From NCBI GenBank assembly GCA_016234115.1, contig JACRHD010000032.1, forward strand, positions 1 to 38,970: a DNA stretch of 38,970 bases, read 5' to 3'. How positions within the stretch are numbered: the first letter of the stretch is position 1; each line of letters opens with the position of its first letter. Source of the DNA: Nitrospirota bacterium (lineage in GTDB: Bacteria; Nitrospirota; Thermodesulfovibrionia; UBA6902). Made by a program: the position numbers and the translations under genes. Of the stretch, positions 1-38,970 are shown one piece after another. A model generated the notes under the pieces. That model did not search any database and was not told the origin of the DNA. It saw nothing but the letters and a program-made list of their open reading frames with translations.

Positions 1-329
1 AATATCCCCCCGGTCATGTTTGACCCCTTGCCGTTTACCCATGCCTCTATCGTGATCTCACCGTTCCCTATATCAGGCAGTCTGCTGCCGGTAAACTGTA
101 TCCTGCCCTCAGCCGCCCCGCTGAAATCTATCGCGTTGTCCTCACAGGCATCCCCCACGCCGTCTCCATCCGAATCGGCCTGTTCAGGATTATAAGAGCT
201 GACGCAGTTATCCACACTATCTGGAATGCCATCCCCATCGATATCCGTTGTCTGAGCCGCCCCTTCAAAGGCGATACCTATCCCCGCAATTAAAAAAACC
301 AGTATGATAGTTGCGATTTTTTCAAACAT
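1..329 (-). CDS. Secreted protein with thrombospondin type 3 repeat, 5' part only
   Basis: This is the N-terminal 109 or so residues of an exported protein that runs off the left window edge. It starts at the ATG at 329-327, preceded by the strong ribosome binding site GAGGGAGGA. Residues 1-26 form a typical signal peptide (MFEKIATIILVFLIAGIGIAF...). Next comes a thrombospondin type 3 calcium-binding repeat, with TDIDGDGIPDSVDNC and ADSDGDGVGDAC as the two Asp-rich loops. The last visible part (GEITIEAWVNGKG) looks like the start of a LamG/concanavalin-like jelly-roll domain. Such proteins are usually surface or extracellular adhesion or carbohydrate-binding proteins. The exact role cannot be told from this fragment. 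Confidence 0.75.
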   Translation of the reverse strand, partial: MFEKIATIILVFLIAGIGIAFEGAAQTTDIDGDGIPDSVDNCVSSYNPEQADSDGDGVGDACEDNAIDFSGAAEGRIQFTGSRLPDIGNGEITIEAWVNGKGSNMTGGI

Positions 330-468
330 AGTCCTCCCTCAGGTAAGGTTCCAAAGTTAGCGTCAGATATAAATATATTAAACAAACGAAATAGCCCAGA
401 GTAAAATGATTATACATTGCGGAATATAAGGGAAAGCAACCTACTTATACTGGTTATAAGAATTTTAA

Positions 469-488
469 ATTTGCGCGATTGCGCAAAT
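469..488 (-). terminator. Hairpin terminator after tRNA-Leu
   Basis: Perfect 8-bp inverted repeat (ATTTGCGC / GCGCAAAT) with a 4-nt loop, 13 bp downstream of the tRNA 3' end on the minus strand. It is followed by TTTAAAATTCTT. This fits an intrinsic terminator, although the U tract is interrupted. Confidence 0.5.
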
Positions 489-501
489 AGGACAATAGAA
501 A

Positions 502-586
502 TGGTGCCGAAGGCGGGACTCGAACCCGCATGGATTGCTCCACACGCCCCTCAAACGTGCGTGTCTACCAGTTCCACCACTTCGGC
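502..586 (-). tRNA. tRNA-Leu (GAG anticodon)
   Basis: On the minus strand a class II tRNA folds cleanly. The 7-bp acceptor stem is GCCGAAG/CTTCGGC, and the D-loop carries GGTAGAC. The anticodon stem is CACGT/GCGTG with loop TTGAGGG, so the anticodon is GAG. A variable arm (TGGAGCAATCCA) forms its own stem, and the T arm has GGTTCGAGTCCC. The CCA tail is encoded (502-504). The long variable arm, the leucine-type acceptor and the anticodon all agree on tRNA-Leu reading CUC/CUU. Confidence 0.96.
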
Positions 587-619
587 ATTTCCTGATTATG
601 CACTTATACAGCGATAGTA

Positions 620-649
620 ATTATAAAATACCGGACTGACCCAATACAA
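620..649 (-). promoter_or_regulatory. Putative sigma70 promoter of tRNA-Leu
   Basis: On the minus strand TTGTAT (-35, 649-644) is followed after 18 nt by a perfect TATAAT (-10, 625-620). Predicted transcription would start near 613, about 27 nt before the mature tRNA 5' end, a normal leader for a tRNA precursor. Confidence 0.5.
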
Positions 650-700
650 GCCTCTGCGCTTATGCTTGCTGAATAATTAACAGGCAGTATCCAAAAGTTT

Positions 701-803
701 GTCATTCCCGCAGTTGGTAAGCGGGAACCCGGAAAGATAAGGCACTGGATGCCCGACGACGGACCCCCGATTACGCCATTCAGGGGCGGGCTTCGGGTAT
801 GAC
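701..803. repeat. Intergenic palindromic repeat, family A (degenerate copy)
   Basis: Begins with GTCATTCCCGC and ends with CGGGTATGAC, the same outer ends as the better copies at 4273, 9022, 24540 and 27607. The interior is degenerate. It fills most of the gap between the tRNA and the PilZ gene, which shows no convincing ORF. Confidence 0.6.
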
Positions 804-867
804 GAATAAATCTCTACCCTGCCGGCACTGAAGGTCATAGACAAGATTCCCAGGGTCAATGATTCAG

Positions 868-1194
868 CTACTCAAGGAGCGACTGGATATAATTGATATA
901 GTCCGAAGGAGGCGCCATGATCTCTACTCCCATGCCTTTTTGCATGCCTGCGTCGGGAGGAGTGACCGGTTTTATGCTTCTTATGACCTTGCCGCTGATG
1001 GTAAGCGCCTCGGCATTGGGCAGGTTCAGTTTGATGTCTATAGTGCTTCCCGGCTCGATCCCCTTGCAGGTAGCAATGAACATGCCGTTTGCCGACAAGT
1101 CATTCGTGATGGCCGTATTTTCGGCGGTCGAGTTGAACTTCACTTCCAGCCGCTTTGCCACCCTAAGGGACTTTCTTCTGTCGTTAAATGTCAT
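868..1194 (-). CDS. PilZ-domain protein (putative c-di-GMP receptor)
   Basis: Protein of 108 residues that is essentially one PilZ domain. The N-terminal RRKSLR matches the RxxxR nucleotide-binding motif, and DLSANGMF about 30 residues later matches (D/N)xSxxG. Together these bind cyclic di-GMP in this family. A short beta-barrel follows (VIRSIKP...GMGVEIM). The ATG at 1194 is preferred; a TTG two codons upstream would also keep the frame. The gene lies 57 bp after nuoN on the same strand, so it may be read as the tail of the nuo transcript, with no obvious terminator between. Isolated PilZ domains of this size usually act as adaptors for motility, secretion or exopolysaccharide; the partner is unknown here. 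Confidence 0.85.
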   Translation of the reverse strand: MTFNDRRKSLRVAKRLEVKFNSTAENTAITNDLSANGMFIATCKGIEPGSTIDIKLNLPNAEALTISGKVIRSIKPVTPPDAGMQKGMGVEIMAPPSDYINYIQSLLE

Positions 1195-1250
1195 AGTCAA
1201 AAATACTAAAAAGCGTCTGATTAGTCAAGCAAAAAAATCGAAGCCCGGCA

Positions 1251-2702
1251 TCAACCCGGAATCGAGACCCTTACGAGGTCAAGCAATAAAGACGGGAAAA
1301 CGCCGATAACAAGGACCATTACGGCCGTGATCGCGAGCGCAAAATTCATGGAATAAGAGGTAGTCAGGACAACGTCTTCTTTAGGATCTTTCATATACAT
1401 ATACATAACGATCCGCAGGTAAAAAAACGCTGAGATGACGCTGAAGATGACCGCGATGATCGCCAGATTCGTATGGCCTGAATTGATCGCCTCCATGAAC
1501 ACATAAAATTTACCGATAAACCCCGCTGTAGGAGGTATCCCCGTAAGCGAAAACATGAAGATGAGCATAAGGGCGGCTGCGAGGGGATGTCCCTTTGCAA
1601 GGCCCATGTAATCGTCTATACTCTCTCCCTGGAACCCTTCCCTTCTCAGCATTATAATGACGGCAAAGGCGCCGATATTCATAAACGTATAAATCATCAA
1701 ATAGTTCACAGTGCTCGTCAACCCGCCCGGCGTGCCCGCAATAATCCCCAACAGCATATAACCGGCATGGGCAATGGAACTGTAGGCAAGCATCCTCTTG
1801 ATGTTCGACTGGGCAAGGGCGATTACGCTCCCGGCGGCCATGGTAATGACGGCAAGCGGGATGAGAACGGCGTTCCACTGGACGTGCATGCTTCCGAATG
1901 CCTCAAACAACACACGCCCGAGGACTGCGAACCCGGCGGCCTTCGGGCCCACGGACATAAACGCGGTTATGGATGTGGGGGCGCCTTCGTATACATCGGG
2001 GGCCCACATATGAAACGGGACGAGCGCGATCTTGAACCCGAACGAAACAATGAGGAAAATAAGACCGAGAAAGACAATCGGGCTGTCGGCGATGTTTAAT
2101 GCCTGCAGCGACGCGGCTATTTCTTTGAGGTTGGTGGTCCCTGTAAGCCCGTAGGTCAGCGATATCCCGTACAGGAGGAATGCCGAGGAGAAAGCGCCCA
2201 GGAAAAAGTATTTGAGGGCGGCTTCATTTGAGCGGAGCTGTTTCCTCATAAGGCCCGCAAGGATATAGGTGGAAAGGGCCATCAGCTCAAGCCCTAAATA
2301 AAGCACGATCAGGTCTGCGGCTGAAGCCATGATCATCATGCCCGAGGTAGAGAAAAGGAGGAGCGCGTAATATTCCCCGTAAGATGCCTTTTCCACTGCC
2401 ATATATTTAAGAGAAATACACATGGTCAGGATGACGTTCACGTAGAAAATCAGCTTGAAGAAGTTTGCGTACCCGTCAAGGACAAACATATTCGCGAAGG
2501 CCTGTCCCGGCCCGTTTATGCCGAACAGCTTGAAGGTGCCGTAGAGGGCGACAAGCGTGCCCGCGATGCCGACGGCGGCCATGACCTCTTTCTTTTTTAC
2601 GATCAGCTCCAGCAGCAGCAGTATCAACGCTATACATATAACGGTAAGTTCCGGGATGATCAGCCTTAAACCTGACAGGCCCACAAGGTCGGTCGTTTCC
2701 AT
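1251..2702 (-). CDS. nuoN: NADH-quinone oxidoreductase subunit N
   Basis: Membrane subunit of complex I, 483 residues, one of the three antiporter-like proton-pumping subunits. It is almost entirely hydrophobic with about 14 predicted membrane helices. Family hallmarks include the YEGAPTSITAFMSVGPKAA stretch holding the conserved pumping lysine, SNIKRMLAYSSIAHAGYML, and FSLTGIPPTAGFIGK. The ATG overlaps the stop of nuoM by one base (TGATG), so translation is probably coupled. It is the last of the 14 nuo genes. Confidence 0.97.
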   Translation of the reverse strand: METTDLVGLSGLRLIIPELTVICIALILLLLELIVKKKEVMAAVGIAGTLVALYGTFKLFGINGPGQAFANMFVLDGYANFFKLIFYVNVILTMCISLKYMAVEKASYGEYYALLLFSTSGMMIMASAADLIVLYLGLELMALSTYILAGLMRKQLRSNEAALKYFFLGAFSSAFLLYGISLTYGLTGTTNLKEIAASLQALNIADSPIVFLGLIFLIVSFGFKIALVPFHMWAPDVYEGAPTSITAFMSVGPKAAGFAVLGRVLFEAFGSMHVQWNAVLIPLAVITMAAGSVIALAQSNIKRMLAYSSIAHAGYMLLGIIAGTPGGLTSTVNYLMIYTFMNIGAFAVIIMLRREGFQGESIDDYMGLAKGHPLAAALMLIFMFSLTGIPPTAGFIGKFYVFMEAINSGHTNLAIIAVIFSVISAFFYLRIVMYMYMKDPKEDVVLTTSYSMNFALAITAVMVLVIGVFPSLLLDLVRVSIPG

Positions 2703-4249
2703 CAGAAAATCTCCTTAAGCTGAGCTATTAAAGTCTCTTTGCCGGCATAAGCGCTCATATTCACGTCCTGAAGCAAATGCTCCACCGACGCATGCATGTA
2801 ACTGAGCAACACGTTCGGGTAGAACCCGATCCAGAATATCAGTATGATCAGGGGCGCCAGGGTGACAACCTCTCTCAGATCCAGGTCCCTGACTGGATGA
2901 CGGCCCGAGGGGCCGTAATCGGGATCAGGGGTCTGCCAGAAGACCTTCTGGTAGAGCCAGAGCATATACCCGGCGCCGAGTATGACCCCCGTGGCCGCGA
3001 GAACGCCGTAAAGCTTCTGGGCCTTGAAGGCGCCGAACAGTATCAGAAACTCGCCGATGAAACCGTTCGTGCCGGGCAGCCCGATGGAAGCAAACGTGAG
3101 TATGATAAAAAGCCCGGCATACCATGGAACAACTGTGGCAAAACCGCCGTAATCCGCTATCACCCTTGTGTGGGTCCTCTCATAAATCATCCCTATCATA
3201 AGGAACAGCGCGCCTGTGACTATGCCGTGGTTGACCATCTGGAGAATCCCCCCCTCCACTCCCTGGGCATTAAGGGCGAAAATGCCTAATGTGACAAATC
3301 CCATGTGACTGACGCTGGAATAAGCGATGAGACGCTTCAGGTCTTTCTGTGCCAGACACACCAGCGCGCCGTAGATGATCCCGATGACCGACAATATGAA
3401 TATCGGTTTGACGAACATCCTTGTCGCATCCGGGAACATGGGCATTGAAAACCGGAGAAAACCGTATGCTCCCATCTTCAGAAGGACGCCCGCAAGGATA
3501 ACGCTGCCGGCCGTGGGCGCCTCTGTATGGGCATCAGGCAGCCACGTATGAAAGGGAAACATCGGGACCTTTACCGCAAACGCAGCGAAGAACGCTAAGA
3601 ACAGCCAGAACTGGAGCTGCAGCGGGTACTGAAGGCTGCTGAGCGTCAGGATGTCCAGGGTCCCGCCGGCGGTGAAATAAAGCACAACGATGCCGACAAG
3701 CATGAGCACGCTGCCGACAAGCGTATAAAGAAAAAACTTGATCGCGGCGTAGACCCTCTGCGGTCCGCCCCAGACGCCGATTAAAAGGAACATGGGTATG
3801 AGCATGGCTTCCCAGAAGATATAGAAGAGGAAGAAATCCAGGGCCACGAACACGCCTAACATTCCCGCCTCCAGCGCGAGGACCGCGGTGTGGAATTCCT
3901 TTGCCTTGTTCTCTATCGCCTTCCATGAGACAAGGACGCTGAGGACGCTGAGCATCGTCGTCAGAAAGATAAAAAGGACGCTGATGCCGTCGATCCCTAT
4001 GAAGTAATTGATTCCCCAGGAAGGGATCCATTCGTGTCTTTCGACAAACTGCATTTTGTAAGTCGTCTTGTCGAAATTAGTCAACAGCGGAAGAGATATG
4101 ACAAAGGTCGCAACGGTCGTCAACAGGGTCGTGACCCTTATCAGGCCCGCGTTTCTCATGAAGAGCAGAAGCAGCGCGCCCGCAACGGGCAGGAACACCG
4201 TGTACGTGAGAATCGGGTAGCTAAGCTGGTTGAGTATTATATTTTCCAT
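2702..4249 (-). CDS. nuoM: NADH-quinone oxidoreductase subunit M
   Basis: Second antiporter-like pumping subunit of complex I, 515 residues. Diagnostic segments are the membrane glutamate region FYIFWEAMLIPMFLLIGVWG, the helix LPDAHTEAPTAGSVILAG followed by VLLKMGAYG, and DLKRLIAYSSVSHMGFV. The length is normal for NuoM. The start at 4249 gives MENIILNQLSYPIL, as expected for the family. It is separated from nuoL by a 143-bp spacer filled by a family A palindrome and overlaps nuoN by one base. Confidence 0.97.
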   Translation of the reverse strand: MENIILNQLSYPILTYTVFLPVAGALLLLFMRNAGLIRVTTLLTTVATFVISLPLLTNFDKTTYKMQFVERHEWIPSWGINYFIGIDGISVLFIFLTTMLSVLSVLVSWKAIENKAKEFHTAVLALEAGMLGVFVALDFFLFYIFWEAMLIPMFLLIGVWGGPQRVYAAIKFFLYTLVGSVLMLVGIVVLYFTAGGTLDILTLSSLQYPLQLQFWLFLAFFAAFAVKVPMFPFHTWLPDAHTEAPTAGSVILAGVLLKMGAYGFLRFSMPMFPDATRMFVKPIFILSVIGIIYGALVCLAQKDLKRLIAYSSVSHMGFVTLGIFALNAQGVEGGILQMVNHGIVTGALFLMIGMIYERTHTRVIADYGGFATVVPWYAGLFIILTFASIGLPGTNGFIGEFLILFGAFKAQKLYGVLAATGVILGAGYMLWLYQKVFWQTPDPDYGPSGRHPVRDLDLREVVTLAPLIILIFWIGFYPNVLLSYMHASVEHLLQDVNMSAYAGKETLIAQLKEIF

Positions 4250-4272
4250 AGTTAATTTACCTTGTCTGTTCC

Positions 4273-4343
4273 GTCATTCCCGCGAAGGCGGGAATCCAGG
4301 TTAAATAAGGAAATGGATTCCCGATTTTTACCTCGGGAATGAC
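4273..4343. repeat. Family A palindromic repeat in the nuoL/nuoM junction
   Basis: Bounded by GTCATTCCCGC and CGGGAATGAC, with two internal copies of the GGATTCC/GGAATCC core, so the element can fold as a double hairpin. It occupies the centre of the 143-bp spacer. Confidence 0.85.
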
Positions 4344-4392
4344 AATCCTATTGTACGTTCGGGTCAAGACGCTTTATTTATTCTCCAATCCT

Positions 4393-6315
4393 CTATTTCA
4401 TAAAAATCATATACCCTATTATCGCAAGCGCTCCAAGCGCCATCGCGAGTCCATAATTTGACAGATGCCCTGTCTGCACCTGCCTGAATTTCCTGCTGAA
4501 CGCGCCTATCAGCGCCGGCACTCCGTTGACGATCCCTTCTATTATCTTTATGTCGATAAAACCGAGAACCACCTTGTCCGATGCCTTGATGACCGGCTGG
4601 ACAAGCGTCTTGCTGTATAGTTCATCTACATAGTATTTGTTGAACAGCAGATTGTACACCGGCTTGAACATTTCTCCGACCTTTTTCGGCAGTTCAGGAC
4701 TCTTAATGTACATCCTGTACGCGATAAACCACCCTCCCAGCGCAACCAGCACGGAACCGGCCATGACCATCATCTCCTCTGCGTGCGACCCTTCGCTGTG
4801 AGGATGTCCCAGCACAGGGGCGAGGAATTCACCTATCCTGTCGCCGTGCTCCATCAGCAGGGGCGGAATCCCCACATAGCCGGCGAATATCGCCCCGACA
4901 GCGAGAAACATCAGGGGGACCGTTATCACCTTGGGCGATTCATGCAGGTGGTGCTCCTGTTCATGCGTGCCGCGGAACTTGCCGTGGAAGGTCAGGAATA
5001 TAAGCCTCCATGAATAGAAGGATGTCAGCAGCGCAGCGACTGTACCGAGAAGCCAGAGGAATTTTCCCGTGTCCCCTCCGAGATACGCCCTGTAAAGGAT
5101 CTCGTCTTTACTGAAGAAGCCCGCCAGTCCGGGGATGCCGGTTATGCTCAGCGTGGCTATGATGAACACCGCGTAAGTTATGGGCATATATTTTTTGAGG
5201 CCGCCCATCTTTTGCATGTTCTGCTCATCGTGCAAGGCGTGGATGACGCTTCCTGAGCCTAAGAAGAGCAGCGCCTTGAAGTACGCATGAGTATAAAGAT
5301 GGAATATACCAGCCGAGTACGCGCCCACACCGAGGGCTAAAAACATGTAGCCTAACTGGCTTACCGTCGAATACGCTATCACCCGTTTTATATCGTTCTG
5401 CACCAGGCCGATAGTCGCCGCGAATATCGCGGTAAGGCCGCCTACAATCGCCACGGTGTTCATTGCCGTGTGGGAGAGGTTGAACAGCGGGTTACAGCGG
5501 GCGACCATAAAAACGCCGGCCGTGACCATTGTGGCCGCGTGGATGAGAGCGGACACGGGTGTCGGCCCCTCCATCGCATCCGGCAGCCAGACGTGCAGCG
5601 GCAACTGGGCGGACTTGCCGACCGCGCCGCAGAAGAGCAGCAGACATATCACCGTTATAAGATCATAATCCGTCCCTAAAATATTTATGGTCTGTCCGAC
5701 AACGCTGCCGGCGTTGCTGAACACCTGGACATAATCAATGCTTCCATAGGTAAGGAAGATGAGTATTACGCCGAGGCCGAAGCCGAAGTCCCCGAACCGG
5801 TTGACGATAAAGGCCTTCTTCCCGGCGTCGGCGGCGGATTTCTTGTGAAACCAGAAGCCGATGAGGAAATACGAACAGAGGCCGACCGCCTCCCATCCGA
5901 AATAAAGGAGGAGGAAGTTGTTCGCCATGACCAGCATGAGCATGGAAAAGACGAACAGGCTCAGGTAGGCGAAAAACCTGTAATACCCCCCGTCGCCGTG
6001 CATATACCCTATTGAGTAAATGAATATGAGCGTGCTGATGGAAGTAACGACAATAAGCATTATCGACGTCAGTTGGTCGATGAGGAAACCGATGGACACA
6101 TGAAAATCGCCTGACACGATCCAGTCGTATATGTTGATATTGACGACGTTCCCCGCTGTCACGTCCATAAACGCGCTTACAGCGAGGATGAAAGACCCCG
6201 CAACAGCCGGAACGGCAATCCAGTGCGCCTTGTCCTTTATAAAATTCCTGCCGAAAAGGATGTTGATGATGAAAGACAGCAGCGGCAGCAATGGTATCAA
6301 TGTGTATTTCAGCAT
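4393..6315 (-). CDS. nuoL: NADH-quinone oxidoreductase subunit L
   Basis: Largest antiporter-like pumping subunit of complex I, 640 residues, with the long C-terminal lateral helix typical of NuoL (the last 100 or so residues after the histidine-rich loop HEQEHHLHESPK). Signatures include LLYFGWEAVGLCSYFLIGFW, WLPDAMEGPTPVSALIHAAT, DIKRVIAYSTVSQLGYM and ITGIPGLAGFFSKDEI. The ATG at 6315 gives MLKYTLIPLLPLLSF, the usual NuoL N-terminus. Flanked by a family B repeat (5' side) and a family A repeat (3' side). Confidence 0.97.
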   Translation of the reverse strand: MLKYTLIPLLPLLSFIINILFGRNFIKDKAHWIAVPAVAGSFILAVSAFMDVTAGNVVNINIYDWIVSGDFHVSIGFLIDQLTSIMLIVVTSISTLIFIYSIGYMHGDGGYYRFFAYLSLFVFSMLMLVMANNFLLLYFGWEAVGLCSYFLIGFWFHKKSAADAGKKAFIVNRFGDFGFGLGVILIFLTYGSIDYVQVFSNAGSVVGQTINILGTDYDLITVICLLLFCGAVGKSAQLPLHVWLPDAMEGPTPVSALIHAATMVTAGVFMVARCNPLFNLSHTAMNTVAIVGGLTAIFAATIGLVQNDIKRVIAYSTVSQLGYMFLALGVGAYSAGIFHLYTHAYFKALLFLGSGSVIHALHDEQNMQKMGGLKKYMPITYAVFIIATLSITGIPGLAGFFSKDEILYRAYLGGDTGKFLWLLGTVAALLTSFYSWRLIFLTFHGKFRGTHEQEHHLHESPKVITVPLMFLAVGAIFAGYVGIPPLLMEHGDRIGEFLAPVLGHPHSEGSHAEEMMVMAGSVLVALGGWFIAYRMYIKSPELPKKVGEMFKPVYNLLFNKYYVDELYSKTLVQPVIKASDKVVLGFIDIKIIEGIVNGVPALIGAFSRKFRQVQTGHLSNYGLAMALGALAIIGYMIFMK

Positions 6316-6326
6316 ACGTTTCCCTC

Positions 6327-6419
6327 AGGGTTCGAGGGTTCAAGGGGCCGAGGGGTCAAGTGAAACACAACTGCTGCGCCGTCACTTGAACCCTTGTACC
6401 CTCGAACCCTTGGACCCTT
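6327..6419. repeat. Family B inverted repeat in the nuoK/nuoL junction
   Basis: Left arm rich in AGGGTTCGAGGGTTCAAGG-type words, right arm in the complement (TTGAACCCTTG, CTCGAACCCTTGG). They form a long imperfect hairpin that fills the 112-bp spacer. Confidence 0.85.
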
Positions 6420-6427
6420 ATTCATTG

Positions 6428-6730
6428 TCATCCTTTCAGCAAATTTATCTCATCCACCTTGATGGTGGGGTTGTTCCTGTAAAAGGCTATTAATATCGCC
6501 AGACCGATGGCGGCCTCAGCAGCCGCTACCGTGATGATGAAGAAGACGAGTATCTGGCCCCTCATGGACTGTAAATAATGGCTGAAGGCCGCGAGGCTGA
6601 TGTTCACGGAATTCAGCATGAGCTCCAGGGACATAAAAACAATAATCAGATTGCGCCGTGCAAGGAAACCGAACACGCCTATACTGAACACTATCGCGCT
6701 GAGAACTATATACCAGCTTAACGGGACCAT
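6428..6730 (-). CDS. nuoK: NADH-quinone oxidoreductase subunit K
   Basis: Small membrane subunit of complex I, 100 residues with three helices, homologous to MrpC. Family features: [21 protein letters not shown], containing the conserved membrane glutamate of helix 2, and [19 protein letters not shown], with the second glutamate. Length and the start at 6730 ([21 protein letters not shown]) match the family. It lies between nuoJ and nuoL, each junction carrying a repeat. Confidence 0.97.
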
Positions 6731-6750
6731 GTCTCACTCCGTGAGAATTC

Positions 6751-6842
6751 AAAATTCAAAATTGAAAATTCAAAATTAATGTTGAATGTTGAACATTGAA
6801 TATTGAATGTTCCTGTTTTGAATCTTGAATCTTGAATCTTGA
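6751..6842. repeat. Family C AT-rich repeat in the nuoJ/nuoK junction
   Basis: Repeated AATTCAAAATT / TTGAATATT words followed by tandem TTGAATC heptamers. The arms are complementary (TTCAAAATTGAAAATTC against GAATCTTGAATCTTGAA), so a long AU-rich hairpin is possible. Confidence 0.75.
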
Positions 6843-6851
6843 ATTTGTTCT

Positions 6852-7367
6852 TCATTCCAGACTCCTCTTCGCCAGCACCACCGCGCCCACGATCGCCACG
6901 AGCAGTATAACCGACGCTATTTCAAAGGGCAGTAAGAATTCCGTATAGAGTACCTTCCCTACCGTCATGATATGCCCCTCCGATTTAACGGCCTCCACTG
7001 AATACTGCCCTAACTCAGGCAGCACGCCGATCTTGCCTACAATAAGGACGACAAATACTGCAAGGACGACCCCTATGGCCAGACCGAAAGGCCACTGCCC
7101 CTGGAACCTCTTTTCCGTCTCTTCCTTCCTGAGATTCAGCAGCATGATGACAAAGAGAAACAATACAAGAATGGCCCCGGCGTATATGATTATCTGTATT
7201 GCCGCAAGGAACTCCGCGTTCAGGAAAAGATAAAGCGAAGCTATATGTACAAAAAGAAGAAGCATCCACAATACGCTGTGGACCGGATTCTTCCTCGTCA
7301 CCACAAGCAGGGACAAAGCTACAATCGCGCCCGCGAAATAGGAAAAGAAGGCCTGCTGAATGGTCAT
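6852..7367 (-). CDS. nuoJ: NADH-quinone oxidoreductase subunit J
   Basis: Membrane subunit of complex I, 171 residues with five predicted helices. Typical NuoJ stretches are NPVHSVLWMLLLFVHIASLYLFLNAEFLAAIQIIIYAGAI (cited in part), with the flexible third helix, and LFLFVIMLLNLR. The ATG overlaps the nuoI stop as ATGA, so the two are probably translationally coupled. This is one of only two overlapping junctions in the operon. Confidence 0.96.
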   Translation of the reverse strand: MTIQQAFFSYFAGAIVALSLLVVTRKNPVHSVLWMLLLFVHIASLYLFLNAEFLAAIQIIIYAGAILVLFLFVIMLLNLRKEETEKRFQGQWPFGLAIGVVLAVFVVLIVGKIGVLPELGQYSVEAVKSEGHIMTVGKVLYTEFLLPFEIASVILLVAIVGAVVLAKRSLE

Positions 7368-7933
7368 TTCTTCGCCTCCTCCCCGCCGCGGGACTCTGCG
7401 TTTGCGGGGCCTGCCGGGGTCCCGAAATCGGAGGCCTTCGGCGCCCAGAATTTTTCAAAATATATTTTCCCCTTCTCGCCGGCCATGTACATGTCCCAGT
7501 TTTTCAGGAGACGCTCCTTGTCAAAATAAAATTCCTCTCTCGTAAAGCCTGAATACTCGTAGTGGTCGGTAAGCGCCACCGCGCCGAAGGGGCACGCCTC
7601 CACGCAAAGCCCGCAGAAGATACACCGCAATACTTCAATTTCATACCTGTCGACGATCTTCTTGTGATCGTCCCCTTCGCTTGTATACACATGAATGCAC
7701 TGCGAAGGGCACATGGCTGCGCAGAGCCCGCAGCCAACGCATTTCTCCTTACCGGTCTCGGGGTCCCTTACGAGGGCGTTGAGTCCCCTTGAGCCGGGGA
7801 AGGGCTCTCTTTTTTCCGTAGGATACTGCCTCGTCACTGCAGGGGCGAAAAAATGCTTCAGCGTAAGCGCAAGCCCCTTGAGTATCTCGAGGAAGATAAT
7901 TTTTCTTACAAATTCGTTAGCAGTCATAACCAA
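7364..7933 (-). CDS. nuoI: NADH-quinone oxidoreductase subunit I (2 x [4Fe-4S])
   Basis: Peripheral-arm ferredoxin-like subunit, 189 residues, carrying the two [4Fe-4S] clusters N6a and N6b that pass electrons toward the quinone site. The motifs are CVGCGLCAAMCPSQCI and CIFCGLCVEACPFGAV, both complete CxxCxxCxxxCP. The N-terminus has the amphipathic membrane-contacting helix (FLEILKGLALTLKHFF). The C-terminal tail after the second cluster is long, as in several anaerobes. Overlaps nuoJ by 4 bp. Confidence 0.97.
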   Translation of the reverse strand: MVMTANEFVRKIIFLEILKGLALTLKHFFAPAVTRQYPTEKREPFPGSRGLNALVRDPETGKEKCVGCGLCAAMCPSQCIHVYTSEGDDHKKIVDRYEIEVLRCIFCGLCVEACPFGAVALTDHYEYSGFTREEFYFDKERLLKNWDMYMAGEKGKIYFEKFWAPKASDFGTPAGPANAESRGGEEAKK

Positions 7934-7937
7934 TACC

Positions 7938-8014
7938 AGGGTCCGAGGGTCCAGGGGTTCCAGGGTTCAAGTGAAAGCCCTTGGCCCCTTGAACCCTCGA
8001 CCCCTTGAACCCTT
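7938..8014. repeat. Family B inverted repeat in the nuoH/nuoI junction
   Basis: GGGTCCGAGGGTCCAGGGG...TTCAAGTGAAA...CCCTTGAACCCTCGACCCC: complementary arms that fill the 88-bp spacer almost completely. Confidence 0.85.
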
Positions 8015-8021
8015 ATAATAT

Positions 8022-8999
8022 TTATTTCCATAATATCTTTATCAATCCCGTCACCACGACGTTCGCTAATGCCAGCGGTATAAACAGCTTCCATCCTAAA
8101 TTCATAAGCTGGTCGTACCTGTATCTCGGGAGCGTGGCCCTTATCCAGAAGTAAAAGAAGATACATCCGTATACCTTTAAAAGCAGCCAGATGACCTTTG
8201 GGACATTGGCGAATATCCCGAAGTCGGGACCGTTCCAGCCTCCGAGGAAGCATATGCTGCCGAGGGCGGACATAATGAACATCCCCGCGTATTCAGCCAT
8301 GAAAAACAGGCCGAAGCGCATGCCGCTGTATTCCGTAAAATAGCCCGCTACAAGCTCCGACTCCGCCTCTGGAAGATCAAACGGCGCCCTGTTCGTCTCC
8401 GCAATCGCGGACAGTACGAATATCAGGCACGCCACGGGCTGGGACCAGAGAAACCAGTGCCCTGACTGCGCCCTGACTATGTCGGAGAGATTGGCGCTGC
8501 CCGCAAGCATCATCACGCCCACCAGGCTCAGGCCCATAGAGATTTCATAGCTGATTACCTGCGCTGAAGACCTCAGCCCCCCGAGGAATGAATATTTTGA
8601 ATTGGAGGCCCATCCGGCAAGAATGATGCTGTACGCGCCGACTGAGGAAAGTGCGAGGATGTATAAAATCCCGATATTGAGATTGGCTATTGAAAAACCT
8701 TCCCATAAAGGTATCACCGCCAGCGAAGACAATACGGCGATCATGCCGATTATCGGCGCGATATAGAATATCGGCTTGTCCGCCTGGGAAGGGATGATGT
8801 CTTCCTTGAAGAACAGCTTCAGCCCGTCCGCAATCGGCTGGAGAAGGCCGTGCCAGCCTACCCTCATGGGGCCGAGTCTCGCCTGCATATGTCCTATCAC
8901 CTTGCGCTCAAAATACACGACGTAAGCTACGTGCAGCATGAGCACGCTGACAGCCGCGACTGTTTTGAATAATGTCCAGATTATAGTTGTAATATCCAT
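8022..8999 (-). CDS. nuoH: NADH-quinone oxidoreductase subunit H
   Basis: Membrane subunit that forms most of the quinone-binding chamber, 325 residues with about eight helices. Signature segments are YFERKVIGHMQARLGPMRVG, DGLKLFFKEDIIP and APFDLPEAESELVAGYFTEY, the loop that contacts the Q site. The ATG at 8999 (MDITTIIWTLFK) is chosen because the alternative ATG at 9026 lies inside the family A repeat, so those nine extra codons come from the repeat and are unlike family N-termini. Confidence 0.95.
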   Translation of the reverse strand: MDITTIIWTLFKTVAAVSVLMLHVAYVVYFERKVIGHMQARLGPMRVGWHGLLQPIADGLKLFFKEDIIPSQADKPIFYIAPIIGMIAVLSSLAVIPLWEGFSIANLNIGILYILALSSVGAYSIILAGWASNSKYSFLGGLRSSAQVISYEISMGLSLVGVMMLAGSANLSDIVRAQSGHWFLWSQPVACLIFVLSAIAETNRAPFDLPEAESELVAGYFTEYSGMRFGLFFMAEYAGMFIMSALGSICFLGGWNGPDFGIFANVPKVIWLLLKVYGCIFFYFWIRATLPRYRYDQLMNLGWKLFIPLALANVVVTGLIKILWK

Positions 9000-9021
9000 T
9001 TCAATCTCAGTTCCACTGAAC

Positions 9022-9098
9022 GTCATTCCCGCAATCTTTTAGCGGGAATCCATGTTTTTACAAAGAACTGGATTCCCGATTACTACCTCGGGAATGAC
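9022..9098. repeat. Family A palindromic repeat in the nuoG/nuoH junction
   Basis: CGTCATTCCCGC...GCGGGAATCC...GGATTCCCGA...CGGGAATGAC. It is a close copy of the element at 4273 and creates a spurious in-frame ATG for nuoH. Confidence 0.87.
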
Positions 9099-9142
9099 AA
9101 TTTTATATATGTTCGGGTTTCAATGACAATCTTGCCGCCTAT

Positions 9143-11707
9143 TCATAATTTTTTTATCTTCACCTCACAGCCCTCTATCCCGGCCGCCTTTGTCACTTTG
9201 TCGATGTTATAAGTCATGAGGTCCAGCGCTCCCCTGCCCCTGAAATTATTGCTGAAGTAGACCCTGTTGTCCCTTATCGCGTCGTCGATAGAGACGAAGG
9301 CCTCTCTGCTGCCCGTACGCGTAGAGAATTGTACCTTATCCCCGTCTTTCAGTCCACCTTTTTCCGCAGTCCCCGTCCCTATCCTCAGGGCGGGCTCCGG
9401 GTATATCTTCATCAAGGCAGGCGACTTTCCTGAAAGAGTGCCCGAATGAAACAGGGGCCTTTCGACTGAGAGGTAAAAATCCTCTGTGTAGTCCCTCTCC
9501 ATGGCGGCCCCTTCCGGTACCGTCTTCATCTCGCCCCTTAACGGTTCGCCGTGATAGGGCCACAAACAATCGCCCTTGCCGATTTCATGATATGTCAAAT
9601 CCCTGTACAGGGGAGACACTTTCGCCATCTCTTCCATGACGTCGGCCGCCTCTTTATAATTCATCTCGTATCCCATCCTGCCGGAGACCTCGGATATTAT
9701 CCGCCAGTCTTCCATCCCGAACATTGTCTCAACGGCCTTCTTCTGGAGCTGCACCCTGCGTTCGAGATTAGTAACTGTGCCCGTCTTCTCAGTCCATCCC
9801 TTCGCAGGCAGGACCACGTCGGCGATCTCAGCGGTGTCCGTCAGGAAAATGTCCTGCACCGCCAGGAAATCGAGCGCCTTCAGCGCTTCCTTTATATATG
9901 ACCCGTTGGGGAGATTGAACACGGGATTTTCACCCATGATATACATGCCCTTTATCTTCCCGTTTGCGGCCCCTTCGATCATCTCAAAAAGGGTCATGCC
10001 GTCATCGGAAGGGATGGCCCCGTTCCAGGACTGCTCAAATTTCCTCCTGAATTCCTGGACGCTCAGCGGCCTTCCTCCCGGAAGCATGTCAGGCGCACAC
10101 CCCGCGTCGATGACGCCCTGCTCATTCGGCTTTTCGGAAAGCAGGTAGAGCCTCGCCTCAAGCAGATAGGTCAGTCCCGATACGGCAAAGAGCGACCTGT
10201 GACCGTCAGCGCGCTGAACGAGGTCGGGACCGAAGACGATGGAAATGGATACGCTCTCAAGCAGTGTCATCCTGAGCTCGTCAAAGTCCCGCTCCCCTGT
10301 CCTTTCGCACCCTCTCTCCGATAGCTCCCGGATCCCGCTGTCCAGCGCCGGTTTCTCCCCGCGAATACCCCTTGCGCCGTAGATCTCAATGAGAAGAGAC
10401 TCAAGGACATCCGCCTCCCTGAAGACCTCCGGCATCACCTGAAGGGTCTTGTATCTTTCAAGCCCTTTCGCGTTGCCGACTACCAGTACCTTTGCCCCGC
10501 GCCTGAAGGCCTCCCTGATGGACAGTCCGAGCACGGGGTTTATCGCCGCAGGGTCTCCTCCCAAAACGAGAATGACATCGGAATTTTTTAGTCCGTCTAT
10601 CATGTTCGCGGTAATGCCCTGGCCTAACAGGTCCTCGAAATATTTCTGCGCCGAGGCAAACCCGGTCCTTGAAACAGTATCTATATTATTTGTCCCGCAG
10701 GTCATGCGCATAAATTTCTGGAATACGTAATTGTCCTCATTGCAACACCTCGGCGAGGAGATGCCCGCAATCGCGGTCCCCCCGTCCCTGCTTTTGATCT
10801 GACCCAGTTTCTCCGCGACCAGGCTCAGGGCCTCGCTCCATGTGCTTTCTTCAAGCCTGCCGTTTTTCCGCACAAGGGGGGTCTTGAGCCTCTCCGGGCT
10901 GCTTATGTACTCATAGCCGAAGCGTCCCCTTGAACACAGGAGCCCCCTGTTTAAGCCGAGGTCGAACCTGGGCACGACCCGTTTGATGGAATCGTCTCTT
11001 ACCTGGACCACGAGCGAGCACCCCACCCCGCAGTAGGGGCAGACGGTCTCCACCTCTTTATCAAGCTGCCAGGGTCTGAAGCTGTGTATATAAAGGCGGC
11101 TCAGTATTGCGCCTACAGGACAGACAGTAAGGCAGTTGCCGCAGTACTCGCAGTCAAAGGCAGCGGAGGAAAAAGGCTCCATCCTTGAACGGTTGCCCCT
11201 GCCTATTATAGAAATGGCGGACGCCCCCTGCACTTCTCCGCACATCCTTACGCAGCGCGTGCAGACGATGCACCGCTCCATGTTTCTCGCAAGGATATGG
11301 TCCTTGTGGCTTTCCGGGACCTTCCTTTTTTCTTCCCCGAACCTGCCGACTGTCGGACCGTATTTATCGACCATGTCCTGCAGCTCGCATTCTCCGGCCT
11401 TGTCGCAGTATGGGCAATCAAGCGGGTGGTTGATAAGCAGGAATTCCAGTATGCCGCGCCGCACCTTTGAAATGGCCTCGGATTCCGTCGTCACCACCAT
11501 GCCGTCGGCAACTGTAAGTGTGCACGCTGTCTGGAGCCTGGGCATCTTTTCGACCTCGACCACGCAGAGACGGCAGCCTCCGTACGGCTTCAGGGCCTCG
11601 TGATGGCAGAGCGTCGGGACCTTTATGCCCGCCCGCCTTGCAGCCTCAAGAACGGTCACCGGTTTATCCAGTGTGATTTCTTTTTCGTTTATGGTCAGGG
11701 TTATCAT
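9143..11707 (-). CDS. nuoG: NADH-quinone oxidoreductase subunit G
   Basis: Largest peripheral subunit, 854 residues. In order it carries a [2Fe-2S] ferredoxin domain (CHHEALKPYGGCRLC and a later Cys), the His-ligated [4Fe-4S] motif HPLDCPYCDKAGEC, and two further clusters (CIVCTRCVRMCGE and CEYCGNCLTVCPVG). An off-path N7-type cluster (CPYCGVGC with GLLCSRGRFG) and a molybdopterin-oxidoreductase-like domain without obvious catalytic Mo ligands follow. The extra N7 cluster and full-length C-terminal domain resemble the E. coli/Thermus type. The ATG at 11707 is preferred; a TTG three codons upstream also reads through. Confidence 0.96.
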   Translation of the reverse strand: MITLTINEKEITLDKPVTVLEAARRAGIKVPTLCHHEALKPYGGCRLCVVEVEKMPRLQTACTLTVADGMVVTTESEAISKVRRGILEFLLINHPLDCPYCDKAGECELQDMVDKYGPTVGRFGEEKRKVPESHKDHILARNMERCIVCTRCVRMCGEVQGASAISIIGRGNRSRMEPFSSAAFDCEYCGNCLTVCPVGAILSRLYIHSFRPWQLDKEVETVCPYCGVGCSLVVQVRDDSIKRVVPRFDLGLNRGLLCSRGRFGYEYISSPERLKTPLVRKNGRLEESTWSEALSLVAEKLGQIKSRDGGTAIAGISSPRCCNEDNYVFQKFMRMTCGTNNIDTVSRTGFASAQKYFEDLLGQGITANMIDGLKNSDVILVLGGDPAAINPVLGLSIREAFRRGAKVLVVGNAKGLERYKTLQVMPEVFREADVLESLLIEIYGARGIRGEKPALDSGIRELSERGCERTGERDFDELRMTLLESVSISIVFGPDLVQRADGHRSLFAVSGLTYLLEARLYLLSEKPNEQGVIDAGCAPDMLPGGRPLSVQEFRRKFEQSWNGAIPSDDGMTLFEMIEGAANGKIKGMYIMGENPVFNLPNGSYIKEALKALDFLAVQDIFLTDTAEIADVVLPAKGWTEKTGTVTNLERRVQLQKKAVETMFGMEDWRIISEVSGRMGYEMNYKEAADVMEEMAKVSPLYRDLTYHEIGKGDCLWPYHGEPLRGEMKTVPEGAAMERDYTEDFYLSVERPLFHSGTLSGKSPALMKIYPEPALRIGTGTAEKGGLKDGDKVQFSTRTGSREAFVSIDDAIRDNRVYFSNNFRGRGALDLMTYNIDKVTKAAGIEGCEVKIKKL

Positions 11708-11721
11708 ATTAACCAATCAAA

Positions 11722-11760
11722 AAATTTGAAATTTCAAATTTCAAATTTGAAATTCAAAAA
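11722..11760. repeat. Family C AT-rich palindrome in the nuoF/nuoG junction
   Basis: AATTTGAAATTTCAAATTTC followed by AAATTTGAAATTC: self-complementary words able to form a hairpin. Fills the 57-bp spacer. Confidence 0.8.
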
Positions 11761-11764
11761 CGCA

Positions 11765-13009
11765 TTATGCGTTTTTTATGTGTTCCTCAAACTCGTTCCT
11801 GAAATTCTTCAGCATCCCGGCAACTACCCCTGCCGCGGCGTCGCCGAGGGGACAAAAGGTCTTGCCTGAGATATTCTCCGCGACATCGGAGAGCAGTTCA
11901 ATATCTCCGTTTCTTCCCCTGCCGCCTTCAACGCGCTCAAGTATCTTTCTGAGCCATTCGGTCCCCTCCCTGCACGGGACGCACTTGCCGCAGGATTCAT
12001 GCTCGAAAAATTTCAATGTCCTGTATGCCACTCTCACCATGCATACGGACTCATCCATAACTATTACCGCGCCGGAGCCCAACATGCTGCCGGCCTTCGG
12101 CATTGAAACAAAGTCCATGGCGCAATCGATGCTGTCCGCCGTAAGCAAAGGCGTTGAGACGCCCCCGGGAAAAACGGCCTTTAATTTCTTTCCGCCCTTT
12201 ATTCCTCCCGCGTGCGCGTAAATAATATCTCTCAGGCTCGTGCCCATCGGCAACTCATATACCCCGGGCTTTTCAACGCGCCCGCTGACGCTGAAGAGTT
12301 TGGGACCGGGACAGAACTTGCTCCCGATTTTAGAATACGCCTCCCCGCCTCTCTCTATGATGGAGGGCACGTTGGAAAGGGTCTCAACATTATTGACAAT
12401 CGTGGGCTTGCCCCAGGCGCCGGTATTTACAGGAAAAGGCGGCCTGTTTCTCGGCAGTCCCCTTTTCCCTTCAAGGGACTCAAGCAGCGTCGTCTCTTCG
12501 CCGCATATGTACGCGCCCGCGCCCTGGTAGACAGTGAGATCGAATTTTATCCCTTTGCCTGTGATGTTGTCTCCTAAAAAATTCTTTTCACGGGCCTCGT
12601 CAATCGCTCTGTCTAAAATTTCCTTTGCGCGGGGATATTCTCCCCTCAGATATATATAACCGCGTTCAGAGCCGAGCGCATAAGCTGAAATGACCATGCC
12701 CTCTATCAGAAGATGAGGGTTTTTCTCTAATATGGGCCTGTCCTTGAATGTCCCGGGCTCGCCTTCGTCGGCGTTGCAAACTAAATACTTCGGGGACTTG
12801 GGATCGGCTATCGCAAAACTCCATTTCATGCCTGTGGGAAAGCCCGCGCCGCCCCTGCCCCTCAGCCCGGATTTCTTCACTTCATCAACGATATCTCCCG
12901 GCTGGAGCCCGAGGGCCTTTGACAGACCCCGGTATCCTCCGGCTTTGACATACTCGTTGATATCAGCGGAGTTTCCGGTATCGGTATTTTTTAATAATAT
13001 TTTTTCCAT
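11765..13009 (-). CDS. nuoF: NADH-quinone oxidoreductase subunit F (NADH/FMN, N3 cluster)
   Basis: NADH-oxidising flavoprotein subunit, 414 residues. The glycine-rich NADH-binding loop is GLRGRGGAGFPTG. The FMN region includes YLVCNADEGEPGTFKDR and GAGAYICGEETTLLESLEG. The C-terminal [4Fe-4S] cluster N3 is bound by ESCGKCVPCREGT and the distal Cys in KTFCPLGDAA. These are complete, so the subunit should be active. Gene order E-F-G is preserved. Confidence 0.97.
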   Translation of the reverse strand: MEKILLKNTDTGNSADINEYVKAGGYRGLSKALGLQPGDIVDEVKKSGLRGRGGAGFPTGMKWSFAIADPKSPKYLVCNADEGEPGTFKDRPILEKNPHLLIEGMVISAYALGSERGYIYLRGEYPRAKEILDRAIDEAREKNFLGDNITGKGIKFDLTVYQGAGAYICGEETTLLESLEGKRGLPRNRPPFPVNTGAWGKPTIVNNVETLSNVPSIIERGGEAYSKIGSKFCPGPKLFSVSGRVEKPGVYELPMGTSLRDIIYAHAGGIKGGKKLKAVFPGGVSTPLLTADSIDCAMDFVSMPKAGSMLGSGAVIVMDESVCMVRVAYRTLKFFEHESCGKCVPCREGTEWLRKILERVEGGRGRNGDIELLSDVAENISGKTFCPLGDAAAGVVAGMLKNFRNEFEEHIKNA

Positions 13010-13020
13010 CGCCTTATCGA

Positions 13021-13108
13021 AGGGTTCGAGGGTTCAAGGGGTCGAGGGTTCAAGTGAAAAAAACTCTCGTGCCTTCACTCGAATCCTGGAACCCCTGGTC
13101 CCTTGAAC
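13021..13108. repeat. Family B inverted repeat in the nuoE/nuoF junction
   Basis: AGGGTTCGAGGGTTCAAGGG on the left and complementary TGGAACCCCTGG/CCCTTGAACC on the right, around TCAAGTGAAAA and TTCACTCGAA. It fills the whole spacer. Confidence 0.87.
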
Positions 13109-13573
13109 CTATTTATATTTCTCCAATATCTCTACTATGCCCTCTTCCGAAAGATTGTCGTAAAAATCCGTATCCACCAGCATCGCGGGAGCGGTCCCGC
13201 AGGCCCCGATGCATTCCATGATTACAAAGGAAAATCTCCCGTCTGCAGAAGTTCCGCCGGGCTCCACCCGGAATTTCTCTGAAATAAAATCCGCTAACTT
13301 CTCGGAGCCAAGGAGCATGCACGACACGTTTGTGCAAAGCTGGATCAGGTGCCGGCCTAACGGCTTGTGCCTGTACATTGAATAAAAAGACGCCGCGCCC
13401 CTGACATCGGCCTCCGGAAGGTTCAGTGTCTTTGCCACGCACAGCAGGGCTTCACTGCTCAGATGACCGAACTCCTTCTGGGCTATATATAATGAAGGCA
13501 AAAGCGCGCTCCTTCTTTCCGGATACCTGGCCCGTATATCGTCAATCTCTTTCAAAACAGTATCGTTGAACAT
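13109..13573 (-). CDS. nuoE: NADH-quinone oxidoreductase subunit E ([2Fe-2S] N1a)
   Basis: Thioredoxin-fold ferredoxin subunit, 154 residues, holding the [2Fe-2S] cluster N1a beside the flavin. All four ligands are visible as CTNVSC (CX4C) and CIGAC (CX3C). The N-terminal helical bundle (YPERRSALLPSLYIAQKEFGHLS, in part) is typical. ATG at 13573. The last codons abut a family B repeat. Confidence 0.96.
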   Translation of the reverse strand: MFNDTVLKEIDDIRARYPERRSALLPSLYIAQKEFGHLSSEALLCVAKTLNLPEADVRGAASFYSMYRHKPLGRHLIQLCTNVSCMLLGSEKLADFISEKFRVEPGGTSADGRFSFVIMECIGACGTAPAMLVDTDFYDNLSEEGIVEILEKYK

Positions 13574-13578
13574 ATTAA

Positions 13579-13607
13579 ATTTGAGATTTCAAATTTGAAA
13601 TTTGAAA
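13579..13607. repeat. Family C AT-rich palindrome in the nuoD/nuoE junction
   Basis: TTTGAGATTTCAAATTTG followed by AAATTTGAAATT in a 39-bp spacer; the words are self-complementary. Confidence 0.75.
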
Positions 13608-13612
13608 TTATC

Positions 13613-14827
13613 TCACCTGTCGCATTCTCCCAGCACTATATCTATGCTTCCGATATTTGCAATGACATCCGCTACCATCTCTCCTTCGCAGAGCTTCGGC
13701 AGGGCCGATACATGAACAAAGGACGGAGACCTGAGCCTCATGCGGTAAGGCTTTCCCGTACCGTCACTGACAAAATAAAAACCCAACTCCCCTTTCGGTA
13801 CTTCCGTGGCGGAATAAATCTCGCCTTCGGGGGCCGCCTGGGGGCCTTTTGTTATCAGCACAAAATGGTGTATGAGATGCTCCATGTCGGAGAGGACCCT
13901 GTCCTTGGCCGGCAGCGTGAACTTCGGGGCGTCAGCCATTATGGGGCCTTCGGGCAGTCTTTCCACGCATTGTCTTATGATGGAGTTGGACTGGCGGAAC
14001 TCATCCATTCTCACCCTGTACCGGTCGTAAACATCTCCGTTCTTCCCAATCGGAACTTCCCATTTCAATTTGTCATAAGCCCCGTAAGGCATGGCCTTCC
14101 TCACATCGTAAGGGACGCCGGAGCCCCTGAGGGCCGGCCCGCTCATGCCCCAGTTGATCGCGTCTTCGGCGGAAATAACGCCGACGCCTTTAGTACGCTT
14201 CAGCCATATGCGGTTCTTGTCGATCAGTGTCTCATACTGCTCCACGCGCATCGGGAATTCATCGGTAAACCGGCAAAGCTCTTCAAGCCATTGGGGTCCA
14301 ACGTCATTTTTGACCCCGCCGATTCTTGTGTAACTGACCGTAAGCCTCGCCCCGCACAGCTTTTCAAACAGGTCCAGTATCTTTTCTCTCTCCCTGAAGC
14401 AATAAAGAAACACCGTCATCGCTCCTATATCAAGGGCATGGGTGGCCAGCCAGAGGAGGTGGTTTGAGATGCGGGTCATCTCCGCAACCATCGTCCTTAT
14501 AAATTGCGCCCTCTCGGGGATCTCTATCCCGAAGAGCTTCTCCACCGCAACGCAGTAACCGACGTTGTTGGCCATTGCGGAAATATAATCGAGCCGGTCG
14601 GTGAGGGGTAGTATCTGAAGGTAATTCCTGTATTCCGAGAGCTTTTCAACGCCCCTGTGGAGATACCCGACATACGGCGTGCATTTGACGATCGTCTCGC
14701 CGTCGAGGTCCAGCACGAGCCGGAGTACGCCGTGGGTGGCCGGGTGCTGGGGACCCAGGTTGAGCGTCAGCTCCGTAGTTGCAAGGCGCTCACTGTCTGT
14801 ATCGTTAGGACCGTTGTTGTTATCCAT
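13613..14827 (-). CDS. nuoD: NADH-quinone oxidoreductase subunit D
   Basis: Peripheral-arm subunit lining the quinone site, 404 residues, homologous to the large subunit of NiFe hydrogenases but without metal ligands. Recognised from [23 protein letters not shown] (in part), the quinone-proximal His-containing loop, [25 protein letters not shown] and the C-terminus VLGECDR. NuoC and NuoD are separate genes here, not fused as in E. coli. Confidence 0.97.
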
Positions 14828-14837
14828 GTTATAAAAT

Positions 14838-14921
14838 CCGAGGGGCCGAGCGAGGGGTCAAGTGAACCGCATCTGATGTTGCGTCGCCTGGACCCTTGGA
14901 CCCTTGAACCCTTGAACCCTT
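14838..14921. repeat. Family B inverted repeat in the nuoC/nuoD junction
   Basis: CCGAGGGGCCGAGCGAGGGG with TCAAGTGAA, then GGACCCTTGGACCCTTGAACC. It is slightly diverged from the copies at 6327 and 13021 but has the same layout, and fills the 96-bp spacer. Confidence 0.83.
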
Positions 14922-14923
14922 TT

Positions 14924-15454
14924 TCATCCTATGTTCCATTCCCTGTCATGAGAGTGCAGCTCTTTAGTGTCTTCAAATCCCCGGTATTCCCAGCCTTCTT
15001 TCCCTTTCAACGGATAGTCTTTTCTCTGGGGAAAACCTTCCCAGTCTTCAGGCATCAGGATACGTCTCAAATCAGGATGCCCGTTAAACACTATACCGTA
15101 CATGTCGCACGCCTCTCTCTCGTGCCAGTTGGCCCCGCTCCAGACAGACACAACGCTGTCGATGGACGGGTCGTCTGCGGGGACCCGGGCCTTCAGAAGG
15201 ATGCGATGGTTGAATTTCAGGGAATAAAGATTATAGACAACCTCAAACCGGTCTTTTCTTTCCGGATAATCGACCCCGCACAGGTCCGTCAGGAAATTCA
15301 TGTTCAGGTCGGGGGCCCCGTACAGATAACGGCATATATCGAGTATCCTCTCCCGCCTGACCGTCACAAAGACCTGGTCTCTGAAGCTCCTTGCCTCCTC
15401 AACTTCAAGCGGGAATTTTTCCTGCAGCCTGTTTGCGATTTCTGTAGGTTCCAT
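14924..15454 (-). CDS. nuoC: NADH-quinone oxidoreductase subunit C
   Basis: Complex I 30-kDa-type subunit, 176 residues. Diagnostic stretches are CGVDYPERKDRFEVVYNLYS, VSVWSGANWHEREACDMYG, and the C-terminal GHPDLRRILMPEDWEGFP with QRKDYPLKG. It bridges NuoB, NuoD and NuoI in the peripheral arm. Independent gene of normal length. Confidence 0.96.
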   Translation of the reverse strand: MEPTEIANRLQEKFPLEVEEARSFRDQVFVTVRRERILDICRYLYGAPDLNMNFLTDLCGVDYPERKDRFEVVYNLYSLKFNHRILLKARVPADDPSIDSVVSVWSGANWHEREACDMYGIVFNGHPDLRRILMPEDWEGFPQRKDYPLKGKEGWEYRGFEDTKELHSHDREWNIG

Positions 15455-15465
15455 AATTTCTTTCC

Positions 15466-15486
15466 GGGCGGGTTTGAAACCCGCCC
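15466..15486. repeat. GC-rich perfect palindrome in the nuoB/nuoC junction
   Basis: GGGCGGGTTT-G-AAACCCGCCC: 10-bp perfect arms around one base. A second, related GC palindrome lies in the nuoA/nuoB junction. Confidence 0.85.
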
Positions 15487-15524
15487 CTACTAAACTCTGA
15501 ACTCTTGACTCTTAACTCTGCCGT

Positions 15525-16040
15525 TTATCTCCACGGGCTCCATCTGAAATATTCCTTGTCGATCTTTTCCTGCAATTTCATCAGTCCCTGCATAAGGGCT
15601 TCCGGCCTGGGAGGACAGCCGGGGACATAAACATCAACGGGCAAAAACGAGTCGCATCCCTGGACCGTCGAATATGTATTGAATATGCCGCCGGAACACG
15701 CGCAGCTCCCCATTGCAATGACGTATCTCGGCTCAGGCATCTGGTCGTATACCCTTCGGATGACCGGGGCCATTTTCTTTGTCACCGTGCCCGCTATGAC
15801 AATAACGTCGGACTGCCTCGGAGACGCCCGGAATATGACCCCGAACCGGTCCAGGTCATAATGACTGGAGCCCGTCGTCATCATCTCGATCGCGCAGCAG
15901 GCAAGGCCGAACGCCATCGGCCACATCGAGTTCTTCCTGCCCCAATTGACGAGCTTATCAAGCGATGTTATGATCGTATTCCCGCCGGGAATAATTTTTA
16001 CATCTTTTTCGACTTCAACTAACTCTGCGCCTAATATCAT
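15525..16040 (-). CDS. nuoB: NADH-quinone oxidoreductase subunit B (N2 cluster)
   Basis: Subunit of 171 residues carrying [4Fe-4S] cluster N2, the electron donor to quinone. The four Cys ligands are visible: the unusual adjacent pair in [10 protein letters not shown], one in MGSCACSGG, and one in [12 protein letters not shown]. Homologous to the small subunit of NiFe hydrogenases. The ATG at 16040 gives a short N-terminal extension ([14 protein letters not shown]) before the conserved core. Confidence 0.97.
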
Positions 16041-16059
16041 ATTGTATTTCCTTTACGTA

Positions 16060-16081
16060 CGGGCGGGGTCACCCCGCCCCG
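16060..16081. repeat. GC-rich perfect palindrome in the nuoA/nuoB junction
   Basis: GGGCGGGGT-C-ACCCCGCCC, 9-bp perfect arms, sitting in a 49-bp spacer. Confidence 0.83.
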
Positions 16082-16089
16082 ACACCTGT

Positions 16090-16461
16090 TTATTCCCACT
16101 CGAAAGCGCCCTTCTTCCATACATACACGTAGCCTATCAAAAGGATGAAGATGAAAAGCATCATCTCCACAAAACCATATATTCCCAATTTGTCGTAAGC
16201 AACTGCCCACGGATAAAGAAAGACCGCTTCCACGTCGAACACCACAAAAAGCATCGCTATGATGTAGAACTTGACGGAAAATTTGTACCTCGGCTCGCCC
16301 ACGGGCGGGTTGCCCGACTCATAGGGAAAAAGCTTAAGGGTGTACGGCCTCCTGGGCCTGACAAGGATACCTCCGACAATGGCGCCGAGACCGATTAACA
16401 ATGCGATAAAAAAGATAATTGCGACCGGGAAATAGTCTGATGGAATATATGTTCCTGGCAT
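16090..16461 (-). CDS. nuoA: NADH-quinone oxidoreductase subunit A
   Basis: First gene of the operon, 123 residues with three membrane helices. Family hallmarks are RPRRPYTLKLFPYESGNPPVG, whose ESG loop reaches the quinone chamber, FDVEAVFLYPWAVAYDKLG, and the last helix FVEMMLFIFILLIGYVYVWKKGAFEW (in part). The ATG at 16461 gives MPGTYIPSDYFPVAIIFF, normal for the family. No Shine-Dalgarno sequence is visible and the promoter -10 box ends only 10 bp before the ATG, so the transcript may be leaderless. Confidence 0.96.
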   Translation of the reverse strand: MPGTYIPSDYFPVAIIFFIALLIGLGAIVGGILVRPRRPYTLKLFPYESGNPPVGEPRYKFSVKFYIIAMLFVVFDVEAVFLYPWAVAYDKLGIYGFVEMMLFIFILLIGYVYVWKKGAFEWE

Positions 16462-16471
16462 ATTGCTGTTT

Positions 16472-16501
16472 TTTATACACGAAAACGTCAGCCTGTGTCA
16501 A
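16472..16501 (-). promoter_or_regulatory. Putative sigma70 promoter of the nuo operon
   Basis: On the minus strand a perfect -35 TTGACA (16501-16496) is followed by an 18-nt spacer and a -10 TATAAA (16477-16472). Predicted start is near 16465, only a few bases before the nuoA ATG at 16461. It is the best promoter match in the window and is correctly placed for all 14 nuo genes. Confidence 0.7.
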
Positions 16502-16557
16502 CTTAATCTTCCTTATGCATTGTTTTAAATTATTTATTGGAAAAAATAATACTGACA

Positions 16558-16803
16558 GGGTCGCGGGTCAAGGGGCAAGGGGCAGGTGAAAAACCCCATA
16601 CCGGGTCCTTCTGTATTTCGGGAATCTCGGGGCGAGTCTTCGCGGAGAAGCGCTTCGACCTTCCCTCGAAATTAAAGCCACTCCCTCCCAGGATTCGTTT
16701 CGGGAGGGACTCCCGAAACACAACGCTCTTGCCCCCTGCCCCTTGCCCCCTGCCCCCTGCCCCTTGCCCCTTTTTTTCCCCTTACCCCTTGCCCCCTGAC
16801 CCT
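16558..16803. repeat. Low-complexity repeat region between the divergent promoters
   Basis: The nuoA/kinase intergenic region (16462-16824) holds GGGTCAAGGGGCAAGGGG-type arms at the left and their complement at the right. There is a 9-bp hairpin (GTTTCGGGA/TCCCGAAAC, 16697-16719) and six perfect tandem copies of the heptamer YTGCCCC at 16729-16770. The minus strand of the heptamer block has at least four G4 runs, a G-quadruplex-type pattern. The kinase reading frame stays open through this region, but its residues are just repeat-encoded Pro/Cys/Leu and are not taken as coding. Confidence 0.75.
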
Positions 16804-16817
16804 CTTCTTCTTATAAT
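16789..16817 (+). promoter_or_regulatory. Putative promoter of the heme sensor kinase
   Basis: Perfect -10 TATAAT at 16812-16817, with TTGCCC as -35 at 16789-16794 (17-nt spacer). Predicted start is at about 16824, directly at the kinase ATG (16825). The -35 is inside a heptamer-like repeat unit. Confidence 0.5.
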
Positions 16818-16824
16818 ACTGTTG

Positions 16825-18426
16825 ATGCCGATGAAAAATATCTTCAGACATCCTGATAAATCCGTTGCGGCCAAGCTCATCATCGCGATAGGGCTGCTCA
16901 TGGTTTTCCTCTCTTTTATCTTCTGGTACGCCATCCTCGCAAAACAGGAAAAGGACGTCATGTCTATCGCGATAAGATACGGCGGCTCGTTCGTCAATTT
17001 CACAAAGGACAGCATTCGTTTGAGCATGCTCGATTTCAGGCGCGATGAGACCCAGCGGACGCTGGAGACCCTCAGCACGCCCGAAGGAGTCAGGAAAGTA
17101 AGGATATTCAACCATGAGGGGAAAATCATTTTCACTTCGGAGAAAATCCCCGAACAGTTTGTGGACAAAAATTCCGTGTCATGCAGGGGATGTCATGCCG
17201 ACCCCGGAAAGTCGTCCGCCGTGCTGCAGGCCCCGCAGAAGTGGTCCGTCTATAAAGACGAACGCGGGTTCAGGACGCTCCACGTCGTGGATGAAATCCT
17301 CAACGAGCCCGCCTGCTCTACCGCTGCCTGTCATTTTCATTCTCCGGATCAGAAGGTCCTCGGCTTTGTCGACGCACAATTGTCTCTGGCCTTTCTGGAT
17401 GAGGCCACGTTACGGCAGAAGCTGGCACTTACGGCGTATGTCGTGATATTTGTCCTGGCCGTGTCCCTGTTTCTGATTCTCATTATTTACAAGATCGTGT
17501 CCAAACCTGTAAGCGGGCTCGTCTACGGGATGGAAAAGGTCGCAAGCGGCGACTTCAACTATTCGGTCCCCATAAAGTCGGATGATGAAATGGGGGTCCT
17601 GGCGCGGACCTTCAATTCCATGCTTAATGACATGAAGATCGCCCGCGCCGAAAGGGAGAAATGGACTCAGACCCTCGAGGACGAGATCGCGAAAAAGACG
17701 GAGGAGATACAGAAGACCCACGCGAGCCTCGTGCAGACCGAAAAGTTGGCTTCTCTGGGCAGGATGGCCGCGGGCGTGGCCCATGAAATAAACAACCCCC
17801 TCACCGGGGTCGTGACCTTTGCGTATCTGCTGAAGAAGCGGTTCCCTCCGGACAGCAGCGAGGCGCAGGACCTGAATATCATTATAGAGCAGGCCGAGAG
17901 ATGCTCCAAGATAATAAAGAACCTCCTGACCTTCGCCCGAGCCACGCCTTCGGAAAAAGGCAAAGTAAACATAAACGATATACTCAACCGCACGATATTC
18001 ATGGTCAGGAACCAGGTCAAATTCCATCACATCAAATTTGATATCCATCTTGAGAACTACCCGTTCACCATCATCGGAGACCCGTCGCAGTTCCAGCAGA
18101 TATTCCTGAACATGTTCATCAATTCAGCCGATGCCATGAATAAGCGGGGCAAGATCACGGTGGCTACGCGGAAGATCGCCGAAAACGGCAAGCCGTATGT
18201 CGAGCTGGAATTTACGGACGAAGGCTGCGGTATCAGGGAAGAAGACCTGCCGAAGCTCTTTGAACCGTTCTTTACGACGAAACCGGCGGGGAAAGGCACG
18301 GGACTCGGCCTCTCGGTCAGCCACGGCATCGTCAAGCATTTAGGCGGATACATAGCGGTGAAAAGCACAGTTGGTAAAGGCACGAGCTTTTTTGTTAGAC
18401 TACCCTTGATGGAGGAAGTGAAATGA
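16825..18426 (+). CDS. Membrane histidine kinase with c-type heme motifs in the sensor domain
   Basis: Protein of 533 residues. A first membrane helix (about 15-37) is followed by an extracytoplasmic sensor to about residue 197 with a canonical heme-attachment motif CRGCH (120-124) and a second, non-canonical CSTAACH (CX4CH, from 164) followed by FH. Then come a second helix (about 198-223), a HAMP domain (VASGDFNYSVPIKSDDEMG) and a coiled coil. HisKA (AGVAHEINNPLTG, phospho-His320) and HATPase_c with N, G1 (DEGCGI) and G2 (GKGTGLGLS) boxes complete it. It is most likely a redox- or gas-responsive kinase (inference) using covalently bound heme. The ATG at 16825 is preferred over the longer open frame from 16537 because upstream codons are low-complexity repeat. 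Divergent from nuoA; heads the signalling block. Confidence 0.93.
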   Translation: MPMKNIFRHPDKSVAAKLIIAIGLLMVFLSFIFWYAILAKQEKDVMSIAIRYGGSFVNFTKDSIRLSMLDFRRDETQRTLETLSTPEGVRKVRIFNHEGKIIFTSEKIPEQFVDKNSVSCRGCHADPGKSSAVLQAPQKWSVYKDERGFRTLHVVDEILNEPACSTAACHFHSPDQKVLGFVDAQLSLAFLDEATLRQKLALTAYVVIFVLAVSLFLILIIYKIVSKPVSGLVYGMEKVASGDFNYSVPIKSDDEMGVLARTFNSMLNDMKIARAEREKWTQTLEDEIAKKTEEIQKTHASLVQTEKLASLGRMAAGVAHEINNPLTGVVTFAYLLKKRFPPDSSEAQDLNIIIEQAERCSKIIKNLLTFARATPSEKGKVNINDILNRTIFMVRNQVKFHHIKFDIHLENYPFTIIGDPSQFQQIFLNMFINSADAMNKRGKITVATRKIAENGKPYVELEFTDEGCGIREEDLPKLFEPFFTTKPAGKGTGLGLSVSHGIVKHLGGYIAVKSTVGKGTSFFVRLPLMEEVK

Positions 18427-18448
18427 ACTTCACCGCCCCTCGTGAGAC

Positions 18449-18563
18449 GTCATGCCCGAAGTTTTCAATCGGGCATCCACCCTTCGACAGGCTCAGGGTG
18501 ACACGGCTTGTCATGGTGAGCTTGCCGAACCATGGATTCCCGCTTAATGACTGCGGGAATGAC
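18449..18563. repeat. Family A composite repeat between kinase and response regulator
   Basis: Outer ends GTCATGCCCGAAG and CTGCGGGAATGAC, with an inner segment CCTTCGACAGGCTCAGGGTG. The same pieces recur in another arrangement at 27607-27741. Confidence 0.83.
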
Positions 18564-18586
18564 AAAAAGGCCTCTTGATTGTCAAA

Positions 18587-18964
18587 ATGAAAAAAGTACT
18601 GGTCATAGACGACGAAGGCATCGTAAGGACGAGCTGTGAGCGGACCCTTGCCCAGGAAGGTTACGGGGTGGAGCTGGCAGCCAGCGGCAGGGAAGGCATC
18701 GAGCTGCTTGAGAATGAGAGCTTCGGGGTCGTCCTGCTGGACCTGAAGATGCCGGACATGGACGGCATGGAAGTGCTTCAAAAAATCAAGGACATGTGGC
18801 CCGATACCAAGGTCATCATGATCAGCGGCTACAGCACTGTCGATACCGCGGTGCAGGCACTGAGATTAGGGGCATATAATTTTATAGAAAAACCCTTTAC
18901 TCCTGATACGCTGATTGCCGCGGTCAGGGAAGTTCTCGGCAATTCAGAGAACGGTCCACAATAA
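18587..18964 (+). CDS. Single-domain response regulator (CheY-like receiver)
   Basis: Protein of 125 residues that is only a receiver domain: acidic pocket D8/D9 (VLVIDDEG), phospho-acceptor Asp52 (VVLLDLKMPD), Ser80 (MISGYS) and Lys102 (FIEKPF). There is no DNA-binding or enzymatic output domain. It lies 160 bp after the heme-motif kinase and is its natural partner. With no output domain, the signal probably passes by protein contact, plausibly to the GHKL/DRTGG proteins that follow 6 bp downstream (inference). The ATG at 18587 gives the standard MKKVLVIDD start; a TTG at 18575 with a weak AAGG upstream is the alternative. Confidence 0.93.
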   Translation: MKKVLVIDDEGIVRTSCERTLAQEGYGVELAASGREGIELLENESFGVVLLDLKMPDMDGMEVLQKIKDMWPDTKVIMISGYSTVDTAVQALRLGAYNFIEKPFTPDTLIAAVREVLGNSENGPQ

Positions 18965-18970
18965 TAACGA

Positions 18971-19324
18971 ATGACATTAGCGGAAATATCGGAAATCCTC
19001 GACGCCCTGTCCATAGTAAGCCCGGAAGAAACGGACGATGTGCCTTTTCACAGTGTGTGCAGCGCCGATTTGATGAGCGACGTGCTCTATTACCACGCGC
19101 CGAATTCCCTGCTCATAACCGGGCTCACCCAGCCGCATGTCATCAGGACCGCGGAGATTGCCGGCATCAAGGCGATTGTATTTGTATTGAACAAAAAACC
19201 CGACGCGCGCACTATCGAGCTGGCCCAGCAGAAGAAAATCCCTCTGTTCAGCACCCCGTACTGCACGTACACTGCGTCCGGGAAACTGTACGAGGCCGGG
19301 TTACGCAGTCTGCGCGACGCTTAA
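18971..19324 (+). CDS. DRTGG-domain protein 1
   Basis: Protein of 117 residues resembling a stand-alone DRTGG domain, the regulatory fold also found in HPr kinase N-termini, phosphotransacetylases and CBS-DRTGG pyrophosphatases. The core reads SADLMSDVLYYH...LLITGLTQPHVIRTAEIAGIKAIVFV and ends IPLFSTPYCTYTASGKLYEAGL. It carries no kinase P-loop, so it is more likely a ligand-binding or scaffold protein than an enzyme. It starts 6 bp after the response regulator. A second, diverged DRTGG protein follows at 20087, and the two flank the GHKL ATPase. Function unproven. Confidence 0.8.
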   Translation: MTLAEISEILDALSIVSPEETDDVPFHSVCSADLMSDVLYYHAPNSLLITGLTQPHVIRTAEIAGIKAIVFVLNKKPDARTIELAQQKKIPLFSTPYCTYTASGKLYEAGLRSLRDA

Positions 19325-19332
19325 CTGCAGTC

Positions 19333-19474
19333 AGCCACGAATGAATACGAATAACCACGAAAACAGAAGTGCAGAAGAGCGGAAGCAAAATATAAAAAAA
19401 CATTCCACCCAATTGCACTTTTGCTCTATTGAACTCTATTCATCTTCGAGACAATTCGTGATGATACGTGGCTA
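19333..19474. repeat. Family D inverted repeat
   Basis: AGCCACGAATGAATACGAATAA on the left (shown in part) and ATTCGTGATGATACGTGGCT on the right, partly complementary. It fills the 174-bp gap between DRTGG-1 and the GHKL ATPase, where no ORF is visible. Confidence 0.7.
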
Positions 19475-19498
19475 AAATTGCCTTATTGAGGTTAGCAT

Positions 19499-19936
19499 AT
19501 GCCCCTGAATATAGATGGCTGCATTGAAGGAAGTTATCAACTGATCGGAGGGAATTTCGCGACCGCCGGAGAGGCCTCAACCTGCCTGAAACTGAAACTT
19601 ACCGAATTAGGTGTTGCTGAAACCATCATAAGGCGCGCCTCGATCGCAACCTTCGAGGCGGAAATGAACGTCATAATATACGCCGCAGCCGGCTGGCTTC
19701 ATTATTATATTACACCGCACGGCATTAAGATAAGGATAGAAGATATGGGTCCGGGCATTGAAGACATCGAGCTTGCCATGCAGGAAGGCTTTTCAACCGC
19801 CCCCGAATGGGTTAGGGAGTTGGGCTGGGGAGCGGGAATGGGGCTTCCGAACATGAAGAAAAACAGCGATTTGTTTAAAATAGACACGGTCGTCGGGGAA
19901 GGGACGACTGTGGAGATGGTCATCAATATTCCATAG
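19499..19936 (+). CDS. GHKL ATPase of the anti-sigma-factor kinase type (RsbW/SpoIIAB-like)
   Basis: Protein of 145 residues consisting of one HATPase_c domain. The N box is FEAEMNVIIYA (Glu and Asn for Mg-ATP), the G1 box is EDMGPGIEDIELAMQEG, and the G2-type loop is GWGAGMGLPNMKK, with the last strand VGEGTTVEMVINI. No HisKA, receiver or membrane domain is present. The family includes serine kinases that phosphorylate anti-anti-sigma partners, but no STAS protein is encoded nearby, so the substrate is unknown. The start is well supported by GAGG seven bases upstream of ATG. Sandwiched between two DRTGG genes. Confidence 0.85.
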   Translation: MPLNIDGCIEGSYQLIGGNFATAGEASTCLKLKLTELGVAETIIRRASIATFEAEMNVIIYAAAGWLHYYITPHGIKIRIEDMGPGIEDIELAMQEGFSTAPEWVRELGWGAGMGLPNMKKNSDLFKIDTVVGEGTTVEMVINIP

Positions 19937-19956
19937 GAACGCTCTTTATCGACAAG

Positions 19957-20066
19957 ATCAAAAATAAAATATCAAAAATCAAAATGACAAATTAAATTTA
20001 AAAATGTCGGCTTGCGCATCTTTGATTTTTGATTTGTCATTTTGCATTTTTATTCTTGAATTTTAC
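19957..20066. repeat. Family C-like AT-rich inverted repeat
   Basis: AAAAATCAAAATGACAAAT on the left pairs with ATTTGTCATTTTGC-type sequence on the right. It fills the 150-bp gap between the ATPase and DRTGG-2. Confidence 0.75.
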
Positions 20067-20086
20067 TTTTAAGAAAAGGGGGGGCC

Positions 20087-20419
20087 ATGAAACTCGGAGA
20101 CATCATAAATGACGTGTCCCTTGATGTAAAGACCTGCAACGTCTGTCTCGACAGCGTTATCACCGGCGCCTACGTAAGCGACCTTCTCTCGGACGTAATG
20201 GCGAACGCCAAAGACGGCAATGTGTGGATCACCCTTCAGACCCACTTGAATATCGTGGCCGTCGCGAGTCTGAAGGGCGTCAAAGGCATCATCATTGTCA
20301 ACAGCAGGCGCGTTGATGAAGCGGTCCTGAAAAAAGCGGAAGAAGAGGGGGTCGCCATCATGGTAACGCCGCTTTCCGCGTTCGAGGTGGCGGGGAAGGT
20401 ATATCAGCTTCTTAAATAA
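20087..20419 (+). CDS. DRTGG-domain protein 2
   Basis: Protein of 110 residues, again mostly a DRTGG-like domain: GAYVSDLLSDVMANAKDGNVWITLQTHLNIVAVA (in part), GVKGIIIVNSRRVDE and AIMVTPLSAFEVAGKVYQLL. It aligns by eye with DRTGG-1 in the SD-LMSDV / SDLLSDV stretch and the TP...A-GK-Y end but is clearly diverged, suggesting an old duplication with separate roles, perhaps a heterodimer. Two cysteines (CNVC, near residue 18) lie before the domain. A strong purine-rich ribosome binding site precedes the ATG. Confidence 0.8.
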   Translation: MKLGDIINDVSLDVKTCNVCLDSVITGAYVSDLLSDVMANAKDGNVWITLQTHLNIVAVASLKGVKGIIIVNSRRVDEAVLKKAEEEGVAIMVTPLSAFEVAGKVYQLLK

Positions 20420-20420
20420 A

Positions 20421-20497
20421 AGGGTTCGAGGGGCCGAGGGTTCAAGGGTTCAAGCGAAATACCGCGTTTCAAGCGACCCTTGAACCCTTGAACCCTT
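20421..20497. repeat. Family B inverted repeat before the PHP gene
   Basis: AGGGTTCGAGGGGCCGAGGG...TTCAAGCGA...CCCTTGAACCCTTGAACCC, same layout as the nuo-operon copies. A TTG inside it gives a false upstream start for the PHP gene. Confidence 0.87.
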
Positions 20498-20508
20498 TTT
20501 ATAGATAC

Positions 20509-21270
20509 ATGCTAATACGTTATAAAGCCGACCTCCACATCCACACCTGCCTTTCCCCGTGCGCTGAACTTGAAATGACCCCCTCGGACATTGTCGGGAC
20601 CGCCCTTGAAAAAGGAATTAATTTGATCGCGATAACCGACCACAACTCCGCTGAGAACGTCCCTGCGGCCCGGAAGGCCTCGGCAAACACGGATGTGACC
20701 GTATTGGCCGGAATGGAGATATCTTCAGCGGAAGAGGCGCACATCCTCGCGCTCTTCAACGACGTGGAAAGCGTAATGAAGCTGCAGGACATCGTGTATA
20801 AAAACCTGCTGCCGGGCGGCAACGATGAAAAACTCTTCGGAGAACAGATAGTCGTCAACGAAAATAACGAGGTGCTTGGCTTTAACAACCGCCTTTTGAT
20901 AGGGGCGACGACGTTGCCAGCCCAGGACATAGTCGATACCATCCGCTCATTAGGCGGTCTTGCAGTTGCTTCGCATATCGACAGGGAGACCTTCGGCATT
21001 ATATCCCAGTTGGGTTTTATCCCGGAACGCCTGAAATTCGACGCGCTGGAGATATCTCCGAACACCGGGAGGGAACAGGCGGAGTTTATATTCAGCGAAT
21101 ATAAATCATTTGCCTGGGTCACGTCCTCTGACGCTCACGTCATAAAAGATATAGGCAGAAGGACCGTTAATTTCTTCATGAAAGGACCGACGATTGAAGA
21201 AATGGCGCTGGCGTTCAGGAACATGGAGGGGAGAAGGCTGCAGTGGGGGGTGACGCATCAGGGGACCTGA
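20509..21270 (+). CDS. PHP-domain metal-dependent phosphoesterase
   Basis: Protein of 253 residues with a complete PHP (polymerase and histidinol phosphatase) domain. The metal-binding His pair is ADLHIHTCLSPCAE (His10 and His12), followed by AITDHNSAEN, GMEISSAEEAHIL, ASHIDRE and SSDAHVIKDIG. These supply the usual trinuclear metal site, so phosphoesterase activity is expected; the substrate is unknown. The ATG at 20509 is used instead of the TTG at 20488 that lies in a repeat. It is the last gene of the kinase-DRTGG-ATPase-DRTGG-PHP series, and its 3' end overlaps the convergent ABC gene by 13 bp. Confidence 0.88.
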   Translation: MLIRYKADLHIHTCLSPCAELEMTPSDIVGTALEKGINLIAITDHNSAENVPAARKASANTDVTVLAGMEISSAEEAHILALFNDVESVMKLQDIVYKNLLPGGNDEKLFGEQIVVNENNEVLGFNNRLLIGATTLPAQDIVDTIRSLGGLAVASHIDRETFGIISQLGFIPERLKFDALEISPNTGREQAEFIFSEYKSFAWVTSSDAHVIKDIGRRTVNFFMKGPTIEEMALAFRNMEGRRLQWGVTHQGT

Positions 21271-21935
21271 AAACCTTGCCCCATTCTCATCTGCCGTTTG
21301 CACTGCCGGGCAAGCTCTGTGTTGTGGGTGACCATGACAAAGGTGATGCCCCTTTCTTCATTCATCCCCGCAAAGAGCCGCATCATCTCCGCCTCGGTCT
21401 CTTCATCGAGGTCTCCCGTGGGCTCATCGGCCAGAATAAGTCCGGGGTCATTCATGAACGCGCGCGCAATTGCCACGCGCCTCTGCTGGCCTCCCGACAG
21501 TTGAGAGGGATAGGCGTTGACCCTGTCTCCCAGCCCGACCATGCCGAGCAGCTCCACGGCCTTTTTTTCATCCCCCGCCGTTTTATCTCTGCGCGCCTTA
21601 AAGACAACGGGCAGCATTACATTTTCTACAGAAGTAAGGTTCTGAAAGAGGCTCGCGAACTGGAATATAAAGCCGATCTTTTCGCACCTGTACTTTGAAA
21701 GCCGGTCGCCGTCAAGGGAATAAATATCATCGCCTTCAAACAGCACCGTCCCCGAAGACGGCTTTGCGATGCCGCCGATAATGGAAAGCAATGTCGTCTT
21801 GCCCGAGCCGGAATGCCCGACGATTGAAAGAAATTCTCCCTTCTCTATCCCGAGAGATATATCATTTACGGCATCGATCCTGTCGTCTCCGACAAGATAC
21901 GTCTTGGATACGTTCTTAAGGACCAGTTGAGTCAT
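21258..21935 (-). CDS. ABC transporter ATPase, LolD/MacB type
   Basis: ATP-binding subunit of 225 residues with Walker A GHSGSGKTTLL, signature LSGGQQRRVAIARA, Walker B LILADEPTGDLD and switch His (MVTHN). The insertion FQFASLFQNLTSVENVMLP is typical of ATPases working with FtsX-like permeases, often mechanotransmission rather than import. The start at ATG 21935 overlaps the permease stop as ATGA; the upstream in-frame extension is the permease gene read in another frame. The 3' end overlaps the convergent PHP gene by 13 bp. Confidence 0.93.
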   Translation of the reverse strand: MTQLVLKNVSKTYLVGDDRIDAVNDISLGIEKGEFLSIVGHSGSGKTTLLSIIGGIAKPSSGTVLFEGDDIYSLDGDRLSKYRCEKIGFIFQFASLFQNLTSVENVMLPVVFKARRDKTAGDEKKAVELLGMVGLGDRVNAYPSQLSGGQQRRVAIARAFMNDPGLILADEPTGDLDEETEAEMMRLFAGMNEERGITFVMVTHNTELARQCKRQMRMGQGFQVP

Positions 21936-23125
21936 GCCGCGTCTCCTTTGATCACAAAGAGCGGCTCCATCTTCTTTATCCGCTGTATAGGAGCGAGGGC
22001 GCCCGTAATGCATATGCCCGTGCCGGCAGCGAATCCGGCCGCGCCTAAGATCAGGCGGTCCCATACAGTCAGATCGACAGGCAGGTTTTTGAACAGCGTG
22101 AAACTCTTGGCCAGCAGCACGGAAAGCGCGGTCCCCATGACCGCCCCGCAAATGCTGCCGATGCACCCTATGATCAGGACCTCCGTAAGAAACAGCCTCA
22201 TTATGTGCGATTCCCTGGCGCCTAAGGCCCGCATGATGCCCGCTTCCCTGAGCCGCTCGTTGACCGTCGCGGAGAAGATCGCCCAGGCCAGAAGCGCCGA
22301 AAGCACCGACGCCATGAAGACCGTTATCGAGAAAATCATGTTGATGTCTTTGAGGGCGTTTATGGTGTCTTTGCCTATATCCGTCCTTGCGACCACGTCC
22401 GCCTCGACGATCTCGCCCTCTATGGCCCTGCCGACGTTATACGGGTCATAGCCGGATTTGACCCTGACGAATATGATCGAGACCTGGTCCGGTTTCAGGG
22501 GGGACTTTCCCTTCCTCAGGATCTCTTCCACGTTTTCGTCGCTGATGAATATAGCGTTGTCGAGCCCAGTGCCTGATTTTTCGAGGGCGCCGAGGAGCGT
22601 AAATCTGGCGCCGAAGAGAACGGCGTCCATAAGTCCGAGCCCGATGTTGAGGGAGGATTCGTGTCCGACGATAGCCTCGTTCTTCTGCAGCCTGCGTCCT
22701 ATGGCCTTTGTCAGCCACGGCATCACTATGAAATCGCTGTCCTGGTTAAAGGCCACGACGGTCGCCTCCGGGATATCGCAGCACAGGCCCTGGAGGGTGG
22801 CGAGATATGTCTGATACGTCACCTCATCGACCCCTTCGACCTTTTTGACCCTTTCCACAAGGCCCTTGTCCATATAAAAGGACTTTACCTTTGACTCAAG
22901 AAGGACCTCTTCGGCATAACCCCTTGCCCCGACAGGCACGACAATCAGGTCTGAGCCGAGACGGTCCGACGCCCTCTTGATACCCAGGCCCACACTGCCG
23001 ATAAATGAAAACCCGAACACAAGGACGGACACGATCAGGGCAATGGAAAAGGCCAGTACGCCCGTGCGGAATTTTCGTCTCTTTAAATTTTTAATCGCGA
23101 ATGTATGGATGTTGAATGCTTTCAT
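21932..23125 (-). CDS. FtsX-like ABC transporter permease with a CC pair
   Basis: Protein of 397 residues in MacB/LolC topology: one N-terminal helix (about 23-46), a periplasmic domain, and three C-terminal helices including NERLREAGIMRALGARES, the coupling region. The periplasmic domain contains an adjacent Cys115-Cys116 pair (LQGLCCDIPEA). From memory, similar Cys pairs occur in the FtsX-type permeases of P19/FTR-type metal-uptake loci, so a metal or thiol substrate is possible (inference). The ATG at 23125 is preferred over a TTG in the upstream repeat. Operon with the ATPase (ATGA overlap). Confidence 0.88.
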   Translation of the reverse strand: MKAFNIHTFAIKNLKRRKFRTGVLAFSIALIVSVLVFGFSFIGSVGLGIKRASDRLGSDLIVVPVGARGYAEEVLLESKVKSFYMDKGLVERVKKVEGVDEVTYQTYLATLQGLCCDIPEATVVAFNQDSDFIVMPWLTKAIGRRLQKNEAIVGHESSLNIGLGLMDAVLFGARFTLLGALEKSGTGLDNAIFISDENVEEILRKGKSPLKPDQVSIIFVRVKSGYDPYNVGRAIEGEIVEADVVARTDIGKDTINALKDINMIFSITVFMASVLSALLAWAIFSATVNERLREAGIMRALGARESHIMRLFLTEVLIIGCIGSICGAVMGTALSVLLAKSFTLFKNLPVDLTVWDRLILGAAGFAAGTGICITGALAPIQRIKKMEPLFVIKGDAA

Positions 23126-23127
23126 AT

Positions 23128-23192
23128 GAGGGTCAAGGGTCAAGGGGCAAGGGGCAAGGTAGAAAACTGACCCTTGACCCCTGACCCTTGAC
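23128..23192. repeat. Family B2 inverted repeat (GGGTCAAGGGGCAAGG)
   Basis: GAGGGTCAAGGGTCAAGGGG on the left and TGACCCTTGACCCCTGACCC on the right. It lies just upstream of the permease gene and is related to the copy between the divergent promoters at 16558. Confidence 0.8.
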
Positions 23193-23195
23193 CCT

Positions 23196-23234
23196 AAAAA
23201 AGAGCGGGTACCCTATCTTAAGGGCTACCCGCTC
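23196..23234 (-). terminator. Rho-independent terminator after the beta-propeller gene
   Basis: On the minus strand GAGCGGGT ... ACCCGCTC (8 perfect bp, with CCC/GGG extending inside) is directly followed by TTTTTT. It starts 25 bp after the beta-propeller stop, so that transcript should end here and the ABC pair needs its own promoter. Confidence 0.9.
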
Positions 23235-23258
23235 CCTCTAAAAGAATATATTGTACCG

Positions 23259-24371
23259 TTATTTCAGGTTGCCGTCCAGCCCGCAGAGAATGGAGGTTTC
23301 CTTGATTTCCATCTTGCCGTGGCAGGCAACGCAAACAGAGACGGACTTGCCTACGAGTTTCTTCGTGTCCATGTCATAGACCTGGAGTGTGCCGTCGGTT
23401 ATGGTCTTGGACCCTTCCTCAATACCCACATTCACCGGCGCTCTCAAGGTGACGATCGCGTATTTGCCGTCTGGGGTCGGCATGACGTCATGGTTCTCGC
23501 CCGCCGACATCATTTCTTCATCGATGAGCTTGAGTGTCTTTGCGTCAAGGAGGAACATCCTGTCCCCGCCCGACTGCAGCAGATATTTACCGTCTTTTGT
23601 ATAAAACTCCCTGAAGGTTATGGTCTTGCCGGGCTCGCCGGTGATCGTGTTTTTTGCCAGCAGCTTGACCTTGCCGTTTTCAAGCTCCTTGAGGTCGAGC
23701 ATAAGAATATCTATCTTGCCGTTTGGATTTCCGCCCTCCGCGAGATTTATCGCCACCACAAAACTCTTCATGTCCGGGGTGTTCGTCCCGTGAAAGAACT
23801 TGTATCCGCCAGGCTTATAGCCCAGCTCGTTAAGAAATACCCTGTGTTTGTGCTGAAGGTCTTTTTTGTCAAATACATCTATGTAAGCCTCCCCTGCCAT
23901 CACAACGGGTATGTAGGAATTCTTTGTCTGACCCGAGCCGCAGTAAAGGGGGGCCGGGCCTTTGGTCCTTGCGTCGATGTCGATAGCTACGTCCTTTATG
24001 ACGTTCCCGGTCTTTAAGTCGCTTTTGCCGACGTGCACCTTGTTGCCCGGGTCCAGCTTGTATGTAGACCAGAACATCAGGTCCTTGTTGTCCGCGTCGA
24101 TCCTCGGGTCATGGGTCTGATGGGTCGTCTTGTCGCCGATGACGATCCTGTCGAGGTTGTTGACCTTTACAGGCTCTTCAGCATTATTCGGGTCGATTGT
24201 AACATCAGCTTTCGCAAAGTGTCCGCCGTGTCCCGATACATAAAGCGTCCCTGTGTACGTCTTTTTGGAAGCGACGGCTACGCCGGTTTTTGTGTTCATC
24301 GAGGTAAAGGTGAGATAACTGAAAAATGCTATGACCGTCAAGACCGCTGCAATAAGTATTCTCTTCTTCAT
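23259..24371 (-). CDS. Exported beta-propeller protein with C-terminal CXXCH heme motif
   Basis: Protein of 370 residues. Residues 1-24 form a signal peptide or anchor. The body reads as a WD/YVTN-like propeller (HDVMPTPDGKYAIVTLR, TPDMKSFVVAINL, TKDGKYLLQSGGDRMFLLD). Histidine-rich loops (GHGGH, THQTHDPRID, FHGT, ENHD) recall propellers of nitrous-oxide-reductase-like and cytochrome cd1-like proteins, but no known family could be assigned. CVACH at 347-351 is a canonical c-type heme site. The ATG at 24371 has the ribosome binding site GGAGGGA. Probably a periplasmic redox or metal-binding protein. Followed by a strong terminator. Confidence 0.75.
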   Translation of the reverse strand: MKKRILIAAVLTVIAFFSYLTFTSMNTKTGVAVASKKTYTGTLYVSGHGGHFAKADVTIDPNNAEEPVKVNNLDRIVIGDKTTHQTHDPRIDADNKDLMFWSTYKLDPGNKVHVGKSDLKTGNVIKDVAIDIDARTKGPAPLYCGSGQTKNSYIPVVMAGEAYIDVFDKKDLQHKHRVFLNELGYKPGGYKFFHGTNTPDMKSFVVAINLAEGGNPNGKIDILMLDLKELENGKVKLLAKNTITGEPGKTITFREFYTKDGKYLLQSGGDRMFLLDAKTLKLIDEEMMSAGENHDVMPTPDGKYAIVTLRAPVNVGIEEGSKTITDGTLQVYDMDTKKLVGKSVSVCVACHGKMEIKETSILCGLDGNLK

Positions 24372-24464
24372 TTAGTCCCTCCGTTTGGATATATATTTTT
24401 TCCGCTGAAAAACAACTCAATCCGTCCGTACTGAAAAAAGTTTTGTCCACCACCCCCTTTTAAA

Positions 24465-24499
24465 AAAATTTGAAATTTGAAATTTCAAATTTGAAATCT
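24465..24499. repeat. Family C AT-rich palindrome
   Basis: AAAATTTGAAATTTGAAATTTC and its complement AAATTTGAAATC, same words as at 11722 and 13579 (shown in part). Part of the 380-bp gene-free stretch 24372-24751, which otherwise holds only the family A element below. Confidence 0.75.
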
Positions 24500-24539
24500 T
24501 GGTTCTTCAGGCTTTCCTGTGAAAAAGCATATATTAACC

Positions 24540-24707
24540 GTCATTCCCGAAGTTTTAATCGGGAATCCAGCTCCTTAAGAAGCAATTGCTTCCGCCTTTC
24601 CGCTCTTTAAGTGCCCATCTTCTTGAACAAACTTTATTATCATCTACTCTTTTAAAAGAAAATCATTTATATCCACTGGATTCCCGCTTACTGACTGCGG
24701 GAATGAC
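24540..24707. repeat. Full-length family A element (about 168 bp)
   Basis: Ends GTCATTCCCGAAG / CTGCGGGAATGAC enclose an AT-rich centre (ACAAACTTTATTATCATCTA, CTTTTAAAAGAAAAT). Positions 24611-24707 match 35304-35391 closely with a few indels. It has the look of a non-autonomous mobile element with inverted ends; no coding capacity. Confidence 0.83.
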
Positions 24708-24751
24708 GGTGCTTACCCGCACAATTCCCGGAAGAACCGAAATCTTAAGTC

Positions 24752-25228
24752 CTAATGGTGCATATGCATCTGCGTGTCCGCACCCCCGAGCTTGACATCG
24801 ACCTGCTTCTCTCCGGACTTCTCAAACAGCAGGACCAGCCTGAATTCAGAGCCTTCCTTTATGTCTTCAGGCATTTTGAATATCATTATGTGAAGCCCGC
24901 CGGGCTTCAGCTCGACCGCATCCGCCGGAGGTATGCGCAGCTTCTCTTTCCTGAACATCTTCCCGTTTTCGGTGTCGTGGATCTCGACGATTGCCGACGG
25001 GACGTCCACCCTGGCCCCCACAAGTGTGTCCTCGGCTTTTCCGGTGTTGGATATCTTCATGAAGACGGACACGCTCCCCACGATTACCCTCGACATCCTG
25101 GCCTCCGGCGCCTCAATTTTTATCTGTGGAAATCCCGGCGCCGAGCCCATACCCAGGGCCGCGCCGCCGGGCATGACTGCAAACATAAACACAACTAACG
25201 ATGCTGCAAACGTTTTAATAGAATTCAT
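24752..25228 (-). CDS. PCu(A)C-like periplasmic copper chaperone
   Basis: Protein of 158 residues with a signal peptide (MNSIKTFAASLVVFMFAVMP). The mature part matches the PCu(A)C/DUF461 cupredoxin-like fold: EIHDTENGKM supplies the first His and a Met, and ELKPGGLHIMIFKM supplies the conserved HxM. The spacing between the first His and Met is shorter than the usual motif. The tail ends QMHMHH, an extra His/Met metal site. This family delivers Cu(I) to cytochrome oxidase CuA or other copper sites. Upstream of the heme-motif propeller on the same strand, which suggests a shared metal or redox role. ATG 25228 is used; a GTG at 25255 is possible. Confidence 0.85.
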   Translation of the reverse strand: MNSIKTFAASLVVFMFAVMPGGAALGMGSAPGFPQIKIEAPEARMSRVIVGSVSVFMKISNTGKAEDTLVGARVDVPSAIVEIHDTENGKMFRKEKLRIPPADAVELKPGGLHIMIFKMPEDIKEGSEFRLVLLFEKSGEKQVDVKLGGADTQMHMHH

Positions 25229-25306
25229 GGCCCTGAGCCCGGCCACTGATTTCACGGATTTGCGCTCCTCGCTATGCCGCCCGTGGCCGATTGCTTATCT
25301 TCGGAT

Positions 25307-25326
25307 TATTGGTATATTTGCCAATA
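25307..25326. promoter_or_regulatory. Candidate operator palindrome upstream of the copper chaperone gene
   Basis: TATTGGTA-TATT-TGCCAATA: 8-bp arms with one mismatch and a 4-nt centre, 79 bp upstream of the ATG at 25228. The core TTGG-N8-CCAA resembles CRP/FNR-family boxes (TTG...CAA). The regulator is unknown. Confidence 0.4.
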
Positions 25327-25421
25327 CGTGCAAATATTAATAGAAAGGCATCTGCTTAATCAATTTTAATTTTTTAAGACGTGTATTTGTTTTTTTAATC
25401 GGACAGGATTTCCAGGCAGGG

Positions 25422-27521
25422 TCAAGGGGCAAGGTGCGATGGGACAGGGGCGCCTTCAGGCTTTTCCTTTGTCCCGTTATCAGCCGGTTTTTCATCGGCG
25501 TCATCTTTCAATGCCTTGTCTATGGGCCTGTCGGCTTCCCTCTTAAGCGCCCGCTTCCCTGCTTTTACGGCATCGACGTCATATGACGGATCAGAGAGTG
25601 TCCCGGAGACCTTCAGCGGTATCATTCCCCACCCCTCTTCATCCCGTATATATTTGGCGACCCCGGACCCGACAGTCTCTTTTGCAAGACGCGGAGAGAG
25701 CCTTAAATCGAACGCCAGGTCGAGGGACCCATCGAGGCCTATATCGCCCGAAGGGTCCATCGAGAGATCGTCCGAGGTAAAAACGCTGTCAAGACGCGCG
25801 AGGCCGTTTCTGATTCTCATGGTCCCGCTTGCCTTATCCAGGTTTATCGTCTTTAATTCATCGATGCTCAGCAATGCAGCCAGGGACTCAGTGAGCTTCG
25901 CGTTTGTTATCTTCCCGTCGTTCACCCTGAAGTCGCCGTCGCCGACAAGGTTCCTCCTGATGCTTTCCGGCAAAGTGCCTGCGCCGCTCAGCCTGAGACT
26001 GGTTGAAAGGTATCCGAAGACAGCGCCCCCGGCCTTCGGGAAGAAAGAATTTACGACCTCCTCCGCACGAACAGAATCGAGGTCGGCAGAGAGGTAATAG
26101 ATATATCCCGGCCTTGAAAAATCGACTGAGGCGTTTACGCTCACTGTGCCGTTTCCGACAGCAGCCGACATTTTAGGTATATCCAGTTTATTGTCACCGA
26201 GCTTATACCTGGCGTAAAAACCGGTCGCGTCTACGCCCTTGTACACGAGTGAATCGATCCTGACTTCAACGTCCGCCGAAAGCCTGAGCTTGTGGGGCCC
26301 GGCTTCCCTGGTCCTGTTTGCGGGCGGCGCAGCGCCTCCCCGGGACACCGCCGCGCCCGGCCAAAGCGGAACAAAGTCGTCTAAATAGAGCTGTCTTGAA
26401 TGCAGACGGAGTCTTATGCGCGGGTACCTGAAATTGCTGACGGAGCCTTTGATTTCAGCCGTGTTTTTCCCGGAAGCCCCCTTTACATCGATGTTCACAG
26501 TCTGTTCCCGGAATTTCAAAGTCCCGTCCAGGACGGCATTCAGTCCCTTCAGCTTTACGCCCGTCTTTTCAAAAAGCACAATTCCGTCCGCCCTGAGCGT
26601 CTCAATTTTCAGGGGCATGCCTTTCACTTTCAGGTCGGCGGAAATATTCCCCGACAGGGACAGACCCTGCAAATCGGGAAAGGCCGCAAGCTCTTTCTGC
26701 ACATCCTGGAGCGCGAGCCTCGGCAGGGAAACCGCCACGTCTATTTCAGGCTCTCTTCTGAGATTTCTCACCTTGCCGGTAAGCGATGCCGTGAGCCTCT
26801 GGATTTTGAGGTCCGCCCTCTCTATACGGACATCGGCCGGGTCGGCGTCCACATAGGCCGCGTATGAAAGCGACGCCCTGATGTCTTTGACCTTTTTTCC
26901 CCGCAAAATAACTTCATCCAGCCTCAGGTCCATGTCCCCTTCCGAGGCCAACCTTGAGCCGTCCGCGGTCCTGACGCCGGCTTTGAGGGTAAAAGAACCT
27001 CTCGTATCCGGGAACTTTTTCAGTCCGTCGACCAAAGAAAATTTCGAGTCTTCAATCCGTATGTCATGCACAAGCAGGGAAACCGGGAGCCCTTTTGCTC
27101 CGGGGACCTGTTCTTCCGGCCGCGGCGCTTCTTTTTTTTCTTTTTTGCCAAGGTCTTCATAATTGAACCTGCCGTTTTCGTCGCGTGTTATTTTTATGTC
27201 GGGAGACACAAGTTTGAGCTCGTCAATTACTATCCTCTTTGAAAGCAGGGGCAGCAGTTTGAACCTGAGCACAAATTCCCTGCACCTCACAAAATCAGCC
27301 TGCCCGTCTTTTTCCCTGATTGTGAAGTCTTTGACCCTTATGCTTCTGAAGGGGCTTATCCTGACCTCGCCTATGAATACCTTCCTGTTGAGCGTCTGCT
27401 CGGCGTAGGGGACAAGAAATTTCCTTACACGCTCGGGCGTTACATAGACCTTGATCAGTACGACGAAGGCGGCTATAATGACCGCAAACAGAGAGGCAAT
27501 TATGATCATGGCTTTCTTCAT
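25422..27521 (-). CDS. AsmA-family protein
   Basis: Protein of 699 residues with one N-terminal membrane anchor (MKKAMIIIASLFAVIIAAFVVL), followed by the conserved AsmA start (PERVRKFLVPYAEQTLNRKVFIGEVRISPF, in part; VKDFTIRE). Repeating beta-strand segments follow, then a C-terminal AsmA_2-like region (GDGDFRVNDGKITNAKLTESLAALLSI, in part). The family forms long beta-groove bridges that move phospholipids between inner and outer membranes or affect outer-membrane assembly, so a Gram-negative envelope is implied. The ATG at 27521 is preferred over a TTG at 27557. The last few codons and the stop come from a family B2 repeat fragment. Charged tail rich in Asp/Lys/Glu. Confidence 0.88.
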   Translation of the reverse strand: MKKAMIIIASLFAVIIAAFVVLIKVYVTPERVRKFLVPYAEQTLNRKVFIGEVRISPFRSIRVKDFTIREKDGQADFVRCREFVLRFKLLPLLSKRIVIDELKLVSPDIKITRDENGRFNYEDLGKKEKKEAPRPEEQVPGAKGLPVSLLVHDIRIEDSKFSLVDGLKKFPDTRGSFTLKAGVRTADGSRLASEGDMDLRLDEVILRGKKVKDIRASLSYAAYVDADPADVRIERADLKIQRLTASLTGKVRNLRREPEIDVAVSLPRLALQDVQKELAAFPDLQGLSLSGNISADLKVKGMPLKIETLRADGIVLFEKTGVKLKGLNAVLDGTLKFREQTVNIDVKGASGKNTAEIKGSVSNFRYPRIRLRLHSRQLYLDDFVPLWPGAAVSRGGAAPPANRTREAGPHKLRLSADVEVRIDSLVYKGVDATGFYARYKLGDNKLDIPKMSAAVGNGTVSVNASVDFSRPGYIYYLSADLDSVRAEEVVNSFFPKAGGAVFGYLSTSLRLSGAGTLPESIRRNLVGDGDFRVNDGKITNAKLTESLAALLSIDELKTINLDKASGTMRIRNGLARLDSVFTSDDLSMDPSGDIGLDGSLDLAFDLRLSPRLAKETVGSGVAKYIRDEEGWGMIPLKVSGTLSDPSYDVDAVKAGKRALKREADRPIDKALKDDADEKPADNGTKEKPEGAPVPSHLAP

Positions 27522-27606
27522 CACATAAACTTTAACATTAAAGAAAATGCAGCGCAATATTTGGGGATTACTTACGCGGTCGGCAGTAAAGACACATTAA
27601 TCAGCC

Positions 27607-27741
27607 GTCATGCCCGAAGTTCTTTATCGGGCATCCATGGTTCAGAGGCTCACCATGACAAGCTTGTCACCCTGAGCTTGTCGAAGGGTGGATTCCCGCT
27701 TACTGACTGCCAACAGTAGGTGCTTTAGGCACGGGAATGAC
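27607..27741. repeat. Family A composite repeat
   Basis: GTCATGCCCGAAGTTCTTTA... to ACGGGAATGAC, with the inner CACCCTGAGCTTGTCGAAGG that is the inverse of the segment in the 18449 copy. It fills the gap between the AsmA-like gene and selA. Confidence 0.83.
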
Positions 27742-27787
27742 AACTAATGCCGCAATTATTCAGCCTATCGGGCAGACATGGAATTCA

Positions 27788-29182
27788 TCACATCGTTAAA
27801 GCGGCCCTGACGCGCCTTGCGAGCTCTTTCACTTCATTGTCCTGTACAGTCCTTGCGTCAAGGAGAAGGGCGTTGTCTTTGATCCTCCCGATCACGGGCG
27901 GATCGCCGAGCCTCAGTCTTTTTTCCAGCTCGTTTACAGAGATGTGCGAGGGCCTGATTGACACGGCAAAGGTGGGAAAATTGATTTCCGGCAGGGAGCC
28001 GCCGCCCGCCTGGGATTCATCCGGCACGACTTCCATCCCCGGCTGACCGGAAATATCTTTTTTCAGGGATGAAAGTATCTTCTTCGCCCTGGTCTTTATT
28101 TCATCCGCGGTCTCAGTCAGCATCCGGACCGTCGGGATCTCTTTTATCGCCTTTTCTTCATCGAGATACTGCATGAACGTCGCCTCAAGCGACGCTAATG
28201 TCATCTTGTCTATCCTCATCGCCCTCATCATGGGGTTTTTCTGGATCACGGATATCAGTTTTTCTTTGCCTATTATAATGCCCGCTTGGGGACCGCCGAG
28301 GAGCTTGTCGCCGCTGAAGGTAACTATGTCGGCCCCTGTCCTGACGACTTCCTGCACCGAAGGCTCGCCTGTGACTCCGTATTGCGCAAGGTTGATCATG
28401 CTGCCGCTTCCCAGGTCGGCGACGACCGGTATCCTGTAATCCTTCCCTATCTTCGCCAGTCTTTCAAGCGGCACCTCTTCCGTAAAACCGATCACCCTGT
28501 AATTGCTCTGATGCACCTTGAGCAGGAGCGCAGTGTCCCCGCACAGGGCGTTTTCATAATCGGCCGGATGTGTCTTGTTTGTCGTCCCGACCTCTCTCAG
28601 TATCGCCCCGCTCGCCTTCATCACCTCCGGTATCCTGAAAGAGCCTCCTATCTCCACGAGCTCCCCCCTCGATACGATCACCTCTCTCCCCCTGGCAAAG
28701 GTGTCCAGGCACAGCAGCACGGCCGCGGCGTTGTTGTTTACCACAACCGAGTCTTCGGCGCCGGTCAGTTCCCTTATGATGTCCTTTATGTGAGAATACC
28801 TTTTGCCCCTCCTGCCTGTGGAAATTTCATATTCGAGGTTCGTATAGCTCCGGGCAGTGGATATTACGTGATCGAGGGCCTTTTCAGAAAGGAGCGACCT
28901 GCCGAGATTGGTATGTATGACGATCCCTGTGGCATTTATCAGGGGCCTGAGTTTGTAAGAGGACAGCTTCCTGACAACAGATTCAATATCATGTGCAATG
29001 GCCTCCACCGATACGTCGGAAGCTGCGCCGTCCAGTATTCCCTTCCGTCTCGAGTCAATGACCTCCCGGACGGCGCGAAGGACTGTCTTCCTTGGAAATA
29101 AATCAAGCAGGCCCGTCCCGAACGGACTCTTCAGACATTCATCGACGGACGGCAATTGAGAGAGCTGCTCCCGGATTGTCAT
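27788..29182 (-). CDS. selA: L-seryl-tRNA(Sec) selenium transferase
   Basis: PLP enzyme of 464 residues that turns Ser-tRNA(Sec) into selenocysteinyl-tRNA using selenophosphate. The PLP lysine is Lys293 in TFSGDKLLGGPQAG. Other family stretches are INATGIVIHTNLGRSLLSEKAL (in part), NNNAAAVLLCL and HQSNYRVIGFTEEV, plus the C-terminal LRLGDPPVIGRIKDNALLLD (in part). Length is typical. The organism therefore very probably makes selenoproteins. selB and selC are not in the window and no selenoprotein could be identified in it. Confidence 0.97.
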   Translation of the reverse strand: MTIREQLSQLPSVDECLKSPFGTGLLDLFPRKTVLRAVREVIDSRRKGILDGAASDVSVEAIAHDIESVVRKLSSYKLRPLINATGIVIHTNLGRSLLSEKALDHVISTARSYTNLEYEISTGRRGKRYSHIKDIIRELTGAEDSVVVNNNAAAVLLCLDTFARGREVIVSRGELVEIGGSFRIPEVMKASGAILREVGTTNKTHPADYENALCGDTALLLKVHQSNYRVIGFTEEVPLERLAKIGKDYRIPVVADLGSGSMINLAQYGVTGEPSVQEVVRTGADIVTFSGDKLLGGPQAGIIIGKEKLISVIQKNPMMRAMRIDKMTLASLEATFMQYLDEEKAIKEIPTVRMLTETADEIKTRAKKILSSLKKDISGQPGMEVVPDESQAGGGSLPEINFPTFAVSIRPSHISVNELEKRLRLGDPPVIGRIKDNALLLDARTVQDNEVKELARRVRAALTM

Positions 29183-29478
29183 GAGTTCTTTTTTAGCACA
29201 CGGGGCGTGCGGCGGTCAAGGTGTAATTTGTCCGGACGGATTTTTTATTCGCTCATTTCCAATAGAACCAGGCCCAAATGTATCTGCGTAGACTTTTCAG
29301 CAGCCGGAGGGATTCTGCCGTCGGAGACCTTCAGAAAGATGCCGCTGAGCATGCCGGACAGCGCGGCTTTATTGAAAGTATACTGCAAAGCCGCGGCCCC
29401 ACGGATACACGCGCTGACGCGCCTTGCCATGAACGGTAAGTGTCCGATTGTTTCGTGAATGCGGAGGCGGTGAGGCAG
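29183..29478. other. Gene-poor spacer between selA and the nucleotidyltransferase gene
   Basis: No convincing gene. On the minus strand the nucleotidyltransferase frame stays open for 78 codons after its stop (to 29245) and includes HETIGHLPF and GAAALQYTFNKAALSGMLSG, which looks protein-like but matches nothing I recognise. It could be a decayed gene end. Confidence 0.4.
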
Positions 29479-29793
29479 TCAGCAGGGGTTATTCAAAATT
29501 TCTTCGAGGAAGGTACCCTTTGTATTTTTTACTTCTTCCTCCGTATAACCGATTGCCTCAATAGGCTCAAACACCCTTCCTGCGGCAAGCCCGAGGGTCT
29601 CCAGCCTTTCACGAAGATTCATGTGCCTGAAGTCCTCAGAGATGACGATCAAATCAATATCGCTGTCTTCACGCGGATTGCCCTGCGCATATGAACCGTA
29701 GAGAATAATTCTCCCGGAGTTTATGCCGAGTTTTGCCAGCTCGTCTTTATAACGCCGGATTATTTCTTCAATTTCTTGTGGTGTTTTAACCAT
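29479..29793 (-). CDS. MNT-type minimal nucleotidyltransferase (MntA-like antitoxin)
   Basis: Protein of 104 residues with the minimal nucleotidyltransferase fold. The catalytic motif GSYAQGNPREDSDIDL (33-48) has the Gly-Ser and both Asp45 and Asp47 metal ligands. In characterised MNT/HEPN pairs the nucleotidyltransferase neutralises the HEPN ribonuclease by AMPylation. The neighbouring upstream gene overlaps by 34 bp and is a HEPN protein, but it is frameshifted, so this gene may be an orphan antitoxin now. Intact and well formed itself. ATG at 29793. Confidence 0.88.
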   Translation of the reverse strand: MVKTPQEIEEIIRRYKDELAKLGINSGRIILYGSYAQGNPREDSDIDLIVISEDFRHMNLRERLETLGLAAGRVFEPIEAIGYTEEEVKNTKGTFLEEILNNPC

Positions 29794-30153
29794 GTCAGCG
29801 CCTTTTCCGTTGATTCAAGATAGTCCTTAACGACATTCTCTGGATAACTTTCCATAAGCTGATTAAAATCCTCAGGATATCTTGTAACCACACTGGCATT
29901 ATTTATCCTTGCGATGAAATCAAACATATCCTGCGGCATATCCAGAGCAGCCATCTTGACAAGATACAAAAGGTTATGCGTTTTGGGAGGCACTCTATCA
30001 GTGATTTCTGCAACGACGGCCTTCAGTAATTTCTCAACTGCGATATGGCACATAAATACCACAAAACATACCGCCCTGTATTCAACATATGCACCGCGCC
30101 GTGATCAAGTCATATTCAGATGAGAGGATAAAGCTTTCCGTGTCCTTTCGCAT
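29760..30153 (-). pseudogene. Frameshifted HEPN-domain gene (HepT-like)
   Basis: Three consecutive frames together give one HEPN protein. Frame 1, from ATG 30153, reads MRKDTESFILSSEYDLITAR. Frame 2 reads MLNTGRYV. Frame 3 reads FVVFMCHIAVEKLLKAVVAE onward to the stop at 29760. The joined product follows the HEPN pattern (AEYDL-TA-ML--GRY-----CH-AVEK-LKA ... THNL ... RYPEDF). The second shift lies at a T4 run, where one extra T would restore the frame. The remaining open frame (from 30062) lacks the first helix, so the toxin or substrate-binding partner is probably inactive unless these are sequencing errors. Confidence 0.7.
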
Positions 30154-30200
30154 AACACTATATTATTAAAGTAGCTTTGATAAGTAAACTGTTTTTTTCC

Positions 30201-33200
30201 CTACCTCCTCGACCAGTTATTAAGGCAAAACTGGTTGGCGCACTTTGCAACCTTGAGATCATCAAATGTATCGTCAAAATAAGCAATAACCGGCAGGCCG
30301 TCCGTACCTATCGTGATTGAGGTGTATAAGCCCACATCTACTGCGGAATCCACGGTGATGATAGTATTTCCGTAAGAACAGGAGACATTACCGCATTTTG
30401 CGATCTTAAGATCGCCGCCTGATGAGTAACGATAAGAAATAATGGGTAGCCCGTCTGTTCCTATTGTGATTGAAGTATAAAGACCCACGTTTCCTGACGA
30501 ATCCACTGTAGTGATAGTATTGCCGGAAGAACAGGATGCATTGCCGCACTTGGCAACTTTAAGATCATAGTTTGTACTATCATAGTAAGAAATTACCGGC
30601 AGACCGTCCGTACCTATTGTGATTGATGTGTAATATCCTACATTTCCTGACGAATCCATTGTAGTGATAGTATTGCCGGAAGAACAGGATGCATTGCCGC
30701 ATTTGACGACTTTAAGACCACTGCCCAGGTAAGCAACAATCGGCAAGCCGTCCGTCCCTATCGCGATTGACGTGTTCGCACCGCCATAATTAGAGGCATA
30801 GTAATCTACTATGGTGATTGTATTTCCGGACGAACAGGATGCATTCCCGCATTTAACGACTTTAAGACGAACAGATAAGTCGTCCAGTGTATCATAATAA
30901 GAGATAATCGGCCGGCCATCTGTTCCTATAGTGATTGACGAGGCAATACCGGCCCCACTCCCAAACCAACTATCAACTCCGGGGTCTACCGTGTATAAAG
31001 TGTTTCCGGAAGAACAGGATGCATTGCCGCACTTCGCAACTCTAAGATCGGTCTCCATTACATTCAAGTACGAAATAACGGGCAGGCCGTCTGTCCCTAT
31101 TGATATTGATGTGTACCATCCGACTTCGCCATAGTCAGTATCAATATTTGGTGTTATAGTGTTTCCTGATGAACAGGATGCATTGCCACATTTAACAACC
31201 TTGAGATTATAGTTTGTTGCATCATAGTAAGAAACAACCGGTAGGCCGTCTGTCCCTATTGTCATTGATGTATCCCGCCCGACATCTCCAGCAGAATCCA
31301 CGGTCCAGAGAGAGTTGTTGCGTGGATTCTGGGAAGGCGGTGTTATAACGGCGCTCCCTGTAACAATAAAATTACCCGCAACCTTGACATTGCCGTCAAA
31401 GTATCCTGCATAGCCCGTCTGCGCATTATTCTTCCCGTATACACCTATGCCGGTCGAACCGGCTGCCAGAAAATATCCGCCGTAATTTTTGTAATCACCG
31501 GCATAAGATGCCTCGCCATATATGCCTTTGCCCCATGGGCCTGACGCATAGCCTGCGACGGCTGACGCGGTCGATCCGGTCGAAAAGCCCCTGACGCCGC
31601 TGGCTTGCTGGCCGGATGCCGAGCCTGCAACCCCTGCGCTTGAGAAGCCGTTCGAAACAAAGTAGCCCCCATAATTATTTTCATACCCTGTATTGGACGC
31701 TTTGCCGTAAACGCCGTGACTGTTTGTACCCGAGGCCTCGAAGTATCCTCCATGCCCTTCTCCGGTATTTGCTCCCCTGATTATTCCCCCGGTATCTGCG
31801 CCGCTGAGATCAAGAGGCACATTCAGATTAAACGTCAGCCCCGACAAGTTCAGCCCTGTGCCGGCCGCATATGCATTGCCGTCATCCGTCTCACATACAA
31901 CAGTTCCGTCTTCGTTAATCACCCGAATACTGCTGCCCACTATGCAGGAACTGCTGAGGCGTCTTTGAAGATACGTCGTGTCGGCCTGGAGCGTGACGTC
32001 TCCGCTTGTTCCCCCGCCGGTTAATCCTGTCCCATGATTGACACCCGTGATATCGCCCCCCGCGCTTGCGGAGGCCTGAATCGTTCCGTCAGGGAACTTG
32101 ATCCCACCGCTCGTGGATTCGATAGTGCCGGCAACAGAAAGCTTCTGTGCAGGACTCGTAGTGCCGATACCGACATTGCCCGCGTCATTAATGAACAACC
32201 GGGTGCTATCCGCTGCCATATCTGTGAAAGAGAGATTGTTGAGACCATAACCTCCTGCGTCGGTGAAGATCGACCACTTGGGTGAATTGTTGTGCTTAAA
32301 CTCAATTGCCGACTGTAATGTGCCGGTTTGTGTATTAAGAGAGATAGATGGATTCTGGCCTTCAATGAGCAACGTCTTGCCTGCTATATGAAGGTTTGCC
32401 GCCGGAGTCGTCGTCCCTATGCCGACTTTGCCGTTAACAGTAAGTGTATCAGCGCCGAAATCTCCGTAGATCAGTGGTACAGAGGTGGTTGAATTGTCTA
32501 TATAAAGCTTGTTGGAGCCGGTCTCATTATATCCTGCATTATCCCCGATAAAAACATTGCCGGAGCCAGTTGTATTAGACAAGCCTGTCTGTCTTCCTAT
32601 GAATGTATTCCCGCTGCCTATGGTATTGGCAAAGCCTGAGGATTTTCCCACGAATGTATTAGAACCGCCCGTGGTGTTTGAAGAGCCTGCACTATTTCCC
32701 AAGAATGTGTTCTCAGGGCTGGTAGTATTCGAATAGCCTGCGCCAGTGCCTACAAATGTGTTGAAACTGCCCTCGGTGTTTGCACGGCCTGCATCACTTC
32801 CCAAAAATACATTGGCCCTGCCTGTAGTGTTGAAATTGCCTGCCTGACGCCCTGCAAATGTATTATTATCACCACTGCTATTGGATTGGCCGGTGCCGCT
32901 TCCCAGGAATGTGTTACCGCCTGCTGTATTGTGATTGCCCGCTCCATATCCTATGAACGTGTTTTCATGAGCAGATGTATTGAAACCACCCGCAGCGCTT
33001 CCTAAAAACGTATTGTAAGAACCTGATACATTGGCTCCGCCCGCTTTACTTCCTACAAAAGTGTTGAAATTGCCGTCTGTATTTAAACTTCCCGCACTGG
33101 GTCCTATAAATGAGTTTGATCCGCCGGTAGTGTTTGAGTCGCCGGCATTTTCTCCTACAAATATGTTTGTACCTGTTGTGTGTGTATGCCCTGATGTCGC

Positions 33201-33626
33201 AAACGCAGACGCATGCTGGCCGTCAACCGTGTCTGTATCGTCAGCTTCTTTTGCCCTCATCGCATACGGCACGCCTGTCAATTGCTGTCTCGGCGTCATC
33301 TCGCTGTCCGCCACGACCTGAATGCCGAGATAATATTGTTCGTTAAACAAAAGATTGATCGGATTTACTGAACCGAGGACAACATTATACATTCCATTGC
33401 TCACGTGCACATTCACCTGCGTCTCTGTCCATAAGACCGCGCCCCCGGCCGAGACATTGTAAATCCTGAATGTCATCGATAAAGTGCCATCCACCGGATT
33501 GCCTCCCGCATCCGTCAGATACCCCTGATAGTTGACCGTCTGCGGTACCGCTGAATGTCCGACCACTGCAAGTGCAAAAAGCAAAGCTGTTGCCGCGATG
33601 AAAAAAATCCCTGCTGACGCCTTCAT
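30201..33626 (-). CDS. Large secreted repeat protein with NxFxG repeats and a seven-repeat C-terminal domain
   Basis: Protein of 1141 residues. It has a signal peptide (1-25), then an N-terminal domain (PQTVNYQGYLTDAGGNPVDG...) found on many cell-surface and tail-fibre-like proteins. Thirteen repeats of about 20 residues with NTFxG..AG..NTTG follow (roughly 152-375), suggesting a beta-roll or beta-helix. Two GIGTT.PA..L.VAG elements come next, then GVYG/GGYF repeats. The C-terminal 370 residues have seven repeats of about 45-50 residues: TSITIGTDGLPVISYYD then CGNASCSSGNT. These fit a seven-bladed propeller with a Cys pair per blade. A strong AAGGAGGT lies 9 bases before the ATG at 33626. Likely extracellular adhesin or matrix protein. 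Confidence 0.85.
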   Translation of the reverse strand: MKASAGIFFIAATALLFALAVVGHSAVPQTVNYQGYLTDAGGNPVDGTLSMTFRIYNVSAGGAVLWTETQVNVHVSNGMYNVVLGSVNPINLLFNEQYYLGIQVVADSEMTPRQQLTGVPYAMRAKEADDTDTVDGQHASAFATSGHTHTTGTNIFVGENAGDSNTTGGSNSFIGPSAGSLNTDGNFNTFVGSKAGGANVSGSYNTFLGSAAGGFNTSAHENTFIGYGAGNHNTAGGNTFLGSGTGQSNSSGDNNTFAGRQAGNFNTTGRANVFLGSDAGRANTEGSFNTFVGTGAGYSNTTSPENTFLGNSAGSSNTTGGSNTFVGKSSGFANTIGSGNTFIGRQTGLSNTTGSGNVFIGDNAGYNETGSNKLYIDNSTTSVPLIYGDFGADTLTVNGKVGIGTTTPAANLHIAGKTLLIEGQNPSISLNTQTGTLQSAIEFKHNNSPKWSIFTDAGGYGLNNLSFTDMAADSTRLFINDAGNVGIGTTSPAQKLSVAGTIESTSGGIKFPDGTIQASASAGGDITGVNHGTGLTGGGTSGDVTLQADTTYLQRRLSSSCIVGSSIRVINEDGTVVCETDDGNAYAAGTGLNLSGLTFNLNVPLDLSGADTGGIIRGANTGEGHGGYFEASGTNSHGVYGKASNTGYENNYGGYFVSNGFSSAGVAGSASGQQASGVRGFSTGSTASAVAGYASGPWGKGIYGEASYAGDYKNYGGYFLAAGSTGIGVYGKNNAQTGYAGYFDGNVKVAGNFIVTGSAVITPPSQNPRNNSLWTVDSAGDVGRDTSMTIGTDGLPVVSYYDATNYNLKVVKCGNASCSSGNTITPNIDTDYGEVGWYTSISIGTDGLPVISYLNVMETDLRVAKCGNASCSSGNTLYTVDPGVDSWFGSGAGIASSITIGTDGRPIISYYDTLDDLSVRLKVVKCGNASCSSGNTITIVDYYASNYGGANTSIAIGTDGLPIVAYLGSGLKVVKCGNASCSSGNTITTMDSSGNVGYYTSITIGTDGLPVISYYDSTNYDLKVAKCGNASCSSGNTITTVDSSGNVGLYTSITIGTDGLPIISYRYSSGGDLKIAKCGNVSCSYGNTIITVDSAVDVGLYTSITIGTDGLPVIAYFDDTFDDLKVAKCANQFCLNNWSRR

Positions 33627-33778
33627 TTTTTTAAGACCTCCTTAAAAAAAATGTTGTCGCTGATTTATCTATCTCAGACCAAGGGCCCGAGTATGCAAAT
33701 TCGCAGCTCTTAAACTCTTTTACCTCCACGACCCCGCCGTCCACCGAATCTGTCCTCGGTTCCTCTCACAGCGAGTCA

Positions 33779-33838
33779 GGGTCAAGTCTTGTTTCATGCA
33801 ATATTGATAAGGAAAATGCACGATGCAAGACTTGACCC
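33779..33838. repeat. Inverted repeat with GGGTCAAGTCTTG ends
   Basis: Perfect 13-bp arms GGGTCAAGTCTTG / CAAGACTTGACCC around about 34 bp that include TTTCATGCAATATTG. Similar ends are, from memory, common next to REP-associated (TnpA_REP) transposases; no transposase is present. Lies in the 335-bp gap 33627-33961, which contains no gene. Confidence 0.75.
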
Positions 33839-33860
33839 CCAGTTCGGGACCACCCTGCTT

Positions 33861-33898
33861 ATGGAATAGACCGACAGCTCCGTGTCGGTCTATTCCAT
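33861..33898. repeat. Perfect 16-bp hairpin
   Basis: ATGGAATAGACCGACA-GCTCCG-TGTCGGTCTATTCCAT, no mismatches in the arms. On the plus strand it is followed by TATTTGTT. It may act as a terminator, but no gene on that strand ends here. Confidence 0.75.
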
Positions 33899-33961
33899 TA
33901 TTTGTTAGGGCATCCTTTGCCAAAATCGCGAAAGATACCTTAAGAAAAGTCTTTATCTTAA

Positions 33962-34458
33962 TCAAAAATAAATACCATCTCCTGGACCAGGATGGATATC
34001 AATCATGACAGTGCCTGCCGCTGCCCCGTCCGACATCCACAATTCCACTCCGTTCGCTCCGTCATCGGCACCGAAATAAACCGTGCCGTTTACGTTTGTG
34101 AAATCATCGGGCCATGAACTTCCCACACCAGGTTCAATGTCTTTAACCATGACAGTGCCTGCCGCTGTTCCGTCCGTCTTCCACAACTCCTCTCCATTTG
34201 TTCCGTCATCGGCGTTGAAATAAACCGTGCCGTTTACGTTTGTGAAACCCTCGGGCCGTGAATCTCCCACACCAGGATTAATGTCTTTAACCATGACAGT
34301 GCCTGCCGCTGTCCCGTCCGTCTTCCACAACTCATACCCATTTGTTCCGTCATCGACTCTGAAATAAACCGTGCCGTTTACGTTTGTGAACTCATCGGGC
34401 GATGAAACTCCCGCACCAGGATTAATGTCTTTAACTATGACAGTGCCTGCTGCTCCTC
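33962..34458 (-). pseudogene. Truncated ELWxTDGT-repeat protein
   Basis: Reading frame with over three units of a 48-residue (144-bp) repeat: ELWKTDGTAAGTVMVKDI followed by NPG-GDS-P--FTNVNGTVYF-ADDGTNG. These repeats are known from large secreted or surface proteins of bacteria. The frame opens directly after an in-frame TAA at 34459-34461 with no ATG, GTG or signal peptide in the first unit; only a TTG at 34330 could start it. Best read as the 3' remnant of a longer gene. Confidence 0.65.
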
Positions 34459-34651
34459 CTTAATATCATTGCATTACAACTGCTACGCAGTCTTTTAAAA
34501 ACCTTAGCTAAGGTGAGTCATGCGAGACACTGTAGGGACTGAAACAACCAAAATAACTTCAGCAAATTTGAAAATATACAGTGCCCCAAAAGTGTCCTGT
34601 GCCTCGTATTGACTCCACCGTTTGTTCAAGTAATCGCCTATATTTATCGGA

Positions 34652-35194
34652 TCAGCAAAGGATATGTCCTATACTGATAATTGCAAGTCCGGCTGAACCA
34701 CCAGTTGCAGTTTTCTGTATTTCAGCATCAATGAAATAGGCATTATTATAAAAGTCAAAGGTAATACCACTACTACAACCGCCGACACTCTGTACCTGAT
34801 AGCTCGGTGATGATGAAAAGCTATTACTGTCAAGTGTCAAAAGTGTTGACGTTATCCCAGTGTCGAAATCATATTTCTTGAGACGCAAAATTACGCGTGC
34901 TCCCGATCCGTTATCAAGAAAGCGAGCCGTAAGAACTGTGCCATTCAAGTTATTCAGCAGTCCATCAACTGCTACAACGTTATATCGTATATTCAGTACC
35001 GACGTTGACACTGCAGTTGACAATATAGATGCAATTCCACCATTAAGGCTAACCATTCCCATATCTGCTTCATCCACGGTTCCAGATGAACCAACCGTTG
35101 TCCATGGCTCAGAGTTCATAGCTGAAGCGTTAGCAACCGTAATTATCAAAACCAAAACCAACGCTGACATGATTGTAATGACTTTCTCTTTCAT
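34652..35194 (-). CDS. Small secreted protein of unknown function
   Basis: Protein of 180 residues with a clear signal peptide (MKEKVITIMSALVLVLIITVANA). The mature part is rich in Ser, Thr, Gly, Asn and beta-strand-like (LNIRYNVVAVDGLLNN, GARVILRLKKYDFDTGITSTLL in part). It has a pair of cysteines (VGGCSSG and the terminal ILC) that could form a disulfide. GGAGG lies 10 bases before the ATG at 35194, supporting expression. Not recognised. Confidence 0.7.
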   Translation of the reverse strand: MKEKVITIMSALVLVLIITVANASAMNSEPWTTVGSSGTVDEADMGMVSLNGGIASILSTAVSTSVLNIRYNVVAVDGLLNNLNGTVLTARFLDNGSGARVILRLKKYDFDTGITSTLLTLDSNSFSSSPSYQVQSVGGCSSGITFDFYNNAYFIDAEIQKTATGGSAGLAIISIGHILC

Positions 35195-35303
35195 AATATA
35201 TCCTCCATTTCCTGTTCCTCGTTTTAAGTGCTCTTAGAATTAATTCCAACTAAAAACCTGACATTCTCCCGAAAAATCTCTTTGAGAAATGACACAGTAA
35301 AAA

Positions 35304-35391
35304 GTGCCCAACAAGCTTTATTATCATCTACGCTTTTAAAAGAAAATTATTAAATCCTCTGGATTCCCGCTCAACAGACTGCGGGAATGAC
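35304..35391. repeat. Right-half copy of the family A element
   Basis: GTGCCCAACAAGC...TTTATTATCATCTACGC...CTGCGGGAATGAC, matching 24611-24707 with a 9-bp deletion and scattered changes. Part of the 590-bp gene-free stretch 35195-35785. Confidence 0.8.
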
Positions 35392-35465
35392 GCCCTTTTT
35401 TACTGAAATCACCCACTTCTAAGCGTCCCCCCTTTCTCCCCGATAGCGTCGAGGCAGATATTAGA

Positions 35466-35524
35466 CGGCAGCAGCTAATATTGAATATATACACTCCTGT
35501 ATACCTCAATAATAGGTGCTGCCG
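35466..35524. repeat. Nested palindrome of 59 bp
   Basis: Outer arms CGGCAGCAGCTAATATTG and CAATAATAGGTGCTGCCG pair at 16 of 18 positions. Inside lies a second perfect hairpin TATACA-CTCC-TGTATA. No gene overlaps it. Confidence 0.75.
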
Positions 35525-35599
35525 TATCGCACCATATTGAAAAATATTTGTGCCTAAGTGTCTGTTTTTAAATTTATTAGAAAAAAGTCTTAAAGAGAT

Positions 35600-35649
35600 T
35601 CCCAATTAAAGGGTCTTCCCTGTTGCGCTACCAACTAAACTAAGAACGA
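35600..35649 (-). other. tRNA-like remnant
   Basis: On the minus strand CTTAGTTTAGTTGGTAGCGCAA closely resembles a tRNA D-arm (shown in part), but the following segment cannot form a normal anticodon arm and no T arm or CCA follows. Possibly a decayed tRNA or the remnant of a tRNA-targeted integration. Confidence 0.3.
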
Positions 35650-35785
35650 TGTAAAATTTTACAGAATAGAAAAATAAAAAAGCAAGGAAATTCGTTAGTT
35701 GCACGGTTGCGCAAGTAGGTAACAAGGAAAGCGTCCCGGCATTCAATGAGATGGGAGCTTTGGGAGCTATGTTGACTACTTGAAC

Positions 35786-35941
35786 TTATAAATTTAGCGA
35801 GAAGATAAATAAGTTCAAGGAATCAACAACGTCCCCAAAGTCCTCACAAAGTCCTCCAAAGTCCTGAAGTTTTCCCATGACATCTTTGACTTCATTAAAA
35901 AGCTCTTCATCGGACTTTATTGATATCTTTCTAACCGTCAT
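35786..35941 (-). CDS. Short ORF, 51 residues
   Basis: ATG at 35941 preceded by AAGGAG at ideal distance, 28 bp after the DUF559 gene stop. The product begins MTVRKISIKSDEELFNEVKD and is acidic and helical. The KSDEEL stretch resembles KSNEEL in the 41-residue ORF at 38649. Function unknown; possibly a small regulatory or antitoxin-like peptide. Confidence 0.5.
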   Translation of the reverse strand: MTVRKISIKSDEELFNEVKDVMGKLQDFGGLCEDFGDVVDSLNLFIFSLNL

Positions 35942-35968
35942 CAGTTGTCTCCTTGAACGTTCGGTTCG

Positions 35969-36394
35969 TCAACCTTCCTGCGGATTCCCCGTCACTCTAA
36001 TCCTCTTCCGAACTGGAGCTGGGTCCACAGAAATGCCCCCTCCCTTGACGGGAGGGGGTAAGGGGGAGGGTGATTTTAAACAATTAATTCTTATGACCTC
36101 TAATACGCCCTCAATATTTTTAAAAACATCATTGTTCCAAAATCTTAAAACCCTGAATCCATTTTTTGAAAGATACCTGTCTCGTTTAATGTCTTTCTCA
36201 TTTTCCGCATGTTGCCCTCCGTCTATCTCTATAATTAACCGATCTTCAAAACAGACAAAATCAACAATATAATTATCGATGGGTTGCTGCCGCCTGAATT
36301 TGAGTCCCTCCATCTGTTTCATTCTCAAGTGATTCCATATGAGTTGCTCTGCTTCGGTCGGTCTATTTCTTAGAAGCCTGGCTTTATTGTGCAA
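35969..36394 (-). CDS. DUF559 family protein (restriction-endonuclease-like fold)
   Basis: Protein of 141 residues. It has the N-terminal ARLLRNRPTEAEQLIWNHLR and the PD-(D/E)XK-like core KFRRQQPIDNYIVDFVC ... LIIEIDGGQHAE, then FRVLRFWNNDVFKN. The Asp and Glu-x-Asp positions fit a nuclease active site (family knowledge; activity not proven for most members). Translation appears to start at a TTG at 36394, since a stop lies two codons upstream. The last 30 or so residues (SPSPLPPPVKGGG...) are encoded by a GC-rich intergenic repeat, so the original C-terminus was probably shorter or replaced. Confidence 0.8.
   Translation of the reverse strand: MHNKARLLRNRPTEAEQLIWNHLRMKQMEGLKFRRQQPIDNYIVDFVCFEDRLIIEIDGGQHAENEKDIKRDRYLSKNGFRVLRFWNNDVFKNIEGVLEVIRINCLKSPSPLPPPVKGGGISVDPAPVRKRIRVTGNPQEG
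36035..36074. repeat. GC-rich repeat within the DUF559 3' end
   Basis: CCCCCTCCCTTGACGGGAGG followed by GGGTAAGGGGGAGGGTG: CCCTCCC/GGGAGGG hairpin. A related copy lies at 36402 on the other side of the gene. Confidence 0.8.
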
Positions 36395-36401
36395 GACCTA
36401 A

Positions 36402-36438
36402 CACCCCCACCCTGGCCCTCCCCCGTCGAGAGGGAGGG
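36402..36438. repeat. GC-rich repeat directly upstream of the DUF559 gene
   Basis: CACCCCCACCCTGGCCCTCC followed by CCCGTCGAGAGGGAGGG; counterpart, in inverse orientation, of the copy at 36035. Together they bracket the gene. Confidence 0.75.
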
Positions 36439-36476
36439 ATTCTATTTAGCCCACCTCATGTTGGTGTCTGCCCGGC

Positions 36477-36965
36477 TTATAAATGGCAGACAGCGTCTTT
36501 TATCTCTTTCTTGGGGATTACTATTTTTATGCGTTTGGCCCCCGGCCGGATATGTCTGATACCATCTATGATTTTCAGAATGGTATTGCATTTTTCCTGG
36601 AGCATTTGAGTGTACAGAAACCGTATCAACTTATCATAACCCATGCTGATTTTCTCGGAGCCGTTTTCCCATCTCGACAACGTCACCTTGTGAACGCTGA
36701 GCAACTGCGCCAGCTCGCTGGCTTTCAAACGCATCTGTTTTCTCAGGAACTTCAGCTCCTTGCCGTTTAATGGCGACTCCCTGCGGACGAGGTCTTTTGC
36801 GACCAGCTCGTGAAGACCATGAATATTGGGAATATCAGGAATTATTTCTCCGCATTTGCACTTGTAGATATCCGTTTCGAGAAATACATTTTCCAGTCCG
36901 GATTCGGAATAATGGTACAGGTCCCTTTTCCTGACTGTCTTCTTACCGCATACAGGGCAAATCAT
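36477..36965 (-). CDS. MqsA/YgiT-type zinc-finger HTH antitoxin
   Basis: Protein of 162 residues. The N-terminal zinc-binding part has CPVC (3-6) and CKC (36-38). A helix-turn-helix follows (LRKQMRLKASELAQLLSVHKVTLSRWENG in part), the XRE-like fold found in MqsA-type antitoxins. The C-terminal basic tail (GAKRIKIVIPKKEIKDA) is unusual. Its ATG overlaps the stop of the upstream DUF4258 gene (ATGA), the classic arrangement of a toxin-antitoxin operon in which the second gene represses both. The palindrome at 37293 is the likely operator. Confidence 0.85.
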   Translation of the reverse strand: MICPVCGKKTVRKRDLYHYSESGLENVFLETDIYKCKCGEIIPDIPNIHGLHELVAKDLVRRESPLNGKELKFLRKQMRLKASELAQLLSVHKVTLSRWENGSEKISMGYDKLIRFLYTQMLQEKCNTILKIIDGIRHIRPGAKRIKIVIPKKEIKDAVCHL

Positions 36966-37300
36966 CCTTCCCCCTCCCGGAAAACGGTGATGATAAGAAT
37001 ATAATTTTCTTTCTCATTAATATCGGTTGTAACCCTTATATTCCTGATGTCTATCCCGTTTCCCGTAATATTGTATTTCCAGCGGTTCGATCTTATATCC
37101 AGTTCAGGCTCATCAATAACCTTACCGTTGCCGAATGCGCACAGGATATCCTGCATGGAGATATCCCGCTCCTGCATTCTCTGCCCGGAATGTCTTGTCA
37201 GTCTCACACTGCCATTTCGGGAAATCGACTTGATCAGCCGGGTTGCATAAGATTTCGTATAAGGTTTGTCTCTCCCGTGATCCTGCCCTGATGTTAACAT
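36962..37300 (-). CDS. DUF4258 protein, putative toxin
   Basis: Protein of 112 residues with the DUF4258 pattern VRLTRHSGQRMQERDISMQDILCAF (in part), ...GKVIDEPELDIRSNRWKYNITG, and the terminal strand NYILIITVFREGEG. DUF4258 proteins are commonly paired with YgiT/MqsA-type antitoxins and are proposed to be RelE/MqsR-like toxins (family context; activity not shown here). GGGAG lies about 9 bases before the ATG at 37300, and the ATG lies inside a perfect palindrome. Overlaps the antitoxin by 4 bp. Confidence 0.8.
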   Translation of the reverse strand: MLTSGQDHGRDKPYTKSYATRLIKSISRNGSVRLTRHSGQRMQERDISMQDILCAFGNGKVIDEPELDIRSNRWKYNITGNGIDIRNIRVTTDINEKENYILIITVFREGEG

Positions 37301-37309
37301 AATGTTAAC
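37293..37309. promoter_or_regulatory. Palindromic operator over the toxin start codon
   Basis: GTTAACAT-A-ATGTTAAC, 8-bp perfect arms. It covers the ATG of the DUF4258 gene (37300-37298). A TTGACA -35-like box lies just upstream on the minus strand (37320-37315). This is a likely autoregulatory site for the HTH antitoxin. Confidence 0.6.
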
Positions 37310-37456
37310 TCCCTGTCAAACCTGCCGGAGTAGTTACAAACGTCTCAGTATTGTTTTGAAAAGTATCCCCTGCCCGAGGTGTCGTTGATTATAGGTAAGT
37401 TTATTTAAATATATCAAGCCCTGCAATATGATAAAATCTTCTTACTTGAATCAACC

Positions 37457-38623
37457 ATGAAAAAAATCAGCTCGAACATAATATTGTTAGGCGTTGTGAG
37501 TTTTCTCAATGACCTGAGCAGCGAGATGATAATGCCTATCCTGCCCATGTTCATAACTTCGCTGGGCGGATCAGGGGCTGTTGTCGGGTTGATCGGCGGA
37601 TTGAGGGACAGTCTGACGAGCATACTGAAGGTGCTGTGCGGTTACTGGTCAGATAAGACGGGGAAGAGGAAGGTCTTCGTTTTTGCAGGATACCTGGTAT
37701 CGGCGCTGTTTAAATTCTTCATGGCGGTATCGACAACCTGGCCGCACATCCTTGCGTCCGCCAGTCTTGAAAGGACAGGTAAGGGTCTGAGAAGCGCGCC
37801 CCGTGACGCCATCATAGCCGATTCAATGCCCAAAGAAAAAGGAAAGGGCTTCGGCATCCACAGGGCCATGGACACGGCGGGCGCAGTATTGGGTTCGCTC
37901 ATTGTCTTCTTTCTGTTCTGGAACCTCGACATGGGCTTCAAACCGATTATACTTATCTCCGCCTTCATTTCATTCCCCGCGTTAATACCGCTGATCTTCG
38001 TGAAAGAAGAAAAGAAAGGCCGGCGGGACATTTCCCTCGCCATCAGCCTGAAGGGCCTGCCGGGGGAGCTCAAATTATTTACCCTGATTTCAGGTATATT
38101 CACAATGGCGAATTTCAGTTATATGTTTTTCGTCCTTAAAGCGCAGGATTTTTTTTCAGGCAGGCTGTCAGTGGCGGCGCCCATCCTTCTCTATATTCTC
38201 TTCAACATCTTTCATTCGCTTTTCGCAATCCCCTCCGGCATCCTCGCCGACCGGATAGGGAGGAAAAGGGTGCTCTCATCCGGATATCTGCTGTTTGCCC
38301 TGACCTCGCTGGGGTTTGCCTTCTGCAGTTCGCTGTGGCTTTTCATTGTCCTCTTTGCGGCCTATGGGATTGTCCTTTCGATTATCGAGGTAAACCAGCG
38401 CGCCTTTGCGTCCGACCTGTCAACGGAAGAGATGAGGGGCACGGCCCTGGGAACGTTTCACACGGTCACGGGCCTGGTATCACTGCCCGCAAGCCTGATT
38501 GCGGGCTTACTATGGCAACACGTTTCGCCTGCCTCGGCCTTTGTTTACGGCAGCGCAGTGAGCCTCGTCTCTGTTGTCTTATTGATTGCCCTGAAGACCG
38601 GAAAATTGGGAACTGTGGATTAA
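37457..38623 (+). CDS. Major facilitator superfamily transporter
   Basis: Protein of 388 residues with about 12 membrane helices. The MFS loop 2-3 motif appears as GYWSDKTGKRK and its C-half copy as GILADRIGRKR. ERTGKGLRSAPRDAIIADSM is typical of a DHA-like drug or metabolite exporter subgroup often found in anaerobes. Substrate not predictable. The ATG at 37457 gives MKKISSNIILLG; TATGAT at 37427-37432 could be a -10. It is separate from the toxin-antitoxin operon, which is divergent. Confidence 0.9.
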   Translation: MKKISSNIILLGVVSFLNDLSSEMIMPILPMFITSLGGSGAVVGLIGGLRDSLTSILKVLCGYWSDKTGKRKVFVFAGYLVSALFKFFMAVSTTWPHILASASLERTGKGLRSAPRDAIIADSMPKEKGKGFGIHRAMDTAGAVLGSLIVFFLFWNLDMGFKPIILISAFISFPALIPLIFVKEEKKGRRDISLAISLKGLPGELKLFTLISGIFTMANFSYMFFVLKAQDFFSGRLSVAAPILLYILFNIFHSLFAIPSGILADRIGRKRVLSSGYLLFALTSLGFAFCSSLWLFIVLFAAYGIVLSIIEVNQRAFASDLSTEEMRGTALGTFHTVTGLVSLPASLIAGLLWQHVSPASAFVYGSAVSLVSVVLLIALKTGKLGTVD

Positions 38624-38648
38624 CGCCCCCGAGGCGGGGGAAAGCCCT

Positions 38649-38774
38649 TCACGAGTAGTACTGATCGTTTTCGTTTTCCTCTTTACGCACCTGTTCGATA
38701 ATCGCCCTGATTAATTTATCGATTCTCTCCTTAAGTTCTGTCAGCTCTTCATTGGACTTTACATTTTGATCCAT
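38649..38774 (-). CDS. Short ORF, 41 residues, coiled-coil-like
   Basis: ATG at 38774 with GAGGTG upstream. The product begins MDQNVKSNEELTELKERIDK and ends ENENDQYYS; charged and helical with a heptad-like Leu/Ile pattern. Convergent with the MFS gene, 25 bp from its stop. Resembles in part the 51-residue ORF at 35786. Function unknown. Confidence 0.5.
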   Translation of the reverse strand: MDQNVKSNEELTELKERIDKLIRAIIEQVRKEENENDQYYS

Positions 38775-38850
38775 GCAAATCACCTCGATACGATAGCTGT
38801 ACTACTTATCGGCACACAAGCGTCATTACTTAATCTTAGAAAAAGCAGTT

Positions 38851-38970
38851 AACCACAGAGGCACGGAGGCACAGAGTTAAAAAATAAGAGAAAAGGCCAA
38901 TATGAATCATTCACCTAAGTGATGAAGCAAAATTATTCGATAACCTCTTGTTTTCTCAGTGTCTCTGTGC
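38851..38970. repeat. Family E inverted repeat, cut by window end
   Basis: AACCACAGAGGCACGGAGGC at the left and CTCAGTGTCTCTGTGC at the right end; complementary words. Fills the last part of the window with no ORF. Confidence 0.65.

Follow-up and report, generated by a model that had tools for sequence, protein, structure and literature searches.

A conserved periplasmic propeller encoded with a CC-type FtsX/LolD transporter in Nitrospirota: a candidate copper redox protein

What is the function of a periplasmic propeller that is encoded between a copper chaperone and an ABC transporter? N2O reductase and TcDH (thiocyanate dehydrogenase), which oxidises thiocyanate, are both copper propellers, and the phylum Nitrospirota takes part in nitrogen and sulfur cycling in the subsurface. 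The question is raised by a contig of a Nitrospirota bacterium (JACRHD010000032.1), whose whole analysed stretch of 38,970 nucleotides is called the window here. ORF calls and Pfam place a PCu(A)C chaperone, a propeller (hereafter PROP), a CC-type FtsX permease and a LolD-type ATPase in a row on the minus strand of the window. All the genes named for this row in the initial annotation were thus found. The features are the following:

24752..25228, minus strand: PCu(A)C-type periplasmic copper chaperone (ATG 25228, stop 24752; Sec-type signal; PF04314, E=2.6e-23)
24537..24710, no strand assigned: inverted-repeat element (MITE/REP-like) between the PCu(A)C and propeller genes, with 17-nt and 15-nt inverted arms
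23259..24371, minus strand: PROP propeller, 370 aa, with an N-terminal signal/anchor and six predicted blades
23319..23333, minus strand: CVACH (CxxCH, PROP residues 347-351), within the final D-to-A loop
23283..23285, minus strand: Cys363 of LCG in PROP, just ahead of the propeller-closing C-terminal strand (365-369)
21932..23125, minus strand: CC-type FtsX-like ABC permease (ATG 23125, stop 21932; alternative TTG start 23143; PF02687, E=2.3e-19)
22778..22783, minus strand: Cys115-Cys116 of FtsX, within its predicted periplasmic domain
21258..21935, minus strand: LolD-type ABC ATPase, its ATG overlapping the FtsX stop (PF00005, E=2e-34)

The ATPase gene falls outside the interval originally described (21932-25228). 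A link to an AsmA-like gene upstream was dropped, as the neighbourhoods of relatives show no recurring gene of that family.

PROP belongs to no named Pfam or NCBIfam family and is therefore unassigned, as first described: its one Pfam row (E 0.096) is below the cut-off, the NCBIfam scan gave zero rows, and the alignment of 49 members produced scattered weak rows only. PDB sequence matches of the single protein to designed Pizza propellers were set aside as repeats of one short match, meaning propeller only. Judged by its sequence, PROP is an undescribed periplasmic propeller with a conserved gene set in Nitrospirota, separate from the named N2O reductase (N2OR) and TcDH. Matches were found in 55 of 295 sampled Nitrospirota genomes at E-values up to 0.001 (39/295 below 1e-60), and these genomes belong to the window's class and one other class. 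A scan of genome contigs, which demands exact short peptides, yielded nine relatives, all MAGs named Nitrospirae, Nitrospiraceae, Nitrospira or Thermodesulfovibrionales; the search of plasmids gave no match to PROP. Profile comparison joins PROP at 99.9% to a distant type, whose sequence identity over parts of the length is about 30-45%. Member loci score high by construction because several search profiles were built from these same loci, and L005-L009 were left out of the locus counts as duplicates of L062, L075, L063, L092 and L076.

The AlphaFold model of PROP (ten sequences; pLDDT 85.5, pTM 0.82) contains 24 strands, grouped as three N-terminal strands, five sets of four and one C-terminal strand. 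This suggests a six-bladed propeller closed by the last strand. No further domain is present in the model or in Pfam. In the structure comparison (VIA) nidogen, an ordinary propeller, scored Z 26.1, and TcDH (Z 21.3; 285 residues, 3.6 A) and N2OR (Z 20.4; 275 residues, 3.9 A) were among the upper rows. As ordinary propellers rank first, the fold alone does not point to copper.

Among 49 close relatives H51, H87, W101, C144, M158, H194, R254, H294, C347, C350, H351 and C363 are all invariant, and H113 is kept in 45/49. The three histidine motifs singled out earlier proved largely invariant (the ENHD His and the second His of both GHGGH, H51, and THQTH, H87, are found in 49/49), but the first His of GHGGH (position 48) is mostly Met (36/49, His in 13/49) and that of THQTH (H84) is kept in 44/49, with Tyr in 5. 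All 15/15 members of the distant type keep a GGH, CxxCH, a last Cys and two Met, besides two Cys and two His where inner strands start. In propeller topology the D-to-A and B-to-C loops generally share one face, and the invariant candidate ligands of PROP lie in or beside these loops, on one predicted face.

The CxxCH motif, the sequence hallmark of cytochrome c, occurs in 49/49 close and 15/15 distant relatives, and PROP might thus be a c-type haem propeller whose CC-type FtsX/LolD pair is tied to haem handling as in HrtBA. The haem exporter HrtB is among the Foldseek rows for FtsX, and 13/15 distant members touch the Cytochrom_D1 profile. However, LolE and MacB, which are generic FtsX proteins, rank higher than HrtB, and confidence in the FtsX model is low (pLDDT 69.5). 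A cytochrome c would not usually have a third invariant Cys such as C363, and the recurring neighbours are copper genes, not haem genes. We consider a plain haem propeller quite unlikely. Cytochrome cd1 itself was rejected: only 4/49 close members touch PF02239 (best E 0.023).

The copper gene at this locus is PCu(A)C. Its family membership is clear (PF04314, 82.4 bits against a cut-off of 29.4), and the H/M/H/M ligands H93, M100, H122 and M124 (counted from the GTG at 25255) are kept in 18/18 relatives. The extra QMHMHH tail pointed out before is present but poorly conserved (His columns 0.33-0.44 of 18 sequences). A genome search found a single PROP, a single close FtsX orthologue and a single PCu(A)C, the sole PF04314 match, in the window genome; NosL, NosZ and TcDH gave none there. 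COX1-family genes are present in the same genome, so the client of PCu(A)C might be a haem-copper oxidase, a point against the copper-propeller reading. The inverted-repeat element ahead of PROP is probably an insertion, because the PCu(A)C-to-propeller gap in close relatives is only about 110-130 bp (from coordinates). The CGGGAATGACGG-like sequence has 18 copies in the window (4.25 expected).

Neighbour families in the relatives, named from Pfam scans of representatives, show that the propeller and transporter genes are tightly linked. Of 55 close propellers, 51 have more than 1 kb downstream; FtsX is next in 43/51 (with Cys-Cys in 42/43), FtsX plus LolD follow in 40/51, and FtsX is absent in 8/51. 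Within 6 kb of the 55 close propellers PCu(A)C was found 20 times, NosL 9 times and SCO1 3 times (any of the three: 27), all three being absent near 28/55; an FtrD-like lipoprotein is near 13/55. Across the phylum 36 PCu(A)C genes were found in 34/290 genomes, 19/36 of them within 3.5 kb of a propeller. Co-occurrence of the four genes, named earlier as a check, holds for propeller, FtsX and LolD but not for PCu(A)C, which is an optional partner since it is near only 20/55 close propellers. The 22 distant propellers, of which at least one (L121) is a truncated protein of the close type, have CC-type FtsX next in 16/21 with room and a copper-chaperone gene in 8/22. A known non-metal family for the propeller, together with unlinked neighbours in relatives, had been named as the outcome that would speak against the proposal, and neither was found.

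The linkage also holds when viewed from the transporter. There are 82 CC-FtsX-type genes (E up to 1e-60) in 65/290 Nitrospirota genomes. They form two score groups, one of 38 genes (at least 567 bits) and one of 44 (under 247 bits). Among the high-scoring orthologues 37/38 adjoin PROP, and the 38th lies at base 173 of a contig. The lower group (44) comprises 14 genes by a PROP-like match, 19 by the distant type, 2 by TcDH, 2 at contig ends and 7 without a propeller. In total, 72/82 have as neighbour a propeller of one of three kinds (PROP, distant type, TcDH), another 3 lie at contig ends, and 7 have no propeller. Fragment rows of the PROP genome search (G170:C75, the second piece of G048, G125:C290 and G128:C81) were left out of the list used for this comparison. 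The near-constant adjacency of FtsX orthologues to PROP would also suit an accessory or sensor subunit of FtsX/LolD with a structural metal only, the transporter being engaged in general envelope work, and elsewhere CC-type FtsX occurs without a propeller. Against this, there are PROP copies without FtsX (L062, L064, L068, L071), and one PROP subtype has SCO1 and PCu(A)C in place of FtsX (L030, L032, L033). Such a subunit role appears very improbable.

The transporter itself is an FtsX-like permease by Pfam (PF02687, 70.1 bits against a cut-off of 25.5). Foldseek with its low-confidence model (pLDDT 69.5, pTM 0.54), which is too poor to be read in detail, gave LolE, MacB and HrtB as best matches. 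It has the Pfam FtsX domain in common with LolCDE, MacB and HrtBA, among which its best structural matches lie, but differs from them in the paired Cys115-Cys116, a conserved Trp137 and Cys372, and the propeller linkage. Both paired cysteines are invariant in a set of 9 FtsX sequences and are kept in 0.98 of a set of 44. Membership in the lipoprotein releaser LolC/LolE was rejected by NCBIfam score (35.9 bits against 439 for LolE, 34.2 against 362.45 for lolCE), and the ATPase scores best with NCBIfam LolD at 228.8 bits, below the cut-off of 307.75. In Treponema, Acetoanaerobium and Fusobacterium the CC-type FtsX genes adjoin DUF4418 or DUF4418-like genes, an assignment that comes from the annotation for Treponema and from inspection by eye for the other genera; no propeller was seen beside them. 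The pump therefore probably has a wider chemistry, with copper propellers as one client. The literature search found no paper on the DUF4418 and FtsX combination; Campylobacter Cj1660-Cj1661 is presumably a similar DUF2318/FtsX iron system.

This type of transporter also stands beside TcDH, which is a copper enzyme according to PMC5328954 and PMC9456337. In the former, the Thioalkalivibrio TcDH gene is described as followed by four ABC subunits, and no role for the permeases behind TcDH was found in open-licence full texts. An FtsX plasmid match in Methylocella tundrae, without Cys-Cys, stands directly behind a gene whose product resembles solved TcDH (E 1e-157). In Nitrospirota 6/290 genomes encode TcDH homologues, with 46-48% identity. 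Over the TcDH loci FtsX follows TcDH in 6/7 (219-305 bits, FtsX profile), with LolD next in 5 and the sixth contig ending there; Cys-Cys is visible in the FtsX of L151, L152, L154 and L155.

PROP and TcDH are both periplasmic propellers with conserved His that sequence offsets put at corresponding blade positions, and in Nitrospirota CC-type FtsX plus LolD stand directly behind both. Residues C137, C178, H222 and H277 of the distant type are each found 7 residues ahead of a blade Asp; the spacing in the TcDH alignment is 7 residues for H447 and H548 and 6 for H502, and the TcDH pair H594-D595 matches H277-D278. We take the TcDH histidines at these positions to be copper-binding. A hint of this is an entry for a mutant at one of them, H447Q in the Pelomicrobium enzyme, whose numbering differs. 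The TcDH copper-ligand offsets at inner-strand starts recur in PROP sequences, partly as Cys or Arg, as sequence offsets and not as a superposition. The correspondences of C137 and C178 rest on these offsets and not on alignment columns, because hhalign has a gap near C137 and places C178 one residue off H502. Profile comparison to TcDH gave 96.7% (E 4e-10) for the distant type and 78.7% for the close type, a link that is not specific because ordinary propellers (nidogen, YVTN) match as well or better. As YVTN propellers match the distant-type profile strongly too (E 2.1e-26), a likeness of working is claimed and not membership. Membership of PROP in TcDH was rejected: phmmer and a profile search of the PDB gave no TcDH, and a TcDH query had no match in the window genome. 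TcDH also has seven blades and His site residues, whereas PROP has six predicted blades with Cys and Met mixed with His, and carries CxxCH and a Sec-type signal.

The second copper propeller, NosZ, was excluded as an identity. There is no PF18764 match in PROP or the window genome, and no C-terminal CuA cupredoxin domain in the 370 aa and one propeller (model and Pfam). Compared with the seven-His CuZ site, PROP shows an invariant His/Cys ring, and profile comparison to NosZ gave 12.5% (close type) and 72.6%. The NosZ/NosDFY/NosL system has in common with the PROP loci copper-type propeller His, an ABC transporter and a copper chaperone, and NosL recurs beside PROP relatives. According to PMC6530538 NosL acts as a copper chaperone in this system. 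NosZ is seven-bladed with His site residues, while PROP lacks the cupredoxin domain and has FtsX/LolD in place of NosDFY; no FtsX was seen at the NosZ loci of three Nitrospirota genomes (L156, L157, L159). Lactonase-type (clade III) NosZ, NF052460, was rejected too: the window protein has no match (cut-off 700 bits). This profile is touched by 15/15 distant relatives (best E 1e-13), the first of which reaches 39.1 bits against the cut-off of 700, and weakly by 2/49 close ones (best E 3.8e-4). PROP differs from this type in having no cupredoxin domain, and NosDFY was not seen beside it.

The main rival explanation is that PROP is not an enzyme but a metal carrier, handing over copper or another metal in the way AztD does with zinc; FtsX/LolD would then move the metal or a ligand. 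PMC6689063 describes AztD as a periplasmic propeller zinc metallochaperone with zinc sites in its pore and a link to an ABC transporter, a precedent that shares with PROP the periplasmic propeller, the His ligands (in AztD, in the pore) and the neighbouring ABC system. A carrier could equally well have soft ligands, Met among them, and copper chaperones as neighbours. AztD differs in its eight blades, its zinc and its solute-binding-protein importer, where PROP has six predicted blades and an FtsX/LolD pair. In addition, TcDH, which is an enzyme, has this type of FtsX behind it, and the number of ligands kept round one face probably exceeds the needs of a simple carrier. AztD was not among the rows of the PROP profile search (PDB) or the structure comparison, an absence that is not decisive. 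A carrier appears rather unlikely.

We infer instead, with a slight lean in its favour, that PROP is a copper (perhaps copper-haem) small-molecule redox propeller, similar to TcDH and N2OR in its working and matured by FtsX/LolD. Copper is favoured because three unrelated copper-chaperone families adjoin the propeller and the same FtsX/LolD type stands behind TcDH. The initial proposal of a copper- or haem-dependent redox protein with its delivery genes gains from these same observations on the side of copper, and loses in that PCu(A)C is optional. From family knowledge, PCu(A)C, or NosL or SCO1 in relatives, would bring Cu(I) to PROP. Conservation and the predicted structure suggest that PROP may hold copper at one end of the central tunnel through His, Cys and Met, and a c-type haem on CxxCH would perhaps serve as an electron relay. 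The linkage is consistent with a CC-type FtsX/LolD pair that spends ATP on assembly or activation of the site. This step could supply metal or sulfur, carry out thiol chemistry or bring about release, and might proceed via the periplasmic Cys pair.

A broader claim is put forward more tentatively, at somewhat less than even chances: PROP would represent a new class of copper or copper-haem enzyme, six-bladed, with a His/Cys/Met site closed by CxxCH...C and a CC-type FtsX/LolD that also builds the trinuclear copper of TcDH. If true, there would be two kinds of pump for copper-site assembly, NosDFY and the so far unrecognised CC-type FtsX/LolD. The transporter common to PROP and TcDH makes the role of the ABC subunits behind TcDH testable. 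A conserved metal-type propeller with its own pump and chaperones in 39 of 295 Nitrospirota genomes points to an unrecognised redox reaction.

Homologues of thiocyanate dehydrogenase (TcDH), the copper enzyme compared with the PROP propeller, are present in 6 of the 290 Nitrospirota genomes (loci L150-L155), and in five of these loci an FtsX-like permease gene lies directly 3' of the homologue. An uncharacterised protein encoded on a Methylocella tundrae plasmid (L136, 4043-5887) is likewise a TcDH homologue by sequence; in the alignment it has Gln where TcDH has a His. Several Nitrospirota encode propellers of about 400 aa (L144-L149) whose C-terminal part is weakly similar to TcDH.

Among PROP relatives, the 709-aa protein at L099 (5539-7668) is without C144 and C363 and is perhaps an altered or fused form. 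At L120 and L109 the propeller belongs to an extended cluster, preceded by a Sulf_transp (PF04143) gene and ordered propeller, FtsX, FtrD-like lipoprotein, TPR lipoprotein, LolD, small ORF, NosL and second FtsX.

In the window, inverted repeats bearing CGGGAATGACGG ends are found at 24537-24710 and at other sites. The ends occur 18 times at no more than 2 mismatches window-wide (4.25 expected), and the repeats look MITE-like or REP-like. The PROP-FtsX intergenic gap contains AGGGTCA-type repeats, both direct and inverted, at 23129-23195.

Two other window ORFs gave NCBIfam matches:
27788-29182, SelA, the L-seryl-tRNA(Sec) selenium transferase (match of 618 bits)
30201-33626, 1141-aa ORF (weak NF053851 match, 33.7 bits, below cut-off)

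NF053851 represents a chimeric fibre-protein N-terminal domain. Because it carries the SelA gene, the window organism probably produces selenoproteins.
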